The notes under the pieces were generated by a model, which was given only the letters and a program-made list of their open reading frames with translations, searched no databases and had not been told where the DNA came from. Shown piece by piece: positions 1 through 64,000 of a stretch of DNA of 64,000 bases. Made by a program: the position numbers and the translations under genes. Origin of the DNA: Deferribacter autotrophicus (lineage in GTDB: Bacteria; Chrysiogenota; Deferribacteres; Deferribacterales; Deferribacteraceae). Numbering within the stretch: position 1 is the first letter of the stretch; the number at the start of each line of letters is the position of its first letter. The DNA lies in NCBI RefSeq assembly GCF_008362905.1, contig NZ_VFJB01000001.1, positions 248,001-312,000 on the forward strand, written 5' to 3'.

Positions 1-296
1 ATCACCACAATCTCTTCTCCACCAATCCCAACACCTTTTACGTCTACAATGGTTGTCTCCTGTTTTACCTCCTTGCTAGCAAGCTTGTATGGCTTTGTAA
101 TAGGTACAACCCTATCAACTCCTGGCAAATCCTCTACAATTCCAATTTCATCCCTTTTACCCCCAATCCCCACTAAACCAACTACATTTCTCTCTTTACC
201 ATAAATTACATGTGGAGAAAAACCTAGCTCCTCAGCTTTTTTACAAACATCTTCAAGCTGCTCCTTTGTTGCTCCAATCTTCATAACCACTATCAT
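1..296 (-). CDS. aroF: DAHP synthase (3-deoxy-7-phosphoheptulonate synthase), N-terminal part, cut by the window edge
   Basis: Only the first 98 codons are inside the window. The protein starts MIVVMKIGATKEQLEDV and continues with VVGLVGIGGKRDE, LPGVDRVVPITKPYKLASKE. This is the ferredoxin-like regulatory domain found at the N-terminus of Thermotoga/Bacillus-type (class I beta) DAHP synthases; the catalytic barrel lies outside the window. The enzyme joins phosphoenolpyruvate and erythrose-4-phosphate, the first step to Phe, Tyr and Trp. The ATG at 294-296 is preceded by GGAGG at 302-306. A terminator hairpin and a Phe/Tyr-rich leader ORF lie directly upstream, which supports the assignment and indicates attenuation control. 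The family assignment rests on the N-terminal domain alone. Confidence 0.85.
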   Translation of the reverse strand, partial: MIVVMKIGATKEQLEDVCKKAEELGFSPHVIYGKERNVVGLVGIGGKRDEIGIVEDLPGVDRVVPITKPYKLASKEVKQETTIVDVKGVGIGGEEIVV

Positions 297-316
297 AACA
301 ACCTCCAAAATTTTCT

Positions 317-354
317 AAAAAAAAAGGCCACAAGCGGTTTTGCCGCCTGTGGCC
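317..354 (-). terminator. Attenuator terminator of the aroF leader
   Basis: On the minus strand GGCCACAGGCGG and CCGCTTGTGGCC form a 12-bp stem (one G-T pair) around a CAAAA loop, followed by nine T residues and then the aroF ribosome-binding site. The 5' arm of this stem (342-350) can instead pair with 386-394 (GCCGCCTGT), which overlaps the end of the leader ORF, giving a mutually exclusive antiterminator. Confidence 0.85.
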
Positions 355-382
355 TTTATATACAATTACACCTTCACTGGCC

Positions 383-490
383 TCAACAGGCGGCACTCCT
401 CCACTTGCTATAAAAAAAGTAAAAGAAAAAGCTGTTAGATAGATCAAAGAAGGTTTTATTAGAAATATTGGTTAATAATTCGCAATTCAT
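383..490 (-). CDS. Phe/Tyr-rich leader peptide (35 aa) of the aroF attenuator
   Basis: A short ORF starts at ATG 488-490 behind an AAAGGG ribosome-binding site and ends at TGA 383-385. Its peptide contains TFFDLSNSFFFYFFYSKW: nine Phe/Tyr codons within 14 codons. The stop codon is adjacent to segment GCCGCCTGT (386-394), which is complementary to the 5' arm of the downstream terminator. A ribosome stalled on the FFFYFFY run would leave that segment free to form the antiterminator; a ribosome that reaches the stop would cover it and let the terminator form. This matches the established pheL/trpL mechanism, and the downstream gene is the first enzyme of aromatic amino acid synthesis. It was recognised by reading the frame, not by homology. 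Confidence 0.8.
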   Translation of the reverse strand: MNCELLTNISNKTFFDLSNSFFFYFFYSKWRSAAC

Positions 491-537
491 AGTTTCCCTT
501 TATCAAAATTAAACATCAATGTCAAACATTATTTTAC

Positions 538-777
538 CTGGAGTCACCCCATTTTTTACAAATAACCCTATTCACACAAAATTGAGGAAATACATTTTTT
601 GGGTTCAAATGCCCATAAAACCGCCACGGACGGCGGTTTTAGAGGTATTTGCCTCGGAGCTTCTACTGGATGTAGAGCGAGAATGAGAAAAATGTTTTTC
701 CTCAATTTATTTCAGATTAACTAATTAATAACCATAAAAATATTTCTACTGCTTTTAAAAAAATGGGGTGACGCCAG
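538..777. mobile_element. 240-bp MITE with 20-bp inverted ends and 9-bp target duplication
   Basis: The left end CTGGAGTCACCCCATTTTTT (538-557) and the right end AAAAAATGGGGTGACGCCAG (758-777) are inverted repeats matching at 19 of 20 positions. They are flanked by a perfect direct repeat TTATTTTAC (529-537 and 778-786), the footprint of a transposition event. No ORF is inside. Internally there is a second inverted pair (AATTGAGGAAA near 580 and TTTCCTCAATT near 700) and a strong hairpin (617-640). The element is non-autonomous; no matching transposase is in this window. It sits between the ferritin gene and the aroF leader, so it may carry the ferritin terminator and alter the aroF promoter. 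Confidence 0.85.
617..640. terminator. GC-rich hairpin inside the MITE, possible bidirectional terminator
   Basis: AAAACCGCC and GGCGGTTTT form a perfect 9-bp stem around a 6-nt loop. A T run ends the hairpin on both strands, so it could stop leftward transcription from the ferritin gene before it reaches the aroF leader. Between this element and the ferritin stop no other clear terminator was seen. Confidence 0.5.
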
Positions 778-897
778 TTATTTTACTTTTGAGGTTACGC
801 TTCATTTTTTTATTTTACACATCTGCCAAAAACAGATATACTCTGCTCAACCCGGACAAACCCGCTAATGGCAGGGAAAATTTTCATGTATAACAAA

Positions 898-1410
898 TTA
901 CCCCGCAAGATCGGTAGCATTAAAAGTCCTCTGAGCCAAATCTTTATCAATCATGAATAACCCATTACCAGAATTTTGAACAAGTTTAAGTTGATCAAGA
1001 ATTTCACTAGCACTTGCTTCCTCTTCAACTTGTTCTGTAATAAACCACTGGAGAAAAGTATGAGTCGCATAATCTTTTTCCTGAATCGCAATATCTACAA
1101 GTTCATTTATACATTTTGTAATAAATCTTTCATGCTCTAAAGTTTTCTCAAACATATCTAAAGGAGATTCAAACTCCTGTTCTGGTTGTTCAATCTGCAT
1201 AAGTCTTACCATTTCACCCTGGTCAAGGATATATTTATAAAATTTCATAGCATGAACCATCTCTTCTTGATATTGAACATAAAACCAGTTCGCAAACCCT
1301 TTTAATCCAATATGCTCACTATAAGCTGACATTGAAAGATAAAGATATGCAGAAAACATTTCATTGTTGAGCTGTTTGTTTAAAGCTTCTGCCATTCTTT
1401 TTGAAATCAT
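898..1410 (-). CDS. ftnA: Ferritin (non-heme iron storage protein)
   Basis: 170 aa, the usual bacterial ferritin length. It starts MISKRMAEALNKQLNNEM; an in-frame start 8 codons upstream (1434) is rejected because GGAGG at 1416-1420 is correctly spaced for the ATG at 1408-1410. Ferroxidase residues are visible: Glu in LNNEMFSAYLYLSM, the EEMVHAMK helix with Glu and His, and the ITEQVEEEAS helix. Ferritins oxidise Fe(II) with O2 or H2O2 and store it as ferric mineral inside a 24-mer in the cytoplasm. It stands alone between the radical SAM gene (58 bp upstream, same strand) and the MITE. No clear Fur box was seen. Confidence 0.93.
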   Translation of the reverse strand: MISKRMAEALNKQLNNEMFSAYLYLSMSAYSEHIGLKGFANWFYVQYQEEMVHAMKFYKYILDQGEMVRLMQIEQPEQEFESPLDMFEKTLEHERFITKCINELVDIAIQEKDYATHTFLQWFITEQVEEEASASEILDQLKLVQNSGNGLFMIDKDLAQRTFNATDLAG

Positions 1411-1468
1411 AACAACCTCCTTATTTATAGCCACTCTAAATCAGATGCTTTCTATGCAAAATTAAAAT

Positions 1469-2392
1469 CTACTTTTTAAAATAAAATAACTCACCATCAT
1501 GCTCTTTTTCAACAATCATATCTTTCTCTATAAGTCTCTCAACTACTTCTTTAATTTTAGCAGTCCCAAACAATAAAATCAAATCTTCTTCAGTGCATGG
1601 ACGCATCTTTAAAAGCTCCACAACATCTTCAACAATATTCTCTCCTTCATTATTTAATTTTTTTACATAATTCCCCACAGGCTCAACTCTAACACCATTT
1701 TTGCTTAAAAATAGAGCCTTTTCCAAAAGCTCCTTTTCACTAAGACCAACAACACCTTTATACGCAGTCGGTCTAAACACTGTATTTAACTGAACTTTTG
1801 TATATTCTATATCCTTTAAAACCTCAGTTAGCCGTTGCAAATCTTCATTTGAATCATTGACACCTTTTACTAACAACACTTCTATATAAACTTCACCCTT
1901 AAATTCAGTACAAAACTGTTTTAAGCCTGCAATAATATCATTAATTTTTATACCTTCTACAGGCTTATTAACTTCTGCAAAAGTTTTATCAGTTACAGCA
2001 TCTAAGCTTGGCACAACAATATCAAAATTCATCAACTCACGCCTTACATCATCCCTCATAATCAAACTGCTATTCGTCAAAATTGCTAGCGGTTTATCAA
2101 TTATTTCCTTAATTTTTTCAGCAAGATAACCCAAATCAATATTCAAAGTGGGCTCACCTGCCCCAGTGAAAGTGACAACATCAACTTTATCTTTTCTTTT
2201 TTCATATTTAATTTTAAATTCTTTTAACAAGTCCTCCGGCTTAAAAAAACGTCTTCTTTCAGATGTTAATTCAGTTGTTTTGCCAACTTCACAATAAATA
2301 CAATCAAAGGAACAGATTTTATGGGGAACAAGATTAACACCAAGAGAAGCACCCAATCTCCTGGAAGGAACAGGGCCAAAAACAAATTTCAT
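1469..2392 (-). CDS. Radical SAM protein (COG0731 type) in the molybdenum operon
   Basis: 307 aa. The SAM [4Fe-4S] motif is CSFDCIYC near residue 27, followed by FTGAGEPTLN and ILTNSSLI, the SAM-binding strands of the COG0731 group related to the wyosine enzyme TYW1. The last ~60 residues (VELLKMRPCTEEDLILLFG to the end) look like a small winged-helix domain. Its start overlaps the end of moeA by 4 bp (ATGA), so it is translationally coupled and is the last gene of the Moco-riboswitch operon. The position suggests a role linked to molybdenum or tungsten enzymes, but the substrate is unknown. Confidence 0.8.
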   Translation of the reverse strand: MKFVFGPVPSRRLGASLGVNLVPHKICSFDCIYCEVGKTTELTSERRRFFKPEDLLKEFKIKYEKRKDKVDVVTFTGAGEPTLNIDLGYLAEKIKEIIDKPLAILTNSSLIMRDDVRRELMNFDIVVPSLDAVTDKTFAEVNKPVEGIKINDIIAGLKQFCTEFKGEVYIEVLLVKGVNDSNEDLQRLTEVLKDIEYTKVQLNTVFRPTAYKGVVGLSEKELLEKALFLSKNGVRVEPVGNYVKKLNNEGENIVEDVVELLKMRPCTEEDLILLFGTAKIKEVVERLIEKDMIVEKEHDGELFYFKK

Positions 2393-3588
2393 TTCATCTC
2401 CTTTTCAAACAAAATTGCTTCAGCTATATATCCTTTTTCCACATTGCCCACACCTTGCGGTATTCTTACTAAACCGTTACAGTTTACAAAATTTATAAAA
2501 TGAGAAGTTTTTTGCGAATCCAAATCATAAGCTATATATTTTCCATTTTCCAACATAATATTTGCTCTGTTAAAATAATCACTCTTTTCCCTTGAATGCA
2601 TGTCTGAGCCCAACTCCACCTTTACAAAATTATGATCATAATCCTTTTTACCGGTAACCTTTTTTATGTAAGGTAAAAAATAAAGAACTAAATTAGTAAA
2701 AAATGCAGCAGGATAACCAGGCATACCAAAAATTACACATTTTTTATTTTTTGCCACCATCAACGGACTACCAGGCTTTATCCTCGTTTTATTAACCAAA
2801 ATTTCATAACTCTCCTCATTCAATATCTTCTTAATATAATCATATTTACCCATTGAAATTCCACCTGAGCTAATCAACACATCGTATTTTTCACTCATCT
2901 CTTTTAAAGCGCGTGAAACGGCAATTTCATCATCTTTAACGTTCCCATAATACTCAAACGGAATATTTAATTTTCTCAAAACTGATTCCACAATATATCT
3001 GTTCGTATTGAATACAAACCCTTTTTTATACTCACTCCCGATATCAAGTAGTTCATCACCTGTAGTAAAAATTCCCACTTTAGGCTTTTTAAACACTTTT
3101 ACCTTTTTTAATCCAAGATAGAAAAGAACAGGATAAACTCTTTCATCTATTATACTACCCTTCTCTATAACTTTTTCACCTGCCCTTTTCTCTTCACCTA
3201 CCTGATTTATATTATCACCAATTCTTACAGAACAATGAACAGTAAGCCAATCACCTTTAACCTCGCAATCCTCCACTCTTACAACGGCATCCGCATCATC
3301 AGGTACAACAGCTCCCGTCATTACGAAAACAGTCTCCCCTTTTTCAAGTCTTAGTTCAACCAATTCTCCAGGAGCAATGGTTCTCACAATCTTATACTGA
3401 TTTCCATCAGAAAGTTTAACTGCAAAACCATCCACCGCACTCTTTTTTGTATCCGGAAAATCCCTATCCGTTATAATATCTTCAGACAAAACAAAACCAA
3501 AACTTTCGTTCACACTGATAGTCATTTCAGGTAAAGTTTCTGCATTACTTAAAATAATCTCTTTTGCTACCTCAAAATTAAGCATCAT
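2389..3588 (-). CDS. moeA: Molybdopterin molybdotransferase MoeA
   Basis: 399 aa, normal MoeA length. Seen in order: the N-terminal MoeA domain with the family motif DRDFPDTKKSAVDGFAV, the MPT-binding core with GIFTTGDELL and SSGGISMGKYDYIK, then PGSPLMVAKNKKCVIFGMPGYPAAFF and a C-terminal beta domain. MoeA inserts molybdate into adenylylated molybdopterin to make active Moco. It overlaps modB by 11 bp at its start and the radical SAM gene by 4 bp at its end, so it lies inside the operon. A second, divergent MoeA-like protein is encoded at the head of the same operon. Confidence 0.95.
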   Translation of the reverse strand: MMLNFEVAKEIILSNAETLPEMTISVNESFGFVLSEDIITDRDFPDTKKSAVDGFAVKLSDGNQYKIVRTIAPGELVELRLEKGETVFVMTGAVVPDDADAVVRVEDCEVKGDWLTVHCSVRIGDNINQVGEEKRAGEKVIEKGSIIDERVYPVLFYLGLKKVKVFKKPKVGIFTTGDELLDIGSEYKKGFVFNTNRYIVESVLRKLNIPFEYYGNVKDDEIAVSRALKEMSEKYDVLISSGGISMGKYDYIKKILNEESYEILVNKTRIKPGSPLMVAKNKKCVIFGMPGYPAAFFTNLVLYFLPYIKKVTGKKDYDHNFVKVELGSDMHSREKSDYFNRANIMLENGKYIAYDLDSQKTSHFINFVNCNGLVRIPQGVGNVEKGYIAEAILFEKEMK

Positions 3589-4348
3589 TCCACCTTCTAT
3601 ATCTAAATATTGTTTTTACAACCATAATAACAAAATACGCAAGAATAATTGTCAACATACTGGCTGCAATACCCTTTTGAAAATTCCCCTCTGTCATATT
3701 CAAATAAATATTAATGGGGACATTTTCAGTTTTCCCAGGGATACCACCGGCTACCATTAAAGTAGCACCAAACTCTCCAAAACTCCTAAGCCAACTAAGC
3801 ATAACCCCGGCAAGAATACTCTTCAATGCAAGCTTAAATGTTGTATCATAAAATGATCTAAAATATCCAGCCCCTAAAGTCATTGCAATCCTCTCATAAA
3901 TGGGAGGCACTAATTCAAAAGCACTCTTTGCTGATTTTAAAGTAAAAGGGAAAGAGATAAAAAATTGTGCTATTACGGCACCTTTAAAGGTAAAAATTAC
4001 ATTAAAAAATTTATTCAACAGCGCTGAATTAAAAAAATTGAGTATTAATACCCCAACCACTAATGGTGGAATTATCAGAGGTACATCAAAAAAAATATCA
4101 AAAAAATTAGCAACCCCTTTTCTATGTCTTGCAAGATAGTATCCGGCAGGTATTCCAAAAAAAGATGAAAACAGCGTTGCAACAGAAGCTGTTAAAAAGC
4201 CAAAAGTTACTGCATTCAAAAACTCTTTATCAGCAATTATTTCTTTTAATTGCAAAAGTGAAATTTCTTTTAAAGAAAAAAGTATCAATACCAAAATTAA
4301 CAAAAACAAAATAAATGTAATTAAACCAGCTATCCTAGTAAACTTCAT
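3578..4348 (-). CDS. modB: Molybdate ABC transporter permease ModB
   Basis: 256 aa with about six hydrophobic segments. The ABC coupling (EAA) loop is at GAGYFRSFYDTTFKLALKSI, and the ModB-typical motif GEFGATLMVAGGIPGKTENV follows. This is the inner-membrane channel of the high-affinity molybdate (or tungstate) importer. It overlaps modA by 4 bp (ATGA) and moeA by 11 bp. Substrate preference between molybdate and tungstate cannot be read from this subunit. Confidence 0.93.
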   Translation of the reverse strand: MKFTRIAGLITFILFLLILVLILFSLKEISLLQLKEIIADKEFLNAVTFGFLTASVATLFSSFFGIPAGYYLARHRKGVANFFDIFFDVPLIIPPLVVGVLILNFFNSALLNKFFNVIFTFKGAVIAQFFISFPFTLKSAKSAFELVPPIYERIAMTLGAGYFRSFYDTTFKLALKSILAGVMLSWLRSFGEFGATLMVAGGIPGKTENVPINIYLNMTEGNFQKGIAASMLTIILAYFVIMVVKTIFRYRRWNDA

Positions 4349-5082
4349 TTTTCTATTACTTCAAACCCATATTTTTTAAAAATATCTTTATTCTTTATTA
4401 AAAAACTAATAAAGGATTTAGTTTTATCCACATTTTTGCTAAATTTTAACAAATTGATACTTGCCACATCTTTTACTGCATAACCATCTGGAAAATTTAT
4501 ATACTTAAAATCATTTACCCTGGCTACAGAATCAAAAATTATCCCTGCATCAACACTGTTTGTTTTCAAATAATTTACTATTTGTGATACATTTACAGCT
4601 AAAACCGCCATATTCTTATCAATACCGCTAACCAAATTTTCAGGCATTTTAGCCTTGATATTTTCATAAATTCTGCCCAAAGCCATTGTTTTAGGATTAC
4701 CCAACGCAATTCTTACTTTTTTAAATGCCAGATCTTCAAATGACTTGATTTTATTTTCTCCTGACTTTGATAAACCGAACACAGGAGTTTGATAAAGAAA
4801 ATTGGTCGTTTCCAGTACGATTCCTGCTTTTTCTGCTTTCTCTTTAAAAGATTTTGATGCTGGCAAATAAATATCACCTTTTTTAGAAAAAACTATTTTA
4901 TTCAATAGTTGCCCCGAACCACCTGTTATTAAAATAACTTGATCATCTTTTGATTGAATATTGAACTTTTGAACAACCTCTTTGGCAGGTTTTGTCATCG
5001 ATGCAGCAACATAAAAATAAATATCATATGAAAATACTAAACTTGGTAAAACTAAAATCATGAAAATAATCTTTTTTATCAT
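4345..5082 (-). CDS. modA: Molybdate-binding periplasmic protein ModA
   Basis: 245 aa. An N-terminal signal peptide (MIKKIIFMILVLPSLVFS) is followed by FYVAASMTKPAKEVVQKF and GGSGQLLNKI, the ModA oxyanion-binding loops with Ser residues. Later GNPKTMALGRIYENI and SVDAGIIFDSVA match the second half of the fold. It delivers molybdate to ModB/ModC. The start overlaps the end of modC by 4 bp. Gene order C-A-B differs from the common A-B-C order. Confidence 0.92.
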   Translation of the reverse strand: MIKKIIFMILVLPSLVFSYDIYFYVAASMTKPAKEVVQKFNIQSKDDQVILITGGSGQLLNKIVFSKKGDIYLPASKSFKEKAEKAGIVLETTNFLYQTPVFGLSKSGENKIKSFEDLAFKKVRIALGNPKTMALGRIYENIKAKMPENLVSGIDKNMAVLAVNVSQIVNYLKTNSVDAGIIFDSVARVNDFKYINFPDGYAVKDVASINLLKFSKNVDKTKSFISFLIKNKDIFKKYGFEVIEK

Positions 5083-6134
5083 GACTCATACCTCCTCATA
5101 AGAATTAATGATTCCTTTTTCAATGAAATTTTTACATCTTTTCCCAATGTAGGTTCCAGTTTCTTAAAAGCATGCTCAGGTAGCTTTATAACTATTTCTG
5201 GTAACTTACAATGTGTTACTAAAATTTCGTAATAACCACTCATCTTCTTGATACTCTTTACAGTAACATCCAAAATATTCTCTTTTCTGTTATTATCCCC
5301 TTTTCTTAAAATCATCACATTTTCAGGTCTAATGCCTAAAAATGTGGCATTCTCTAAAACATTACTTATCTCTAATTTGACGCCTTTGATGGTAGCTAGA
5401 TTTTCCTCCAGTTGATCCACTTCCCAGATATTTTTAAAATTCACCAAACCGGCAGTCTCAACATAGCTTGGATTATCAAATATCACATTTTTACTGCCAT
5501 ATTCTATTACCCTGCCATCCTTGATAATAACTACATCTTCCCCTAAAAGATAAGAATCATCAATATCATGAGTAATAAAAATGGCTGGTATCTCTATGAT
5601 ATCCAACAAATAATTTATTACATCAATCAACCTTTCTTTTATGGGCTTATCCAAAGAGGAAAATGGCTCGTCAAATATAAATATTTTAGGTTTAACCATG
5701 AACGCACGAGCTATTGCCACCCTCTGTTTTTGACCTCCGGATAGTACATCGGGATAATAATCAAGGTATTCTCCAATTTCTAATGTATCTACTAAAAAAG
5801 AAAATAAATTTTTATCAAACTCTGCGTTGCATACTTTCACACCGTATAAAATATTTTCCTTTACTGTTAGGTGAGGGAAAAGTGTATATTCCTGCGGCAA
5901 ATAACCCACTTTTCTTTTATTAACAGCTAAATCTGTTTCACCTTTTTTAAAGAAAACGGTTTTGTTTACAACAATAATTCCTTCATCAGGTGGGTAAAAT
6001 CCTGCTATCATTTTAACCAAATTGGATTTACCGGCACCACTTGGACCGAAAACAACAATTTTATTTTTGTCAGACTTAAAATCATAATAAAAAGATTTTT
6101 TTCTAAATCTTTTATTTATCTTAACTTCTATCAT
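5079..6134 (-). CDS. modC: Molybdate ABC transporter ATPase ModC
   Basis: 351 aa. Walker A is GPSGAGKSN, signature LSGGQKQRVAIARA, Walker B IFIFDEPFSSLD and the H-loop ITHD, followed by a C-terminal TOBE-like domain of about 110 residues. The start used is the ATG at 6132-6134 (MIEVKINKRF), because the preceding gene ends at TGA 6134-6136 (TGATG overlap) and AAAGG lies just upstream; an in-frame start 12 codons earlier would run into the upstream gene. It energises ModB. Confidence 0.92.
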   Translation of the reverse strand: MIEVKINKRFRKKSFYYDFKSDKNKIVVFGPSGAGKSNLVKMIAGFYPPDEGIIVVNKTVFFKKGETDLAVNKRKVGYLPQEYTLFPHLTVKENILYGVKVCNAEFDKNLFSFLVDTLEIGEYLDYYPDVLSGGQKQRVAIARAFMVKPKIFIFDEPFSSLDKPIKERLIDVINYLLDIIEIPAIFITHDIDDSYLLGEDVVIIKDGRVIEYGSKNVIFDNPSYVETAGLVNFKNIWEVDQLEENLATIKGVKLEISNVLENATFLGIRPENVMILRKGDNNRKENILDVTVKSIKKMSGYYEILVTHCKLPEIVIKLPEHAFKKLEPTLGKDVKISLKKESLILMRRYES

Positions 6135-7165
6135 CACACCTTTCCAAAAGGACAAACTGGAAAAACACAAACTTTACAAAAATGACATAACCCACCAACA
6201 CTGTACTCTGCGATTTCGTCTGCTGTAATTTGTTCTCCAGCTAACAATCTAGGCAGAAAAATATCCAATGCTGTAGCTCTATAATATAAAGCTGCCGCAG
6301 GAACTGCACATACAGGTATGTCATCAAAATAACCAATAGTAAAGTTATTTCCAGGTTGTATAGGATTTCCTTCCTGTACGATATTCACACCGGCTTCTTT
6401 TATAGCCAGTTTCGTGTTATCATCAGGATCAACTGATGTTCCACCTGTAATAAAGAGAATATCAACTTTTTTTAGAAATATCTTAATCTCTGCCGTTATA
6501 ATTTCTTTATCATCAGGTAAAATAGATGTATCGGTTATCTTCAAACCATATTCTTTTAATTTTGATTCCATCAAGGGATAAAATTTATCTTTTATCTTTC
6601 CATTATAAATTTCATTTCCTGTCACTATTATTCCGGCACTTTTAAGCTTATATGGAACTACTTTAATAGCAGGTGAACTAAGTATCTTTTTTACCTCTGC
6701 AACTAGTTCCTTTTCACAATAAAGCGGAATAATACGAAAAGCAGCAACTGTATCCCCTTTCTTAACCGGGATATTGGAATGCTTAGTGGGCAATGAGGGT
6801 ATTTTTAATTTGTTTATCGAAATAACTCTTTGTTTGTCAATTTTTAACAACCCGTGAGTAGTTGCATAAAAATTAATTTTACCTTCCGATGGTTGCTCAT
6901 CGTAGAAAATATTTTCACCTGCTATATAAGGAGCTAGCTCAGTGGCAGCATCATCTTCATGAACAAAATCAGTAGCATTTATTTCATCCAATACAAATAC
7001 ATAGTATTTACCCAGTGATTTTAAGCGCTCAATATCCTCCTTTTTTATCAAATATCCTCTTTTAAATGCCACCCCTTTAAACTTTTTTTCCAAATTAACT
7101 TCCGTAATATCATGGGCTAATCTAAAACCCACAGCATCTTCTACTTTTACCTTTCTAAACACCAT
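6134..7165 (-). CDS. MoeA-like molybdopterin-binding protein with C-terminal cysteine cluster
   Basis: 343 aa. The central part has the MoCF_biosynth fold signature (AGIIVTGNEIYNGKI, ILPDDKEIITAEI, LFITGGTSVDPDDNTK, GNPIQPGNNFTIGY), the domain shared by MoeA, MogA and CinA. The N-terminal half is not a standard MoeA domain. The C-terminus ends in LCHFCKVCVFPVCPFGKV, with four cysteines in 13 residues, suggesting a metal site. It is the first gene behind the Moco riboswitch. The ATG at 7163-7165 is chosen because AAGGAGG precedes it. Probable roles are Moco or tungsten-cofactor insertion, storage or sensing; the exact reaction is unknown. Confidence 0.82.
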   Translation of the reverse strand: MVFRKVKVEDAVGFRLAHDITEVNLEKKFKGVAFKRGYLIKKEDIERLKSLGKYYVFVLDEINATDFVHEDDAATELAPYIAGENIFYDEQPSEGKINFYATTHGLLKIDKQRVISINKLKIPSLPTKHSNIPVKKGDTVAAFRIIPLYCEKELVAEVKKILSSPAIKVVPYKLKSAGIIVTGNEIYNGKIKDKFYPLMESKLKEYGLKITDTSILPDDKEIITAEIKIFLKKVDILFITGGTSVDPDDNTKLAIKEAGVNIVQEGNPIQPGNNFTIGYFDDIPVCAVPAAALYYRATALDIFLPRLLAGEQITADEIAEYSVGGLCHFCKVCVFPVCPFGKV

Positions 7166-7180
7166 AACCTCCTTGACAAT

Positions 7181-7218
7181 AAAAAAGCCGGTTACCCCCA
7201 CCCAGGATAACCGGCTTT
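7181..7218 (-). terminator. Riboswitch expression-platform terminator
   Basis: AAAGCCGGTTA and TAACCGGCTTT form a perfect 11-bp stem closed by a G-rich loop, followed by a T run, 16 bp before the ATG of the first operon gene. Its position between the Moco aptamer and the gene makes it the likely off-switch. Confidence 0.85.
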
Positions 7219-7230
7219 ATTTTCACACCA

Positions 7231-7346
7231 GTATCTCCTTTCCAAGTCGGGAGGCATAAGTGTTTCCACTTATACCCTGGGGGCAACTGCCCAGCCGGCG
7301 TATAAACCATAGCCTAAGCCTTAGGTTTATACACTCGGAGATATCA
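7231..7346 (-). ncRNA. Moco riboswitch (molybdenum/tungsten cofactor aptamer)
   Basis: Read on the minus strand, TATCTCCGAG opens the element and GGAGATA closes it (P1, 7 bp). A long hairpin follows with arms GTATAAACC and GGTTTATAC, then GCCGGCTGGGCAGTTGCCC, a GAAA-tetraloop hairpin (ATAAGTG/CACTTAT) and GCCTCCCGACTTGG. CTCCGAG, the GGGCANNUGCCC hairpin and GCCUCCCGACUGG are the conserved blocks of the Moco RNA motif known from E. coli moaA. The downstream genes (modCAB, two MoeA-family genes) are exactly what this riboswitch controls elsewhere. Direction of control is presumably repression by bound cofactor through the adjacent terminator. Confidence 0.92.
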
Positions 7347-7369
7347 ATCTAATTTTCAAACAACTAATA

Positions 7370-7399
7370 ATTATATACTACTTAATTATTTACCATCAA
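7370..7399 (-). promoter_or_regulatory. Likely promoter of the Moco-riboswitch operon
   Basis: TTGATG (7394-7399) and TATAAT (7370-7375) are separated by 18 bp, about 25 bp upstream of the riboswitch. The -35 element overlaps the 3' end of the LysM lipoprotein gene. Confidence 0.55.
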
Positions 7400-8207
7400 A
7401 AAGAGACCAAGGGCCTCTATTTTTAGCAAAATTTATTGCTTTATCTTTCTCATTATTTGCAATATCTTTTCTAATTTTAAAAACTTGTCCAGGATAAATT
7501 AAATCAGGATCTTTAATCATATCTTTGTTTGTCCAGTAAATAAGAGGCCACATAAAAGGATTCATATATTTAAGCTCTGAAATTTTCCAAAGACAATCAC
7601 CTTTAACTACTGTATATTTTTCAATTTTAGCCATTTCTTTTTGTTTCATAGCTTTTTTCATCTCTTCTGCCTTAGCAATAGCAATATTTTCTTTTATCTT
7701 ATCCAACTTCCCTTCAATCTGAGCTCTCAACATATTAGCTTTCCCAGGCTCACAATCATCTACAGCTTTTTGAGCTTTTTCATATAAATCTTCCACTTCA
7801 GCAAATGTTACAGGATCATATTTTTTTGCATCATCTTTAATAGCGTCAATTTCATCTCTCAATTCATCCAACTCTTTACCAACTTTATCAGCAGCCTCTC
7901 TTCTCTTCTGAGCAACTTTCTTTGCTTTTTCAGCCTTTGCTTTTGCTTCCTCTAATTTTGCTTCAGCTCTGTCATAATACTTACCTTTAAATGTGTGATT
8001 TTTAGCTTCCTCCAGCTCTTTTTGTGCCTCTTCAAAAGCTTTCTGAGCTGCTTTATATTCTTTAGGTGCACACTTATCAGCATCAACAGCCCAAGCTTCA
8101 TTTACAGATTTTTGGGCATCATTATATTTTTTCATTGGTGGTTTTGCACAAGCAAAAAGAAACGCAGTTGCCAACACAAGCAGTAAAAACAACTTAGCAT
8201 ATCTCAT
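7386..8207 (-). CDS. LysM-domain lipoprotein with long alpha-helical region
   Basis: 273 aa. The N-terminus is a lipoprotein signal peptide with lipobox LFAC (Cys20). Residues ~30-190 are Ala/Lys/Glu-rich heptad-like sequence (AQKAFEEAQKELEEAK and similar), probably coiled coil and similar to DUF4398-type proteins. The C-terminal part, YTVVKGDCLWKISELKYMNP to PGQVFKI, is a LysM peptidoglycan-binding domain. The protein is probably anchored in the outer membrane and bound to the wall. RBS GGAGGAA precedes the ATG. It appears to be a single-gene unit with its own promoter (8235-8263). Confidence 0.85.
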   Translation of the reverse strand: MRYAKLFLLLVLATAFLFACAKPPMKKYNDAQKSVNEAWAVDADKCAPKEYKAAQKAFEEAQKELEEAKNHTFKGKYYDRAEAKLEEAKAKAEKAKKVAQKRREAADKVGKELDELRDEIDAIKDDAKKYDPVTFAEVEDLYEKAQKAVDDCEPGKANMLRAQIEGKLDKIKENIAIAKAEEMKKAMKQKEMAKIEKYTVVKGDCLWKISELKYMNPFMWPLIYWTNKDMIKDPDLIYPGQVFKIRKDIANNEKDKAINFAKNRGPWSLFDGK

Positions 8208-8234
8208 AATAAATTCCTCCTGAGTTTTTTCTTA

Positions 8235-8263
8235 ATACTATCATATAAGTTAACAAATGTCAA
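8235..8263 (-). promoter_or_regulatory. Promoter of the LysM lipoprotein gene
   Basis: TTGACA (8258-8263) and TAGTAT (8235-8240) are spaced by 17 bp, 28 bp upstream of the start codon. Confidence 0.6.
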
Positions 8264-8284
8264 ACCTACAAAACATTATTTCTT

Positions 8285-10081
8285 TTATTTTAACATATCC
8301 TCTGGTAAATCCACTTTAATAAATAGCTCTTTTAACTGCTTTTCATCCACAAAGCTTGGAGCCTCACACATCAAATCCGTAGCCTTTTGAGTCTTAGGAA
8401 ATGCTATAACATCCCTTATAGAGTCAGCCTTTGCAAAAATTGATGCTATTCTATCAATTCCAAAAGCTATACCACCATGTGGTGGGGTCCCATATTTCAA
8501 AGCTTCTATGAAAAATCCAAATTTATATTCTCTCTCCTCTGGAGTTAACCCTAATACTGAAAACATCTTTTCCTGAACATCACTTCTGTGAATCCTTATA
8601 CTACCTCCGCCAATTTCAGAACCGTTTAATACCAAATCATAGGCCTTTGCCCTGATTTTACCGGGATCAGTATCAAAAAGCGGAATATCTTCATCCACAG
8701 GAGATGTAAATGGGTGATGCATAGCCACATATCTTTTTTCTTCTTCATCCCATTCAAGAAGAGGAAAATCAAGCACCCATACAAAACTGTATTTCTCTTC
8801 ATCAATTAACCCCAGCTTTTTACCAAGAAGTAAACGCAATTTGGACATATATAAGTTAACAGTTTTCTCATCTCCGGCACCAAAGAAAATTATATCCCCT
8901 GGCTCTGCATCCATTTCTTTTAAAATCTTATTAGTAATTTCCTCGCCCAAAAACTTTATAATAGGTGATTGTAAGCCATCTTCGTTTACCTTGATGTATG
9001 CAAGACCTTTAGCTCCCAAACTACAAACAAAATCAGTAAGCTCATCAATCTCTTTTCTAGAAAACTTTGCCCCGCCTTTGGCATTAATAGCCTTTACAAC
9101 TCCGCCGGCTTTTACAGCTTCAGCAAAAACTCTAAAATCACAATCTGAAATTATATCATTAATGGTTTTTAAAAACATCTCAAACCTTGTATCAGGTGCA
9201 TCATGTCCGTATTTTTCCATTGCTTCCTTATAACTCATTTTCGGAAAAGGTCTTTCTAGCTTTAAACCTAAAACTTTATCAAATATTTCGACAAACATCT
9301 CTTCTATAAGATTCATCAAATCGTCTCTATCAATAAAAGACATCTCCATATCAAGCTGAGTAAATTCAGGTTGCCTGTCTGCCCTTAAATCTTCATCCCT
9401 AAAACATTTAACAATCTGAAAGTATTTATCAAAACCGGATACCATGAGTAACTGCTTAAACATCTGAGGAGATTGAGGAAGCGCGTAAAATTTGCCAGGA
9501 TTAACTCTACTTGGTACAAGATAATCCCTTGCACCCTCAGGAGTACTTTTTGTCAAGAATGGTGTTTCAATATCAAGAAACCCTTTTTTATACAAAAATT
9601 CCCTAATGGTTCTAACCAAATTGTGTCTTAAAATTATATTTTTCTGTAACGGTTTTCTTCTTAAATCAAGATATCTGTACTTTAATCTTATATCTTCACC
9701 CACATTGGAGTATTCATCAATGGTAAAAGGAAGCACTTTTGATTCATTTAAAATTTTCAACTCCTTAACCATTACCTCGATTTCACCAGTTTTCAGCTTA
9801 AGGTTTTCTGTTCCCTCAGGACGTTTACTCACAATACCTTTCACAGCCAATACATACTCACTTCTTAAACTTTCCGCCTTTTCATGAGCCTCTTTATTGT
9901 ACTCAGGGTTAAAAACCACTTGAGTGATACCTTCTCTATCCCTTAAATCTACAAATATAACACCACCGTGATCTCTTCTTCTTTGCACCCATCCCATTAA
10001 GATGACTTCTTCACCTAAGTTATCTAAATTTAACTCACCACAAGTATGGGTCCTTCTCCAACTACCAAGATTCTCAAGCAC
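8285..10081 (-). CDS. aspS: Aspartyl-tRNA synthetase
   Basis: 598 aa, the bacterial AspRS length. Visible: the OB-fold anticodon domain (GWVQRRRDHGGVIFVDLRDREG), class II motif 2 (FRDEDLRADRQPEFTQLDMEMSF), the bacterial insertion (GAD) domain and motif 3 (GGIAFGIDRIASI). It charges tRNA-Asp and, if non-discriminating, also tRNA-Asn; that cannot be decided here. The start is GTG at 10079-10081 with AAGGAGG 8 bp upstream overlapping the hisS stop codon. It is cotranscribed with hisS (11-bp gap). Confidence 0.96.
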   Translation of the reverse strand: MLENLGSWRRTHTCGELNLDNLGEEVILMGWVQRRRDHGGVIFVDLRDREGITQVVFNPEYNKEAHEKAESLRSEYVLAVKGIVSKRPEGTENLKLKTGEIEVMVKELKILNESKVLPFTIDEYSNVGEDIRLKYRYLDLRRKPLQKNIILRHNLVRTIREFLYKKGFLDIETPFLTKSTPEGARDYLVPSRVNPGKFYALPQSPQMFKQLLMVSGFDKYFQIVKCFRDEDLRADRQPEFTQLDMEMSFIDRDDLMNLIEEMFVEIFDKVLGLKLERPFPKMSYKEAMEKYGHDAPDTRFEMFLKTINDIISDCDFRVFAEAVKAGGVVKAINAKGGAKFSRKEIDELTDFVCSLGAKGLAYIKVNEDGLQSPIIKFLGEEITNKILKEMDAEPGDIIFFGAGDEKTVNLYMSKLRLLLGKKLGLIDEEKYSFVWVLDFPLLEWDEEEKRYVAMHHPFTSPVDEDIPLFDTDPGKIRAKAYDLVLNGSEIGGGSIRIHRSDVQEKMFSVLGLTPEEREYKFGFFIEALKYGTPPHGGIAFGIDRIASIFAKADSIRDVIAFPKTQKATDLMCEAPSFVDEKQLKELFIKVDLPEDMLK

Positions 10082-10092
10082 TCTATGCCTCC

Positions 10093-11346
10093 TTAATTTA
10101 TTATTTTTTTCAATCTATTTAACAACTCATCATTTGTTACTTGCAATTGCTCTCCACTATCCATATTTTTGAGAGTAATCACACCATTTTTCACTTCATC
10201 TTCACCAATTATCAATACTGTCTTGGCACCTAAACGGTTAGCCTTTTTCATTTCTGACTTTATACTCCCCAAATCATATCCTAGAGTAACATTAAAACCT
10301 TCATTTCTAAGAAGATTTACCAACGAAACAGCTTGCTTAACATACTCATCAAAAGTGATTACATAACAATCGATCAACCTGTATTCCACATCCTGTTTAA
10401 TTTTAATAAGTTCCACAAGTCTATCCACACCAATTGCAAACCCGATCCCTGGGATATCAGGTCCACCGAGTGCTTTTATTAAACCATCATACCTTCCACC
10501 AGCTCCTACTGCTGATGAAGCTCCCAGTTTATCCGTTACCATTTCAAATGCAGTCTTCACATAATAATCAAGGCCTCTAACGATCTTGGGATTTACTACA
10601 AATTCCACTCCAAAATCATCTAGATATTCTTTCAATTTTTCAAAATGCCCGGCACAATCATTGCATAAATAATCTAAAATCAAAGGTGCATCTTTTACAA
10701 TATCCTTACAAGATTCCACTTTACAATCAAGAATTCTTAAAGGGTTTCTGCCCAATCTATTGTTACAATCTTTACACAAATCACTTTTATATTTTTCTAA
10801 ATATTCTACAAGTTTCTCTCTATAATTTGGTCTACATTCAGGGCAACCGATAGAATTAATCTCCATTCTTAAATATTCATTGATTCCAAAGCTATTTAAA
10901 AAACTATAAAGGATATAAATAACTTCAGCATCAAGTAACGGAGAAACTGATCCAAATGCTTCTATCCCCACTTGATAAAATTGTCTAAATCTACCCTTTT
11001 GAGGCCTTTCTCTTCTAAACATCGGACCATAATAATAATATTTCCTAATTGAAGGTGGCTCATATAGCTTATTTTCAATAAAACTTCTCACTACAGGAGC
11101 AGTCCCTTCAGGTCTCAAAGATAGGTATGTGCCATCTCTATCTTGGAATGTAAACATCTCCTTTTCAACAATATCGGTGGTTTCTCCTATACCTCTCACA
11201 AACAAATCCGTACGTTCTAAAATCGGAATTTTAATCTCTTCATAACCAAACTTCGAAAAAAAACTTTTAAATCTATCTTCAACCATCTGCCAATAAAAGG
11301 TATCTTTGCCAAAAATATCTCTGAACCCTTTTACCTTTTTAAACAA
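10093..11346 (-). CDS. hisS: Histidyl-tRNA synthetase
   Basis: 417 aa. N-terminal KVKGFRDIFG, motif 2 (FRRERPQKGRFRQFYQ), the HisA motif RGLDYYVKTAFE and motif 3 (GGRYDGLIKALGG ... GFAIGVDRL) identify HisRS. A Cys-X2-Cys ... Cys-X2-Cys cluster (CPECRPNY, CKDCNNR, CNDC) in the insertion suggests zinc binding, as in some thermophilic homologues. The start is TTG at 11344-11346 with only a weak GGGGGC upstream; no better start was seen. First gene of the hisS-aspS pair. Confidence 0.96.
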   Translation of the reverse strand: MFKKVKGFRDIFGKDTFYWQMVEDRFKSFFSKFGYEEIKIPILERTDLFVRGIGETTDIVEKEMFTFQDRDGTYLSLRPEGTAPVVRSFIENKLYEPPSIRKYYYYGPMFRRERPQKGRFRQFYQVGIEAFGSVSPLLDAEVIYILYSFLNSFGINEYLRMEINSIGCPECRPNYREKLVEYLEKYKSDLCKDCNNRLGRNPLRILDCKVESCKDIVKDAPLILDYLCNDCAGHFEKLKEYLDDFGVEFVVNPKIVRGLDYYVKTAFEMVTDKLGASSAVGAGGRYDGLIKALGGPDIPGIGFAIGVDRLVELIKIKQDVEYRLIDCYVITFDEYVKQAVSLVNLLRNEGFNVTLGYDLGSIKSEMKKANRLGAKTVLIIGEDEVKNGVITLKNMDSGEQLQVTNDELLNRLKKIIN

Positions 11347-11370
11347 AATTTGCCCCCATTTAAAAATTTT

Positions 11371-11380
11371 ATGCTATAAT
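11371..11380 (+). promoter_or_regulatory. Extended -10 promoter of the PPC-domain gene
   Basis: ATGCTATAAT contains a consensus TATAAT (11375-11380) with TG one base upstream (extended -10). TTGCCC about 19 bp further upstream is a weak -35. It lies 65 bp before the start codon of the rightward gene, divergent from hisS. Confidence 0.6.
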
Positions 11381-11445
11381 ATATCAAATATTTTGCTTTA
11401 TATGACAGTTTAATAACTCTGTCAATAAATAGTAGTGAGGCATTT

Positions 11446-11868
11446 ATGAGAAATTACAAAGTAAAAAATATATTCAGAACCAAGTTAAAAAAAGGTGATG
11501 ATTTGTATTATTCTATAATGAATATTATTGATAAAAATTCAATAGAAACAGGTCTTATCATAGGTATTGGCGCTGTAAAAAAAGCTAACATTGCATACTT
11601 TAATCAGAAAAAAAAGGAATACGAAAATTTTCACTTCGATGAAGCTATGGAAATTGTCAGTTTAAAAGGTAATATTTCATTAAAAGAGAATAAACCTTTT
11701 GCTCACATTCACGTATCATTAGCAAGGAGCGATTATTCTGTTGTGGGAGGACATTTATTGCCAAATACCATTGTATATGCATGTGAAATAGACATTATTG
11801 AATACGAAGGTAAAACTATAAACAGAGTTTATGATGAAGAAACCAATCTTTACTTATGGGATTTATAG
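11446..11868 (+). CDS. PPC (DUF296) domain protein, putative DNA-binding
   Basis: 140 aa, a single PPC/DUF296 domain, the minimal bacterial size. The metal-ligand motif AHIHVSLAR...VVGGHLL and GLIIGIGAVKKANIAYF are typical. Family members form trimers and some bind AT-rich DNA; the role in bacteria is mostly unknown. It stands alone, divergent from hisS, and its 3' end overlaps the convergent small gene by 6 bp. Confidence 0.85.
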   Translation: MRNYKVKNIFRTKLKKGDDLYYSIMNIIDKNSIETGLIIGIGAVKKANIAYFNQKKKEYENFHFDEAMEIVSLKGNISLKENKPFAHIHVSLARSDYSVVGGHLLPNTIVYACEIDIIEYEGKTINRVYDEETNLYLWDL

Positions 11869-12081
11869 ATAAATAACATGTTTCGATTTACACTTCTCAC
11901 ATTCAACAATCAGCTTTCTTCTATCACTATTTTTTTCACATTCACAATAAAGCTCTTTATGGAAAGTTTGCCCCTCACAAGTTTCGCAATAATATTTCCT
12001 ACGACCAATATTACAGCCATTGATAAAACAAAATATCATAAACCCAAAAAAAAATATGAGAAATAAAATAAAATATATCAT
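11863..12081 (-). CDS. Small membrane protein with zinc-ribbon-like cysteines
   Basis: 72 aa. One N-terminal transmembrane segment (residues 2-24, Phe/Ile-rich) is followed by a soluble tail with three paired cysteine motifs: CETC, CEC and CEKC (residues ~32-65). This could bind zinc. No family recognised. It ends 6 bp inside the convergent PPC gene. The ribosome-binding site is poor (GAGTAGAAG), so it remains a prediction. Confidence 0.5.
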   Translation of the reverse strand: MIYFILFLIFFFGFMIFCFINGCNIGRRKYYCETCEGQTFHKELYCECEKNSDRRKLIVECEKCKSKHVIYL

Positions 12082-12153
12082 CTTCTACTCACATGTATGT
12101 ATTTTTACTTAATATATGCCTTTTGTCCCAAAAAGAAAGAAAAAACTTAGACA

Positions 12154-12226
12154 CGGGCGGTGGGAGACTCGAACTCCCACACCGGGTTCCGGAGACCCGT
12201 GCTCTATCCTGTTGAGCTAACCGCCC
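12154..12226 (-). tRNA. tRNA-Arg (anticodon CCG)
   Basis: The minus strand folds as a cloverleaf: acceptor GGGCGGT/ACCGCCC, D-stem GCTC/GAGC, anticodon stem CGGGT/ACCCG with loop CTCCGGA (anticodon CCG), T-stem GGGAG/CTCCC with loop TTCGAGT, discriminator G. No CCA is encoded. A promoter-like TTGACT-17-TAGAAA lies about 25-55 bp upstream. Its 5' half is duplicated near 20.0 kb. Confidence 0.95.
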
Positions 12227-12361
12227 AAAAATAAGAATTTATTGGATTTTCAAGCATTTCTACTATTTTTCATCTGTCTAGTCAACTGTAAAAATCTGTC
12301 AAAAACTGTCAATTGAAATCAATTTTTGTTAGCAGTTTGTTAGATATTCTTTAAAAACTAC

Positions 12362-12505
12362 TCACTGACTGACCACCACACCTTTCCTTCTCTCCATAGT
12401 AAAAAGCTCTAACTTCTGAAATATGTCTCTCTTTTTTCCATCACAACAAAAATACTCGCTATCAGAAATATATTCAAAATTATCAATTTTGTTCACCCTA
12501 TCCAT
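12362..12505 (-). CDS. Hypothetical 47-aa protein at the end of the S24/SRAP operon
   Basis: An ATG (12503-12505) preceded by AGGATG opens a 47-codon frame (MDRVNKIDNFEYIS..., SEYFCCDGKKRDIF) ending at TGA 12362-12364. It starts 20 bp after the SRAP gene stop on the same strand. It is acidic at the N-terminus, basic at the C-terminus and has a CC pair. No family recognised. Support comes from spacing and ribosome-binding site only. Confidence 0.45.
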   Translation of the reverse strand: MDRVNKIDNFEYISDSEYFCCDGKKRDIFQKLELFTMERRKGVVVSQ

Positions 12506-12525
12506 CTTACATCCTAAACATAATA

Positions 12526-12981
12526 TTATAACTCTTTCAAAAAAGCAGTTTTACTAGTTATTAGTACCCATCTATCGTGGATAAATTTGTATTTTTCGGG
12601 AGCTGGTTTAGTTATTATATAACAAACTTTAATATTATTCTGTTTTACTAAAAGAGCTAAAATAAACTCGTTATCTTTCAATTCAAACCAATGAGATTTT
12701 TTTTGACTATCTTTTTCCATAAATTTAATTGCAGGGATATAAACTTTTTGTGGGTTAAATTTATTCCAATAGCCTTTCTTAATACTCTCAATTTTAGCCC
12801 AACCAGTGATTGGCAAATCAACTTTTAATTCTTCTTTTTCTTTTTCGTTTCTTAGCCCCCATAAAGCGATATCTTTCTCACCTGTTTCATTGATAAAGTG
12901 TATTTTTGCATAAGGACGAGGGAAAAATACATTGAATTCTGTCTTATTTAAACTTTCACGAAAAAGAAGGCCTGCACACAT
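12526..12981 (-). CDS. Divergent SRAP-domain protein (HMCES/YedK-like)
   Basis: 151 aa. It begins Met-Cys-Ala-Gly; SRAP proteins use Cys2, exposed after Met removal, to crosslink abasic sites in single-stranded DNA. Further matches to the family pattern are WGL at ~41, GWAKIESI (cf. N-A-R-x-E-T/S), VYIPAIKFMEKD (cf. CLIPADGFYEW with the catalytic Glu) and the C-terminal ITKPAPEKYKFIHDRWVLI (cf. the catalytic-His motif IHDRMPVIL). It is shorter than YedK (~220 aa) and diverged. It follows the S24 repressor by 25 bp, fitting a damage-induced operon. The SRAP assignment is my motif reading, not a search. Confidence 0.72.
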   Translation of the reverse strand: MCAGLLFRESLNKTEFNVFFPRPYAKIHFINETGEKDIALWGLRNEKEKEELKVDLPITGWAKIESIKKGYWNKFNPQKVYIPAIKFMEKDSQKKSHWFELKDNEFILALLVKQNNIKVCYIITKPAPEKYKFIHDRWVLITSKTAFLKEL

Positions 12982-13006
12982 TTATAATATTTCATCATTG
13001 TTGAGT

Positions 13007-13753
13007 TTAAAATTCTCTCCACATCCAGACAACCCTGCCTACAACTTTAAAGCCAGGAGTTTCTCTTAAATTTATAGTTACAGGTTCATAATTCTTATTA
13101 TCAGAAACTAAGACTACAGTATTTCTATCAATAACTTTTATATGCTTTAGTGTTAGTCCATATTCTCCATTTCCATCTGGCATTCTAACCAGGTACACAT
13201 TTGAATATTTCAGAGAAAACAAATCAGGTTGAGAGGAATACGGTAGTATTGCCACTAAATCATTCTCTTGTAACATTGGTTCCATACTATCCCCTTTCAC
13301 CCGAAAAGCAAAACACTTTTCACTGATATTTTTTGGTATTTTATCAGTACTTATGCAAACCCAGCCATCAATATCGTCGTTTGATATTTCAATAACATAC
13401 GGTGTAGCTGCGGCTTTTGATCTCATTAAAGGTATTTTTAAGTATCCAGACAAATCCAATTCCTTTAAACTTTCAAGATCACCATACAAAATTCTTATAT
13501 CCGGAATATTATCAAAATCGTTCAAAGCTTTATTTTGCATATCAGCCTCTCCGAAGAAATAACCTAACGGTAAGTTTAACGCTTTTGCAAGTTTTTGAAG
13601 GGTGTCAAGATTATTTAGATTTCTTTGACCATTTAAAATTCGGTACAAAGTAACTTCTGAAATACCAGCTAATTCAGCTATTTTTTTGGCTGGCTTACTA
13701 CTGTTTTTAATTGCAACCCTGAGTTTATTTACAATTTCTTTATTAGTGAGCAT
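13007..13753 (-). CDS. XRE-S24 (CI/LexA-like) repressor
   Basis: 248 aa. Residues 5-65 are a helix-turn-helix (AELAGISEVTLYRILNGQRNL); residues ~115-240 are an S24 peptidase domain with nucleophile Ser156 (KGDSMEP) and a general-base Lys near 203 (LTLKHIK). AAATPY (~115) is a possible self-cleavage region. Such repressors are inactivated by RecA-stimulated autoproteolysis. It heads an operon with the SRAP gene and a 47-aa ORF. A palindrome between its -35 and -10 suggests autoregulation. The 5' UTR appears very short or absent. Confidence 0.9.
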   Translation of the reverse strand: MLTNKEIVNKLRVAIKNSSKPAKKIAELAGISEVTLYRILNGQRNLNNLDTLQKLAKALNLPLGYFFGEADMQNKALNDFDNIPDIRILYGDLESLKELDLSGYLKIPLMRSKAAATPYVIEISNDDIDGWVCISTDKIPKNISEKCFAFRVKGDSMEPMLQENDLVAILPYSSQPDLFSLKYSNVYLVRMPDGNGEYGLTLKHIKVIDRNTVVLVSDNKNYEPVTINLRETPGFKVVGRVVWMWREF

Positions 13754-13758
13754 ACCAG

Positions 13759-13786
13759 ACTATAACACATTGGTTATATTTATCAA
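13759..13786 (-). promoter_or_regulatory. Promoter and operator of the S24 repressor operon
   Basis: TTGATA (13781-13786) and TATAGT (13759-13764) are spaced by 16 bp. Between and across them lies TATAAC-N6-GTTATA (13761-13778), a perfect 6-bp inverted repeat. The position is that of an autorepressor site. The predicted transcript start is close to the ATG, so the mRNA may be nearly leaderless. Confidence 0.65.
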
Positions 13787-13976
13787 TATTATTTCCTTTA
13801 CCATCATTCATACGATAAACTTTTTCTTTCCCACCTTTTTTATTTTTACCTCAAGAAGATCTATCATAAATTGCGAACTTAATTTTATACTATCTAAGAC
13901 GATTAAAAGAATAAAATGGATTAATAATCTTTGAGAAAAACTAGTTGATCCAGGTGACAATTTCACACTATGGGAT

Positions 13977-14309
13977 TTATACAAAAGTCTTAAAAATTGT
14001 ATAAATCCAAACTACTAACAGACCAGATAATATTGTCAAAATTGTATTTTTATATCTTACTGCTATAAAAAGTGCAAAAAGGCTTGCATATATTTTAATA
14101 TTTGAAACTTCAATGCTTTTAATACCTTTTTCAAAAACTCCTGCAAAAACCAATGCAGAAAGTATGCTTGCAGGCATAAAACTAAAAACTTCTTTTAATC
14201 TGTTTATAAGTTTTTCATTTGCAAACTGAATAAAAGAGAATCTGATTAAAAACGTTAATACTCCACAAATAAAAAAAGTAATCCAAATTTCAATATTGCT
14301 ATACGGCAT
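13977..14309 (-). CDS. azlD: AzlD-family branched-chain amino acid exporter subunit
   Basis: 110 aa with four hydrophobic segments (IWITFFICGVLTFLIRFSF, FSFMPASILSALVFAGVF and others), the size and pattern of AzlD (PF05437). It works with AzlC in the inner membrane to export branched-chain amino acids or analogues. Its start overlaps azlC by 11 bp. Confidence 0.88.
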   Translation of the reverse strand: MPYSNIEIWITFFICGVLTFLIRFSFIQFANEKLINRLKEVFSFMPASILSALVFAGVFEKGIKSIEVSNIKIYASLFALFIAVRYKNTILTILSGLLVVWIYTIFKTFV

Positions 14310-14976
14310 TTTTTAACCTTTTAAAAAATAATCCTGAAAATATTCCTGCAAAGACTGCAATAAAGAAACCAAAATTATAGGGGAGGTTTCTAAAAATAAT
14401 CATAGTAAATCCTGATATTATAGCAGTTACTACAAAATATTTTTTATTCAAAAACGGTCTTAAAAGTGCAAGAAAAGTAAGGGGAATTGCAAACTCAAGG
14501 GACAATCCTTTAGGCAGAGTTTTACCTAAGAATACTCCTATAACAGTTGAGATTTGCCAGGAAATCCACATTGTAATTCCAGCTCCAAGAAAAAATTTTA
14601 CTTTATTTATATTCTCATCCTCATTAAACTTAGCAATAGATACAGCATAGGCTTGGTCAGTTAACAGATAAGAAACAATTATCTTTGTAAAGATATTGTT
14701 GTCTTTAAAATATGGTGAAATTGAGGCACTATACATTGCCATTCTTAAGTTAATCATAAACACAGTTGCAACAGAAACAAATATGGAACTGTCAATAAAC
14801 ATTTGATTTACAAGGGCAATTTGTGATGCCCCTGCAAATATTATGTACGACATAGAGATCGTCTGTATTTCGTTAAGTCCATAATTTATGGCAGATACTC
14901 CATATATTAGACCAAAAGGAACAACTCCCGAGATAATTGGTGAAACTTCTTTGACCCCTTTTAGAAAATCTTTCAT
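14299..14976 (-). CDS. azlC: AzlC-family branched-chain amino acid exporter subunit
   Basis: 225 aa. MKDFLKGVKEVSPIISGVVPFGLIYG, with FAGASQIALVNQM and INLRMAMYSASISPYF, is typical of AzlC (PF03591); about six membrane segments follow. The start at 14974-14976 has GGAAAG upstream; a longer in-frame start (15090) would overlap the divergent regulator and is rejected. azlCD diverge from the XRE-cupin gene at 15082, which is the likely regulator. Confidence 0.9.
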   Translation of the reverse strand: MKDFLKGVKEVSPIISGVVPFGLIYGVSAINYGLNEIQTISMSYIIFAGASQIALVNQMFIDSSIFVSVATVFMINLRMAMYSASISPYFKDNNIFTKIIVSYLLTDQAYAVSIAKFNEDENINKVKFFLGAGITMWISWQISTVIGVFLGKTLPKGLSLEFAIPLTFLALLRPFLNKKYFVVTAIISGFTMIIFRNLPYNFGFFIAVFAGIFSGLFFKRLKNAV

Positions 14977-15053
14977 ATTCTTTCCTTGCAAAAACAAAAA
15001 AAATATAATATAGCGTCTAACAGGATAATATAACGTATTTTTTGTACCATTAA

Positions 15054-15067
15054 GGCAATATATTGTC
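15054..15067. promoter_or_regulatory. Palindrome in the azlC / XRE-cupin intergenic region
   Basis: GGCAATATATTGTC is a near-perfect 14-bp palindrome (perfect 10-bp core CAATATATTG) just upstream of the ribosome-binding site of the XRE-cupin gene. It could be the operator for the divergent regulator. No stronger evidence. Confidence 0.35.
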
Positions 15068-15081
15068 AAGGAGAATATTAT

Positions 15082-15633
15082 ATGAAACAAGAATTAGAGA
15101 TTATTTCTGAAAATTTGAAAAGAATTCGGGAAACAAGAGGACTTACCCTTGAGCAACTGTCTGAAATTACAGGTGTCAGTAAAAGTATGCTCAGACAGAT
15201 TGAAACAGGAAAGTCAATCCCTACCATAGCTACGATCTGGAAAATAGCAAATGGCTTAAAAGTATCTTTTACGTATTTGATGGTCAGGCAGAAAAAAGAA
15301 GTTATTGTTAAAAAACTTACCGAAGGAAAGATGCTTTCGGCTGAAAAGGGAAAATACAGAATTTATCCTGTCATCCCCTTTGATCCTAAAAGAGCATTTG
15401 AAATGTACTATATGGAGATTGATCCTGGCACAATCTATAAATCAGAACCACATGAAGGTGAAACAGAAGAGATTATCATTGTACAGGAAGGTAATCTGAT
15501 AATAGAAATTGAAAATAAAGAGTATTCTATTAAAAAAGATGAATTATTAAAATTTAACGCTAATGTAAAACATATCTACAAAAACCCTGGGGATACACTC
15601 GTAAAGGCAATAATAGAAATAGTTTATCCATAA
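15082..15633 (+). CDS. XRE-cupin transcriptional regulator (probable azlCD regulator)
   Basis: 183 aa. Residues 8-65 form an XRE helix-turn-helix (LEQLSEITGVSKSMLRQIETGKSIPTIATIWKIA). Residues ~115-180 are a cupin (IDPGTIYKSEPHEGETEEIIIVQEGNLIIEI, LLKFNANVKHIYKNP) that may sense a small molecule. Genes of this type next to azlCD are common. RBS AAGGAGA precedes the ATG. It is divergent from azlC across 105 bp and convergent with the small secreted-protein gene. Confidence 0.88.
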   Translation: MKQELEIISENLKRIRETRGLTLEQLSEITGVSKSMLRQIETGKSIPTIATIWKIANGLKVSFTYLMVRQKKEVIVKKLTEGKMLSAEKGKYRIYPVIPFDPKRAFEMYYMEIDPGTIYKSEPHEGETEEIIIVQEGNLIIEIENKEYSIKKDELLKFNANVKHIYKNPGDTLVKAIIEIVYP

Positions 15634-15638
15634 GCTAT

Positions 15639-15941
15639 TTATTTTAATAAACTTCTTATAAAAAAAACACGAAACAAATTCGGGGTGATAGAAATGTCTC
15701 CAATTGTCAAAAGAAGATTGAGCCTGTATCGTTTTTTTGTGCAAATCCCCTCTGCAAACTTTTTATATTTACCATCTATCAGTTTTGCCCGTTGACTAAC
15801 GGGCATTGATATAATCATTTCTCTATACCAGGTATATTTGTTTGACGCTTTAATTATGCAATCCATTATCTTATCGCTTATAGTTTTTGCTTGAACATTT
15901 ACAGTCAAAATTAGTGCTAAAAAAATAATCAATTTTCTCAT
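15639..15941 (-). CDS. Small secreted hypothetical protein
   Basis: 100 aa. A Sec signal peptide (MRKLIIFLALILTVNVQA) is followed by ~80 basic residues with two cysteines (MDCIIKA, EGICTKK). No family recognised. The ATG at 15939-15941 is preferred over an in-frame start at 16022, because GAGG lies 7 bp upstream and the signal peptide then starts correctly. It lies alone, 5 bp from the convergent XRE-cupin stop. Confidence 0.6.
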   Translation of the reverse strand: MRKLIIFLALILTVNVQAKTISDKIMDCIIKASNKYTWYREMIISMPVSQRAKLIDGKYKKFAEGICTKKRYRLNLLLTIGDISITPNLFRVFFIRSLLK

Positions 15942-16201
15942 CCTTTGAACCTCAAACAGAAAAAATACTGTCGTTACCACCGTTACCAACAAATATTCCA
16001 CAGGTGATCCAGTTTTAAACAACCCTATCTTGAAATCCTGTTTAAACAGATTTTAAAAGTACCCACGACTTCGTTAAACTGTTGAAAATTATGTGGAATA
16101 AAGCTTCCATATATGTAAGATATTGCTTGATTTATATAATCACTAAATAAACATTAAATGCAGCATATATCAAAAATGTTCATTAATAAAATCTATAAAA
16201 T

Positions 16202-16259
16202 AAAAAAAATCCTTAAATAAGCGTACACCTATTAATGCATTTTGTCGATGCTTAAGGAT
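16202..16259 (-). terminator. Terminator of the heme-linked diguanylate cyclase gene
   Basis: On the minus strand ATCCTTAA and TTAAGGAT close a hairpin with an adjoining GC pair and a long loop, followed by eight T residues. It starts 26 bp past the stop codon at 16285. Confidence 0.6.
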
Positions 16260-16284
16260 AAAATAAACTCATAAAAATAACATT

Positions 16285-17517
16285 TTAAGTATCGTCGAGT
16301 CTCTCGCAAAATTCAATTCGATTTTTACCGTTTTCTTTTGCTCTATATAAGGCAGAATCAGCAAATTTGATTAATTCAATAGCTGTAATTTCCATATTAG
16401 CTTTTTTAGTGGCAACACCAATGCTTAAAGTTACAACATTATAAGGTGAATTTTTATGAGTTATTCTAAGTTTTTCAACATTATATCTAATTTTCTCAGC
16501 TAAATAAATCGCACCATCAGCTGACGTATCTGGAAGTAAAACAATAAACTCTTCTCCACCATACCTGGCACAAAAATCACCTGGTCTTCTTAGAGATGCC
16601 TTTATAGTTCGTGCAACTTTTTTTAAACATTTGTCTCCCTGTATATGCCCATAAGTATCATTATAAGATTTAAAATCATCTATATCACACAATATTATCG
16701 ACAAAGGCTGCTTGTATCTTTTACATCTATTATATTCCATATATAATCTATCAAAAAAATATTTACGATTAGGAATTTCGGTTAAATTGTCATATAAGGC
16801 TTGTTTTCTTATTTTCTCATAGGCTATTACTAATTTCATACCGCTAAATAATATAATCAATAAACCAATGATTCCTATGATAACATGTCCTATCAATAAA
16901 GATGAAAGAGATATTTTTACATTATCAGGTACAGTTATGCTTATTCCACCTCTTATATCTCCAACTTTATATCCCTGTTCTTCATGACATTTCAAACATG
17001 ATTCCTCTGTTATTAATGGAGCCATATAAAAAAAATATTTGTCTTCACCATTGTTAATAAATGTTCCTTTTTCTTTAATTCCTTTTTCAAAATCTTTTAA
17101 AAATTTTGTTTCCAATGGTGTTGGTTTATTTTGAGGCCGAATTGGATTAAGACTTGTTATATGAAATTTTATCCCGTTTTGCTCCTGTGCAATTTCTGAT
17201 ATTTGCCTGGTCATATAAGCAGGATTTATTTTCGTCAGCATTAACTTATCATTAACGATTATATCTCTCATTGGATCCTTAAGGTATGGATTAGGTTTTG
17301 TCTTTTCGTTGACAATAACATAAACTCCACCATGGCGAGCATTCCAATTACGAGTTATTACTATGAAATGGAACAAACTTCTTGCAGATTGTAAAATAAT
17401 TCTTTTATGATTGTTTATTGCATTTAAATAATTACAATAAAACGATAAATATATTAGCAATAACCATAAAAAAATAAAATTAATTAAATAAATTAAATTT
17501 CTTTTCTTCCTCATCAT
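16285..17517 (-). CDS. Diguanylate cyclase with periplasmic heme-binding (DUF3365/Tll0287-like) sensor
   Basis: 410 aa. Membrane anchor at residues 8-28; periplasmic domain ~30-200 with RNWNARHGGVYV and PLETKFLKDFEKG, typical of DUF3365/Tll0287-like domains, and one c-type heme motif CLKCH; second membrane segment ~207-227; C-terminal GGDEF domain with active GGEEF (RYGGEEFIVLLP). It probably makes c-di-GMP in response to a redox or gas signal at the heme. The ribosome-binding site is weak. It is separated from the next GGDEF gene by 248 bp that hold no evident gene. Confidence 0.88.
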   Translation of the reverse strand: MMRKKRNLIYLINFIFLWLLLIYLSFYCNYLNAINNHKRIILQSARSLFHFIVITRNWNARHGGVYVIVNEKTKPNPYLKDPMRDIIVNDKLMLTKINPAYMTRQISEIAQEQNGIKFHITSLNPIRPQNKPTPLETKFLKDFEKGIKEKGTFINNGEDKYFFYMAPLITEESCLKCHEEQGYKVGDIRGGISITVPDNVKISLSSLLIGHVIIGIIGLLIILFSGMKLVIAYEKIRKQALYDNLTEIPNRKYFFDRLYMEYNRCKRYKQPLSIILCDIDDFKSYNDTYGHIQGDKCLKKVARTIKASLRRPGDFCARYGGEEFIVLLPDTSADGAIYLAEKIRYNVEKLRITHKNSPYNVVTLSIGVATKKANMEITAIELIKFADSALYRAKENGKNRIEFCERLDDT

Positions 17518-17765
17518 TCTCTAATTAATTAAGATACAATAATGAACATAATTTCGCAATCCAATTCGCAATTATTGCATATAGGATATAAACTTATCTA
17601 ACATGAAACTACGTCCTGTGCTTGTATCCCTTCTTTCAAAGAAAAAAGAGAAGTATCAAATTTGTTGTAAAAGCATGAACCACAATATTTAAACAATGCA
17701 CTATTATATTTGATCTTTAAAGGACAGAGTTCTATAGAAAAGCCTGGTAAAATTATTAAACTATC

Positions 17766-19460
17766 TTATGATTTTTCAACTTGCTCGAATAATTGGACTT
17801 TAAGTTCTTCAATATGTAAAGGTTTAGAAAAATAAAATCCCTGAACATAATCAACCCCAAGTTCTTGCAAAATTTCAAATGTCTTTTTATCTTCAATGAA
17901 TTCAGCGATAGTTTTTAATCCAAGCTTTCTAGCAATTGTTATTATCGCATCAATAACATTCCTTTTTTCATTATTTTTATCTATATCAGTTATAAGTGAT
18001 CCATCTATTTTTAAATATGAAATTAACCCTTTTGACACCATATCAATTACTGTTTTCAAAGAAGAATAACCAATGCCAAAATCATCAACAACATAATTCC
18101 TATTGATTTTAGAGTGTATTTCCTGAAGTAGATGCAAATTTTCCACTGCAATTTGTTCAGTAATTTCTAATGTTAAATTAACTTTTGAATTCTTGAGTTT
18201 TACTATAATATCTTTATTCAAAAATGACTTATATGATAAATTTATAAATATATTTAGATCTCTTAATCTATCATGATTTTCGTTTAAATAATCCAACATC
18301 AAACTATCAATTTTTGTTATCAATCCAGACGTGATTGCTGTATTTAAAAACTGACCTATAGAGATATATTCTTTACCAATTTTTATCCTTGCTAGCGCTT
18401 CGTAAGCAACAATTTGGCCTGTTTTTGTACAGAGAATAGGATGGAAAAAACTTACTATTCTTTTATGTTTAATTGCTGTCATTAATATATTTTCTTCTTT
18501 AATGAGCTTTTTTACTCTTTCTTTACTGTCCAATCTTTCATCAAAAACTACAATGTTACCTTTACCAACTTCTTTACCCCTTATGATCGTTAATTTGAGA
18601 TTTGACAACAATTCCTGATAATCTATTTTAAACTCATTATTATAACAAAACACAGCAACTGTTGCTGATGGAGAATATGTTATATTAGCATTATAAATTG
18701 GTATTTCCATGTTTTCTAATTTCGTTTTAATTTTGTATGCTTCTTTTAAAATAATTTCTTTATCATTGATGCCATCAAACAATATAGCAAATTCATCTCC
18801 ACCCGTTTTACCAAGTATTTGGTCTGAAAATTCGTTTTCTAGTTCTTTAGCAATTACTTTCAACACATTATCACCTGCATCAAAACCATAACTTTGATTT
18901 ATTCTCATAAAATTATCCAAATCAATTACTGCTATTGAAAAAGGGGTACCTTCTTTTATCCTATTCTTTATTTCATTTTTAAACTTCATTCTATTGTATA
19001 AACCTGTCAGCTGATCACATTCTGCCATAAAAATTAATTTTTTATTAAGTATCTGAAGATTTTCTTTTGCTTTTACTAGTTTAGTCACATCCCTTGCATG
19101 ACCAACAATAGCAATCACTTCACCCATCTTGTTTTTTATGGGAATTTTTATGACATGAAGATAGTGGGTTTTATTACCTTTGATTGCTTTTTCTAAAGAA
19201 TGATTAAATGTACCTTTTTTCCAAGCATTTTTATCAGATATTTCACACATTCTAGCTATATCGTATGGTAAAAATTCAAAGTTAGTTTTACCAATTATTT
19301 CTTCATCTTTTAACTCAAAAAAATTAGTAAACGCCCTATTTACAAATATAATCCTAAATTTATCATCTTTTTCCCTTTTTTTTATGAATACGAGGTCATC
19401 AGTAGAATCAATCAATTTCAACAATAAATACGTAATCTCACTATTCAATAAATTAATCAT
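17766..19460 (-). CDS. PAS-GGDEF-EAL protein (c-di-GMP turnover)
   Basis: 564 aa, no membrane segment. Order: PAS (~10-130, VFIKKREKDDKFRIIFVNRAF), GGDEF (~140-300, intact GGDEF in KTGGDEFAILF) and EAL (~320-560). EAL motifs YEALARI, EITE, VDDFGIGYSSL, LKIDGSL and AEFIED are largely intact, so phosphodiesterase activity is likely; whether the GGDEF half also synthesises c-di-GMP is open. Single gene, with an 800-bp intergenic region to its right. Confidence 0.9.
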   Translation of the reverse strand: MINLLNSEITYLLLKLIDSTDDLVFIKKREKDDKFRIIFVNRAFTNFFELKDEEIIGKTNFEFLPYDIARMCEISDKNAWKKGTFNHSLEKAIKGNKTHYLHVIKIPIKNKMGEVIAIVGHARDVTKLVKAKENLQILNKKLIFMAECDQLTGLYNRMKFKNEIKNRIKEGTPFSIAVIDLDNFMRINQSYGFDAGDNVLKVIAKELENEFSDQILGKTGGDEFAILFDGINDKEIILKEAYKIKTKLENMEIPIYNANITYSPSATVAVFCYNNEFKIDYQELLSNLKLTIIRGKEVGKGNIVVFDERLDSKERVKKLIKEENILMTAIKHKRIVSFFHPILCTKTGQIVAYEALARIKIGKEYISIGQFLNTAITSGLITKIDSLMLDYLNENHDRLRDLNIFINLSYKSFLNKDIIVKLKNSKVNLTLEITEQIAVENLHLLQEIHSKINRNYVVDDFGIGYSSLKTVIDMVSKGLISYLKIDGSLITDIDKNNEKRNVIDAIITIARKLGLKTIAEFIEDKKTFEILQELGVDYVQGFYFSKPLHIEELKVQLFEQVEKS

Positions 19461-20029
19461 CTAACCTTGTAACTTATTGTATTTTATTATTTTTTAATTA
19501 TCATATATGACACAAAATTAAAAGTCAAATATAAAAGCGTTTTAATTATCTTTACAAATTTCTATTCACATCTCTTTGAAACCAAAAAATGATATGCAAT
19601 ATTTTTTCATTATATGTTTAGACAATAACGATAGGTGAATATTAAAAGGCTTTATGAAGAAACTTTTAATATTCTCTGTATATATAATATTTTATTAATT
19701 TGATGTCATACTAATTTATCTATCATGGACCTCAAACCTTCTGTTTAAGTAAATTTCCTGATAGTATTGGAGTTAAAAGTAAGAAAAAATAAAATAATAT
19801 TTTTATTATTGCTTTACTTGTTAGTGAGAAAACCTTTGCTGTCGTTAATTTGGTACAGAAATTATCCCAAAAGTCGTTAATATAGACTTCCACAAAAATT
19901 GACTTCCGTTAAACATTTGTTAAACCTATTCAAAAAAATGCATAAAATAAGTATTTTCTACAGATTCAGGATACCCGAGCTCTATCCTGTTGATCTAACC
20001 ACCCTCTTTTATAAAATTTTTAGAAAGTT
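19461..20029. other. Gene-poor AT-rich stretch
   Basis: No supported ORF was found. The only recognisable feature is the degenerate tRNA-Arg 5' half at 19969-20004. The rest is low-complexity AT-rich DNA. Confidence 0.5.
19969..20004 (-). pseudogene. tRNA-Arg 5'-half fragment, possible attachment-site remnant
   Basis: These 36 bp match 12191-12226 (the 5' half of tRNA-Arg-CCG) at 32 of 36 positions in the same orientation, from the acceptor 5' strand to the anticodon arm. The 3' half is missing, so it cannot make a tRNA. When an element integrates within a tRNA and supplies a new 5' half, the displaced original 5' half ends up at the far end of the element, as here. Confidence 0.7.
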
Positions 20030-20270
20030 TAATTAGTTGCCACTGAAAAAGTGGCAACTAATTAATAGTTAATACGTTTTTCCTTATTATACTGATTGTT
20101 ATCCATCAATTACTAAAATCTATTGTCTTATATAATTTATTGTAAACTCTAAATCTTTTTGGGGGTTTTAAAGGGGGCTTGCCCCCTTTAAGTATCATTT
20201 TTGCAAATATCACAAATGAATAATTTTTTAATTATCAATAAAATACACTTTTTCAGCAGGAACTAATTAG
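20030..20270. repeat. Repeat element A, copy 1 (MITE-like, 241 bp)
   Basis: It starts with a perfect hairpin repeat (20030-20064; arms TAATTAGTTGCCAC / GTGGCAACTAATTA, loop read TGAAAAA) and ends at 20270 with CACTTTTTCAGCAGGAACTA-ATTAG, an imperfect inverted copy of the left end. Most of the interior recurs at 59174-59512. It contains a perfect 10-bp stem TAAAGGGGGC / GCCCCCTTTA (20169-20190), usable as a terminator. Its right end provides the stop codon of the GntR gene. Confidence 0.75.
20169..20190. terminator. Hairpin downstream of the GntR gene, inside repeat A
   Basis: TAAAGGGGGC-TT-GCCCCCTTTA is a perfect 10-bp stem, about 75 bp past the GntR stop on the minus strand. It has only a short U run, so termination is plausible, not certain. 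Confidence 0.45.
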
Positions 20271-20982
20271 CAGAATCGTCTTCTGAAATGATCTCTTTCA
20301 CTTTTTCAAGAACATAGTTCATATGATTTAACATCGCATTGTAAGCTTCTAAAGGATCTTGATTTTTAATGGCAACAAAGATGGCTTTGTGCTGTTTATA
20401 TAACAAATCATGTTCGTAATAATCATTATAAAGTCTCTTTCTCACTTCAAAAGAAATTTTTTCAATCCATTGATATATTGTGTTCATAATATGTATAAGA
20501 AAAATATTTTTTGTGGCATAAGAAATTATAGAGTGAAAATCTGCATCAGAATCATAACCTATCTGCCCATCCTTTAAGGCCACTTCCATTTCATTCAGAT
20601 ATTGCTCAAGCTGTTTCAGCTCTTCTTCCGTAATTCGCTCTGCCGCTGTATAGGCAGCCCACGTTTCTAATATTTTTCTAACTTCCATAATCTCAAGAAT
20701 AGCATCCTTCTTTTTTGCATACTCTTCAAAAGCATTATCCAGAGCAGTATCACCAAGGGATTTTACATAAGTGCCACCACCCTGCACCTGCTCAAGAAAC
20801 CCTTTTGCTTCGAGTTTATTGATGGCCTCTCTTAATGTGGGCCTGCTCACCCCCATCTGAGCTGCTAGTTCCCTTTCAGGGGGGAGCTTATCCCCCGGTT
20901 TCAACATCCCTTCTATAATCAACTGTTTTATCTGCTCAAAAATTTCATCACTAATTCTTTTTGGCTTGATCCTTTGAAACAT
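20263..20982 (-). CDS. GntR/FadR-family regulator of the lactate genes (LldR-like)
   Basis: 239 aa. N-terminal winged helix with the GntR pattern KPGDKLPPERELAAQMGVSRPTLREAINKLEAKGFL; C-terminal FCD ligand domain (~85-230) with D and H residues (DADFHSII, KQHKAIF, MLNHM) that bind metal and a carboxylate ligand in this family. The start ATG 20980-20982 is chosen because GAGGTGA lies 10 bp upstream; it overlaps the GlcF-like gene by 32 bp. As last gene of the lactate operon it most likely binds the TGGTNNNACCA sites at 26578 and 26694 and responds to lactate. The C-terminal end runs into repeat A. Confidence 0.88.
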   Translation of the reverse strand: MFQRIKPKRISDEIFEQIKQLIIEGMLKPGDKLPPERELAAQMGVSRPTLREAINKLEAKGFLEQVQGGGTYVKSLGDTALDNAFEEYAKKKDAILEIMEVRKILETWAAYTAAERITEEELKQLEQYLNEMEVALKDGQIGYDSDADFHSIISYATKNIFLIHIMNTIYQWIEKISFEVRKRLYNDYYEHDLLYKQHKAIFVAIKNQDPLEAYNAMLNHMNYVLEKVKEIISEDDSAN

Positions 20983-22204
20983 CTTCAGCAATCACCTCGT
21001 AAATTACTTCTACTGGGTGTAAAACCTTGCAATTTGCATTTACATGCATTACCCCATCCGTTAAATTAATAGCACAACCGGGACAAGGTGTAAACAGAAT
21101 TTCAATCTCTTTACTCTCTACCTCTTTAGCTTTATCAACTGAAAAAACCACCGATTTATCATAATTTTTTAAATTAAAAGTACCACCAAAACCGCAGCAG
21201 CTTTGATTTTCCAGAGAAACAAAATCTGATGAGATACTAGCAACATACTCTGTCATATCATCCACAAAATCTTTATCATAATGACACGGGATATGAAGTG
21301 TAACCTTCTTATCAGTAATACTAGATAGCCTGATATCAAGCACCTTATCAAGAAAAATCAGAATATCCATAAATTTCTTATCAGGCACTTCTAACCCTAG
21401 ATTCTCGCCTAAATCAGCCAGAGAATGATTGCAAGTTGGACAAGCCGTTATCACATATTCCGTATCATATTTTTCGAAATACTCATAATTTTTCTCAAGC
21501 AACGCTTTCATCATCTCCTGTTTACCCATGGTAGCAGCAGGAATTCCACAACAGTAATTTACTTCAGGAACAATAACCGTAACTCCCAACTTATTTAAAA
21601 GCTTAACTATTTTCTCTCCCCATTCGAAATAAATCATATTTATTGCGCAGCCAGGATAAAAAATCACTTTCATCTTTTCGTTTTCAGCTCTGTTCTCCCC
21701 ACCATATTCGCCTGTAAAAAACCTCTTTTTTATCCCTTTGGTAAATCTCTCACCAATTCCTTTAAATATTGGTTTATAAATATCATCTTTGACTTTTTTC
21801 GTTCCAAGTTTAAACCCCATGTGAAAAAGAGGAGCAAATCTACTCATCAATTCAGGTTTACCAAGCAAAATCTCCAAAAGTACTTTTTGATAAACCGGCA
21901 AATCTTTAACTTCTCTCAGTATTGATTTCCCTTTTAGAAAAATTTCAACAGTCTTAACGCCACTTGGACAGTTAGTCTCACATCTTCCGCATAAAATACA
22001 ATAATCAAGATACTTTAAAACAGTTTCCACATTTTCAATTTTTCCTTCATAAATAGACTCTAATAAAGAAATTTTCCCTCTTGCCACAGATCCTTCAAAC
22101 AAATCTTTCTTATAAAGAGGGCAATGCGCCTGGCATGTACCACACTTCATACACCTTATGATCAAATCTTCTAACTGTTTCAAATCTTCCACTAACTTTT
22201 TCAT
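20951..22204 (-). CDS. GlcF-like iron-sulfur subunit of D-lactate/glycolate dehydrogenase
   Basis: 417 aa. Two 4Fe-4S ferredoxin motifs at the N-terminus (CMKCGTCQAHCP and CILCGRCETNCP), then two CCG domains (CCGIPAATMG; CCGFGGTFN with preceding CPTC and CPGC) that in this family bind a non-cubane FeS cluster. It takes electrons from the FAD subunit encoded just upstream (TAATG overlap) and passes them to the quinone pool. With no GlcE-like subunit and with lactate genes around it, D-lactate is the likeliest substrate; glycolate is the alternative. Confidence 0.9.
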   Translation of the reverse strand: MKKLVEDLKQLEDLIIRCMKCGTCQAHCPLYKKDLFEGSVARGKISLLESIYEGKIENVETVLKYLDYCILCGRCETNCPSGVKTVEIFLKGKSILREVKDLPVYQKVLLEILLGKPELMSRFAPLFHMGFKLGTKKVKDDIYKPIFKGIGERFTKGIKKRFFTGEYGGENRAENEKMKVIFYPGCAINMIYFEWGEKIVKLLNKLGVTVIVPEVNYCCGIPAATMGKQEMMKALLEKNYEYFEKYDTEYVITACPTCNHSLADLGENLGLEVPDKKFMDILIFLDKVLDIRLSSITDKKVTLHIPCHYDKDFVDDMTEYVASISSDFVSLENQSCCGFGGTFNLKNYDKSVVFSVDKAKEVESKEIEILFTPCPGCAINLTDGVMHVNANCKVLHPVEVIYEVIAEDVSKDQAKKN

Positions 22205-23577
22205 TAAAGCCCCATCTTGTGTGGATTTAATAAATTTTTCGAATCAACTCCCATTTTTAAGTTTTTCATAAAATTAAGTGTACCTTTCCCCACTTCCATT
22301 TCCATATATTTTGCCTTTAATAAGCCAACTCCATGCTCTCCGCTCAGCGTACCTCCAAATAAAAGAGCTTTTTCAAATATTTCATCAATGGCCTTCTCTA
22401 CCCTTCTAAATTCATCCTCATCCCTTTTATCTGTAAGAATTGTAGGGTGAAGATTACCATCACCTGCATGACCAAACGTTCCAATCGTTATATTATATTT
22501 AGAAGCAATCTCTTTGATAGCTTTCATCATATCAGGAATTTTGCTGCGAGGCACCGTAGCATCCTCTAAAATAAGAGTTGGCTTCAACCTTGCAAGGCAG
22601 CTTAAGGCTTTTCTCCTTGCAGTCCAGAGCTTATCCCTTTCCTCATTATTATCTGCAACCTTTACATTCCCTTTATTTTTCTCACAAATCTTCTTAACCA
22701 TGATAAACTCATCTTCTACCACAGCAGGATGACCATCCACTTCTATTAACAATAAAGCATCAGCCTTCACCGGTAATCCGATTTTTTCCGACTCTTCCAC
22801 TGCATTAATAGTAAAATTATCCATCAATTCCAGCGTACTTGGCAAAATTTTTGAAGCAATTATTTCTGAAACCGTATTACATGCATCTATCACCGATGAA
22901 TACTCTACAAGCATAGATTTCGATGTCGCAGGCTTTGGAACAAGCTTTAGTATCACCTCATACATAATACCAAGCATCCCTTCAGAGCTAATCATCAAAC
23001 CTGGGATATTAAAACCGGTTACGAGTTTTACCGTTTTTCCGCCCCCTATTACCTCATTGCCTGCCATATCAAATAGTTTCACACCCATCACATAATCTTT
23101 GGTGACACCGTATTTCAAACCTCTTAATCCACCAGCATTTTCCGCAACATTACCGCCAATGGTTGAAATATTCATACTTCCTGGATCCGGTGGGTAAAAA
23201 AGTCCATACTCTTCAACTTTATCCGCAAGCTGTTTTGTAACAACCCCAGCTTCCACAACTGCATAAAGATCTTTTTCATTTATCTCCAAAATTCTGTTCA
23301 TTTTAGTAGTCACCAACACACAACCACCGGACACAGGAACAGTCCCACCACTTAAATTGGTACCTGCACCTCTTGTAATTATTGGAATCTCATTTTCACT
23401 CATCAGGTTAATAACAAACTGCAAATCATCTTTATTTTCAGGAAACACCACAATATCAGGCAACACCTTTTCGCCATAAGCAGCATCATAACTGAAAAGC
23501 GCTCTATCACCTTCATCTATCAAAACACTGCTTTTGCCCAACCTCTTTTCAAGCTCTTTGACCAAACTTTTCTTCAT
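22204..23577 (-). CDS. FAD-linked D-lactate dehydrogenase (GlcD/Dld-like)
   Basis: 457 aa. N-terminal PCMH FAD-binding domain (TRGAGTNLSGGTVPVSGGCVLVTTKMNRIL, PPDPGSMNISTIGGNVAENAGG as motif patterns) and C-terminal FAD-oxidase domain ending with GTFGHAGDGNLHPTIL and GEHGVGLLKAKYM, which carry the metal/substrate His residues. The ATG at 23575-23577 has GAGGT upstream; an earlier in-frame start lacks one. It oxidises D-lactate (or glycolate) to the keto acid, with the GlcF-like subunit as partner. Confidence 0.9.
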   Translation of the reverse strand: MKKSLVKELEKRLGKSSVLIDEGDRALFSYDAAYGEKVLPDIVVFPENKDDLQFVINLMSENEIPIITRGAGTNLSGGTVPVSGGCVLVTTKMNRILEINEKDLYAVVEAGVVTKQLADKVEEYGLFYPPDPGSMNISTIGGNVAENAGGLRGLKYGVTKDYVMGVKLFDMAGNEVIGGGKTVKLVTGFNIPGLMISSEGMLGIMYEVILKLVPKPATSKSMLVEYSSVIDACNTVSEIIASKILPSTLELMDNFTINAVEESEKIGLPVKADALLLIEVDGHPAVVEDEFIMVKKICEKNKGNVKVADNNEERDKLWTARRKALSCLARLKPTLILEDATVPRSKIPDMMKAIKEIASKYNITIGTFGHAGDGNLHPTILTDKRDEDEFRRVEKAIDEIFEKALLFGGTLSGEHGVGLLKAKYMEMEVGKGTLNFMKNLKMGVDSKNLLNPHKMGL

Positions 23578-23590
23578 AAATACCTCTTTG

Positions 23591-24919
23591 TTATTGTTTA
23601 AACACAACAGATGGCAACCATGTAATAATCTCTGGGAAAATTAGGCATAATGCAAGCCCTATTAATTGGAGGATAACAAATGGTATAATACCTCTGTATA
23701 TATGTCCCATTGTCATACCTTCTGGGGCAACCCCTTTTAAGTAAAACAGTGCATATCCGAAAGGAGGTGTTAAAAATGACATCTGCAAATTTACAGAAAC
23801 AATCATTGCAAACCATAATGGATCAAACTTCAACTGATCAACAGCTATAGGAGTAAAAATAGGAACACACAAAAGCAATATACCGAGCCAATCCACAAAC
23901 ATACCAAGGATAAAAATAATAAACATCATAATACCTAAAATCACCCATTTATTCGAACTGATTGAAAAGAGTATACTTGTAAAGACGTCACCACCACCTA
24001 AACCCATAAAAATAGATGTATAAAAGTTAGCACCAACAAAGATAAGCATAACCATACAAGTAATTTTCAAAGTAGAATACCCAGCCTCTTTTAACATTTT
24101 CAAATCCAATCTCTTGTTTAAAGCAGCCAAAACCAAAGCTCCAATACAACCCAAACCAGCAGCCTCAGTAGGAGTAGCAATACCACCTGCAATACTACCA
24201 AGAACTGCAAAAATTAAAAATAGAGGTGGCACCATAGATTTCAGCGTCATTAATAATTTTTGACCTGTTGTATGAACACGCTCTTTTTCTGGAATAGGAG
24301 GTCCGGCTTCAGGATTTATAAATGTACAGTAAACCCATGTATATATTAAATACAGTGTAGATAATAATAGTCCCGGCATAAATGCAGCCATAAAAAGCTT
24401 TCCAACAGACATTCCAATCAACCCACCATAAACCACCAACATAATGGAAGGAGGAATTAATATACCAAGTGTTCCACCTGCTGTGATAACACCAGCCGTC
24501 AACTCCTTGGAATATCCTTTTTTTAACATTGAAGGAGCTGCCAAAAGTCCCATTGCCACCACGGAAGCACCTATAATACCTGTTGTAGCTGCAAAAACCG
24601 TACAAACTACAACAGTTGCAAGTGCAAGCCCTCCTTTTACAGGCCCTAAAACTATGTACATTGTTTCATAAAGTTCTTCAGCTACCCCTGATTTATCGAG
24701 AAACTGTGCCATTAAGATAAAAAGAGGTATTGCCACAAGCACATAATTCGTCATTAATCCGTATGTTTTATTTGCCAATATGAAAAAAGCACCTGGACCA
24801 TAACCCAAAATACCAAAAATTATACCAAGACCACCAAGAGTAATTCCTAATGGATGACCTAAAAAAACAGCTATCAATAGAACAACAAACATTGCAACAG
24901 ATAAAAATTCAGGACTCAT
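23591..24919 (-). CDS. dctM: TRAP transporter large permease (DctM)
   Basis: 442 aa, about 12 hydrophobic segments. DctM family markers: PLGITLGGLGII, VAIPLFILMAQFLDKSG, GGTLGILIPPSIMLVVYGG and QMSFLTPPFGYALFYLKG. It is the ion-coupled transport subunit. It overlaps dctQ by 4 bp (ATGA) and is followed by the dehydrogenase genes, so it very probably imports lactate. Confidence 0.92.
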   Translation of the reverse strand: MSPEFLSVAMFVVLLIAVFLGHPLGITLGGLGIIFGILGYGPGAFFILANKTYGLMTNYVLVAIPLFILMAQFLDKSGVAEELYETMYIVLGPVKGGLALATVVVCTVFAATTGIIGASVVAMGLLAAPSMLKKGYSKELTAGVITAGGTLGILIPPSIMLVVYGGLIGMSVGKLFMAAFMPGLLLSTLYLIYTWVYCTFINPEAGPPIPEKERVHTTGQKLLMTLKSMVPPLFLIFAVLGSIAGGIATPTEAAGLGCIGALVLAALNKRLDLKMLKEAGYSTLKITCMVMLIFVGANFYTSIFMGLGGGDVFTSILFSISSNKWVILGIMMFIIFILGMFVDWLGILLLCVPIFTPIAVDQLKFDPLWFAMIVSVNLQMSFLTPPFGYALFYLKGVAPEGMTMGHIYRGIIPFVILQLIGLALCLIFPEIITWLPSVVFKQ

Positions 24920-25419
24920 TCTATCTCCTCACCTTTTATTTTGTAAAAAGATTTGATTGCTTCTGATATTCCTTGTAACAATAAGAAAAAGAATGCTATT
25001 GGCATAAAAGTTTTAAAAGGATATACAGGTGGAGCCCAAGGCGATTGGCTATGTTCTAACCCTTGCCAAGATTGCAGCATAAAAGTCCAGGTTGATTTTA
25101 TAGCAACCAATGTAAAAGGAAGAAAAAATATAACAAAGGTTATTAATTCTAAGATACCTTGAGTTTTTTTGCTCAATCTTGAGTATATAACATCTATCCC
25201 TATATGCATTTTATGCTTTAGAGTATAACCAAACCCCATTAAAAACATAACTGCATAAAGCATATAGCTTAACTCAAAAGCCCACATTGTAGGGCTGTTA
25301 AATACTTTTCTTCTTACAACCTCAAAAACCACCACAAAAAGTAACACGAATACCAAAATACTCGTTATTTTACCTATAACTTCATTAATAGCATCAATAA
25401 ATTTTACGATTTTTCTCAT
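24916..25419 (-). CDS. dctQ: TRAP transporter small permease (DctQ)
   Basis: 167 aa with four hydrophobic segments and the DctQ pattern FEVVRRKVFNSPTMWAFELSYMLYAVMFLMG and HMHIGIDVIY. It pairs with DctM. It starts 46 bp after dctP, and that gap holds a terminator-like hairpin that may lower its expression relative to the binding protein. Confidence 0.9.
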   Translation of the reverse strand: MRKIVKFIDAINEVIGKITSILVFVLLFVVVFEVVRRKVFNSPTMWAFELSYMLYAVMFLMGFGYTLKHKMHIGIDVIYSRLSKKTQGILELITFVIFFLPFTLVAIKSTWTFMLQSWQGLEHSQSPWAPPVYPFKTFMPIAFFFLLLQGISEAIKSFYKIKGEEIE

Positions 25420-25434
25420 TAGAACCTCCGATTG

Positions 25435-25461
25435 AAAAAAAAGGGGAGTAAACTCCCCCCT
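25435..25461 (-). terminator. Partial terminator between dctP and dctQ
   Basis: On the minus strand GGGGAG and CTCCCC form a hairpin with a short loop, followed by eight T residues, then the dctQ ribosome-binding site. Such hairpins commonly let the binding protein be made in excess over the membrane subunits. Confidence 0.65.
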
Positions 25462-25465
25462 TTAA

Positions 25466-26545
25466 CTACTCGTAATGTTTACCATTAATGTATTCTTGAT
25501 ATGGATAAGCAGAAACACCGCTGCGTAAATCTTTCCATTTTGAGTATTCAGCGATGAAATCTTCTTGAGATTTAAGAACTTTATCAAGAAACGGACTTTG
25601 CTTTCTAAGATTATCCAAATAAGCCTTTGTAGTTTTTCTTAATTCATTTAAAGACTCGTCTGAAAGTTTATTAAATTTTACCCCTTCTTTCAAATATTTT
25701 TCTATTGCCTTTGCATTATTATATTCACTTCTTGCCAAATCCCAAAGTTGAGTCTCTCTTGAAGCAACCTCAAGAACCTTTTTGAGATGATCTGGAAGTT
25801 TATCATAAGCGCGTTTGTTTACTTCAAACATCAACTGAACTGCAGTTTGGTGCCATCCAGGTACCATAACATTCTTTGCAATCTCTTGAAAACCCATAGG
25901 ATAAGTAATAAATGGAGTAGAAAATTCTGCAGAATCCAACACGCCTCTCTCAAAAGCAAGATATATTTCACCACCAGGAAGCGGTGTAACTGATACACCC
26001 ATATTTTTAAGAATATCAGCAGCCCAACCCACTGTTCTTACTTTCATACCTTTTAGTTGAGACACTTCAGTAATAGGCTTTTTAGTAAAAAAGCCCATCT
26101 CTTGTCCGGAATTTCCTCCCAAAAGTGGTACAAGTCCGTATTTCCCATAAAGCTCTTTTGCAAGCTTCATTCCATCTCCAGCCATAAGCCAAATGGAATA
26201 CTCAATATTGTTCATTCCGAAAGGAACAGAAGCAAATGCAACAAAAGCCTGATCTTTCCCCTTCCAATAACCTGGCCAATCATGCCCCATTTCAGCAACA
26301 CCATTCCTTACTGCATCGAAAACCTGAAACGCAGGAACAATTGAACCAGCAGGAAAAACTTTAATTTTCAACTCACCATTAGACAGTTCCTCAACAGTTT
26401 TTGCAAAATGCAAAACTGTTTCATGCCAAGGAATCCCGGTAGGCCAAGTAGTTATAAGTTTCCAGCGGTAAGTTTTTGCATAAACCTGATTAAACATAAA
26501 AATTACAAACAGCGCAATAAGCAAGGTTTTCAAAAAACGTTTCAT
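25466..26545 (-). CDS. dctP: TRAP transporter periplasmic binding protein (DctP), probably lactate
   Basis: 359 aa. Signal peptide MKRFLKTLLIALFVIFMFNQVYA; then TTWPTGIPWHETVLHFAKTV, FPAGSIVPAFQVFDAVRNG and GMKVRTVGWAADILKNMG, which mark the DctP/7 family. The conserved ligand Arg is in KVRTVG. The start ATG 26543-26545 has GGGAGG upstream. It is the first gene of dctPQM-glcD-glcF-gntR. The operon context suggests lactate; the sequence alone does not prove it. Confidence 0.88.
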   Translation of the reverse strand: MKRFLKTLLIALFVIFMFNQVYAKTYRWKLITTWPTGIPWHETVLHFAKTVEELSNGELKIKVFPAGSIVPAFQVFDAVRNGVAEMGHDWPGYWKGKDQAFVAFASVPFGMNNIEYSIWLMAGDGMKLAKELYGKYGLVPLLGGNSGQEMGFFTKKPITEVSQLKGMKVRTVGWAADILKNMGVSVTPLPGGEIYLAFERGVLDSAEFSTPFITYPMGFQEIAKNVMVPGWHQTAVQLMFEVNKRAYDKLPDHLKKVLEVASRETQLWDLARSEYNNAKAIEKYLKEGVKFNKLSDESLNELRKTTKAYLDNLRKQSPFLDKVLKSQEDFIAEYSKWKDLRSGVSAYPYQEYINGKHYE

Positions 26546-26577
26546 AAAATGACCTCCCATTTTTTATTACCAACAAT

Positions 26578-26588
26578 TGGTAATACCA
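26578..26588. promoter_or_regulatory. GntR/FadR-type operator at the dctP promoter
   Basis: TGGTAATACCA is a perfect palindrome with the TGGTNNNACCA pattern of FadR-subfamily regulators (PdhR, LldR). It overlaps the -10 edge of the dctP promoter. A further inverted pair ATTACC/GGTAAT surrounds it (26567-26585). Confidence 0.75.
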
Positions 26589-26616
26589 TATAATAATATT
26601 ACCTATATTTTGTCAA
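26587..26616 (-). promoter_or_regulatory. Promoter of the dctPQM-glcDF-gntR operon
   Basis: TTGACA (26611-26616) and TATATG (26587-26592) are spaced by 18 bp; the start codon is 42 bp downstream. Confidence 0.65.
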
Positions 26617-26664
26617 GCTCTTTTCTCCTTGATATTTAGAATATTTTTATAAATAAATAAAATA

Positions 26665-26694
26665 TTGACAACCATTACAACATGTATTTATAAT
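26665..26694 (+). promoter_or_regulatory. Promoter of lutC-lutBA
   Basis: Consensus TTGACA (26665-26670) and TATAAT (26689-26694) with an 18-bp spacer, 25 bp before the lutC start. The -10 overlaps a perfect operator palindrome. Confidence 0.8.
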
Positions 26695-26706
26695 GGTCTT
26701 ACCATT
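26692..26706. promoter_or_regulatory. GntR/FadR-type operator at the lutC promoter
   Basis: AATGGTCTTACCATT is a perfect 15-bp palindrome with the TGGTNNNACCA core. It covers the -10 end and the expected start point, so bound repressor would block initiation. Confidence 0.78.
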
Positions 26707-26718
26707 TCGGAGGGCTAT

Positions 26719-27183
26719 ATGGTTGAAACATTTATTCAATATTCAAAATTAGTGGGAAATAAAAATCATGTTTTAAATGAAGAAGACTTTTTAAAAATAG
26801 ATTTAAAAAAAGAATACGATTTTATTTATTTACCTTCATACTCTATACATAAAACCCTAGAGATTGACAAAAACGGTATCGCTGCTGCTGTTATAGAAGC
26901 TGATTTTGGAATTGCAGAAACCGGAACTGCTGTAATTGATTCGAAGAATTACAATTTAAGGAAAGCAACTTGTCTTGCTGAAAAGCTGGATATTGTAATC
27001 TTCAAGTCAAAGATTTTGAAAAAACTTGAAGATATATCTACATTTCTAAAAGAAAAAACATCTGAAGACAGCTATATCGCATTCATTACAGGCGCCAGTA
27101 GAACGGCAGATATCGAACGAGTCCTCACAATCGGCGTACATGGTCCTTGTGAAACTAACATTTTTATAATTAATGACAGATAG
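26719..27183 (+). CDS. lutC: L-lactate utilization protein LutC (LUD domain)
   Basis: 154 aa. The C-terminal motif FITGASRTADIERVLTIGVHGPCETNIFII is the LutC/YkgG LUD signature. LutC is one of three proteins oxidising L-lactate to pyruvate. The start ATG 26719-26721 follows GGAGGG; an upstream start at 26665 lies in the promoter and is rejected. It is followed after 11 bp by the lutB-lutA fusion. Confidence 0.9.
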   Translation: MVETFIQYSKLVGNKNHVLNEEDFLKIDLKKEYDFIYLPSYSIHKTLEIDKNGIAAAVIEADFGIAETGTAVIDSKNYNLRKATCLAEKLDIVIFKSKILKKLEDISTFLKEKTSEDSYIAFITGASRTADIERVLTIGVHGPCETNIFIINDR

Positions 27184-27194
27184 GAGTAGCTACC

Positions 27195-29324
27195 ATGTTG
27201 AAGCAATTAATTAAAGAAAAAATTAATGATAAAATTTTATCCGAAAATTTAAAAACCTTTGCTGAAAGCTATAAAATATCTAAAGAAAAAGCCTACCAGG
27301 GTCTAAACTTTGAAAAAATCAGAACGAAAATAAATAATATTAAAGATTTAAGTTATGAGGAAATTATAAATCTTTATAATAAATTTAAAGAAAATGCCTT
27401 AAAAAAAGGTTGTTATGTCTATGAAGCAGCCACAGCAGAAGATGCAAACAACTACATTTTGGAAGTCTGCAAAAAACACAATACCGATATCATTGTTAAA
27501 TCAAAGTCCATGACTTCAGAAGAAATCAAATTAAACGAGTTTCTGGAAAAAAATGGTATTACCCCCATAGAAACGGATCTGGGAGAATGGATTTTACAGC
27601 TTGCCGGCGAAACGCCAAGCCATATGGTTATGCCCGCCATACATAAAAGCAGAAAACAGGTGGCAAAACTTTTTGAAAAGGTCACAGGGAATAAGATTGA
27701 CGAAAATGATATAGAAGCAATGGTAAAAATTGCAAGAAAACAGCTTAGAGACTACTATTTTAATGCCAAAGTAGGAATAACCGGTGCCAATGTGGCCGTA
27801 GCAGAAACTGCAACAATAGGAATTGTAACAAACGAAGGTAACGCAAGACTCTCAACTACCATCCCAGATGTTCATATTATTATTCTTGGATATGAAAAAC
27901 TTGTAAATACATTTAAAGATGCTTTACAGATAATTAGAGCACTGCCAAAGAGTGCCACAGGTCAGATTATAAGTACTTATGTCACATGGATATCAGGAAG
28001 TTATCCGGCAAAAAACGATAAAAATAAAGAAGTACATTTCGTTTTCCTTGACAATGGTAGACTCCCTCTATTCAAAAATAAAAATTTAAAAGAAGCTTTA
28101 AAATGTATCAGATGTGGAAGCTGTGCCAACGTATGCCCCGTATATGAAATAATTGGCGGACATGTTTTCGGTGATACTTATGTGGGTGCCATAGGATTGA
28201 TTCTCACATCATTTTATGGAGACGAAAAGAAGGCAAATGAGATTTTAAAGCTATGTATCGGCTGTAAAACCTGTTCTGTAAATTGTCCAGCAGGAATAGA
28301 TTTACAAAGCCTCATCTCAGATATCAACGCCACAATTACACCAAAATACGGCCTAAGTCTTCCCAAAAAAGCAGTTTATTCATATGTTATGCCAAACCCT
28401 GCATTATTCAAAACAATTACAAAGATAGGCAAATATCTTCAAAGGCCTCTCTTAAAAAATGAAAAAATCGAAAAGATCCCTTTTATGGGAAAAGAGAAAA
28501 ACTTCAGGGCATTACCATCCATAGCACCAAAAAGTTTTACCGCACTTTATAAAGATTTTTACAGCTCAAAACCATCAAAGAAATATAAAAAATCAGTTAC
28601 TTTCTATTCTGGTTGTGCCATTGAATATTTTTATCCGGAAATGGGACTAACTCTTTTGAAGCTCCTTGATAGAGCAAATATCAAAGTGAACATTCCTGAG
28701 AAAATGGTCTGCTGCGGACTTCCTGCCATTCATGCTGGAGATGGGGAAAATGGTAAAAAAACCATCATTAAAAATCTGAAATATTTTGATGAAAAAATTA
28801 ATGAAGATATAATCACTCTCTGTCCAAGCTGTGGAATGGCAATCAAAGAAGAATTTCCTAAATACACCATTAACTCACCACAAGACTATAAAAAAAGTGA
28901 AAAAATGGCTAACAAAGTCAAATCTTTATCTCAATTTCTTGCAGAAAACCGGTTAGAGCTCAAATACACTGCAAAATACAAAGTCACATACCACACCCCT
29001 TGCCACCAAAAAAGAGGGTTGTGCTTTTCAACAGAAAACTTTTTACAAGAAATTTTAAAAGATTATTTTATACCACTTAAAGATAGCGATGTATGTTGTG
29101 GATTTGGTGGCTCATTCTCCTTTGACTTTGCAGAAATTTCATCAAAAATACTTGAGAATAAAATAAACAATATAAAGAATACTAACGCAGAAATCCTCCT
29201 AACAGATTGCCCGGGATGTATAATGCAAATTGAAGGTGGGCTCATCAAGAAAGGGGTTAATGTGAAAGTAATGCATGTCTCCGAGTTTCTTGAAAATTAT
29301 ACGAAAATTATAGAAAAAAAATAA
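27195..29324 (+). CDS. Fused LutB-LutA L-lactate dehydrogenase iron-sulfur protein
   Basis: 709 aa. Residues ~1-290 are a LUD domain (AETATIGIVTNEGNARLSTTIPDVHIIILG), ~300-380 two 4Fe-4S motifs (CIRCGSCANVCP, CIGCKTCSVNCP), as in LutB. Residues ~460-709 carry two CCG domains (CCGLPAIHAGDG; CCGFGGSFSFD) with CPSC and CPGC, as in LutA/GlcF. In Bacillus these are two proteins; a fused form is known in Desulfovibrio. With LutC it forms the L-lactate dehydrogenase. Its 3' end is followed by a hairpin repeat interrupted by IS copy 1. Confidence 0.92.
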   Translation: MLKQLIKEKINDKILSENLKTFAESYKISKEKAYQGLNFEKIRTKINNIKDLSYEEIINLYNKFKENALKKGCYVYEAATAEDANNYILEVCKKHNTDIIVKSKSMTSEEIKLNEFLEKNGITPIETDLGEWILQLAGETPSHMVMPAIHKSRKQVAKLFEKVTGNKIDENDIEAMVKIARKQLRDYYFNAKVGITGANVAVAETATIGIVTNEGNARLSTTIPDVHIIILGYEKLVNTFKDALQIIRALPKSATGQIISTYVTWISGSYPAKNDKNKEVHFVFLDNGRLPLFKNKNLKEALKCIRCGSCANVCPVYEIIGGHVFGDTYVGAIGLILTSFYGDEKKANEILKLCIGCKTCSVNCPAGIDLQSLISDINATITPKYGLSLPKKAVYSYVMPNPALFKTITKIGKYLQRPLLKNEKIEKIPFMGKEKNFRALPSIAPKSFTALYKDFYSSKPSKKYKKSVTFYSGCAIEYFYPEMGLTLLKLLDRANIKVNIPEKMVCCGLPAIHAGDGENGKKTIIKNLKYFDEKINEDIITLCPSCGMAIKEEFPKYTINSPQDYKKSEKMANKVKSLSQFLAENRLELKYTAKYKVTYHTPCHQKRGLCFSTENFLQEILKDYFIPLKDSDVCCGFGGSFSFDFAEISSKILENKINNIKNTNAEILLTDCPGCIMQIEGGLIKKGVNVKVMHVSEFLENYTKIIEKK

Positions 29325-29354
29325 TTTGATAAACTCGATTTACTAGACAATCTC

Positions 29355-29384
29355 TAATTAGTTCTCACTTTTTCAGTGAGAACT
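29355..29384. repeat. Hairpin repeat interrupted by IS copy 1 (left part)
   Basis: TAATTAGTTCTCACT-TTTTC-AGTGAGAACT ends at the IS boundary. The missing AATTA is found at 30800-30804, on the other side of the element; rejoined, the site is a perfect palindrome with no duplication. It lies 30 bp after the lutBA stop and could act as its terminator. Confidence 0.8.
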
Positions 29385-29436
29385 CCTACGTTTTTTTGTT
29401 GTATAAGAAAATTATATTATGTAATGAATTAAGAAT

Positions 29437-29561
29437 GGGACAGAGGACTACAGTGGGAATAAGCTTAAAAGCTTCATATTTAGTCTGTCCCCCGTCCCGA
29501 AAGTCCCTATTGGTTGATTTGGCTATCAAGCCACTGTCAAACGGGAGTTTGGATTCGGGAC
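29437..29561 (+). ncRNA. Candidate IS110 bridge RNA, copy 1
   Basis: Two stem-loops lie in the non-coding leader. Stem 1: GGGACAG (29437-29443) with CTGTCCC (29485-29491), plus ACTA/TAGT, enclosing an internal loop and an apical hairpin AAGCTT-AA-AAGCTT. Stem 2: GTCCCGAA (29494-29501) with TTCGGGAC (29554-29561), enclosing a second loop and apical GGCT/AGCC. Loop 1 carries CAGTGGGAAT (29451-29460), matching the target CAGTGAGAAC except for two wobble-compatible positions, and TATTTAG (29477-29483), one base from the complement of CTAATTA. Loop 2 carries GGTTGATT (29512-29519), matching IS end AGTTGACT apart from two wobbles, and GGGAG (29543-29547) facing CTCCT at the other IS end. The fold and pairings were done by hand. 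Confidence 0.72.
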
Positions 29562-29586
29562 TAAAATATTTTAAGTGAGGTTTGAC

Positions 29587-30774
29587 ATGAAAAATGACAA
29601 ATTTGCTTTCTTTATAGGTGTTGATGTTTCCAAAGATAAGTTTAATTGCGCTATTATTAACAATAAGCTTGAACTTCTCAAAGAAGCTGAATTTCAAATG
29701 GACATTGATGGTTTTAACAGCTTCTATGACTTGATTAAAAAGTATGACTCCTCTATCATTGCTCTTGAATCTACTGGCAGCTATCACATTAACCTCTTAG
29801 CATCCCTTGTATCCAAAAAGAAAGATGTCTGTCTTATTAATCCAGCTCTCATCAAAAAATTTGCCCAATCCGTTACTCTCAGAAAAACCAAAACCGATAA
29901 AATTGATGCTGTTATCATTGCTAAATTTATAGCTAAGAATATTGAACATTTCAATTATTTTGCTCTTCCTGAGTCCAATGATATTATCGCACTTGCCAGG
30001 ATGAGAGAACATATTACTCAGCAGATTGCAAGAGTTAAGACTCAGCTTAAACAGCATCTTACTGTAGTATTTCCTGAACTTGTGGCAAATGCCAATGTAT
30101 TTACTCAATCCATTTTGCATATCCTTAAACATATGCCTACAGCTGAAATCATCAGGAATGCTAATGAAGATGATATTCAAAAGATTCTTGATGAATTGAA
30201 GTTTGCACATAAGTCAAATATTACCCCTCAGAAGCTCATATCCCTTGCTAAATCCTCCATTGGTATTTCCTCTGATATCTGGGCTACTGTCATCAAAGAA
30301 GATGTTGAAATGCTCATATTTCTTAATAGCCGACTTGATAATATTACGAAGGAATTTATTGATAAAATAAAATCTTCCAAAAAAGATGATATGGAGATTA
30401 TTACTTCTATCAAAGGAATTAATGATATTACCGCTGCCCATTTTCTTGCAGAAATTAAAGATATAAACAGATTTGCCAACAAAGGTAAACTTGCTGCCTA
30501 TGCCGGGATAGATCCTGCTATTAAACAATCCGGAAGTATGTATAGTAACGGCAGAATAAGTAAAAAAGGATCCCGGTCCCTTAGGCGTATTCTTTATCTT
30601 ATGGCAAGTGGTGTTATGAAGTTTAATGAGTATTTTAGAGCGTATTATTTGAAAAAGAAGGAGGAAGGTATGCCTCATAGAAAAGCTATGATTGCATTGT
30701 GTAACAAACTTGTGCGTGTACTTTATGCCATGCTTACAAAAAAAGAGGTTTTTCATATGCCTAAATTATCTTAA
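29587..30774 (+). CDS. IS110-family transposase (DEDD recombinase), copy 1
   Basis: 395 aa. N-terminal RuvC-like DEDD domain: GVDVSKDKFNCAI (first Asp), ALESTGSYH (Glu) and KTDKIDAVIIAKFI (Asp pair). C-terminal Transposase_20 domain: ITSIKGINDITAAHFLAEI, LAAYAGIDPAIKQSG and KKGSRSLRRILYLMA, with the conserved Ser. The start ATG 29587-29589 follows GTGAGG. IS110 recombinases act with a bridge RNA that chooses target and donor. The protein is identical to that of copy 2. Confidence 0.95.
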   Translation: MKNDKFAFFIGVDVSKDKFNCAIINNKLELLKEAEFQMDIDGFNSFYDLIKKYDSSIIALESTGSYHINLLASLVSKKKDVCLINPALIKKFAQSVTLRKTKTDKIDAVIIAKFIAKNIEHFNYFALPESNDIIALARMREHITQQIARVKTQLKQHLTVVFPELVANANVFTQSILHILKHMPTAEIIRNANEDDIQKILDELKFAHKSNITPQKLISLAKSSIGISSDIWATVIKEDVEMLIFLNSRLDNITKEFIDKIKSSKKDDMEIITSIKGINDITAAHFLAEIKDINRFANKGKLAAYAGIDPAIKQSGSMYSNGRISKKGSRSLRRILYLMASGVMKFNEYFRAYYLKKKEEGMPHRKAMIALCNKLVRVLYAMLTKKEVFHMPKLS

Positions 30775-30799
30775 TAATTTTTAATATTTATAGTTGACT

Positions 30800-31017
30800 A
30801 ATTACTAAATAAAATCTTTATAACTTTTAAATTAGTTGCTAGCAAATATTTAAAGAAGAATGACACACATATGAAAACATGAAATATGGCACAATATTAT
30901 AATTTTCATCCCCCAGCTTTTTTATAAAAAATATTCAAAGACTGGAGGAATTTTTATGGTAAAACTGAAATAAATCAATTATTAATAATTAGTTGCCACT
31001 TTTTCAGTGGCAACTAA
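30800..31017. other. Intergenic repeat-derived sequence (element B, copy 1)
   Basis: No gene. The part near 30895-30985 (AATATTATAATTTTCATCC..., CCCCAGC...GACTGGAGG) resembles 59090-59173 imperfectly, and both end in the same hairpin repeat. A degenerate half hairpin (AAATTAGTTGCTAGCAA) is near 30830. Confidence 0.5.
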
Positions 31018-31020
31018 TTA
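30986..31020. repeat. Hairpin repeat, intact
   Basis: Arms TAATTAGTTGCCACT and AGTGGCAACTAATTA form a perfect 15-bp stem around TTTTC. It overlaps the stop codon of the leftward NusG-like gene and may be its terminator. It is an unoccupied copy of the site used by the IS110 element. Confidence 0.85.
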
Positions 31021-31515
31021 TTTTTTTGCTTGTAAATAAGATTCATCAATTTCAACTTTTAGCTCACCGCTAATGGTCTTCAATAAAATGAGTACCCTGT
31101 CTTTCGGTTTTATCTCTTCTAGGAAAATGGCTTCAAAACCTTTAAATGGACCATCGGTAATATAAACCTTTTCCCCTTTTTCGAAGCTTTTTTCCAACAC
31201 CACAAAACCATCTTTCATCTGGTTCTTAATAGACAGTATGATCTCTTCAGGCACTTCAGCAGGCTCCCCATTCTCCCCCATAATTACCTTACTTACCCCT
31301 CTTGTGTATTTAACCAGTCTATAATCTTCAAGTTCAAATCTAACAAAAAGATAGTTAGGAAAAAGTTCACTTGTTACTTCATTTAATTTCCCAGCAACTC
31401 TTTTTTTCTCTTTGAATAGAGGATGAAATACTTCATATCCAGCTCTTTCTAAATGGAATTTTGCTATTTTCGCGGATTTCGGTTTACAATAAATACAGCG
31501 CCACCTCTTTTGCAT
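31018..31515 (-). CDS. NusG/RfaH-like transcription elongation factor paralog
   Basis: 165 aa. The N-terminal NGN domain (RWRCIYCKPKSAKIAKFHLERAGYEVFHP, ELFPNYLFVRFEL) and C-terminal KOW motif (FEKGEKVYITDGPFKGFEAIF) are complete. It is not next to rplK/secE as housekeeping NusG would be, so it is probably a specialised RfaH- or LoaP-type factor acting on particular operons. The ATG at 31513-31515 has AAAGGA upstream. It starts 11 bp after the DUF1634-like gene, and its stop codon lies within a hairpin repeat. Confidence 0.87.
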   Translation of the reverse strand: MQKRWRCIYCKPKSAKIAKFHLERAGYEVFHPLFKEKKRVAGKLNEVTSELFPNYLFVRFELEDYRLVKYTRGVSKVIMGENGEPAEVPEEIILSIKNQMKDGFVVLEKSFEKGEKVYITDGPFKGFEAIFLEEIKPKDRVLILLKTISGELKVEIDESYLQAKK

Positions 31516-31526
31516 ACATAATCCTT

Positions 31527-31859
31527 TCAACTTATAAAAATATAAATTCCAAATACCAAAAATATTATCAAACACATAAAGGCACTTTTATAATCATTCT
31601 TTTTTAAAAAATCAATTAACATATAAAAACCAGCTAAAATCGGGGTAAAAATTATTACTAGAATAGCTAATAAAAAAAATGAAATGGCTTTCAAATTTAA
31701 AATACCAAAAAATATTTCCTTTATCCCAGCAAATTGATTATAAAGATCAAATCTTTCTCCTTTTAAAACAAAAATAACTAAGCCAACAACCATTAAAAAA
31801 ATCGAAATTTTAACGCCGAGCCCATAAATTTTTGCAACCTTTTCTCTTAAAATCTTCAA
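31527..31859 (-). CDS. Small membrane protein, DUF1634-like, partner of the TSUP permease
   Basis: 110 aa with three hydrophobic segments (GVKISIFLMVVGLVIFVL, ISFFLLAILVIIFTPILAGFYML, AFMCLIIFLVFGIYIF). Size, topology and its 4-bp overlap (ATGA) with a TSUP permease gene match the DUF1634 group, which is regularly encoded next to TSUP proteins. Function unknown. Confidence 0.7.
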   Translation of the reverse strand: MKILREKVAKIYGLGVKISIFLMVVGLVIFVLKGERFDLYNQFAGIKEIFFGILNLKAISFFLLAILVIIFTPILAGFYMLIDFLKKNDYKSAFMCLIIFLVFGIYIFIS

Positions 31860-32680
31860 CGAATCCCCCTATAAAACATCTGAAATGCAATAACAATTAA
31901 AAAAGCTGTAAAAAGAATTTTTATTCTACTATCTTTTAATTTCGGGAAAAACCTGATTCCAATATTCGAACCTAAAAACACCCCCATCACCACAAAAGAA
32001 GCAATGACAGGATTAATAAGATTTGTTTTTAAATACACAATAGATGCTGCAGCCGCTGTGAGAGTCATCATAAAATTGCTGGTCGTTGTGGCTGCCTTAA
32101 TAGGTATTTTAGAAATGAGATTCATAGCTGGTACTTTGAATACGCCTCCCCCTATCCCAAGCATCCCAGATAGTAAACCGGCAATCCCCGAAACCGTAGA
32201 AGTCAAAAATAAATTGATGGGTACATAATGAATTTCTTTATTTAATCTTTCATCATAATATTTTCCCGAGAAGAAACTTTTTGAATCTGGACGTAAATTA
32301 AGCAATTTCTCTTGATCTCCCCTTTTAATATTCCTTATATAAAAATAAGCCGTTATTAAAAGAACAGAACCAAAGGAAATAAACAGATATTTTTCACTAA
32401 CTGAAACTGAAATAATACCACCTATAATGGCAAAAATTGTGGTAATTATCTCCAGAAACAATCCTAATCTTAAATTAGTCAACCCTTTTCTAATATAGGT
32501 TGCCGAAGCATTGCTACTTGCAAATATTACAGAGATTAGGCTTGTTGCAATAGCTACATGGATGGGAATGTGAAAAAGTAATGTTAAAACGGGCACAATG
32601 ATAGAGCCACCCCCAATACCCAAAAAAGCGCTCAAAAGCCCTACCACAAAGCCGCTTACAAATAGCAATAAGAAGAACAT
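31856..32680 (-). CDS. TSUP-family permease (TauE/SafE)
   Basis: 274 aa, about eight hydrophobic segments. The repeated family motif appears twice: LLSAFLGIGGGSIIVPVLTLLF (N-terminal half) and LLSGMLGIGGGVFKVPAMNLI (C-terminal half). TSUP proteins move sulfite, sulfoacetate, thiosulfate or other small anions across the inner membrane. The substrate cannot be told here. First gene of a three-gene operon with the DUF1634-like and NusG-like genes. Confidence 0.88.
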   Translation of the reverse strand: MFFLLLFVSGFVVGLLSAFLGIGGGSIIVPVLTLLFHIPIHVAIATSLISVIFASSNASATYIRKGLTNLRLGLFLEIITTIFAIIGGIISVSVSEKYLFISFGSVLLITAYFYIRNIKRGDQEKLLNLRPDSKSFFSGKYYDERLNKEIHYVPINLFLTSTVSGIAGLLSGMLGIGGGVFKVPAMNLISKIPIKAATTTSNFMMTLTAAAASIVYLKTNLINPVIASFVVMGVFLGSNIGIRFFPKLKDSRIKILFTAFLIVIAFQMFYRGIR

Positions 32681-32726
32681 GCCAAATTATTTACAACATT
32701 TCAGCTAATAAATCAAACAGTTGTAT

Positions 32727-33566
32727 CTATTTAAATTCAGGTTTATGAGTTTCTATAAAAAGATAGTTCCTATCATATTCTCGTAATTTCTTCTTACCAA
32801 TATCACTTTTCAAAACATCCCTTTGTAATCTAGCAACTATCATCCTTCTCTTGCCACTTGGATCATATTTTATAAGATTAAAAAAACCTTTCTCAACTGC
32901 ATTCTTTGCTACAAAATAAGCCTGTTCACCAAAATAAGCGCACCTATCTTCAAACTTCTTTACACGAAGTCTTTTTATCTTTTCAGCAATTTTTGCAATC
33001 CCAAAAATTCTTTGATAAGTTACTCCTCTTTTCAAAAGATTTATCTGTTTTTCAAAGTATTTTTTGTCCACATTAAAAGTTCTCAAAAAAAGTTCGCCAT
33101 TTTCAGAAGCATGATCAAGAAGATATCTCAAAGTATAATACACCTCATTACTGTTAATAGATTCTTCCGCATATTCTACTAAGAAATGGGAAAACAATTT
33201 CTTTTTACTTACTAACAGAATATTATGAGGAACAAAATAATTATGTGCCACAATATCAGCAGAAAGATGCGCAGCGTAGCCATGGACAAAAGATTTCTCA
33301 TAATCTCTTTTTGCATTTTTAAAAAGTTTAGACACTGTATTCCAACTGTGAGTCTCAAGTTGCTTTTTAAACGTAGATAACTCTTTAAAAAGATTAAAAA
33401 AATCTGGAAATATATTCCCAAGCAAAAAATGAACCGGAAATTCTTTAATCAAGCTAAAACTTGTATTCTCAAGGATTTTTAAACCGATAGTGATATGCGT
33501 TTCAAAACCCCAGGCAAAAACAGACACAGGAAAAATTAAAAAAAGCAAAACTACTACTAACACCAT
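32727..33566 (-). CDS. Secreted zinc-dependent phospholipase C-like protein
   Basis: 279 aa. A hydrophobic N-terminus ends FPVSVFAWG, leaving Trp as the first mature residue, as required for zinc ligation in the PLC family (PF00882). His/Asp ligand positions: THITIG, GNIFPDF, LETHSW and FVHGYAAHLSADIVAHNYFVPH. It may hydrolyse phospholipids or act on another phosphoester in the periplasm. The annotated ATG gives a signal peptide without N-terminal positive charge. In-frame upstream codons encode a Lys-rich stretch but show no standard start, so the true start is uncertain. Confidence 0.8.
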   Translation of the reverse strand: MVLVVVLLFLIFPVSVFAWGFETHITIGLKILENTSFSLIKEFPVHFLLGNIFPDFFNLFKELSTFKKQLETHSWNTVSKLFKNAKRDYEKSFVHGYAAHLSADIVAHNYFVPHNILLVSKKKLFSHFLVEYAEESINSNEVYYTLRYLLDHASENGELFLRTFNVDKKYFEKQINLLKRGVTYQRIFGIAKIAEKIKRLRVKKFEDRCAYFGEQAYFVAKNAVEKGFFNLIKYDPSGKRRMIVARLQRDVLKSDIGKKKLREYDRNYLFIETHKPEFK

Positions 33567-33636
33567 AGTTACTAACTTATTCTTTTTAAAAAAATGTTCA
33601 ATCTTTTTTAATAATACTTTTTTGGTCTTTTTTTAC

Positions 33637-33665
33637 TTGAAATGACAAAAATTCTAATTTATAAT
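33637..33665 (+). promoter_or_regulatory. Promoter of the 77-aa hypothetical gene
   Basis: TTGAAA (33637-33642) and consensus TATAAT (33660-33665) with a 17-bp spacer, 26 bp before the start codon. Confidence 0.7.
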
Positions 33666-33691
33666 GATTAAAAATTTGAAAGAGGAGTTTT

Positions 33692-33925
33692 ATGAAAGAA
33701 CGTTACCTTGAATTAAAAAAAATAGTAGTCGAAATGAATGATTCCTATGAATTTTTAAATGTGGAGGAAAGAGAAGATTTGGAAAATTACCAAAAAGAGA
33801 TGAAATTACTTGAAAGCAAATTAAATGATGAAGATTTAGCATGGGTTGACGAACAATTTAAAGAGTGGTATGAAAAATATATCATGATGGAAACCCTTGT
33901 TTTCATCAAACCAAAAACAGGCTAA
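33692..33925 (+). CDS. Conserved-looking hypothetical protein, 77 aa
   Basis: A short, charged, helical, cytoplasmic protein (MKERYLELKKIVVEMNDSY...; many Glu and Lys). AGAGGAG lies 6 bp before the ATG and a good promoter lies upstream, so it is likely expressed. No family recognised. It stands alone between divergent (PLC-like) and convergent (truA) genes. Confidence 0.65.
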   Translation: MKERYLELKKIVVEMNDSYEFLNVEEREDLENYQKEMKLLESKLNDEDLAWVDEQFKEWYEKYIMMETLVFIKPKTG

Positions 33926-34062
33926 TAACGCTATAAATAGCATTAACTAAATACCCAAAAGTATTAATTTTGTTGTTTGCAAGAATTGCTAATTTTGTCA
34001 GGAATTAGGGATACCCCCCACTTTTCGTGGGAAAAAACCTTTTAACGTTGACTAAATATTTT

Positions 34063-34800
34063 TTAATAAAAAACTTCTTTCAAATAAAGCCCATGGGCAG
34101 GAGCAGTCCTACCTGCCTGTTCTCTATCACGGCTTTCAAGTATTTTTTCAATATCATCAACACAACCATTATTAAAATAAATATCCACTACAGTTCCTAC
34201 AATATTTCTTACCATGTTATGTAAAAAACCATTGGCATTTATCTCAATATTAATAAAGGTATCTTCTTTAGAAATATTAACAAAATTAATTTTCCTTACT
34301 GGATTTTCAGGCACACTTCTTTTAAGGCACATCGCACTAAAATCCTTTTCTCCAACAAAACAGTTTAACAATTCCTCAAATTTTTCTAATCTAATTTCTT
34401 CTCTAATCCACCAGGCCCTATTTCTGTAAATAGCCGAGCGTACCGGATGATTATAAATTTTGTATAGATAGGTTTTACTTTTTGCTGACTTTTGAGCATG
34501 AAAATTGTTGTCCACATCATCCACTTTTTTAATAACCACATCATCCGGTAATATACTGTTTAATCCCATCAAAACAGATCTGTTTTCAAGATATCTTGAT
34601 GCTGTAAAATGAAATACTTGCCCCAATGCATGAACACCTGTATCTGTTCTACCTGACCCCACTATTTTTATCTCAGCTTTATAAATTTTTGATAATGCAT
34701 CTTCTATGACCTTTTGCACTGTTCTTACGTTTTTCTGCCTTTGCCATCCATAAAAATTGGTTCCATCATATTCCACAACACATTTCTTCTTAACTTTCAC
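34063..34800 (-). CDS. truA: tRNA pseudouridine(38-40) synthase TruA
   Basis: 245 aa, typical TruA length. The catalytic Asp is in GSGRTDTGVHALGQ; other markers are YDGTNFYGWQRQ, KTYLYKIYN and NGFLHNMVRNIVGT. It modifies the anticodon stem-loop of many tRNAs. It ends a leftward group and is separated from ecfT by 372 bp of repeat-like DNA. Confidence 0.95.
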   Translation of the reverse strand: MKVKKKCVVEYDGTNFYGWQRQKNVRTVQKVIEDALSKIYKAEIKIVGSGRTDTGVHALGQVFHFTASRYLENRSVLMGLNSILPDDVVIKKVDDVDNNFHAQKSAKSKTYLYKIYNHPVRSAIYRNRAWWIREEIRLEKFEELLNCFVGEKDFSAMCLKRSVPENPVRKINFVNISKEDTFINIEINANGFLHNMVRNIVGTVVDIYFNNGCVDDIEKILESRDREQAGRTAPAHGLYLKEVFY

Positions 34801-34841
34801 AGAAAAACTCCTTTCTAAACAATAATTCTGGGGTATACCTG

Positions 34842-34918
34842 CTCTCCCAGCGCCCCTATTTCTGCAAAAATTCTATTCACACAAATTAAGTGAATTGGAG
34901 AAATAGGGAAATGGGGAG
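34842..34918. repeat. Large imperfect palindrome upstream of truA
   Basis: Paired arms from outside in: CTCTCCCA/TGGGGAG, CCCTATTTCT/AGAAATAGGG (perfect 10 bp) and ATTCAC/GTGAAT. It could form a long hairpin in RNA or a cruciform in DNA. The rest of the 34801-35172 gap is AT-rich and holds three tandem 7-bp units (CTTGAAC, CTTGAAC, TTTGAAC; 35074-35094). No gene seen. Confidence 0.6.
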
Positions 34919-35172
34919 ATATAAAATGTTCAAAATATTCAGCGTTCATTAGCACGTTCATTCACACCTACACTTACCTATTAATAACCATGAATAACTT
35001 CTTAATTACCAAATAATTCAACATTAAAATTGATCATTCATTATTTTCCTATTCCCCTCAACCTATTTTTAACCTTGAACCTTGAACTTTGAACCTTATA
35101 CATTTTCTACTTATCCTTTGCTCTTACAACCCATACTACCCCTAATACCTTTAATACCTCTACAACCACAAA

Positions 35173-35922
35173 TCAAACATATAGTACCCCAATAAAAATC
35201 AAACATTCAAAAAACAAAAAAAATAGAATATCTGTTTTGACAGGTTTTGATATTTTCAACACCTTCTCCCAATCTCGTTTATACATTAAAGTGATCGATA
35301 ACTGCTCAGAATAATAAAAAATTCTATGAAACAGAGGAATCAAAAAATCATCCAAACTCATTAAATTTTTTAAAAAACTTTTTTCTTCACCTCTGATTTT
35401 TTGGGCAATGCGAATCTTTTCACTCTCCTCAAAAAGTAAAGGAATAAATCTTAAAGCAATAATACTCGAAATAGCTATATCATTCACATTTACCTTCAAA
35501 AACTTTAGTGGGCGCAAAAGAAAATAAATAATTTTGACAAAATCATAAGGCGGAGTAGTAACTGTCAAAAGAGATGAAACTAAAATGATTATGAAAAATC
35601 TCAATGTATAGACTATGCTAAACTGTAAGTTGTTTAGATTAAATTGAAAATCACCGGCACTTGTAAAAAAAAGCTGTATAAAAAAAGTAAACATAAGCAA
35701 AAAAATAAATGGCCTAACAGATTTCAGTAGTGAGGAAACCTGTATTTTTGCCGTCTTTGATATAATTAACAGCAAAATTATATTAAAAAGTAGGAAATAA
35801 ATATTGCTAGATACCCCTATTAACAAAATCAAGCTCATACCAATCAAAAATTTCAAAAGAGGATGAAAATTATGAATTATGGAATTTTTAGGAAGGTATC
35901 TGCCAAAATAAAGATTATTCAT
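35173..35922 (-). CDS. ecfT: Energy-coupling factor transporter transmembrane protein EcfT
   Basis: 249 aa with hydrophobic N- and C-terminal segments. The ECF coupling motif ARG is represented by AQKIRGEEKSF and a second QLSITLMYKRDW region; HPLLKFLIGMSLIL near the start is typical of CbiQ/EcfT. The start ATG 35920-35922 overlaps the stop of the DUF1786 gene (ATGA), which fixes it. EcfT normally works with an S-component and EcfA ATPases; none is encoded nearby, so the substrate is unknown. Confidence 0.85.
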   Translation of the reverse strand: MNNLYFGRYLPKNSIIHNFHPLLKFLIGMSLILLIGVSSNIYFLLFNIILLLIISKTAKIQVSSLLKSVRPFIFLLMFTFFIQLFFTSAGDFQFNLNNLQFSIVYTLRFFIIILVSSLLTVTTPPYDFVKIIYFLLRPLKFLKVNVNDIAISSIIALRFIPLLFEESEKIRIAQKIRGEEKSFLKNLMSLDDFLIPLFHRIFYYSEQLSITLMYKRDWEKVLKISKPVKTDILFFLFFECLIFIGVLYV

Positions 35923-36935
35923 ACCAATGACTGTTGCATAAGTAATCCTACACAACCTGTAATCATTACATCACCAAAAGGGTTTGCAAACTTTACTCTA
36001 TCATTTTCGCAAAACAGCTCTTCTCTCCTTGGACCTGTTACAAAAATATCTATTTTATCATAAGATATGTTTTCAATTTTGAAAAACGTATGTGCACCAT
36101 GCCCTTTATCATCAAAAATTTCATTATGTGACAAGTTATAATCAACCATCTTTTTCAAAAAACTTATCAATTTTTCTGTCGTCAATTTCGATGTATGATG
36201 CTCCAAAAATGCAGAAACATTATAATTCTCATCCACAATAGCTGCAAAAGTATGTCCGTTTCCCACATCCACAGTTATTACTGGAAATTTCTTCGCACAA
36301 AAAGCGGCTCCAAGAGCAGCCACAACGGAAGTATCTGAAATGGCAAAATTTTTAATATCAAAATCATTAAACTGTTTTTTTAAGGAATTCCACCTTGTAA
36401 AATTTTCAGGAATTATATCTTCAGCCTCAAACTTAGCACTTTTCAATCCGTTTTTTAAAAAACTTTTCAGAAATTCGATACGTACTTCCCTATCAGACAC
36501 CCCTTTGCGAAACCCGTGATCCTGCGCAGCAATCAACACTTTGTCAATATTACATTGACACCTACTTTCAATAAAATACAAAACTTCTTTATCCACCTCT
36601 TTTAGAAAGATATCAGGATGTAATACATCCTCCACCACCAAAAAACCATCAGCTTTTACTTCACTAATATCATCACTGATCGTTTTAGAGGCCTCTTTGG
36701 AAATAAATACTTTGTTGCCTTTCAAATGCCTCTTCAATGCTTTGTTTATTAAACCACCACCCACAGTGTATCCACCAACAAAGATATCACCTTTTAAACT
36801 TGAAACTTGCCTGGAAAAATATTTCGTAGGTGATGGTAAAATAAGTTTTAAATAATTCTCAGGATTTTTTTCTTTACTATCGTACAATAAAAGATCTGAT
36901 GTACCTAAACCTATATCAATTGCTAAAACTTGCAT
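35919..36935 (-). CDS. DUF1786 family protein (ASKHA-like fold)
   Basis: 338 aa. It begins LAIDIGLGTSDLLLYD, a phosphate-binding strand-turn typical of the sugar kinase/Hsp70 fold, and contains ITVDVGNGHTFAAIV as a second phosphate loop. Family members are often annotated as pyruvate formate-lyase activating, without good evidence. Translationally coupled to ecfT downstream and 3 bp after tatA. Function unknown. Confidence 0.78.
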   Translation of the reverse strand: MQVLAIDIGLGTSDLLLYDSKEKNPENYLKLILPSPTKYFSRQVSSLKGDIFVGGYTVGGGLINKALKRHLKGNKVFISKEASKTISDDISEVKADGFLVVEDVLHPDIFLKEVDKEVLYFIESRCQCNIDKVLIAAQDHGFRKGVSDREVRIEFLKSFLKNGLKSAKFEAEDIIPENFTRWNSLKKQFNDFDIKNFAISDTSVVAALGAAFCAKKFPVITVDVGNGHTFAAIVDENYNVSAFLEHHTSKLTTEKLISFLKKMVDYNLSHNEIFDDKGHGAHTFFKIENISYDKIDIFVTGPRREELFCENDRVKFANPFGDVMITGCVGLLMQQSLV

Positions 36936-36938
36936 TTA

Positions 36939-37151
36939 TTATGCGTCTTTGTCTTCCTTTTTAGCTTCCACTTGTTTCTTTTCTTCTTCTGGAGTTATAT
37001 CCACAGCATTTTCAGCTTCATGTGCGGCTTTTTTAAAGTTTTTGATAGCCTTACCAAGCCCCTCTCCAATCTGTGGAAGCTTACCAGCTCCAAAAATCAC
37101 AAGCACTATCACAAGTATAATTAAAAGCTCTTGTGTTCCTAATCCAAACAT
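36939..37151 (-). CDS. tatA: Sec-independent translocase subunit TatA
   Basis: 70 aa. One membrane helix ([21 protein letters not shown]) followed by the amphipathic helix [15 protein letters not shown] and an acidic/basic tail: the TatA/E pattern. It forms the pore for folded proteins with twin-arginine signals. AAGGAGG precedes the ATG. tatC is not in this window. Confidence 0.93.
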
Positions 37152-37205
37152 ACATTACCTCCTTGTTTTTAGCATTAGCATATTTACTCTTTTTATTAAA
37201 AATTA

Positions 37206-38669
37206 TCAATATGTTTTCTTTGATTTTTTCCATTTAATTTCTATAATTATTCCTAAAACAATAAAAATTAACAACCACCAATACGTTATTTTATTAAATA
37301 TTGTGCTTCCACTTATCAATGATATTTTACACTCTAATATCCCTTTTTCACCTACAGGTAATAACTTTATGTCATTATTTATTGGATTAATGCAAGCTGA
37401 AATCCCTGATTGTGTTCCTCTTATTACCGGTTTGTAAAACTCATAACTTCTTACAATATCGATGGCAAGATGCTGTTTTCTACCATTCGAATAACCAAAC
37501 CAGCTATCATTTGTGAGAAATACCAAAACATTAGCTCCTCTTTTTAAAAACTTTCTTATAAGAAAAGTATAAGCTGACTCGTAACATAATGGCGTAGCAT
37601 ATTTTATGTTACCATCATTAAACACTACAAATTCATTTCCATGTGAAAAATCTTCAGCACCTTGGAAAAAGTAGTATTCAATAGGTTTTAATAAGCTCTT
37701 TAAAGGGAAATACTCACCAAAAGGGACAAGATGAATTTTATCATAAATAAAGAGCTCATTCCTATTTATGAAAAATACGCTGTTATAATATTTTTTCTTC
37801 ACCTCACCTTCATACCTTAAACAACCAAAAATCAAAGACTTATCATGTAAGGAATTCGCTAAATAATCGATTAACTCCTTTTCATTGTTGCAAAACGTTG
37901 GAAAAACTGATTCAGGCATCACCACTATTTCTACATCTTCTATTTTGATTTGATTTAACAAATCCAACACATCATTTATAAGATCATCTTTTTTAAAAGG
38001 ATTCCATTTCTCTTTCTGATCATATGCAGGTTGAATCACTGCAACATTTATTTCACTTGATTTTTTGAAATCTTTCACCCCAAAATTTCCCACAAAAATC
38101 AAACAAACTAAAAATAAAATAGTAAAAATTACCGGTAAATATTTCTTTTTAAAAAACAAGTTGAACAACGCTAAATTAAACAAAATTATAAGAAAAGAAA
38201 CCCCATTTTCTCCAATAACAGAATATATATTTTTAAACAAATGATTATTATATTGAGTCAAGCCTAAATTTAGCCAAGGAAATCCAGTAAATAAATACCC
38301 CTTAACAATTTCTAAAATTACAAATATTGATGCTAATAAAATAATATTAAACTTTTTCTTAAAACATAAGAAAAAAAGATAATAATACAAAGATAGATAA
38401 ATAGAAAAGGCAACAAGAATTAGTAGACCTACAATTTTTGGTGCATTACCAAAGTCACTAATCGTTATTATTATCCACTTCAAAGTAAATACATAAAAAA
38501 GAGTGCCAAATAAGATAGAAGGAAGAAAGATCTTATTACTTTTGCTTATTGTAAATAGGACAGGAACAAATGCGATAAAGGCAAAAGGATAAAAGTCATA
38601 ACCTGGTGTAGAGAAAATAAGTAGAATGGCAGATAAAATGGGAAAAACTATTTTTCCAATCGATTGCAT
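37206..38669 (-). CDS. lnt: Apolipoprotein N-acyltransferase Lnt
   Basis: 487 aa. N-terminal half with several membrane segments (LFTGFPWLNLGLTQYN is the family marker), then a nitrilase domain with catalytic Glu (GEYFPLK region), Lys and Cys (TPLCYESAY). It adds the third acyl chain to lipoproteins at the periplasmic face of the inner membrane, which implies an outer membrane. It overlaps the ArnT-like gene by 22 bp. Confidence 0.93.
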   Translation of the reverse strand: MQSIGKIVFPILSAILLIFSTPGYDFYPFAFIAFVPVLFTISKSNKIFLPSILFGTLFYVFTLKWIIITISDFGNAPKIVGLLILVAFSIYLSLYYYLFFLCFKKKFNIILLASIFVILEIVKGYLFTGFPWLNLGLTQYNNHLFKNIYSVIGENGVSFLIILFNLALFNLFFKKKYLPVIFTILFLVCLIFVGNFGVKDFKKSSEINVAVIQPAYDQKEKWNPFKKDDLINDVLDLLNQIKIEDVEIVVMPESVFPTFCNNEKELIDYLANSLHDKSLIFGCLRYEGEVKKKYYNSVFFINRNELFIYDKIHLVPFGEYFPLKSLLKPIEYYFFQGAEDFSHGNEFVVFNDGNIKYATPLCYESAYTFLIRKFLKRGANVLVFLTNDSWFGYSNGRKQHLAIDIVRSYEFYKPVIRGTQSGISACINPINNDIKLLPVGEKGILECKISLISGSTIFNKITYWWLLIFIVLGIIIEIKWKKSKKTY

Positions 38670-40252
38670 AGGTATGCACTTTGCTTCCGTTGTTCAAAGA
38701 TTTTTTCACATTTTACATTAAATTTCTTTTGAAAGATATCGATTCTTTTGGGCCTTGTAACAAGGAAGAATTTATTATTTTTCTTAACAAACTCTTTGAT
38801 CTCTTTATCATTTGTCAAATAAAACTGTTTATACTTTTCATCCTTTTCAAATTGAATCTCCCTTTCCTTGCCATATGCAATAACAACAAGCTTATTTCTA
38901 TAAAATGAAATAGAAGGAATAAAATCATTATACACCAAGACGTTTAATTTTTTTTCAGGATCAAGTTCATTAATTTTAAAAGTCATCAATCTATAACCTT
39001 TTATACTGGGACCTATTGAGGGCAAAACCAGATATATAATAAAAGAAAGCGAAATTATCGAAAAAGCTACAGACTTGATAAATTTTTCATTATTTAAATT
39101 GATAATCACCGGCGCAAGCGTCAACATCACCAAAATACCGTATAAAACTATGGTCTTTTTATAAGGGATTAAAGGTTTATAAAAAAAGCCACTGAACATT
39201 ACCGCAAATACAATTATCACTAGAAAAACAAGAGATAGGTATCTAATAATTTTATTATCATATTCCTTAATACCAATATAGGCAAAAATCGATGACACAG
39301 GAAACAACGGTAAAATATATGTGGCAAGTTTACTTTTCGCTATGCTGAAAATCACAAAAGGAACAAACATATAAATAAAAAGCACTTTATAATTTACACT
39401 CATTTTCTTTAAATTAAATAATCCTTTTAAAAAATAAAATGAATAAGGGATGAAGCCTCCGATAAATACAAGAATGAAGAAATAAAACGGCTTATAACGA
39501 TGAAATCTATTGGTAGCCACTCTATCTATGGTTTGTACCTTTAAGAAATAATTAAGCAAATCAGGATTCTTGATTATCACAGCTACATACCACGGCAATG
39601 ATATAACCATAAATATAAAAAAAGCTGTTAATATTTCAGATACTTTAAAAACTTTTCTATGATTCTTATCATAAATTTTAGCAATAAAAAAAGGAAGTAA
39701 AGTAAAGAGAAAAATTATGGGACCTTTTGTCAAAAATCCAAAGCCCAAAGCTAAACCATAAAAAACCGCATTTACAAATTGTTTTTCATAATAAATCTGT
39801 CGAAATAAAAAATATTGTGCAACTACCGTCCACATAGTCAAATAAATATCTGTGGAAACCACTCGTGAAATAGCAAGAAAAAGAAAACTCGAAGCATATA
39901 TCAATGCAACATTATAACAGTCCTCATCTTGCTTGAGAAAAATCTTAGACATCTTGTATAAAAAGAAAATCGAGATAACAGCAGCTAATACTCCAAAAAA
40001 TCTTGCACCAAGCCCGTTTATTCCAAAAAGTTTTAAACCTGCTGCTATCATCCAATAAGCAAAAGGAGGTTTATGAAAGTGCTTTATACCGTTAAATCTT
40101 GGCTCTATATAATCGCCTGAAACTACCATCTCCCTCGCAATCTCTGAATATCTTGCTTCCGTAGTTTCAAAAAGAGGGATGAGTTTTAGGGGGTAAATCA
40201 ATATAAAAAAGTAAAATATCAAAAAGAGATAAACTCTTCTATTTTGATTCAT
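38648..40252 (-). CDS. ArnT-like membrane glycosyltransferase (GT83/PMT fold)
   Basis: 534 aa with ~12 hydrophobic segments. The first periplasmic loop has the catalytic acid pattern ETTEARYSEIAREMV, followed by RFNGIKHFHKPPFAYW, as in ArnT and PMT enzymes. It transfers a sugar from a polyprenyl phosphate donor to lipid A or another envelope acceptor. Upstream genes for a LAB_N protein and a DPM1-type GT2 probably make and present the donor. Overlaps both neighbours by 14-22 bp. Confidence 0.87.
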   Translation of the reverse strand: MNQNRRVYLFLIFYFFILIYPLKLIPLFETTEARYSEIAREMVVSGDYIEPRFNGIKHFHKPPFAYWMIAAGLKLFGINGLGARFFGVLAAVISIFFLYKMSKIFLKQDEDCYNVALIYASSFLFLAISRVVSTDIYLTMWTVVAQYFLFRQIYYEKQFVNAVFYGLALGFGFLTKGPIIFLFTLLPFFIAKIYDKNHRKVFKVSEILTAFFIFMVISLPWYVAVIIKNPDLLNYFLKVQTIDRVATNRFHRYKPFYFFILVFIGGFIPYSFYFLKGLFNLKKMSVNYKVLFIYMFVPFVIFSIAKSKLATYILPLFPVSSIFAYIGIKEYDNKIIRYLSLVFLVIIVFAVMFSGFFYKPLIPYKKTIVLYGILVMLTLAPVIINLNNEKFIKSVAFSIISLSFIIYLVLPSIGPSIKGYRLMTFKINELDPEKKLNVLVYNDFIPSISFYRNKLVVIAYGKEREIQFEKDEKYKQFYLTNDKEIKEFVKKNNKFFLVTRPKRIDIFQKKFNVKCEKIFEQRKQSAYLCNRLEK

Positions 40253-40526
40253 TAAGTTTTCTATTCCTCTCTTTATAAATAAAATACAAGTTCCTTGTGT
40301 ATATTAAAAATCCTGTTGATTGTCCCACAATAAACACAATATCTTTACGCATAATAGCGTATGTAAGAAGACATACACTTCCCACCAAACTGAAATACCA
40401 GAAAGCAATAGGAATGACACTTTTTTTCCTCTTCTCACTGTAAATCCACTGCACAAAGAAACGCATAAAAAAGAAAAATTGACCAGTAAAACCGATTGTT
40501 AACATTAACGCTTCTGTCTTAAACAT
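40239..40526 (-). CDS. LAB_N domain membrane protein
   Basis: 95 aa with three membrane segments. FTGQFFFFMRFFVQWIYSEKRKKSVIPIAFWYFSLVGS is the LAB_N pattern (PF07578), first described at the N-terminus of some lipid-A-disaccharide synthases and also found as a separate small protein beside ArnT-like and DPM1-like genes. It may flip or present a lipid-linked sugar. Overlaps the GT2 gene by 8 bp. Confidence 0.85.
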   Translation of the reverse strand: MFKTEALMLTIGFTGQFFFFMRFFVQWIYSEKRKKSVIPIAFWYFSLVGSVCLLTYAIMRKDIVFIVGQSTGFLIYTRNLYFIYKERNRKLNESK

Positions 40527-41235
40527 TTTTTTCCTTCACTTTTATTTTTAAGTGTCTCTTAATCATCCATCTCACAGCAATCAAATCATATAGCCCTTCT
40601 TTTGCTCTCTTTAAATTTGTATATTTTGATTGCCCAAAAGCCCTAGGCCTGTGATTTACTTTCACTTCAATTACCTTTGCCCCTTCAAGTCTCATTAAAG
40701 TGGGGATAAAACGATGCAATCCCCTGTACATTTTAATTCTTCTTACCATATCTGCTCTCAAAATTTTTAAGGCACACCCTGTATCTTTAATCGTTTCATT
40801 TGTCAACCAATTTCTAACAAAATTACCAATCTTACTTCCTATCTTTTTAGCCCATGTATCTTGCCTGTTATATCTCCAACCATTTACCACATCATATTCT
40901 CCATAGTATTCAAGCATCTTTGGAATGTCTCTTGGATCATTTTGCAAATCTGCATCCATAGTAATTATTACATCACCTCTTGCATTCTGAAAACCGGCAT
41001 ACAAAGCTGCTGATTGACCACAATTCTTTTCAAAAGAAATATATTTTACACGGTCATCTAAATCTGCCAACTCTTTCATTATCGAAAGGCTGTTATCGGT
41101 ACTTGCATCATCCACAAATAAGATTTCATAATCATATTTTAATGAATTTGCAACTTCAGTTATTTCATTATACAATCTTTTAAGATTTTCTTCTTCATTA
41201 TAAACTGGTATTACAAAAGATATTTTATTGATCAT
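40519..41235 (-). CDS. Polyprenyl-phosphate glycosyltransferase (GT2, DPM1/ArnC-like)
   Basis: 238 aa. GT-A fold: FVIPVYNEEENLKRLY, VDDASTDNS, MDADLQNDP (DXD-type metal site) and YNRQDTWAKKI. There is no C-terminal membrane pair, unlike ArnC/GtrB, so it is closer to the soluble DPM1 type. It would load a sugar onto undecaprenyl phosphate for the ArnT-like enzyme. It overlaps the histidine kinase gene by 11 bp. Confidence 0.88.
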   Translation of the reverse strand: MINKISFVIPVYNEEENLKRLYNEITEVANSLKYDYEILFVDDASTDNSLSIMKELADLDDRVKYISFEKNCGQSAALYAGFQNARGDVIITMDADLQNDPRDIPKMLEYYGEYDVVNGWRYNRQDTWAKKIGSKIGNFVRNWLTNETIKDTGCALKILRADMVRRIKMYRGLHRFIPTLMRLEGAKVIEVKVNHRPRAFGQSKYTNLKRAKEGLYDLIAVRWMIKRHLKIKVKEKNV

Positions 41236-42724
41236 TTTCCTCTCCTAAAAATCTTGGTAAATAAATTTTGAAAGTTGTACCAACACCTTCTTCACTTATT
41301 ACTTCAATTTTTCCATTATTGGCATCAATAATCTCCCTTACAATGGAAAGCCCCATACCTGTACCTTCTTTCTTTGTAGTATAAAATTCATTGAATATTT
41401 TTTCCTGAACATCTTTAGGTATACCTACCCCATTATCTATAAATTGAAAAACTATCTCATTTTCTAAACAATCAACTACAAGCTTAATGCTAGCATCATC
41501 TTTGCCTTCAACAGCATCTATAGCATTTTTTATCAAATTTATAAATACTTGCTCAAGTTGTATTCTCGAAATTTTTATTTTACAATCACTCCAGTCACCA
41601 ACTTTACTAATTTCAAATTTTATATAATCTTTATCAAACAAAATTCTTCTTGCATAGGTTTCAATATCTTTCATAAATTGTTCCAAATTTATAACCTCAA
41701 CATTGTTTGGAGAATATTTAGAAAAACGAAGAGTTTGATCAATGATCCCCCTAATCCTTTCTGCATCAATGATTATCCCTTCCACTAATCTTTTCGTATG
41801 TCCATCTCCCATTTTTTCACAGTAATGCATTAGTAAATCTGTATTTATCATTATTGAATTCAGTGGATTTTTTATTTCATGACTTATAGAAGCCATAAGC
41901 TGCCCTATAGTTGTTAACCTATCAACATGCAACATATTCCTATGCATAGTATCTATCTTATAATTAGCCTTCCTCAATGAAGAAACCATAAAATTAAAAT
42001 ATTTTGCTAACCTTTCAATCTCGTCCCGAGTTTTCAGTTTTAGGCTTACATTTAAATTATTATGCGCAACTTCCTTCATCCCATTTTCTATCAGTTGTAA
42101 CGGATGCACTATCAATCTATTAATCAAATAAGAAAGTAGTCCAGTAAGGATGATAGAAAATATTACTAATGTCACTATAACCTTTGTAGCTTCTTCACTC
42201 ATAATCTTGGTAATTCTATTTACATCAACATTAATATTTAACACCCCAATAATATTCCCTTCATCCGTATGACATTTTTTACATGTCCCCACATTTTCGT
42301 AAGGTTTGTAGTAGGAATAAAATGTCAAATGTTTAGTTTTAACCAGCTTCAAACCTTCCTTTTCCAAAAAATTATCATAAATTGAACTTATATATTCCTG
42401 ATTATATTTTGTAGCAAAACTAGAATAAGAACAATTAATATCCCTGTCTTTACCAAAAATATGTATCCCTAATATATTTTCATCTTTACTCAACCTGTGA
42501 ACCAGTTCTTTTACAGCCCCCTTATCTCCATTTGCCATAAAATTATTTATTGCTCTATCAACCATTAAAGGTAATGTCTTGACATAATTTTTTACAATTA
42601 ACATCGATTTCTTTTTTACATTAGACGCTAAATAAATACCTATTAATACATTTAGAGCTAAAAGGATAATAAAGATTATAAGGGTAATTTTTAATTGTAA
42701 ATTTATATAACGTTTCTTATTCAT
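41225..42724 (-). CDS. Sensor histidine kinase with periplasmic c-heme motif
   Basis: 499 aa. Membrane segment ~10-32; periplasmic domain with CKKCHTDEG (c-type heme CXXCH) near residue 150; second membrane segment ~182-205; HAMP; HisKA with the phospho-His in SHEIKNPLNS; HATPase with NLIKNAIDAV, DNGVGIP and GTGMGLSIV. It is the second heme-linked sensor in the window. No response regulator is adjacent, so the partner is elsewhere (or the receiver protein at 51279). Confidence 0.9.
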   Translation of the reverse strand: MNKKRYINLQLKITLIIFIILLALNVLIGIYLASNVKKKSMLIVKNYVKTLPLMVDRAINNFMANGDKGAVKELVHRLSKDENILGIHIFGKDRDINCSYSSFATKYNQEYISSIYDNFLEKEGLKLVKTKHLTFYSYYKPYENVGTCKKCHTDEGNIIGVLNINVDVNRITKIMSEEATKVIVTLVIFSIILTGLLSYLINRLIVHPLQLIENGMKEVAHNNLNVSLKLKTRDEIERLAKYFNFMVSSLRKANYKIDTMHRNMLHVDRLTTIGQLMASISHEIKNPLNSIMINTDLLMHYCEKMGDGHTKRLVEGIIIDAERIRGIIDQTLRFSKYSPNNVEVINLEQFMKDIETYARRILFDKDYIKFEISKVGDWSDCKIKISRIQLEQVFINLIKNAIDAVEGKDDASIKLVVDCLENEIVFQFIDNGVGIPKDVQEKIFNEFYTTKKEGTGMGLSIVREIIDANNGKIEVISEEGVGTTFKIYLPRFLGEENDQ

Positions 42725-43316
42725 TATTAATTCTAATTGAACTAAATACCTTTTCTCCTAATTCTATTATTTTGTCGTCAGTATTATCAAAGGTTACTAT
42801 AAATTGATAAAATATATTACCATTTGTAATCAATTTTGCTCTAAATCCTACAACTCTTTCTAAATTTTTGTATTTCATTGTCCCCTTTACCACTCTAATA
42901 CTTAAGTCGTCTGTATCCCTATTCTCTTGTGAATACTTTAATGTACCTTTAACACTAAACTTACTGAGCTGATCAATTAATCCTTTTTCCAATGCTTTTA
43001 TATCAGGATTTTTATCAGCATATACAAATTTTGCTACGCTCACACCAAAAAAACCGTAATTGTATTCATATACTGCAGCATCTTTGATAATATCTTTCTT
43101 TTTTATATTTAAATCACGTTTTTTAAGCTCTCCCGGAGATAAAAGATTAACACCTATTTCATCTAATTTATAATTCTCAAGTTTTTTCGATAAAAGAGTT
43201 AAATTTCGTTCATGTATCTTTTCATCAGATACATTACTTAATTGTTTTTTTATATACACTCCAAAAATCGCTATTGCAAATACCACTAGTGAAATTATAA
43301 TAATTTTTTTATTCAT
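42717..43316 (-). CDS. Membrane-anchored hypothetical protein
   Basis: 199 aa. One N-terminal membrane segment (KIIIISLVVFAIAIFGVYI); the rest is predicted periplasmic. It contains LLSPGELKKRDL and AAVYEYNYGFFGVSVAKFVYAD, which resemble proteins of the DUF6599 kind, but I am not certain. It overlaps both neighbours by 8 bp, so it is cotranscribed with the phosphoribosyltransferase and the histidine kinase. Function unknown. Confidence 0.6.
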   Translation of the reverse strand: MNKKIIIISLVVFAIAIFGVYIKKQLSNVSDEKIHERNLTLLSKKLENYKLDEIGVNLLSPGELKKRDLNIKKKDIIKDAAVYEYNYGFFGVSVAKFVYADKNPDIKALEKGLIDQLSKFSVKGTLKYSQENRDTDDLSIRVVKGTMKYKNLERVVGFRAKLITNGNIFYQFIVTFDNTDDKIIELGEKVFSSIRINNE

Positions 43317-43884
43317 AACATTCTCCTACTATTCTCTCTAAATCACTACTATTTATTAATGAAATTATATCATCCCTATCACTTTTATTTACAACCACAC
43401 ATTTTGCCAAAATTTCAGCATTTGCCTGTTTACAGATATCTTCTATTGAATTTAATGTAGCACCTTGCGCAAAAAAATCATCCACAAAAACTATTTTATC
43501 CCCTTTTAACAAAACATCCTTTGATACAAAAAGTTCAGTTTCAGTTTGTTTAGTAAAAGAATAACTCTTACTATAATAAAAAGAATCCATAGTTATAGGA
43601 CGTTTTTTCTTTGCGAAAATAAAGGGTTTTCCCATTAAATAAGATAAAATTGATGCAAAAGAAATTCCACTACTTTCAACTGTTAAAAATTTATCAAAAA
43701 CTATACCTGATAAACTTTCTTTAAAAAAACCTGCGACCCATTCTAAAACTTCAGGCAAAACTTGATGATTTAAAAAACTCTGTACATTGATAATATCACC
43801 ATTTATCTTAGCATTGTTTTTAAAATAGTTATAAAACTTCTTTTTGTAATCTATCAAAGCGTTACCTTCTATCCTCTCTATCAT
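43309..43884 (-). CDS. Purine phosphoribosyltransferase (Xpt-like)
   Basis: 191 aa. The PRPP loop is IVFVDDFFAQGATLNSI; FLNHQVLPEVL and TVESSGISFASILSYLMGKPFIFAKKKRP match xanthine phosphoribosyltransferase. It would convert imported xanthine (or guanine) to the nucleotide. It follows the ABC importer genes with a 23-bp overlap, a strong sign that the importer carries a nucleobase or nucleoside. Confidence 0.83.
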   Translation of the reverse strand: MIERIEGNALIDYKKKFYNYFKNNAKINGDIINVQSFLNHQVLPEVLEWVAGFFKESLSGIVFDKFLTVESSGISFASILSYLMGKPFIFAKKKRPITMDSFYYSKSYSFTKQTETELFVSKDVLLKGDKIVFVDDFFAQGATLNSIEDICKQANAEILAKCVVVNKSDRDDIISLINSSDLERIVGECYE

Positions 43885-44782
43885 ATGGAAGCCCCAACCC
43901 TTCAGGTTCTACCCTAGCTCCCTTTTCCAGTCTGATTGTTGCAATTACTAAGACTATAATAGTAAAAAAATAAGGTAACATCTGCAAAATATGAGCAGAT
44001 ACATTAGTACCCATAGCTTGCAATCTTAATTGGAGAGCATTAATTCCACCAAAAAGATATGCTCCAAACATGGCGCGATAACAATACCATGACGCAAATA
44101 TCACTAGTGCCACAGCAATCCATCCACGACCAGCACTCATATTTTCAATCCAAAGAGGAGTATAAGCCAACGATAAATAAGCTCCTCCAATACCAGAAAG
44201 TCCTGAACCAAATACAGTGGAGAAAAACCTTATTTTGTACACATTTATACCTGCGGTATCTGCAGCACCAGGATTTTCTCCAACCATCCTTATCTTTAAA
44301 CCAAATTTTGTCTTAAACAAAATAAAAGACAATATTACAACCGTAATATAACTAAAATATACCAAAATATCCTGGTTGAAAAACACACCTATTATTGGAA
44401 TCTTAGCCAGAACAGGTACCTCTATTTTTTGAAAGCCATTCAAAGGAATACCTATCATTTTTTTTCCAAAAAGAGCTGTAACACCAATTCCAAACATGGT
44501 AAGAGCCAAACCGCTAACGATTTGATTAGCTCTTAAATAAACTGTTATAAAACCATGTATCATACCTGCTAAAGCAGCTAAAATAAATGCTGCTAAAACA
44601 CCTAAGTAAAGATTTCCAGTAATGTGGGAAACATAGAATCCACTTAAAGCACCAATTAACATTAAACCTTCTACACCTAGATTTATAATACCACTTCTTT
44701 CAGTCAAGATTTCTCCTAATGTTGCATACAGGATAGAAGTACCAGCTCTAATTGTAGCATCCAATAAGATTTCAACCATCAT
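43862..44782 (-). CDS. Nucleoside/nucleobase ABC importer permease (NupQ-like)
   Basis: 306 aa, ~8 hydrophobic segments. LGEILTERSGIINLGVEGLMLIGAL and MVGENPGAADTAGINVYKIRFF are the permease signatures of the BMP-linked (COG1079) group. It pairs with the permease encoded 2 bp upstream. Confidence 0.88.
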   Translation of the reverse strand: MMVEILLDATIRAGTSILYATLGEILTERSGIINLGVEGLMLIGALSGFYVSHITGNLYLGVLAAFILAALAGMIHGFITVYLRANQIVSGLALTMFGIGVTALFGKKMIGIPLNGFQKIEVPVLAKIPIIGVFFNQDILVYFSYITVVILSFILFKTKFGLKIRMVGENPGAADTAGINVYKIRFFSTVFGSGLSGIGGAYLSLAYTPLWIENMSAGRGWIAVALVIFASWYCYRAMFGAYLFGGINALQLRLQAMGTNVSAHILQMLPYFFTIIVLVIATIRLEKGARVEPEGLGLPYDREDRR

Positions 44783-44784
44783 CG

Positions 44785-45843
44785 TTACTTTTCTCCAAAA
44801 CTAATACGATAATTTACAAAAAATTCAGAAGATATAACAAAAAAGAGAATTAAACCTTGAAAAGCATTTATAAAAGCAATAGGTAGCTGATAATTTATTT
44901 GTAAAGCATCATTCCCCACAAACAAAACACCCATTATAAATGAAACCAATAATACCCCCAGTGCACTTCTTCTTGCAAGCCATGCAACTATTATTGCAGT
45001 GTAACCATATCCTGGAGATATTCCATGTTGCAATCTATATGTTACTCCAGCAACTTCACTAAAACCAGCAATACCTGAAAGTAACCCACTTATAAACATT
45101 ACAATTATAACATTCTTTTCATAATTTATACCTGCGTATTTGGCAGCATTGGGATTATTTCCAATCACTCTAATTTCGTATCCCCAAACAGTTTTTTCAA
45201 TAAGAATATAAAATAAAAATGCAAGCACAAGAGCTATAAAAAACCCCGTATGCAATCTTGTGTCAAAGTAATACCCAAGCCTTGCTACATCAGGAAACTG
45301 CTTTGTAAGCGGGAAGTTAAACCCTTTAGGATCCTTCCATGGCCCGTATACTAAATAATCCACCCACAGAATAGCAATGTAATTCATCAACAACGTTACA
45401 ATTATCTCATTTACATTCCATTTCGCTTTCAAAAATCCAGGGATCATACCCCAAATACCGCTGAATAACCCAGCAGATAAAAACATTGCCAACAACATCA
45501 AAAAATGATTATTTATCGGATAATACAATGCAACGAGAGATGCTCCAAAAGCTCCAATGTAGAGTTGCCCTTCTGCTCCTATATTCCATAACTCCATTCG
45601 AAATGCTAATGCAACTCCAAGACCACAAAGTAACAATGGAGTCGTTTTAACTAAGGTCTCACTAAAACCATAAAAAGAACCTAATGACTCTACAAACATA
45701 TCTTTAAAAACACTAAACGGATTTAACCCATTTGCATATAAGAAAATTCCAACAATCACAAAGGAAAACAAAATTGCAATAAAAGGTGCTATTACTAGAA
45801 CAAATCTGTTTTGTTCACTTCTTTTAACTATTTTAATTTTCAC
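44785..45843 (-). CDS. Nucleoside/nucleobase ABC importer permease (NupP-like)
   Basis: 352 aa with ~9 hydrophobic segments. ETLVKTTPLLLCGLGVALAFRMELWNIGAEGQLYIGA and VIGNNPNAAKYAGINYEKN identify the COG4603 permease. Overlaps the ATPase gene by 11 bp. Confidence 0.88.
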   Translation of the reverse strand: MKIKIVKRSEQNRFVLVIAPFIAILFSFVIVGIFLYANGLNPFSVFKDMFVESLGSFYGFSETLVKTTPLLLCGLGVALAFRMELWNIGAEGQLYIGAFGASLVALYYPINNHFLMLLAMFLSAGLFSGIWGMIPGFLKAKWNVNEIIVTLLMNYIAILWVDYLVYGPWKDPKGFNFPLTKQFPDVARLGYYFDTRLHTGFFIALVLAFLFYILIEKTVWGYEIRVIGNNPNAAKYAGINYEKNVIIVMFISGLLSGIAGFSEVAGVTYRLQHGISPGYGYTAIIVAWLARRSALGVLLVSFIMGVLFVGNDALQINYQLPIAFINAFQGLILFFVISSEFFVNYRISFGEK

Positions 45844-47347
45844 CTTTATGCCCTGCCATTAATAATCCTATTTCAGTTATTGAAGTTTTTTCAGGATCTA
45901 CAATTCCCACAATTTTACCTCTAAAAATTACCCCAATTCTATCAGATAATTTAAAAAGTTCATCCAAATCTTCTGATATTAAAATTGTGGTAACCCCCTT
46001 TTCCCTTTCCTCAAGTAAAACTTTATGCACATATTCTGCAGAACCTATATCAAGACCTCTTGTAGGGTATAAAGCTACTAGAATCTGAGGATGTTGAGAT
46101 AATTCACGTGCAATAATAACTTTCTGTATATTACCACCAGACAAAAACCTAACTGCTTGGTTTAATGAAGCCACCTTTATATCAAAATTCTTTATTTTCT
46201 CTTTTGCATTTTCCCTAATTTTTTTAAAATTTAAGAAAAAGCCTTTTCTAAATTTCTTATCCTTGAAGTTCTTTAAAACCAAGTTTTCTTCTACACTCAT
46301 ATCAGGGGCTATCCCCATTGTCTTCCTATCTTCAGGAATATGCGCAATGCCAGCAATATATTTACTTCTGGCACTAGAATAAGTCATATCCTGTCCATTT
46401 ATTTCAATTAAACCTTTTTCTACCTTTTTTAATCCAGTCAAAACCTCAGCCAGAGCTTTTTGACCATTTCCCGCTACACCAGCAATTCCAAATATTTCAC
46501 CTTTAAAAACTTCAAGGCTTAATCCATCTAAATCAGATAATCCTTTATCATTTCTGACGTATAAATCTTGCAATTTTAATATAACTTTCTTATCAGCTAA
46601 CGGTTTCTTACTCAGTACAATTTCCTCATCTCTATCAATCATTAATTTCGCAAGGATATTTTCATCAAATTGGCCTTTTTCAAGAGTTTTTACCACTTCA
46701 CCTTTCTTCAAAATTGTGACCCTATCTGAAATATCCATCACTTCTTTCATCTTATGAGAAATAAAAATGATAGACCTACCGTCTTTTTTCAATTCATGTA
46801 AAAACTCAAATAATTTTTCACTTTCCTGTGGAGTTAAAACTGCAGTAGGCTCATCTAAAATAAATAATTTGCAATCCCTCAAAAGTAACTTTATTATTTC
46901 AACCCACTGCTGCTTACCTATCTCTAATTTCCAAATAGGTTCATCAAGGGAAATCCCTAAATTAAATCTTTCTATAATTTCTTTAATTCTCTTTTTTACT
47001 TCATTGTTTTTTAACATAAAAGGCGGTTTACTAACTGAAAAGAATAAGTTCTCATAAACAGTATGATTCCTCACCAGCATAAAATGCTGATGAACCATTC
47101 CGATACCAAGCTTTAAAGCATCTGCTGGTGAATTTATATTAACTTTTTTACCTTCCCAATAGATATGACCACTGTCAGGCTTATAAAGGCCTGTTAAGAT
47201 ATTCATCAAAGTACTTTTACCTGCACCATTTTCACCTAAGAGAGTATGTACCTCACCTACCCTAACATTAAAGGATACTTTGTTATTCGCAGTTATTTTA
47301 CCAAAAATTTTTGTTATTTCTTTTAACTCTAATAAAATCTTGCTCAT
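45833..47347 (-). CDS. Nucleoside/nucleobase ABC importer ATPase, two ABC domains
   Basis: 504 aa. First domain: Walker A GENGAGKST, IGKQQWVEIIKLLL and FILDEPTAVLTP. Second domain: degenerate Walker A GVAGNGQKA and signature LSGGNIQKVIIARE, with TRGLDIGSAEYV. This is the RbsA/NupA layout, where only one site is fully catalytic. It is separated from the binding-protein gene by a palindromic hairpin. Confidence 0.9.
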   Translation of the reverse strand: MSKILLELKEITKIFGKITANNKVSFNVRVGEVHTLLGENGAGKSTLMNILTGLYKPDSGHIYWEGKKVNINSPADALKLGIGMVHQHFMLVRNHTVYENLFFSVSKPPFMLKNNEVKKRIKEIIERFNLGISLDEPIWKLEIGKQQWVEIIKLLLRDCKLFILDEPTAVLTPQESEKLFEFLHELKKDGRSIIFISHKMKEVMDISDRVTILKKGEVVKTLEKGQFDENILAKLMIDRDEEIVLSKKPLADKKVILKLQDLYVRNDKGLSDLDGLSLEVFKGEIFGIAGVAGNGQKALAEVLTGLKKVEKGLIEINGQDMTYSSARSKYIAGIAHIPEDRKTMGIAPDMSVEENLVLKNFKDKKFRKGFFLNFKKIRENAKEKIKNFDIKVASLNQAVRFLSGGNIQKVIIARELSQHPQILVALYPTRGLDIGSAEYVHKVLLEEREKGVTTILISEDLDELFKLSDRIGVIFRGKIVGIVDPEKTSITEIGLLMAGHKGEN

Positions 47348-47363
47348 ATTATAATCTCAAAAA

Positions 47364-47389
47364 TTTAGGGGAGCTTAAGCTCCCCTAAA
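47364..47389 (-). terminator. Partial terminator between the BMP and ATPase genes
   Basis: A perfect 26-bp palindrome with half-sites TTTAGGGGAGCTT and AAGCTCCCCTAAA, followed by T residues on the minus strand, 11 bp after the binding-protein stop. It would favour synthesis of the binding protein over the transporter core. Confidence 0.65.
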
Positions 47390-47400
47390 ACTTTGTATTT

Positions 47401-48459
47401 TTACTTTGGGATAACTCCCTGCACACCTTCTACAAAAAAACTCATACCCAAAAGCTCTTGATCACTAAATACTTTCCCTTTTGGCAACACTACTTTACCA
47501 TTTTGATCTCTAATTTCACCTTCAAACACTTTGAACTTGCCACTTATAATATCATTTTTCACTTTTTCAACAACTTTTTTCACTTCTGCAGGAACTTTAT
47601 CACTAATAGGCGCAAGCTTTACTGCACCTTTATCCATACCCCACCATATTTGCTCGCTTTTCCAAGTACCATTATGAACAGCGTTAGCCACATATTCATA
47701 AATCGCAGCCCAATTCCAAATTGGAGCTGTCAAGAAACCATTTGGAGCATATTTTCTCATATCTGAGTTATAACCAATCACATATTTACCTCTAGCCTCA
47801 GCAGCCTGTAATGTTGCAGGGGTATCTTGATGCATTGCTAATACGTCTGCACCTACATCTAACAAACTTTCTGCAGCATTTCTCTCTGTTCCTGGGTCAA
47901 ACCAAGTCTGAGTCCACACTACCTTTACAATAGCTTTTGGATTAACCTTTCTTACTCCAAGAGTAAATGCATTTATACCTCTTATTACTTCTGGAATTGG
48001 ATGAGCAGCTACATAACCAATTATGTTACTTTTTGTCATAGCACCTGCAATCATACCAGAAAGATATCTAGGTTGATACATCCTTCCGAAATAAGTTCCT
48101 ACATTAGGTGCTGTTTTATACCCTGAACAATGCATAAATACCACATTTTTAAATCTTTTGGCCACTTCAAGGGTTGGATCCATATATCCAAAACTTGTTG
48201 TAAATATAAGATTATGACCGGTTTTAGCTAATTTCATAATTACCCTTAATGCATCAGCTCCTTCAGGAACTGATTCAACATAGGTAGTTTTTTTCACATA
48301 TGGTAATTTTTCTAAAGCTTCCCTTCCTTGATCATGCGCATAAGTCCAACCACCATCACCAACAGGACCAACATAAACAAAACCAACTTTTAAATCCTTA
48401 CTCCATCCTAAAGATAACAAAAACAGCAAAACTAATACCGATAAAAACAGCTTTCTCAT
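47401..48459 (-). CDS. BMP-family substrate-binding protein of the nucleoside importer
   Basis: 352 aa. Signal peptide MRKLFLSVLVLLFLLSLGWS; then VGFVYVGPVGDGGWTYAHDQG, FGYMDPTLEVAKRFKNVVFMHCSG and GADVLAMHQDTPATLQAAE, typical of BMP (PF02608) proteins. The start ATG 48457-48459 follows AGGAGG. Family members bind purine nucleosides (PnrA, BmpA) or related compounds. First gene of the importer operon. Confidence 0.9.
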   Translation of the reverse strand: MRKLFLSVLVLLFLLSLGWSKDLKVGFVYVGPVGDGGWTYAHDQGREALEKLPYVKKTTYVESVPEGADALRVIMKLAKTGHNLIFTTSFGYMDPTLEVAKRFKNVVFMHCSGYKTAPNVGTYFGRMYQPRYLSGMIAGAMTKSNIIGYVAAHPIPEVIRGINAFTLGVRKVNPKAIVKVVWTQTWFDPGTERNAAESLLDVGADVLAMHQDTPATLQAAEARGKYVIGYNSDMRKYAPNGFLTAPIWNWAAIYEYVANAVHNGTWKSEQIWWGMDKGAVKLAPISDKVPAEVKKVVEKVKNDIISGKFKVFEGEIRDQNGKVVLPKGKVFSDQELLGMSFFVEGVQGVIPK

Positions 48460-48494
48460 AACTCCTCCTAAATGCAATATTTTTATTGACTGCG

Positions 48495-48580
48495 AGATTC
48501 TTCCCCTTAGTTAATATTCAGGGTCAGAATGACACTTTCTGAAGTCATTCTGAGTCCGCCCTGAGACGGACGAAGAATCT
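48495..48580. repeat. Intergenic inverted repeat, dispersed-repeat type
   Basis: AGATTCTTC/GAAGAATCT outside and TCAGAATGAC/GTCATTCTGA (perfect 10 bp) inside. Short inverted repeats of this kind (CGAAGAATCT, GTCATTCTGA) occur in many unrelated bacterial genomes. No ORF. Confidence 0.65.
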
Positions 48581-48604
48581 TATTTTTTAAACTCAAATTG
48601 TATA

Positions 48605-50044
48605 TTAATTTTCCTTTATTTCAATATAAAAAGTTGCCAAAACTATCTTATTATTCTTTGCTACAACTGGATAAACTTCTTTATCCTTAAAAAGAGAATA
48701 TTTCCTCATAAAATTTGAATCAATTAAAATCTCATATCCCCTATCGTCTCCAATATTATTCACAACATTTGAAGGAACAAATCCCTTAAAATTGATTTTT
48801 ATATCATCGCCTACCACACCTTCACTAAAAACCTTTAACAATTTTATCACATCACCTTTTTTCAATACAATTTTTTCACCATTCAAAACAGCTCTCTTTT
48901 TACCATTAACTTCTATGATAAATACCCAGTTTTGTTCTTCTAATGATCTACTTATTTTCAGAAAAATCTTACCCATTACCTTATTATCTTTTCTAAAAAT
49001 GATCTCAGTGTCTTTGGTAATCTTTACAGGTATACCCATATCATTCAAACCGTTTACTCCTAAAACATCACAGGATAATCCTCTTTTATAATTAGACTCA
49101 ATATGAATAACTTCCAGAAGTGAATTCTTTGATAAATACAATATCTTATTATTTTCAATTATGTGTGGTTCTCCATTAACCTGCAATACCACATATTTAA
49201 ATTCAGGTTTTGGTAAAAAAATCTGTGGTTGTTCTGGTACAATATCAAACAATTTCATAAATGCATTTACAGCATAGTTGTGGTGTAAAACCTTCATCTC
49301 AACTGTAGGTAAATTCTTGGAAGCCTCTATACCAAAAGCTGGAATACAATACGTCTTCAACGCATAATATGTAGCTGTTTTTCTCATATCTTTAAAAGAA
49401 GTTTGCGGATCATCTGTATTAGTATTAAAATAATGCATGAAATATTTCTCATCCCCTATCTTCTTATTTACCTCTTCTAAGACCTCATAAGCCCAATCTT
49501 TTAAAGGCAAAACTTTTCCATCTTTACATTTAAATTCATCAGCATCTGTAATTATAGATTGACCAAATCGTTTTGGATTTCTCAAATTATCAATATATTT
49601 TGGATTATGAAACCCCCACCCATCATGCAGATGAAGGAAAATATCCGATTCTGCCATCAGTTTCTTGATTATAGAGACTACCTTATCCATATCTGTTTCA
49701 ATTTTATTCTTATGGAATATCCTGTTCATATCACCATCAACACCACGACTGAAAAGAATTATGGACTTAAAATTTGCTCTTGGAACAACTATTAAATTAC
49801 CCTGCTCTAATGTAAGCTCAGAATACAAATCTGCAGATAAGAAACCACCAGGCTCATCCCCCTGTATCCCCCCTACAATAAGCATAGTTTTTCCATCTCT
49901 TCTTCCATAAATTTTATAAACATGCAGTTCATAATCAGAACCTTTAAAATAAACTTTATGTACTGTAGATGGCCTTTTCACATCTTTTGCAAACAGTGGA
50001 AAAGTAAAAACCACCAAAAGCACTAAGATAAAATAACGAATCAT
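48605..50044 (-). CDS. Csd4-like (M99/M14) peptidoglycan carboxypeptidase
   Basis: 479 aa. Signal peptide MIRYFILVLLVVFTFPLFA. The zinc site reads GGIQGDEPGG (Gln and Glu ligands) and HLHDGWG (His), the unusual Q-x-x-E...H site of Helicobacter Csd4/Campylobacter Pgp1; a catalytic Glu is in GIEASKNLP. The C-terminal half is beta-rich. Csd4 trims muropeptide tripeptides to dipeptides and gives helical cell shape. The next gene is a Csd6-like protein (4-bp overlap), which supports the call. Confidence 0.82.
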   Translation of the reverse strand: MIRYFILVLLVVFTFPLFAKDVKRPSTVHKVYFKGSDYELHVYKIYGRRDGKTMLIVGGIQGDEPGGFLSADLYSELTLEQGNLIVVPRANFKSIILFSRGVDGDMNRIFHKNKIETDMDKVVSIIKKLMAESDIFLHLHDGWGFHNPKYIDNLRNPKRFGQSIITDADEFKCKDGKVLPLKDWAYEVLEEVNKKIGDEKYFMHYFNTNTDDPQTSFKDMRKTATYYALKTYCIPAFGIEASKNLPTVEMKVLHHNYAVNAFMKLFDIVPEQPQIFLPKPEFKYVVLQVNGEPHIIENNKILYLSKNSLLEVIHIESNYKRGLSCDVLGVNGLNDMGIPVKITKDTEIIFRKDNKVMGKIFLKISRSLEEQNWVFIIEVNGKKRAVLNGEKIVLKKGDVIKLLKVFSEGVVGDDIKINFKGFVPSNVVNNIGDDRGYEILIDSNFMRKYSLFKDKEVYPVVAKNNKIVLATFYIEIKEN

Positions 50045-51282
50045 CGAATTTTACTCCAAGACTCTCTATCTATTTGATAATCGCCAGGACATCCCTTTAA
50101 CATAAGCCTTTTTATCCCATAATCCTCGTATGAGTCAGCTTTATATCTTTGTTTAAAAACAACTTCTATTAATAAAGGATTAACAATTTTAAAATTCAAA
50201 TCACTAATTTCTACACTAATTTTTCCATGCCTTTTAAAAATATCCTTTTTATACTCTTTCCAACCATCCCTGTTATACCCTTTTGCGGTAAAGCTTTTGG
50301 AGTAAAAACTTATATATTTATCAATATCTTTACTTTCCCAAGCATTTTTCCAATTATCTACAAAAGATTCAATAAATCGTCTCAACATTTTATAATTACT
50401 GGCAGCCTGATAAGATTCATAAATAATTTGATATTTGCCGGTATCATTATACAAAAACAATTGTTTATAGCCCTCATTTAGTAAATTCGGTGCACAATAC
50501 AGTTGTCTAAAGTTTATGTAAATTTCTTTATTATCTTCTTTTAAAATCTTCAGTTCATCATGATAAATTTTCCTATATGGATAGATATTCATCAATTTTT
50601 CTTTTATTAAAAGATATCTTTTTAAGTTTTGCCCTAGATCATTTCTGAACAAGATATGATAATAGCTGCTAAACTCTTGAAAATTATTATTTTGCCAAGA
50701 AGTTAAATATGACTCAAAGTAATTTATCCAATAACTTTTTTGAGAAATATAATCTGTAGCATCTAAGTATTCTATTTGTTTAGTAATTATTACATCCCTC
50801 TCAATTGGATTAAATGTCCCTAAATTTTTTAAATCGCCATTATGCAATGCTACACATCCTTGTGTAAAAGTTTTATTATCACCCTCATCTAAACCATGAA
50901 TCCATATACCATAACCAGTTTTACCTAGGATTTTATCTACAGGATTTGGATAATTTAAAGGATAGGCTCCATCTCCATAAATTCTTGACAGCTTTGATGG
51001 TGGAATAAAACTTTTTATTTTATATACCCCTTCAGGAGTTTTCTTATCCCCCTCTTTTTGTTTGTCACCTTCGATTTCGCCAAGTAAAATATCACTATAT
51101 TCACGAACAATATTTATTTCATCATTTACAATTTTTACAACTTTTAACTTTTTCTCACTCTTATCTACAATAAAAATATAATCATCTTTTACACCTTCAG
51201 TAAAAACATTACCTAAAAATTGTGTATATCCATTTATGCAGTATAAAAGGATTAAAAATAAAACTATAAACCTTTTAATCAT
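50041..51282 (-). CDS. Csd6-like L,D-transpeptidase-fold carboxypeptidase
   Basis: 413 aa. N-terminal signal peptide; YkuD domain ~35-185 with GDKKTPEGVYKIKSF, WIHGLDEG and the catalytic motif FTQGCVALHNGDL (HX..SXGCXR-like: Cys with His). The C-terminal ~200 residues form a SnoaL/NTF2-like region (SFVDNWKNAWESKDIDKYISFYSKSF), the layout of Helicobacter Csd6/Campylobacter Pgp2, which act as L,D-carboxypeptidases. Encoded with the Csd4-like gene (4-bp overlap). Confidence 0.82.
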   Translation of the reverse strand: MIKRFIVLFLILLYCINGYTQFLGNVFTEGVKDDYIFIVDKSEKKLKVVKIVNDEINIVREYSDILLGEIEGDKQKEGDKKTPEGVYKIKSFIPPSKLSRIYGDGAYPLNYPNPVDKILGKTGYGIWIHGLDEGDNKTFTQGCVALHNGDLKNLGTFNPIERDVIITKQIEYLDATDYISQKSYWINYFESYLTSWQNNNFQEFSSYYHILFRNDLGQNLKRYLLIKEKLMNIYPYRKIYHDELKILKEDNKEIYINFRQLYCAPNLLNEGYKQLFLYNDTGKYQIIYESYQAASNYKMLRRFIESFVDNWKNAWESKDIDKYISFYSKSFTAKGYNRDGWKEYKKDIFKRHGKISVEISDLNFKIVNPLLIEVVFKQRYKADSYEDYGIKRLMLKGCPGDYQIDRESWSKIR

Positions 51283-52562
51283 TCTATCACCACCTTATTC
51301 TTTCCTGTCTCTTTTGCTTTGTATAATCTTTCATCAGCAATTTTAATTACTTCATCAAGATCATTAGCTTCATCACGACTGGCAACACCAAAACTAACTG
51401 TTACTTTTTCATTTATCTCATCAAACTCCATGTTCTCCACTTTATTTCTTATCTTTTCAGCAACTAAAAATGCCTTTTCCTTATCCGTTTCAGGAAGCAA
51501 TATTACAAACTCTTCTCCGCCAAACCTTGCTAATGTATCAGAATTTCTTATGTTAAGCTTAATTGCATCTGCCAGTTTTTTTAATACAAAATCACCTACA
51601 TTGTGTCCATAAGTATCATTAATGTTTTTAAAATTATCAATATCCAGCATAATTATTGAATAATTACTTTTATATCTGTTTGCTCTCGTTTCTTCTTTTT
51701 TTGCAACCTCCCAAAAAAATCTTCTATTATAACTTTTTGTCAAATCATCAGTTGTTGCTAAAATAGACAACATTTTGTTTTTTGTATCTAGCATATCGAT
51801 GAGATATTTTATACGTAAATGTGATCTAACCCTTAAATAAAATTCCCCTACATCAAAGGGCTTCGTCAAAAAATCTGATGCACCAAGCAAGAATAAATCG
51901 TATTTTACAAACGGTTCATTAGCTATAGTGATTATCATAACTGGTGTATGTTCATAAAGTTTTATTGATTTAAAAAACTTAATAAACTCTTTAGATGTTC
52001 CATCATCCACATAGTAATCAAGTATAACCAAATCAATTTTAGGCATACTTATGTTTATTACCTCTTTCGCTTCCTCCAAAGAGTAATAGCTATAAACTGT
52101 TATACCAGCATACTCCAATAAACCTTTAATATACAAATTTTGAGTTTTACTATCTTCGATTAATAAAACATTATTCCCACTGTAATCAATGGTTTTAACA
52201 AGCCTATCAAGATTTGTAATAAACTCTGCAAGTTTTTTTTGTGTATCTGCCTTTGTAAAAAAAGCAATAGCTCCCACCTCATAAGCCTTCTTCTTTGCTT
52301 CATCCCCTGTTTCTGATGTAATTATAGCAATCTGTATTTTATAATAGCGTGGATCATTTTTTATTTTTTTACAGAATTCATAGCCATCACCATCAGGCAA
52401 ATAAACATCCAAAGTTATCAAATCATAGTCTTTCTCTTGTAATTTTTCCCAAGCTTCAGATATACTAGAAGCTGTATCCACAACATAATTTAACATACCT
52501 AAATTATTTTTTAAAACCGTTGAAAAAAACCCGCTATCCTCCACCACCAAAACTCGTCTCAT
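51279..52562 (-). CDS. PleD-like response regulator (REC-REC-GGDEF)
   Basis: 427 aa, soluble. First receiver with phospho-Asp in LITLDVYLPDGDGYEF, second with LVILDYYVDDGTSKEF, then GGDEF with active GGEEF (RFGGEEFVILLP). It makes c-di-GMP on phosphorylation. It overlaps the Csd6-like gene and the methyltransferase gene by 4 bp each, linking c-di-GMP and cell-wall shape genes in one transcript. Confidence 0.92.
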   Translation of the reverse strand: MRRVLVVEDSGFFSTVLKNNLGMLNYVVDTASSISEAWEKLQEKDYDLITLDVYLPDGDGYEFCKKIKNDPRYYKIQIAIITSETGDEAKKKAYEVGAIAFFTKADTQKKLAEFITNLDRLVKTIDYSGNNVLLIEDSKTQNLYIKGLLEYAGITVYSYYSLEEAKEVINISMPKIDLVILDYYVDDGTSKEFIKFFKSIKLYEHTPVMIITIANEPFVKYDLFLLGASDFLTKPFDVGEFYLRVRSHLRIKYLIDMLDTKNKMLSILATTDDLTKSYNRRFFWEVAKKEETRANRYKSNYSIIMLDIDNFKNINDTYGHNVGDFVLKKLADAIKLNIRNSDTLARFGGEEFVILLPETDKEKAFLVAEKIRNKVENMEFDEINEKVTVSFGVASRDEANDLDEVIKIADERLYKAKETGKNKVVIE

Positions 52563-53890
52563 ATTAAACCTCTGATAAAATATCTATCAATCTTATTTTT
52601 TAATTTTCCGTTAATGTTTTTAAACATTCCAATAGGTAATTTCTTAAAAAAGAGTAGACCCTTTTTATTTTCAATTTCTTTATCAATCACTAAATCATTA
52701 CCTTTTAAAAATATCATTGCAGATTCATAATCTACTTCTAAACCTTGTAATCCTGTTTTACTGCCAAACTCCCAACAACATTGAGTCGAGTATTCAATCT
52801 CTTTGCCAATTAGTTTGCCAAATCTAATACCACTTTTTTCATATCTCAATCCATCGATTAAAAATTTTGAAGAAAGAAATAAATATCCGTTTGATTCATA
52901 TAAACAATAAGAATTATCCATTTGAAAAGTATTATTTATAGAAACATTACTTCTGCTTACCTTAGCACATACCTCGTCACCATATTTTTTCTTAAATCCA
53001 GCCACAAAAAATCCATCGTAACCACTCAAATGTTCATGATGAGGAAAAACTCTAACTACTCTTTCATCTATAAACGCATCTCCTGATAATCCCTTACAAA
53101 AATTATTTTTATTTAAATCTAACAACTCCACATCATATTTATCTAAAACATATTTCACCACATCTTCATTTTCTTCCGGAGAAAAAGTACATGTGGAATA
53201 TATTAAAATACCTCCCTTCTTTAACACCTTAATTGCCGAATCAACTAATTCTTTCTGAAGCTTAGACAATTTTTTAACTAAATCTTCATCCCAAGAATTC
53301 AACACAGTTTTGTCTCTGAATATCTTGTTTTCATTACTACAGGGTGCATCAAGTAAAACAGCATCAAAGACACTCTCACAAAATTTATGTAAATATCTAC
53401 CATCATATGATACTGTTGCTACATTCCACGCTCCATATTTTTCAATATTAAATTGTAAGTTCTTCAATCTTTTTTTTGAAGGTTCATTAGCTATTATTAA
53501 ACCTTTTCTTCCCAAGTATTCACTTAATGCGGTAGTCTTGCCACCAGGAGATGCTGCCATATCAAGGATTATAGGTTCATCAACATCTATATGTTCTAAC
53601 AAAAACTTTACAGGAATTAGAGAAGAAGGATTTTGAATATAAAATCCTCCTGTCTTAAAAGCTATGGTATTAGATAAAACAAATTCATCATCAATAACTT
53701 TTGCTACGTTCTTAAAATTATTATCTAACTGATATTCTACATTTAAATAATCAAGTTCCTCTAAATAATTAATATTTCTTGCACAATTTATCCTGACAAA
53801 TTTTTCTTTCTGTTTTTTTAAAGAATCAATAAATAAATCAAACTCATCACCTAGTAGCTCTTTATATTTTACCAAAAAACTCCTATTCAT
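52559..53890 (-). CDS. RsmB/RsmF-type rRNA (cytosine-5) methyltransferase
   Basis: 443 aa. SAM-binding motif DMAASPGGKTTALSEYL, LLDAPCSNENKIFRD (PC motif) and YSTCTFSPEENEDVV (TC motif) carry the two catalytic cysteines of NOL1/NOP2/Sun enzymes. The C-terminal ~130 residues resemble the RsmF/YebU extension. It methylates 16S rRNA. First gene of a leftward group, 132 bp from the divergent FKBP gene. Confidence 0.88.
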   Translation of the reverse strand: MNRSFLVKYKELLGDEFDLFIDSLKKQKEKFVRINCARNINYLEELDYLNVEYQLDNNFKNVAKVIDDEFVLSNTIAFKTGGFYIQNPSSLIPVKFLLEHIDVDEPIILDMAASPGGKTTALSEYLGRKGLIIANEPSKKRLKNLQFNIEKYGAWNVATVSYDGRYLHKFCESVFDAVLLDAPCSNENKIFRDKTVLNSWDEDLVKKLSKLQKELVDSAIKVLKKGGILIYSTCTFSPEENEDVVKYVLDKYDVELLDLNKNNFCKGLSGDAFIDERVVRVFPHHEHLSGYDGFFVAGFKKKYGDEVCAKVSRSNVSINNTFQMDNSYCLYESNGYLFLSSKFLIDGLRYEKSGIRFGKLIGKEIEYSTQCCWEFGSKTGLQGLEVDYESAMIFLKGNDLVIDKEIENKKGLLFFKKLPIGMFKNINGKLKNKIDRYFIRGLI

Positions 53891-54022
53891 AAAAATTTTT
53901 ATACATTATACTTAATTAATATCAACAAAATTTTAAACTTTATGTAGCATTTTTTAAATTTCTATTTATTTTACTATTTAAATGTGCTAGCATTTGATAA
54001 ATTTTTTTAAAGGAGATTTTTT

Positions 54023-54448
54023 ATGACAGTTAAGAACGATTCAACCGTAACATTTATCTACACTGTTACGTTGGAAGATGGAACAGTTGTAGATGCTGTA
54101 ACACACGAAGAACCATTAACAGCAGAAATGGGGCAAAATCAACTTTTGCCAGTTTTGGAAGAACAGATATTAGGAATGAGCATTGGCGACAAAAAAGATG
54201 TTGTTTTAAGCCCAGATGATACTTTTGGTCCTTACAATGAAAGTCTTATAACAGAAATACCACGTGAAGAAATTCAATTAGATCCTTCAATTAAAGAAAA
54301 TATGTATATCGATTTGGAAGATGAGCAAAATAATCTTTATAGAGGTAAAGTTTTAGAGTTAACGGATGAATATGTAAAAATCGATTTTAATCATCCTTTA
54401 GCAGGCCAAACTCTTACCTATTCTATAGAAATCATCGACATTAAATAA
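54023..54448 (+). CDS. FKBP-type peptidyl-prolyl isomerase (SlyD-like)
   Basis: 141 aa. FKBP core split by an IF domain: VTFIYTVTLEDGTVVDAV, LLPVLEEQILGMSIGDKKDVVLSPDDTFGPYNESLI, then FNHPLAGQTLTYSIEIIDI. This is the SlyD arrangement without the His/Cys-rich metal tail. A cytoplasmic folding helper. AAAGGAG precedes the ATG and a terminator follows the stop. Confidence 0.9.
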   Translation: MTVKNDSTVTFIYTVTLEDGTVVDAVTHEEPLTAEMGQNQLLPVLEEQILGMSIGDKKDVVLSPDDTFGPYNESLITEIPREEIQLDPSIKENMYIDLEDEQNNLYRGKVLELTDEYVKIDFNHPLAGQTLTYSIEIIDIK

Positions 54449-54478
54449 ACACAAGGGGGTAACCCCTGTGTTTTATTT
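54448..54478 (+). terminator. Terminator of the FKBP gene
   Basis: ACACAAGGGG and CCCCTGTGT form a hairpin (one bulged A) with loop GTAA, followed by TTTTATTTT. Confidence 0.8.
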
Positions 54479-54553
54479 TAATAAAAATACTATTTACAAA
54501 ATCAAATTTATTTATATTAAATTCACACACAGTAATAATCTAAGGGGTATGAA

Positions 54554-55516
54554 ATGATATTATTAACAGGTGCTGCTGGATTCATTGGTAGTGTTATTTT
54601 AAAACACTTAAACAATAACGGTATTTCCGATATTTTATGTGTAGATAGACTAGGAGAAAAAATAAAATGGAGAAATTTAGTAGCAAAAAAATTTACAGAT
54701 TTTATAGATAGAGAAGAATTTATCGAGTCTTTGGATAAATTTAACAATATTGATTTTATTATTCATATGGGAGCATGTACCGATACCACAGAATTTAATT
54801 TAGACTATCTTATGGATATAAATTACGAATATAGCAAAAAGCTTTTCCAATTTGCGACCACTAAAAAAATCCCTATAATTTATGCTAGCAGTGCAGCCAC
54901 ATATGGTAATGGCGAATTAGGTTATAACGATGATGAGTCACTAATACCTGAATTAAAACCTTTAAACCCCTATGGATTTTCCAAACAATTATTTGATATT
55001 TGGGTATTAAAACAAAAAGAAAAACCTCCTTTTTGGGCTGGTTTTAAGTTTTTCAATGTGTACGGCCCAAATGAATACCACAAAGGTAGAATGGCAAGCG
55101 TAATATTCCACGCATTTAATCAACTAAAGGAAACAGGGGTCATAAAACTTTTCAAGTCTCATAGAGAAGATTACAAACATGGAGAACAAAAGAGAGATTT
55201 TATATATGTTAAAGATGTTGCAAAAGTAATTTTCTACTTTTTCTCAAACCCCAAAAATAGCGGTATTTATAACTTAGGTACAGGCAATGCAAGAAGCTTT
55301 AATGATTTAGCAAATAATGTAATTAAAAACTATGGTAAAGGAAAAATTCATTACATAGATATGCCAGAAGATATCAGGGATAAATATCAATATTTTACAG
55401 AGGCAAAAATGGAAAAACTTTATAGTTTGGATTATTCAGAAAAGTTCTACTCATTAGAGGAAGGAATACAAGATTACGTTACAAATTTTTTAATGAAAAA
55501 TTATAAAATTTATTAA
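54554..55516 (+). CDS. hldD: ADP-L-glycero-D-manno-heptose-6-epimerase
   Basis: 320 aa. Rossmann NADP motif LLTGAAGFIGS, SDR catalytic YGFSKQ (YxxxK) with ASSAATYGNGE, and GFKFFNVYGPNEYHKGRMASV and FIYVKDVAKV, as in HldD/RfaD. It makes the heptose precursor for lipopolysaccharide inner core, supporting an LPS-type outer membrane. Single gene. AAGGGG lies upstream of the ATG. Confidence 0.93.
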   Translation: MILLTGAAGFIGSVILKHLNNNGISDILCVDRLGEKIKWRNLVAKKFTDFIDREEFIESLDKFNNIDFIIHMGACTDTTEFNLDYLMDINYEYSKKLFQFATTKKIPIIYASSAATYGNGELGYNDDESLIPELKPLNPYGFSKQLFDIWVLKQKEKPPFWAGFKFFNVYGPNEYHKGRMASVIFHAFNQLKETGVIKLFKSHREDYKHGEQKRDFIYVKDVAKVIFYFFSNPKNSGIYNLGTGNARSFNDLANNVIKNYGKGKIHYIDMPEDIRDKYQYFTEAKMEKLYSLDYSEKFYSLEEGIQDYVTNFLMKNYKIY

Positions 55517-55605
55517 AATTTTCTTCGAATAAACTTTTTTTTATCTTGAAAAGACATCAATCTTGTTATTTATCATATAATTGCGATTTTCTATATTTTT
55601 TGTTA

Positions 55606-55634
55606 TTGACATATTTTTTCATTTAATTTATAAG
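55606..55634 (+). promoter_or_regulatory. Promoter of the speD-speE-speB operon
   Basis: TTGACA (55606-55611) and TATAAG (55629-55634) with a 17-bp spacer, 72 bp before the speD start. Confidence 0.75.
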
Positions 55635-55706
55635 TTCGTGCCCTTTATAGAAAAGAAAAAAGTATTAACATAGCATTTTTTTGATGTTTCTTAACAGGAG
55701 GTATTA

Positions 55707-56102
55707 ATGAAAGCACTCGGAAGACATATATTGGTTGAATTCTATGGTTGTGATGCTGATACATTAAACAATACCGAACTTTTAGATAAAGAAATGCAAG
55801 AAGCTGCTAAAAAAAGTGGTGCTACTATCATTAACAGTACCTTTCATACATTTAGCCCATATGGAGTAAGCGGTGTAGTGGTTATTGCTGAATCTCACCT
55901 TACAATACATACATGGCCTGAATATGGTTATGCGGCAGTTGATCTTTTTACATGCGGAGATACTGTTGATCCATGGATCGCATTTGAACACCTAAAAAAT
56001 GTCTTAAAGGCGTCCCACACATCAACTATTGAAATGAAAAGAGGACAGTTAAACGATATTCAAGGTGAACTCAGACATAAACCTGTCAATGCAGAAATTT
56101 AA
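55707..56102 (+). CDS. speD: S-adenosylmethionine decarboxylase proenzyme
   Basis: 131 aa, the short bacterial/archaeal class. The self-cleavage site is Glu62-Ser63 in [21 protein letters not shown]; Ser63 becomes the pyruvoyl group. Conserved Cys is in DLFTCGD. It supplies the aminopropyl donor for spermidine synthase encoded next. AGGAGG precedes the ATG. Confidence 0.95.
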
Positions 56103-56147
56103 CCTTCAACACTCTTTAGCATTTTAATATAATAACTGGAGGATATT

Positions 56148-56981
56148 ATGGATCTTTGGTTCACAGAAAAATATGAAAACAATACTGCTCTTTCCATAAA
56201 GATAAAAAAAACATTATACAGTGGTAAATCACCCTTTCAAAAAATTGATATTTTAGAGTCAGAAGATCTCGGTAGAATCTTACTGCTTGATGATTTTATA
56301 ATGCTTACAGAAGCCCATGAATTTGCATATCATGAAATGATTGCCCATGTCCCACTTTTCGCACACCCAAATCCTGAAAAAGTTTTAATTATTGGTGGCG
56401 GTGATGGTGGAACTGCAAGAGAAGTTGTAAAACATGATGTAGTAAAAAAATGTGTTATGTGTGAAATCGACGGAATGGTCGTTGAAAAATCAAAAGAGTA
56501 TTTGCCAACAGTAGCATCAGCCTTTGATAACCCAAAACTGGACCTTCTAATTGATGATGGTATCAAATATATAAAAGAAAATAAAGATACTTTTGATGTA
56601 ATAATCATCGATTCCACTGATCCTATTGGTCCAGCAGAAGGGTTGTTTAAACAGGAATTTTATAAGCAAGTTTTTAATTGCTTAAAAGATGACGGCATTA
56701 TGGTAGCTCAAGCAGAAAACCCTTATTATTATACAGATATTCAAAAAGATATGTTCGATAACTTAAAAGCCGTTTTCCCAATAGTAACTATGTATTTGTC
56801 TTTTATTCCGTTTTATCCAAGCGGTATGTGGTCTTTTGCTTTTGCTTCAAAAAAATATAAGTATAATGATAATCCAAGAATCTCAGACATTGAAAATATG
56901 GAAAAAACTCTCAAATATTTTAACAACGACATCTTTTACGGCTGTTTTGCACTACCTAATTTCGCAAAGGTAGTTTTATGA
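56148..56981 (+). CDS. speE: Spermidine synthase
   Basis: 277 aa. LLLDDFIMLTEAHEFAYHEMIAH, VLIIGGGDGGTAREVVKH (substrate loop), IDGMVVEKSKEYLP and the catalytic Asp in IIIDSTDPIGPAEGLF. It transfers aminopropyl from decarboxylated SAM to putrescine. It ends with a 4-bp overlap into speB. Confidence 0.95.
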   Translation: MDLWFTEKYENNTALSIKIKKTLYSGKSPFQKIDILESEDLGRILLLDDFIMLTEAHEFAYHEMIAHVPLFAHPNPEKVLIIGGGDGGTAREVVKHDVVKKCVMCEIDGMVVEKSKEYLPTVASAFDNPKLDLLIDDGIKYIKENKDTFDVIIIDSTDPIGPAEGLFKQEFYKQVFNCLKDDGIMVAQAENPYYYTDIQKDMFDNLKAVFPIVTMYLSFIPFYPSGMWSFAFASKKYKYNDNPRISDIENMEKTLKYFNNDIFYGCFALPNFAKVVL

Positions 56982-57808
56982 ACCCTATTTCAAATTGTTT
57001 TATTGAATGCAACAAAAATTTTGATGATTCTGAAATAGTAATTATAGGAATACCTTATGATGGGACAAGTAGTTATCGTCCTGGTTCAAGATTTGCCCCT
57101 GATGAAATCAGAAAAGCATCTTATGGCTTAGAAACATTTTCACCCATTCAAAATAAAGATCTTCTTGATAAAAATATTTGTGATATAGGTGATTTGGAAC
57201 TATCATTCGGAAATAAACTAGATATTCTAAAAAAAATTGAGATAGAAATTGATAAAATCATTCATCAAAATAAAAAGATTTTATCTATAGGTGGCGAACA
57301 TCTCATAACATATCCAATAATAAAAAGTTATCTAAAAAAATACCCTGACCTTTTCCTCATACATTTCGATGCCCACGCCGATTTAAGAGATGATTATTTA
57401 GGTGAAAATTTATCTCATGCTACTGTTATAAGAAGAATCTCCGAACTAATAGGTCTAAACAGAATCTTCCAATACGGCATAAGAAGCGGCACAAAAGAGG
57501 AGTTTGATATAATCCGTAATAACAACCTACTAAATAGAGACCTTAATAAGGTAAAAAATATTATAGGAGATACCCCTGTTTACATCACTGTAGATTTAGA
57601 TATTTTGGATCCATCTGTTTTTCCCGGCACTGGTACTCCTGAACCAGGAGGAATCAGTTTTAATTCACTTATCAACAAATTACATATTTTATCAGAGCTA
57701 AATATAGTAGGTTGTGATGTTGTTGAATTGGCTCCTGATTACGATCCTTCAAAAGTTTCTACTATTGTTGCAGCAAAAATTATCAGAGAACTTTTAATTT
57801 TTATTTGA
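56978..57808 (+). CDS. speB: Agmatinase (SpeB)
   Basis: 276 aa, ureohydrolase family. Manganese ligands: GGEHLITYP, HFDAHADLRD and DLDILDPSVFPGTGTPEPGG. It splits agmatine into putrescine and urea, giving the substrate of SpeE. An arginine decarboxylase is not in the window. The related alternatives (arginase, formiminoglutamase) fit less well next to speDE. Confidence 0.9.
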   Translation: MNPISNCFIECNKNFDDSEIVIIGIPYDGTSSYRPGSRFAPDEIRKASYGLETFSPIQNKDLLDKNICDIGDLELSFGNKLDILKKIEIEIDKIIHQNKKILSIGGEHLITYPIIKSYLKKYPDLFLIHFDAHADLRDDYLGENLSHATVIRRISELIGLNRIFQYGIRSGTKEEFDIIRNNNLLNRDLNKVKNIIGDTPVYITVDLDILDPSVFPGTGTPEPGGISFNSLINKLHILSELNIVGCDVVELAPDYDPSKVSTIVAAKIIRELLIFI

Positions 57809-57878
57809 AATCTCTTTTTTTATGATATATAAGCTATTGAGCGTAGTCTTTAATAATAAATATATTTAGGAGGTAGGT

Positions 57879-58151
57879 GTGAACAAAAAAGAATTGATTG
57901 AAAGAATTGCTTCAAAAGCTGGTTTGAAAAAAGCTGAAGCAGAAAGAGCACTTGCTGCTTTTGAAGAAACTGTAATCGAAGCACTTAAATCAGGGGACAA
58001 AGTTACACTTGTTGGCTTTGGTACTTTCTCCGTAAGTGAAAGAAAAGAAAGAAAAGGAAGAAACCCTCAAACTGGAGAGGAAATCATAATCCCAGCAACA
58101 AAAACTCCAAAATTTACTGCTGGAAAAATCTTAAAAGAATCAGTAAAGTAA
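57879..58151 (+). CDS. hup: HU-family DNA-binding protein
   Basis: 90 aa. Start GTG at 57879 with AGGAGGT upstream. [52 protein letters not shown] and [16 protein letters not shown] are the HU pattern, including the DNA-intercalating RNPQTG arm. A nucleoid protein. Followed directly by a strong terminator. Confidence 0.95.
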
Positions 58152-58152
58152 G

Positions 58153-58176
58153 CGGCTCTATAAAGAGCCGTTTTTT
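58153..58176 (+). terminator. Terminator of the HU gene
   Basis: CGGCTCT and AGAGCCG form a perfect 7-bp stem with loop ATAA and six T residues. It ends only 6 bp before the start codon of the next gene. Confidence 0.9.
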
Positions 58177-58182
58177 CTTCTT

Positions 58183-58737
58183 ATGAACAATAATATACTT
58201 GGCGAAAAACTCAGAAATCTTAGAAAATCTCAAGGATACAGCCTTAATCAACTCGCAAAAGCAATAGGTAAAACAAAAAGTTATATTTCAATGATAGAAA
58301 ATGGTAAAGCTGTACCATCTATGGCTACATTAAAAGCTATCACAAATTTTTTCGGAGTTAACATCTCTGATCTTTTAGAAGAAGATGAAAAAGATATTCA
58401 CTTAAACAAAGAAAGTTTCCAATTTGATAAAGATGCAGAGCTTATTTACTCCAAAAAAGATCTTTACAATTTATATCTGTTAATAAAAAACCCTCTTTTA
58501 AAAATGAAAACATATCTTGTGGAAATACCTCCTGGTGGTGGTTATCACCAAGAGATAAAACATGAAGGAGAAGAGTTCGGCTACGTTTTAGAAGGTGAAA
58601 TTGAGTTAACATTAAACAACCAAACTCATAACATTACTTCCGGTAATTACTTCTATTTTTACTCTCATAAAAAACATAAAGTAAAAAACAAAAAAAACAC
58701 CCCGGCAAAAGTTCTCTGGATTTATCTCCCAAAATAA
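58183..58737 (+). CDS. XRE-cupin transcriptional regulator
   Basis: 184 aa. HTH (NQLAKAIGKTKSYISMIENGKAVPSMATLKAI) followed by a cupin (VEIPPGGGYHQEIKHEGEEFGYVLEGEIELTL) like the polyamine regulator PuuR. With speDEB just upstream, polyamine sensing is possible but unproven. The ATG stands 6 bp after the T tract of the HU terminator with no ribosome-binding site between, so translation is either by read-through or from a leaderless mRNA. No alternative start was found. A hairpin repeat lies 20 bp after the stop. Confidence 0.85.
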   Translation: MNNNILGEKLRNLRKSQGYSLNQLAKAIGKTKSYISMIENGKAVPSMATLKAITNFFGVNISDLLEEDEKDIHLNKESFQFDKDAELIYSKKDLYNLYLLIKNPLLKMKTYLVEIPPGGGYHQEIKHEGEEFGYVLEGEIELTLNNQTHNITSGNYFYFYSHKKHKVKNKKNTPAKVLWIYLPK

Positions 58738-58757
58738 AAAATCATTTTAAACAAAGT

Positions 58758-58792
58758 TAAATAGTTCTCACTGAAAAAGTGAGAACTATTTA
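58758..58792. repeat. Hairpin repeat, variant arms
   Basis: Arms TAAATAGTTCTCACT and AGTGAGAACTATTTA form a perfect 15-bp stem around GAAAA. Relative to the other copies both arms changed together (TCTCAC/GTGAGA; AAATAG/CTATTT). It is placed as a terminator for the XRE-cupin gene. Confidence 0.85.
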
Positions 58793-59173
58793 TTAATAAA
58801 TGATTTATGTTTTTAAATTACTTTTATATCAAACAATTATACAGAAATACTTTACTCCTAAAACCATATAAAAGGTCATTGCACAACAAATAAACAAATA
58901 CTGTGGGAACATGACTATATGTTTAACACATTGGTAATAAAGAGATTGCTTCGCTAACGCTCGCAATGACAAAAATAACAATGTCACCAGCGAGGAGCGG
59001 TAGCGACGAAGCAATCTCTAGTTTATCAATGAGTTATAAAAATATTAAGCTACTATTGTGCAACACCCTTATATAAGTAAGTAACTTAATATTCTTATCC
59101 TCCAGTTTTTTCGAATAATTTACTAAAAACTGGGGAAATTTTTATAGGAATATTGAAATAAATCAATCATTAT
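58793..59173. other. Gene-free stretch built from repeats
   Basis: No supported gene. It contains the 58941-59019 inverted repeat and, from about 59090, element B copy 2 (CTCCAGTTTTT...AAAAACTGGGG), resembling 30895-30985. The short ORFs that cross it lie in palindromic repeats. Confidence 0.55.
58941..59019. repeat. Dispersed inverted repeat (GCAATCTC type)
   Basis: AGAGATTGCTTCG (58941-58953) and CGAAGCAATCTCT (59007-59019) are perfect 13-bp inverted arms, with GCGAGCG/CGAGGAGCGG-like sequence inside. Repeats of this type are widespread in bacterial genomes. No ORF. Confidence 0.75.
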
Positions 59174-59512
59174 TAATTAGTTGCCACTTTTTCAGTGGCA
59201 ACTAATTAATAGTTAATATGTTTTTCTTTATTATACTTATTGTTATCCATCAATTACTAAAATCTATTGTTTTATATAATTTATTGTAAACTCTAAATCT
59301 TTTTGGGGGTTTTAAAGGGGGTTACCCCCTAAATTAGTTTTCGTTAGAAAACTAATTTATGTAAAAAATAATAAATAAATTCTTATCCATTTAATTTTCT
59401 TTATAGGGGGTTATAAAGGGGGCTTGCCCCCTTTAAGTATCATTTTTGCAAATATCACAAATGAATAATTTTTAATTATCAATAAAATACACTTTTTCAG
59501 CAGGAACTAATT
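59174..59512. repeat. Repeat element A, copy 2 (with ~96-bp extra segment, cut by IS copy 2)
   Basis: It begins with the hairpin repeat (59174-59208; same arms as at 20030 but loop TTTTC instead of GAAAA) and ends with CACTTTTTCAGCAGGAACTA at the IS boundary. The interior matches copy 1 closely except for an extra segment with a perfect 12-bp stem AAATTAGTTTTC/GAAAACTAATTT (59331-59358). No gene inside. Confidence 0.75.
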
Positions 59513-59537
59513 AGTCAACTATAAATATTAAAAATTA

Positions 59538-60725
59538 TTAAGATAATTTAGGCATATGAAAAACCTCTTTTTTTGTAAGCATGGCATAAAGTACACGCAC
59601 AAGTTTGTTACACAATGCAATCATAGCTTTTCTATGAGGCATACCTTCCTCCTTCTTTTTCAAATAATACGCTCTAAAATACTCATTAAACTTCATAACA
59701 CCACTTGCCATAAGATAAAGAATACGCCTAAGGGACCGGGATCCTTTTTTACTTATTCTGCCGTTACTATACATACTTCCGGATTGTTTAATAGCAGGAT
59801 CTATCCCGGCATAGGCAGCAAGTTTACCTTTGTTGGCAAATCTGTTTATATCTTTAATTTCTGCAAGAAAATGGGCAGCGGTAATATCATTAATTCCTTT
59901 GATAGAAGTAATAATCTCCATATCATCTTTTTTGGAAGATTTTATTTTATCAATAAATTCCTTCGTAATATTATCAAGTCGGCTATTAAGAAATATGAGC
60001 ATTTCAACATCTTCTTTGATGACAGTAGCCCAGATATCAGAGGAAATACCAATGGAGGATTTAGCAAGGGATATGAGCTTCTGAGGGGTAATATTTGACT
60101 TATGTGCAAACTTCAATTCATCAAGAATCTTTTGAATATCATCTTCATTAGCATTCCTGATGATTTCAGCTGTAGGCATATGTTTAAGGATATGCAAAAT
60201 GGATTGAGTAAATACATTGGCATTTGCCACAAGTTCAGGAAATACTACAGTAAGATGCTGTTTAAGCTGAGTCTTAACTCTTGCAATCTGCTGAGTAATA
60301 TGTTCTCTCATCCTGGCAAGTGCGATAATATCATTGGACTCAGGAAGAGCAAAATAATTGAAATGTTCAATATTCTTAGCTATAAATTTAGCAATGATAA
60401 CAGCATCAATTTTATCGGTTTTGGTTTTTCTGAGAGTAACGGATTGGGCAAATTTTTTGATGAGAGCTGGATTAATAAGACAGACATCTTTCTTTTTGGA
60501 TACAAGGGATGCTAAGAGGTTAATGTGATAGCTGCCAGTAGATTCAAGAGCAATGATAGAGGAGTCATACTTTTTAATCAAGTCATAGAAGCTGTTAAAA
60601 CCATCAATGTCCATTTGAAATTCAGCTTCTTTGAGAAGTTCAAGCTTATTGTTAATAATAGCGCAATTAAACTTATCTTTGGAAACATCAACACCTATAA
60701 AGAAAGCAAATTTGTCATTTTTCAT
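59538..60725 (-). CDS. IS110-family transposase (DEDD recombinase), copy 2
   Basis: 395 aa, identical in sequence to copy 1, intact reading frame. Same DEDD and Transposase_20 domains. The identity shows recent duplication or strong homogenisation. Confidence 0.95.
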   Translation of the reverse strand: MKNDKFAFFIGVDVSKDKFNCAIINNKLELLKEAEFQMDIDGFNSFYDLIKKYDSSIIALESTGSYHINLLASLVSKKKDVCLINPALIKKFAQSVTLRKTKTDKIDAVIIAKFIAKNIEHFNYFALPESNDIIALARMREHITQQIARVKTQLKQHLTVVFPELVANANVFTQSILHILKHMPTAEIIRNANEDDIQKILDELKFAHKSNITPQKLISLAKSSIGISSDIWATVIKEDVEMLIFLNSRLDNITKEFIDKIKSSKKDDMEIITSIKGINDITAAHFLAEIKDINRFANKGKLAAYAGIDPAIKQSGSMYSNGRISKKGSRSLRRILYLMASGVMKFNEYFRAYYLKKKEEGMPHRKAMIALCNKLVRVLYAMLTKKEVFHMPKLS

Positions 60726-60750
60726 GTCAAACCTCACTTAAAATATTTTA

Positions 60751-60875
60751 GTCCCGAATCCAAACTCCCGTTTGACAGTGGCTTGATAGCCAAATCAACC
60801 AATAGGGACTTTCGGGACGGGGGACAGACTAAATATGAAGCTTTTAAGCTTATTCCCACTGTAGTCCTCTGTCCC
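60751..60875 (-). ncRNA. Candidate IS110 bridge RNA, copy 2
   Basis: The same two stem-loops as in copy 1. Here the target CAGTGGCAAC differs from the guide-like CAGTGGGAAT by one true mismatch and one wobble, so this insertion site is a slightly poorer match than that of copy 1. Confidence 0.68.
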
Positions 60876-60927
60876 ATTCTTAATTCATTACATAATATAA
60901 TTTTCTTATACAACAAAAAAACGTAGG

Positions 60928-60957
60928 AGTTGCCACTGAAAAAGTGGCAACTAATTA
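60928..60957. repeat. Hairpin repeat interrupted by IS copy 2 (right part)
   Basis: AGTTGCCACT-GAAAA-AGTGGCAACT plus AATTAA is the rest of a palindrome cut by the IS; the missing end (TAATT) is at 59508-59512. Confidence 0.8.
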
Positions 60958-60961
60958 ATAT

Positions 60962-61006
60962 TTGACTTCAAAATCGTATTTTGTTATTATTTAACCGGTT
61001 AAATAA
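60962..61006 (+). promoter_or_regulatory. Promoter and 20-bp operator palindrome of the paaK operon
   Basis: TTGACT (60962-60967) and TATTAT (60985-60990) have a 17-bp spacer. TTATTTAACCGGTTAAATAA (60987-61006) is a perfect 20-bp palindrome overlapping the -10 and the start point. It is a strong operator candidate for an unidentified regulator (TetR-like sites often look like this). Confidence 0.72.
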
Positions 61007-61024
61007 ATTAATTTGGAGCTGCAA

Positions 61025-62326
61025 ATGATATGGAATGAAGAGTATGAAACCCTTCCTAGAGAAGCCCTTGAAGCATTACAGCTTAAAAGATTACAAAATC
61101 TTGTGGAAAGAGTTTATGCGACAGTTCCATTTTACAGGAAGAAACTAGATGAAGCTGGTGTAAGACCTGAACAGATAAAAAGTCTTGATGATTTGAAAAG
61201 ATTACCATTCACAACAAAACAAGATCTAAGAGATAATTACCCTTTTGGATTATTTGCTGTTCCAAAAGAGCAAGTGGTTAGAATACATGCATCAAGCGGT
61301 ACCACAGGAAAACCAACAGTAGTAGGTTATACAAAACGAGATATAAACACATGGGCAGAACTTATGGCCAGAACATTTCAGGCTGCAGGCGTAGGGAAAG
61401 GAGATATTCTTCAAAATGCCTATGGATACGGTTTGTTTACTGGTGGTCTTGGAGCACATTACGGTGCAGAATTAATTGGCGCATCAGTTATCCCTATTTC
61501 AGGAGGAAATTCTAAAAAACAGATTATGATAATGCAAGATTTCGGAACAACAGCAATTTCATGTACCCCTTCTTATGCTCTTAATTTATACGAAGTGGCT
61601 GAAGAAATGGGGGTAGATTTAAAAAAATTACCAGTTAAAGTGGGTGTATTCGGAGCTGAGCCTTGGACAAATGAAATGAGAAGAGAAATTGAAGAAAAAT
61701 GGGGTATAGATGCCATAGACATTTACGGATTAAGCGAAGTAATCGGTCCAGGAGTTGCTTTTGAGTGCGTAGAAGCCAAAAATGGAATGCATATAAATGA
61801 AGACCATTTCCTTGTAGAAATTATCGACCCTGAAACCGGTGAACAGTTGCCTTATGGTGAAAAGGGAGAAATTGTTTTTACAACATTAACAAAAGAAGCA
61901 ATCCCTCTCATTCGATATAGAACAAGAGATATTACAAGACTCATTAAAGCACCATGTATTTGTGGAAGAACCTTTGTTAGAATGGAAAAAGTGATGGGTA
62001 GAAGTGACGATATGCTTATCATCAGAGGAGTAAACGTTTTCCCATCACAAATTGAATCTATTTTGATGGAAACAAAAGGGATTTTACCTCATTATCTCAT
62101 TATCGTTGATAGAGAAAATAATCTTGATACGTTAGAAGTACTCGTTGAAGTTAATGAAGAGTTTTTCTCAGATGAAATCAAAAAATTACAGCAGCTTGAA
62201 ATTAGTATAGAAAAAAGCATAAAAGAGATGATAGGGATTTCTGCAAAAGTCAGACTTGTAGAACCTAAAACTATAGAAAGAAGTCAGGGCAAAGCAAAAA
62301 GGGTTATCGATAAAAGAAAGATTTAA
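61025..62326 (+). CDS. paaK: Phenylacetate-CoA ligase (PaaK)
   Basis: 433 aa. The AMP-binding P-loop is [43 protein letters not shown] and [20 protein letters not shown] are typical of PaaK. It activates arylacetates (phenylacetate, indoleacetate) to CoA thioesters. The start ATG 61025 has GGAG upstream; an earlier in-frame TTG is rejected. With an ACT protein and Liv transporter genes downstream, a role in breakdown of aromatic or branched amino acids is likely. Confidence 0.92.
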
Positions 62327-62340
62327 ATTAGGAGGCAACA

Positions 62341-62772
62341 ATGAAAATTACGCAAATATCCATTTTTATAGAGAACCAATCTGGTAGATTATGGGAAGTA
62401 TGTGATCTTTTGGGAAAGAATAATATAAACATTCGTGCCCTTTCATTAGCAGATACATCAGATTTTGGTATCTTAAGACTCATTGTAAACGATCCAGAGA
62501 AAGCTTATCAAAAATTAAGAGAAAATGAATTCACCGTTGGAAAAACGGAAGTTATTGCTGTTGAAGTCCCTGACTCACCAGGAGGATTGGCAAAGGTATT
62601 AAAAATTTTAAAAGATAACAATATCAATGTGGAATATATGTATGCCTTTGTGGAAAGAAGCGGTGATTGCGCAATTATGATTTTTCGCTTCGACGAAACT
62701 GATAAAGCAATAGAAGCTTTGAATAACAATGGTATTAAAACAATAAAAGGTCAAGAAATTTACGGATTATAA
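62341..62772 (+). CDS. Tandem ACT-domain protein
   Basis: 143 aa, two ACT domains: [38 protein letters not shown] and [32 protein letters not shown]. Stand-alone double ACT proteins next to paaK are common and probably sense amino acids. AGGAGG lies before the ATG; 14 bp after paaK. Confidence 0.9.
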
Positions 62773-62790
62773 AATAAATAGGAGTAGGTC

Positions 62791-63915
62791 ATGAAAAGAT
62801 TAATACTTATCGCCTTTTTCGTAATTTTTAGTGTTTCTTTATATGCAGAAATAAAAATAGGTGCTTTATTTTCCACAAGTGGTCCTGCCTCTTTCTTAGG
62901 ACTTCCTGAAAAGCAAACATTGGATATGGTTGTGGAAGAGATCAATAAAAATGGTGGAATAAATGGAGAAAAAATAAAAATAATTTTTTACGATACCAAA
63001 GGGATAGATGGTGAAGCAAGAAAAAAGTTTATAAGACTTGCTACAAAAGATAGAGTATTGGCTGTAATTGGTCCTACTAGAAGTGGCTCTACCCTTGCTA
63101 TCAAAGATCTTGCTAAAAAATATAAATTACCCGTTATAAGTTGTGCTTCAAGTAATAGAATCATCAACCCCTTATACAAAGAGGTATTTAAAGTTGCTCC
63201 ATCCGATATTCATGCGGTTGAAAAGATTTATGAATACCTTTTATCCAAAGGAATGAAAAAAGTTGCAATAATTACTGCTCAAAGCGGTTTTGGGTATTCC
63301 GGTAGAGACGCTCTATTAAAAAAAGCTAAAGAGATGAATATACACATTGTTGCAGACGAAAAATTTAAAGATACCGATAAGGATATGAAAAGCCAGCTTT
63401 CAAAAATAGCATCATTAAAACCTGATGCTGTAATATGTTGGGGAGTAGGACCTGCACCTGCAATCGTTGCCAAAAATTTTAAAGAACTTAATATCAACGC
63501 TCAGTTAATAATGAGCCATGGAGTTGCTTCTAAAAAATTTATTGCATTAGCAGGTAACGCTGCAGAAAACATTATCTTGCCTGCAGGTAGATTAATAGTG
63601 GCTGATCAGCTTCCCGATACTGATCCATTCAAAAAAATGCTTTTAAAATATAAACATGATTATGAGACTAAATTTAACAGCGAAGTTTCCACATTTGGTG
63701 GTCATGCATACGATGCAATGCACATCTTGAAAATAGCTTTGGAAAATACTGGTAAAAACAAAAATAAAATAGCTAAGGCCATTGAATCCATAAAAGGTTA
63801 CAAAGGCACTTACGGTGAATTTAATTTCTCCGAAAAAGACCATAACGGTCTTACAAAAGATGCCTTTGTAATGGTTAAAATTGAAAATGGCGATTGGAAA
63901 TTAATCCATAAATAG
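62791..63915 (+). CDS. Branched-chain amino acid ABC transporter binding protein (LivK-like)
   Basis: 374 aa. Signal peptide MKRLILIAFFVIFSVSLYA; then IKIGALFSTSGPASFLGLPEKQTLDMVVEEINKNGG and VIGPTRSGSTLAIKDLAKKYKLPVISCASSN, the Peripla_BP_6 pattern. It binds Leu/Ile/Val or possibly an aromatic acid, given paaK upstream. AGGAGT lies before the ATG. Confidence 0.9.
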   Translation: MKRLILIAFFVIFSVSLYAEIKIGALFSTSGPASFLGLPEKQTLDMVVEEINKNGGINGEKIKIIFYDTKGIDGEARKKFIRLATKDRVLAVIGPTRSGSTLAIKDLAKKYKLPVISCASSNRIINPLYKEVFKVAPSDIHAVEKIYEYLLSKGMKKVAIITAQSGFGYSGRDALLKKAKEMNIHIVADEKFKDTDKDMKSQLSKIASLKPDAVICWGVGPAPAIVAKNFKELNINAQLIMSHGVASKKFIALAGNAAENIILPAGRLIVADQLPDTDPFKKMLLKYKHDYETKFNSEVSTFGGHAYDAMHILKIALENTGKNKNKIAKAIESIKGYKGTYGEFNFSEKDHNGLTKDAFVMVKIENGDWKLIHK

Positions 63916-63975
63916 TTTTAAGTAATGAAATAAAAATGAATAAAAATACACAAGTATAAGGTACGTTAAAGAATT

Positions 63976-64000
63976 ATGCAGTTTTTGTATTCTGGTCTTA
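63976..64000 (+). CDS. Possible start of a LivH-type permease, cut by the window edge
   Basis: ATG at 63976 opens MQFLYSGL, which resembles the N-terminus of LivH permeases, and the position after livK fits. Only eight codons are visible and the ribosome-binding site is weak. Confidence 0.4.

Follow-up and report, generated by a model that had tools for sequence, protein, structure and literature searches.

A predicted Phe/Tyr leader-peptide attenuator ahead of a DAHP synthase gene, conserved across the Deferribacterota

The genome of Deferribacter autotrophicus, a member of the Deferribacterota, encodes 2 copies of DAHP synthase, which catalyzes the initial step of aromatic amino acid synthesis, and the gene for one of them is very probably controlled by a ribosome-mediated transcription attenuator, in which a short leader peptide rich in phenylalanine and tyrosine codons is followed by 2 alternative RNA structures. 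The locus is situated on the minus strand at one edge of the 64,000-nucleotide stretch analyzed here (contig NZ_VFJB01000001.1, positions 248,001 to 312,000), which we refer to as the window and within which all coordinates are given. The leader, its frame, the position of its stop codon, the alternative pairing, the terminator and the promoter spacing were all conserved in the sequences of the related genomes.

The DAHP synthase gene starts with an ATG at position 296, is preceded by a Shine-Dalgarno sequence, GGAGG (302 to 306), and is cut by the edge of the window (1 to 296). The complete gene, present in L089 (9277 to 10296), contains 339 codons counted from this ATG. Its product matched the NCBIfam model for 3-deoxy-7-phosphoheptulonate synthase, type I-beta (NF006421, 512 bits), and belongs to the aroF/aroG class with an N-terminal ferredoxin-like regulatory domain; the closest PDB chains included 4grs and 1rzm, both of which are DAHP synthases with an N-terminal regulatory domain. 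A scan of a genome collection placed its nearest relatives in Deferribacteraceae and Calditerrivibrio. A search of 51 genomes from the phylum identified 2 DAHP synthases of type I-beta in each complete genome of families f1 to f5. The second gene in the 2.54 Mb genome studied here is located within a pheA-hisC-DAHP synthase-tyrA operon. In the 20 genomes checked, this second gene was located inside or behind coding sequence with no Phe/Tyr leader upstream, and the idea that it or its pheA operon has such a leader of its own was rejected. No leader peptide was found upstream of pheS and ilvB in the same genome.

The leader peptide gene, MNCELLTNISNKTFFDLSNSFFFYFFYSKWRSAAC*, is located at positions 490 to 383 and consists of 35 codons and a TGA stop, without a Shine-Dalgarno sequence. 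Codons 21 to 27 (430 to 410) encode the run FFFYFFY, and the sequence GCCGCCTGT (394 to 386) is located directly before the TGA at 385 to 383. Together with the stop codon and the adjoining GGCC, this sequence forms the putative 5' strand of the antiterminator, GCCGCCTGT-TGA-GGCC (394 to 379), which thus overlaps the leader stop. Further downstream, a hairpin of 15 bp (357 to 323) followed by a U tract (322 to 314) was recognized as an intrinsic terminator from its stem energy and T tract, and was the sole terminator-like site within positions 200 to 900. All of the elements that the earlier note had described here, namely the 35-codon leader with its FFFYFFY run, the complementary strand and the terminator ahead of aroF, were confirmed at this locus. 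The complementarity extended further than that note had it: the 3' end of the leader, GCC GCC TGT TGA, and the GGCC after it complement the 5' arm of the terminator over its full length (GGCC ACAGGCGGC, 357 to 343), with a second pairing block formed by the GGCC after the stop (382 to 379) and the GGCC at 354 to 351 of the terminator arm.

We infer the following course of events in the cell. The leader would be translated from a leaderless transcript that starts at its AUG. With an ample supply of charged tRNA-Phe, and probably also of tRNA-Tyr, the ribosome would reach the leader stop and cover GCCGCCUGU, the terminator hairpin would form and transcription would stop ahead of aroF. A ribosome stalled on the run, about 15 nucleotides upstream of the antiterminator strand, would leave GCCGCCUGU to GGCC free to pair with the emerging 5' arm of the terminator, and the polymerase would read through.

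The predicted energy was -28.3 kcal/mol for the duplex between the antiterminator strand and the terminator 5' arm, versus -27.0 kcal/mol for the terminator stem. The energy of the antiterminator duplex was equalled in none of 300 dinucleotide shuffles, and the region from 300 to 500 folded with a z-score of -3.2. The consequences of ribosome movement were modeled by treating the ribosome as a mask that was moved codon by codon, with the transcript truncated before the 3' arm of the terminator. For most of the 24 orthologous loci, the modeled antiterminator pairing was high while the ribosome occupied the Phe/Tyr run and almost vanished once it had reached the stop. The mean drop in pairing from stall to stop was 0.71, versus 0.18 with shuffled spacers (highest shuffled mean 0.28). 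The stop codon was located at or beside the antiterminator strand at all 24 loci, which agrees with the suggestion in the earlier note that it is placed to decide between the structures. In 2 genomes of genus g4 (L097 and L101), the modeled switch was weak and no better than in shuffles. Since the equilibrium fold of the full-length RNA favored the terminator in every ribosome state, the switch would have to be kinetic.

Swap tests that offered the antiterminator strand terminator arms from other loci showed little specificity, and as judged from the longest helix, in no family other than f1 and f3 was the strand specific for its partner. Covariation between the antiterminator strand and its partner was therefore counted in a fixed register. 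Three pairs had changed on both sides, and the score was 0.334 versus 0.253 (standard deviation 0.030) in shuffled alignments, a score that was reached in 1 of 500 shuffles. The 11 covarying cells with changes on both sides were matched in none of the 500. Because relatedness inflates shuffle tests, we preferred a control in which the register was slid, and the score dropped in every slid register. The covariation of the antiterminator helix in these alignments is modest but real, and weak in the g4 genomes. Taken with the duplex energy, it bears out the earlier proposal that the antiterminator and the terminator are mutually exclusive.

At 24 of 24 orthologous loci, representing 5 families, a leader with a Phe/Tyr run was identified whose stop codon lies on or next to the antiterminator strand, and a hairpin with a T tract is located between this leader and the structural gene. 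The leader was in frame at every one of them, a property on which the earlier note had made its reading depend. When a covariance model was derived from these 24 sites of families f1 to f5, it recovered exactly the same sites as strong matches (E<1e-8, with values from 2e-16 to 6e-9). The next matches were in G049 (6e-6) and, weakly, in G050 (0.003), both located before DAHP synthases of a family outside those used for building the model and missed by the protein query; the leaders in these 2 genomes are NNYFFGWYNMFSLR and NYFFYGWYITMVLRP. The remaining weak matches were at chance level. Diverged leaders that end with FWQFYFFS, FWQYYFFR and FWQYYFR, each with a terminator on the 3' side, were identified in 3 genomes from the other class of the phylum, where the start codons could be assigned with less confidence (GTG in 2 of the 3). 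No such leader was found in families f6, f7, and f9 where checked. It was also considered that Trp codons in the leader might track the presence of a single DAHP synthase, and this was dropped as a rule because one Chrysiogenia-like genome and G050 have 2 enzymes and yet Trp codons. A literature search that covered mostly papers available without subscription returned nothing relevant for the Deferribacterota, either on attenuation or on leaderless genes. The DAHP synthase attenuator appears to be conserved across the phylum, where it had apparently gone undescribed.

The codon composition of the leaders was studied in the T-richest 30 nucleotides of each leader, selected blindly with respect to frame (240 codons from 24 leaders). 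Phe and Tyr codons accounted for 81% of the codons in the leader frame, versus 40% and 39% in the other 2 frames. T was located at the first codon position in 214 of the 240 codons, A was observed 44 times at the second position versus 6 times at the third, and C occupied the third position in 79 codons and the first position in none. The contrast between frames and the occurrence of C at the third position point to selection on the Phe and Tyr codons themselves, beyond plain T-richness.

The earlier note took the leader to sense Phe and Tyr together, which may be so. It is a serious, if somewhat doubtful, possibility that a genuine attenuator responds to Phe only, with Tyr codons that are incidental or reinforce the stall. 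The 24 leaders contain 203 Phe codons and 67 Tyr codons in total, the leader in G007 contains no Tyr codon, and the aroF leader of Corynebacterium glutamicum, which carries Phe-Tyr-Phe, responds to Phe and not to Tyr according to the summary in PMC11802643. Against this stands the finding that Tyr codons are present in 23 of the 24 leaders, nearly all of them in or beside the run, and that A is concentrated at the second codon position. Moreover, enzymes of the type I-beta class are reported to be feedback-inhibited by Tyr and Phe, as for the Thermotoga enzyme.

Two other readings dispense with ribosome-controlled termination. An ordinary terminator of the ferritin gene located upstream in the same direction, combined with a chance open reading frame, would involve no regulation, and the AT-rich surroundings, where T-rich tracts give Phe codons by chance, make such a frame easy to obtain. 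However, a start codon and frame kept in 24 genomes, the bias between codon positions, a promoter at a fixed distance from the leader ATG, a covarying antiterminator, and an RNA model that leads to DAHP synthase genes in genomes it was not built from are all at odds with this reading, and we find it scarcely credible. It is somewhat less far-fetched, and still quite improbable, that the leader acts on the translation of aroF or on RNA stability, or that a protein or small-molecule sensor takes the place of ribosome-controlled termination. The folded 5' region might serve as a binding site for other factors, and termination itself is deduced from sequence. In contrast, a terminator with a U tract at every locus, a stop codon on the antiterminator strand, and the selection for Phe and Tyr codons speak for termination controlled by a translating ribosome, and no match to any Rfam family, including riboswitches and T-boxes, reached the gathering score at the attenuator locus, where the best sub-threshold matches scored 22 to 26 bits. 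We therefore retain ribosome-mediated attenuation as the preferred explanation.

The promoter suggests that the leader is translated from a leaderless mRNA. A -35 box, TTGACA, is located at positions 520 to 525, and its sequence (TTGACA or TTGACT) and spacing are kept across loci, being located exactly 35 or 36 nucleotides before the leader ATG at all 19 loci outside genus g8 (19 of 24 overall, including the window). This spacing would put the transcription start on the A of the leader ATG or next to it, and the leader mRNA is thus probably leaderless, with AUG as its first codon. The -10 hexamer at the window's own locus is weak and may be either TAAAGG (17-nucleotide spacer) or GATAAA (15-nucleotide spacer), at about 497 to 504. 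In the 5 genomes of genus g8, the distance between the box and the ATG is 50 to 63 nucleotides, and a Shine-Dalgarno-like sequence lies ahead of the ATG. It was also noted that, with both strands considered, promoter-like TTGA boxes at the leaderless spacing precede 5 open reading frames of at least 100 codons elsewhere in the window, versus none in Markov controls, so that promoters of this type may be common genome-wide rather than specific to the attenuator. The start of pheA (L140, near 6853) is similar, with TTGAAT-17-TATATT-6-ATG.

The earlier note had called this the classical ribosome-mediated design, and this holds for the leader, the terminator and the antiterminator; it does not hold for the protector (1:2) helix, which was not significant at the window's locus (shuffle p = 0.49), nor for the transcript, which is predicted to be leaderless. 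The enterobacterial pheA (pheL) attenuator has a protector helix. It resembles the locus studied here in having a Phe-rich leader and alternative antiterminator and terminator structures (Phe_leader, Rfam RF01859), but controls chorismate mutase-prephenate dehydratase, and the RF01859 model scored only 22.8 bits at the window's locus versus a gathering threshold of 55. Within the phylum, a protector helix inside the leader was significant in genera g6 and g7 (10 to 12 bp) and marginal in g8 and in one g5 genome. In the model without a ribosome, antitermination was obtained in families f1 to f3, including the window's locus (0.56 to 0.89), and sequestration in most of family f5 (0.00 to 0.41), with the exception of L106 (0.84). 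Since no significant protector is present at the window's locus, a terminating ribosome alone would block antitermination there. We tentatively suggest, as a reading with a little under an even chance of being correct, that the phylum contains a mostly leaderless family of attenuators that combine one sensor with 2 logics. Where the protector is absent, as in the window, an untranslated leader would antiterminate and only a terminating ribosome would block; where it is present, as in g6 to g8, an untranslated leader would be off, and g8 would combine the protector with a leader start that has a Shine-Dalgarno sequence. Loci with and without a protector, together with the leaderless starts, would offer a natural comparison for studying how translation initiates at the leader and how an attenuator behaves if its leader stays untranslated.

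The kind of mechanism is already known, and what is new is apparently its conservation in the Deferribacterota and the predicted leaderless start. The closest counterpart is the aroR-aroF attenuator of C. glutamicum, first listed in PMC4046766, for which stalling enhances transcription under Phe limitation (Neshat et al. 2014, as summarized in PMC11802643). This system shares an aromatic leader ahead of an operon with a DAHP synthase gene, but differs in phylum and in its much shorter aromatic run; its response is to Phe and not to Tyr. A survey of Shewanella also lists aroF with an attenuator that senses Tyr-tRNA (PMC2659441). For the leaderless start, the best parallel is the trpL-trpE(G) attenuator of Sinorhizobium meliloti, an alphaproteobacterium, where the 5' end of the transcript was mapped to the leader ATG and the leader peptide is leaderless (PMC7298713). 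The start at the ATG was mapped there and is predicted from promoter spacing here, and the S. meliloti system differs in its Trp codons and trpE(G) target. The ilvBNC operon of C. glutamicum, going by the title of Morbach et al. (2000) as given in PMC4046766, likewise forms its leader peptide without a ribosome binding site, no Shine-Dalgarno sequence being involved in the translation of this attenuator leader, but concerns branched-chain amino acids, another operon and another phylum. According to a survey from 2010, evidence for leader-peptide systems had until then come from Proteobacteria and Actinobacteria alone, to which the survey added a system in Firmicutes (PMC2965389). The occurrence of a predicted DAHP synthase attenuator throughout the Deferribacterota, and of a Trp-codon leader before trpE in the genome studied here, speaks for a far wider distribution of control by leader peptides.

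The trpE leader (L146), MMSSIFFNANLTSNFKAWWWTALDK, contains 3 Trp codons (WWW) and is followed by GC-rich, terminator-like hairpins; here too, the promoter, TTTACA-17-TATATT-6-ATG, hints at a leaderless start. A terminator-like hairpin was also observed between leuA (L150) and an upstream gene that ends with the Leu-rich sequence GLLLQLLKFL, the tail of which possibly acts as a leader for leuA, with the caveat that Leu-richness is frequent in membrane proteins. In other phyla (L028, L060, L070, L079, L083, L084 and L088), DAHP synthase genes are preceded by short open reading frames rich in Phe, Tyr or Trp codons, such as FYYYGYYYYFGGW in a Caldithrix genome and WFWWW in Desulfosarcina, and attenuation of DAHP synthase may thus reach still further phyla.

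Two additional features of the window were noted. A mobile-element-like repeat of about 240 bp (535 to 780) with terminal inverted repeats of the TGGAGTCACCCCA type separates the ferritin gene from the leader and ends about 10 to 15 nucleotides upstream of the -35 box. It has about 54 matches in the genome, a rough copy number given that 40 candidates were scored. One copy is located directly upstream of the pheA operon, and the repeat is absent from the leader locus in G010, which belongs to the same genus. Finally, a molybdenum cofactor riboswitch (Rfam RF01055, 93.8 bits) was identified on the minus strand at positions 7219 to 7352.

Follow-up and report, generated by a model that had tools for sequence, protein, structure and literature searches.

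The stretch of DNA analysed, referred to here as the window, comprises 64,000 nucleotides of the 2.54-Mb genome of Deferribacter autotrophicus. Three ORFs follow one another in it on the minus strand, an S24 repressor gene, an SRAP-like gene and a 47-codon ORF (ORF47), with intergenic gaps of 25 and 20 nt; they sit at the positions given in a preliminary description, which had taken them for a possible stand-alone DNA-damage operon. The features of the locus, with the evidence for each in brackets, were the following:

13759..13786, minus strand: sigma-70-like promoter TTGATA-16-TATAGT (10/12 matches, the -10 box preceded by TG)
13763..13776, minus strand: operator palindrome TAACCAATGTGTTA (consensus TAACCNATNGGTTA), likely the operator of the repressor itself (position conserved in three genomes)
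13007..13753, minus strand: S24/HTH repressor, CI-like, 248 aa (Pfam, PHROG phrog_4, LexA alignment)
12526..12981, minus strand: compact SRAP protein, 151 aa (Pfam, AF2, Foldseek, VIA, alignments)
12362..12505, minus strand: ORF47, last ORF of the putative operon, doubtful as a gene (AGGA before the ATG)
12153..12227, minus strand: tRNA-Arg(CCG), downstream boundary, outside the system (ARAGORN)

The ATG of ORF47 is preceded by AGGA at a distance of six bases; the SRAP gene displayed no clear ribosome-binding site, and a search for terminators at the operon found none. No family match beyond chance level was obtained for ORF47 with Pfam, NCBIfam, PHROGs or a further profile search, nor a convincing homologue in 99 genomes, where matches remained at chance level. 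ORFs of this size were frequent by chance in the window. The SRAP gene resembles its decayed copies elsewhere in the genome, and this similarity stopped before ORF47. With no detectable homologue and a size so common by chance, its proposal as a third gene found no support, and it may be a spurious ORF. The same-genus genome (G001) retains the tRNA-Arg and the gene beyond it, without the operon; azlC is missing from that genome, so that an empty site is not cleanly definable. Integration at the tRNA-Arg was considered and left unsupported, the operon being located 5' of the tRNA without bounding repeats. In the same surroundings, a PCC-domain protein (PF03479, E 9e-33) is encoded at window positions 11446-11868 on the plus strand, adjoined by a 72-aa Cys-rich ORF that occupies the same place beside the tRNA-Arg in the same-genus genome.

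SRAP proteins are the known cellular shield of abasic sites in single-stranded DNA. The product of the middle gene matched the Pfam SRAP family (PF02586) with E 1.1e-6 and 28.7 bits, 1.6 bits above the cut-off of 27.1; the PHROGs match was to an unnamed family only (E 0.0003), no match was obtained in NCBIfam and no true match in a sequence search of the PDB. An AlphaFold (AF2) model, calculated from an alignment of this protein with 11 relatives, reached a mean pLDDT of 92.1 and a pTM of 0.86. The first 17 PDB matches of the model in Foldseek were all SRAP structures (E 1.6e-4 for YedK), and VIA-align placed 15 SRAP entries of the YedK/HMCES type at Z 10.3-11.4, the next unrelated chain scoring 2.8; nothing was retrieved from a viral fold library at E <= 0.001. 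Profile and predicted structure of 12526-12981 thus both identify the product as an SRAP-fold protein, and the earlier suggestion of a shortened SRAP was borne out by its 151 residues. It starts with Met-Cys as had been described, although the IHDRW motif taken for its end occupies residues 134-138 of 151, near the C-terminus but not terminal.

The definition of the SRAP superfamily gives a length of 220-260 residues and names Cys, Asn, Glu and His as conserved (Aravind 2013, PMC3765255, in the available text). The window protein, well below that length, retains Cys2, Glu89 (equivalent to E105), His135 (H160) and Arg137 (R162), and carries Trp61 for Asn75 and Lys90 for Trp106. As the conserved Asn of PF02586 is replaced, we assign it to a variant clade within the SRAP superfamily and do not count it as a canonical member. 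It shares with YedK/HMCES the predicted fold (VIA Z 10.8-11.3) and the equivalents of Cys2, Glu105, His160 and Arg162; in contrast, it is about 150 aa long instead of 220-260 aa, the C-terminal third being missing, it differs by the two substitutions, and it falls in a clade separate from 30 canonical proteins. In YedK, Cys2 acts as the nucleophile, with Glu105 and His160 as acid-base catalysts, and the N75A change slowed internal AP-site cross-linking only modestly but impaired the reaction with 3'-PUA ends (PMC9436759, available portion). Given the modest effect of N75A and the importance of E105 and H160, Trp at this position need not abolish activity; by analogy with YedK, it might alter which DNA ends are captured.

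The relatives of the window protein were compared in an alignment of 18 compact seeds with 30 canonical SRAPs (YedK plus 29; L136 was dropped as it gave no canonical sequence). Cys2 was present in all 48 sequences, and the equivalents of Cys2, Glu105, His160 and Arg162 in 18/18 compact seeds. Asn75 and Trp106 were each found in 30/30 canonical proteins, their places being taken in the compact seeds by Trp and Lys, respectively; MAFFT gapped at the Asn75 column, so that the assignment of Trp comes from the ungapped block PLINARVET/ITGWAKIES and is made at sequence level, not from coordinates. Thirty further compact sequences from another class (that of G184) were aligned to the profile of the 18 seeds, and Trp then appeared in 48/48 compact sequences (18 seeds plus 30 of the other class) vs. 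Asn in 30/30 canonical ones. The other-class branch drifts at the catalytic positions (Glu at the Glu89 position in 22/30 and His at the His135 position in 9/30), which hints at a non-catalytic role there. When a FastTree tree was rooted on YedK, all 48 compact sequences, of about 140-175 aa, fell into a single clade without canonical members (support 1.0).

This clade is mostly missed by Pfam and NCBIfam and is poorly annotated: Pfam SRAP matched 7/18 seeds at E <= 0.1 and 0/10 in a further compact set (L035, one of these ten, is also a seed), NCBIfam matched 0/10 compact SRAPs, and all five plasmid records examined name the compact SRAP "hypothetical protein". When 240 genomes were searched with PF02586, 48 matched; the best match was weaker than 1e-32 only in the D. 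autotrophicus genome and in G024, both compact, and no canonical SRAP was matched in the Deferribacterales genomes of that set. A short or Trp-type SRAP subfamily was not found among the titles listed in a literature search. The Trp-type compact clade is in itself the most interesting outcome of this work: widespread, short, and lacking both the Asn and the C-terminal third, it provides a minimal natural construct for testing which residues are needed for the chemistry.

The first gene encodes a protein with a Peptidase_S24 domain (E 1.8e-12) and an HTH_3 domain (E 6.6e-8) in Pfam, which matched the transcriptional repressor family phrog_4 of PHROGs with E 3.3e-34; a PDB sequence search gave no true match. 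It is not a LexA orthologue (19.8 bits with TIGR00498 vs. a cut-off of 110.95). In an alignment with LexA and two homologues, Ser156 and Lys203 coincided with the catalytic pair of LexA, so that the combination of HTH and S24 domain with Ser/Lys dyad characteristic of LexA/CI-type self-cleaving repressors is present. The scissile bond of S24 self-cleaving repressors is Ala-Gly or Cys-Gly. Here the putative cleavage site is Ala115-Ala116, as compared to Ala-Gly in the host's own LexA; the homologues carry Ala-Ala (L017) and Gly-Ala (L076). The Ser/Lys dyad attributed to this protein was confirmed, but the scissile dipeptide is not the usual one. Cleavage at Ala-Ala is conceivable, and with this dipeptide in place of Ala-Gly self-cleavage is plausible, not secured.

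The promoter TTGATA begins at position 13786 and TATAGT ends at 13759, the palindrome occupying the spacer between the -35 and -10 boxes. A promoter scan returned 8 promoter-like sites vs. 7.7 in shuffled sequences, and is thus no evidence alone; the same layout was read in front of the repressor homologues L017 and L076. The -10 box ends 5 nt before the repressor ATG (5-6 across homologues, as read from the sequence), which would leave the mRNA almost without a leader. TAACCAATGTGTTA is an imperfect palindrome, symmetric at 10/14 positions (12/14 in the sister site of L017), and the homologues from G003 and G015 carry TAACCAATCGGTTA and TAACCAATCGGCTA 9 or 10 bases before the ATG. Across the three promoters 11/14 columns of the 14-mer are identical and hardly any other conservation is visible; a score of 10 identical columns was not attained in any of 2000 dinucleotide shuffles. 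The palindrome described in the promoter of the repressor is therefore real, though imperfect, and its place is conserved before two homologous repressor genes. This conservation between the -35 and -10 boxes in two other genomes makes it likely that the repressor represses its own gene through it. Sites with at most one mismatch to the operator numbered 6 in the whole genome vs. 14 for a reversed control pattern, and the other five all lay within genes; a wider regulon of this operator was rejected on these grounds, and the repressor most likely controls its own operon only. An operator-like site before the SRAP gene of L029 was judged a chance occurrence.

The host encodes a true LexA (G000:C10:131335-131922), adjoining a Y-family polymerase. 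Its box, CGAACAAATGTTT (order-specific form [CT]GAAC-N4-GTT), differs from the S24 palindrome, which gives the repressor-SRAP operon an operator of its own. LexA control of the operon is not claimed; the best match to this box near the S24 promoter is CGAACTTAATTTT, which has one mismatch and lies about 90 bp ahead of the -35 box, at 13874. The idea of a stand-alone, LexA-independent response is only partly supported. The separate operator stands; against the idea, a true LexA is present in the genome, near relatives of the repressor run other cargo, related SRAP genes in the order mostly stand alone, and the cleavage site is Ala-Ala in place of Ala-Gly. As a conserved damage response it remains a proposal.

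Computation established the SRAP fold, the presence of all three catalytic residues and the conservation of the operator. The explanation that we favour, with a confidence somewhat above even, is that an autoregulated CI-like S24 repressor and the compact SRAP gene downstream form a unit released by DNA damage, whose SRAP product caps abasic sites. To judge from the conserved position of the operator, the repressor would hold the transcript low by binding the palindrome between the -35 and -10 boxes of its own promoter. After DNA damage it would be inactivated, most likely by RecA-stimulated self-cleavage (Ser and Lys are present, the site being Ala-Ala); from the gene order, the loss of repressor would raise the transcript and SRAP would be made. 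Once Met1 is removed, Cys2, aided by Glu89 and His135, would link covalently to abasic sites in single-stranded DNA and so shield them at stalled forks, as fold, residues and the chemistry of YedK suggest. If the repressor-SRAP pair holds, abasic-site protection would be placed under a switch separate from LexA.

Conservation of the pair was examined in the order. Compact SRAP genes appeared in 6 Deferribacterales genomes, which account for all the matches among 99 genomes searched. Seven genes of the order are full-length (two of them in G003), and only the window gene (1/7) lies directly behind an S24 repressor. One SRAP gene of G003 (G003:C16) has a sister repressor 4.0 kb ahead of it, in the same orientation and within a run of close-set genes; the other five had no such repressor neighbour in the stretches examined. 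With adjacency in one of seven genes, a conserved unit of repressor and abasic-site protection, as first proposed, was unsupported in the order.

The nearest homologues of the repressor, in G003 (56-58% identity) and G015 (52-53% identity), head other genes. The G015 repressor leads a cassette of a PDC-S18 protein (PADLOC, E 4e-139), a lipoprotein-like protein and cpYpsA, without an SRAP gene in the stretch read around it; the lipoprotein-like protein and cpYpsA are common to the G015 and G003 cassettes. In these loci, L076 (G015:C9) and L017 (G003:C16), PDC-S18, cpYpsA, a nuclease and small unknown proteins follow the same operator. In the D. autotrophicus genome itself, the gene after the decayed SRAP copy on C7 has a homologue in the G015 cassette (36% identity). 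Since its homologues head other genes, the repressor appears to lead a modular cassette, with SRAP as one possible cargo.

A possible, although clearly less probable, alternative is then that the repressor is the switch of a mobile element or defence cassette with SRAP as one of several interchangeable cargo genes, the trigger being perhaps phage infection or element mobilisation and not DNA damage itself. The PDC-S18, cpYpsA, nuclease and lipoprotein-like genes headed by its relatives point in that direction; both cassettes lie, by eye, near restriction- or defence-like genes and are possible repressor-controlled defence cassettes, and the repressor is of a phage-like class, with matches in 24 phage records. 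On the other hand, the ORF list and Pfam revealed no genes of a mobile element next to the operon in the window, and compact SRAP was absent from the phage records and viral contigs searched. S24 phage-type repressors usually respond to RecA too, so that this alternative overlaps with the damage-released operon that we favour.

The neighbours of compact SRAP genes were tallied over 27 loci, excluding the decayed copies of the D. autotrophicus genome and a near-identical P. putida plasmid match (H2), and counting L020, the same as L016, once. A LexA or S24 repressor was found upstream on the same strand in 5/27 (the window, L017, L025, L030 and L035), the regulator being LexA in L025, L030 and L035, from unrelated bacteria. 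A Y-family polymerase lay on the same strand in 4/27 (L030, L035, L107 and L108), touching the SRAP gene or within 3 nt of it in L035, L107 and L108. With the UvrB neighbour of L106 included, 8/27 loci had at least one of LexA or S24 repressor, Y-family polymerase or UvrB. In the class of G184, 108/397 genomes matched the compact profile (a few weak matches may be canonical), and a Y-family polymerase lay upstream on the same strand in 25/30 loci, these being the best-scoring of the matches and mutually related; the five loci without polymerase include L165 and L177, where the contig ends upstream. As a rough control, any polymerase was present in the flanks of 4/30 canonical SRAP loci. The damage linkage of the compact clade is thus independently supported by its neighbours. 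The pairing with an S24 repressor is local, the partners elsewhere being LexA or Y-family polymerases.

These polymerases lend some weight to a further, rather doubtful alternative, by which compact SRAP is not a free cap but a small UmuD'-like subunit of Y-family polymerases, acting here in trans on the LexA-linked polymerase. In addition to the close polymerase neighbours in both samples, it draws on the loss of the catalytic His in most of the other-class branch and on a link published in 2026, in which SRAP-like proteins are proposed as PolY-binding subunits with AlphaFold models of the complexes (PMC12926913, available text). In other bacteria, compact SRAP may be a mutasome subunit. In the window, however, no polymerase stands beside the SRAP gene, and the catalytic residues are complete in all 18 seeds, both of which argue against this alternative. 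The remaining alternative, a decaying remnant in which SRAP and ORF47 are relics and the repressor alone is functional, is improbable: the other two SRAP copies of the genome are broken or partial, ORF47 has no homologue and no SRAP was found in the same-genus genome, but the window SRAP is intact with all catalytic residues kept, and five other genomes of the order still carry full-length copies.

The decayed copies are found at G000:C7:84849-85294 (L013), disrupted, with Cys2 changed to Arg and adjoining type III restriction-like genes, and at G000:C8:28587-28697 (L014), where a fragment is left, some 250 bp away from a tRNA-Leu. With two such copies in the genome, SRAP function may be dispensable.

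Several known systems resemble the window operon. Compact SRAPs beside Y-family polymerases are probably included among the PolY-SRAP-like modules (PMC12926913), whose available text makes no mention of a repressor-SRAP operon, of Trp for Asn or of Deferribacterales. The LexA-DinB-SRAP and UmuDC-SRAP operons (PMC3765255, as far as the text available extends) likewise link a self-cleaving repressor-type protein to SRAP, whereas the window operon has no polymerase, a CI-like S24/HTH_3 repressor with its own operator, and a compact SRAP. UmuDAb of Acinetobacter, according to the accessible text (PMC7273328), is also a peptidase repressor resembling LexA, which has a palindrome of its own and controls damage genes; it works in a genus without LexA, in contrast with D. 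autotrophicus, whose genome has one. A broader reading is offered tentatively: an unnamed Trp-type compact clade, perhaps directed to another abasic or 3'-end lesion, would in this lineage have been captured by a dedicated autocleaving repressor to give a polymerase-free operon for abasic-site protection with a single operator, parallel to LexA.

Other observations concern individual compact loci. In L106 (4741-7217, minus strand), compact SRAP lies, by eye, 5 nt upstream of uvrB, an unusual excision-repair pairing. A long inverted repeat (AGGTACCAGGCTGT / ACAGCCTGGTACCT) is located directly 5' of the compact SRAP ATG at L016:8360-8421. A Vampirovibrio MAG (L032:6001-7196) carries a disrupted compact SRAP in the vicinity of prophage-like genes, an HTH protein being encoded downstream (by eye), a context which hints that phages can carry compact SRAP.

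Elsewhere in the window, two copies of an element identical over about 1.4 kb lie in opposite orientation, at approximately 29390-30800 on the plus strand and 59500-60910 on the minus strand. The element, which we take to be IS110-like, encodes a 399-aa transposase and has, upstream, a conserved non-coding stretch of about 200 bp; IS110-like elements encode a guide RNA in their upstream non-coding sequence.
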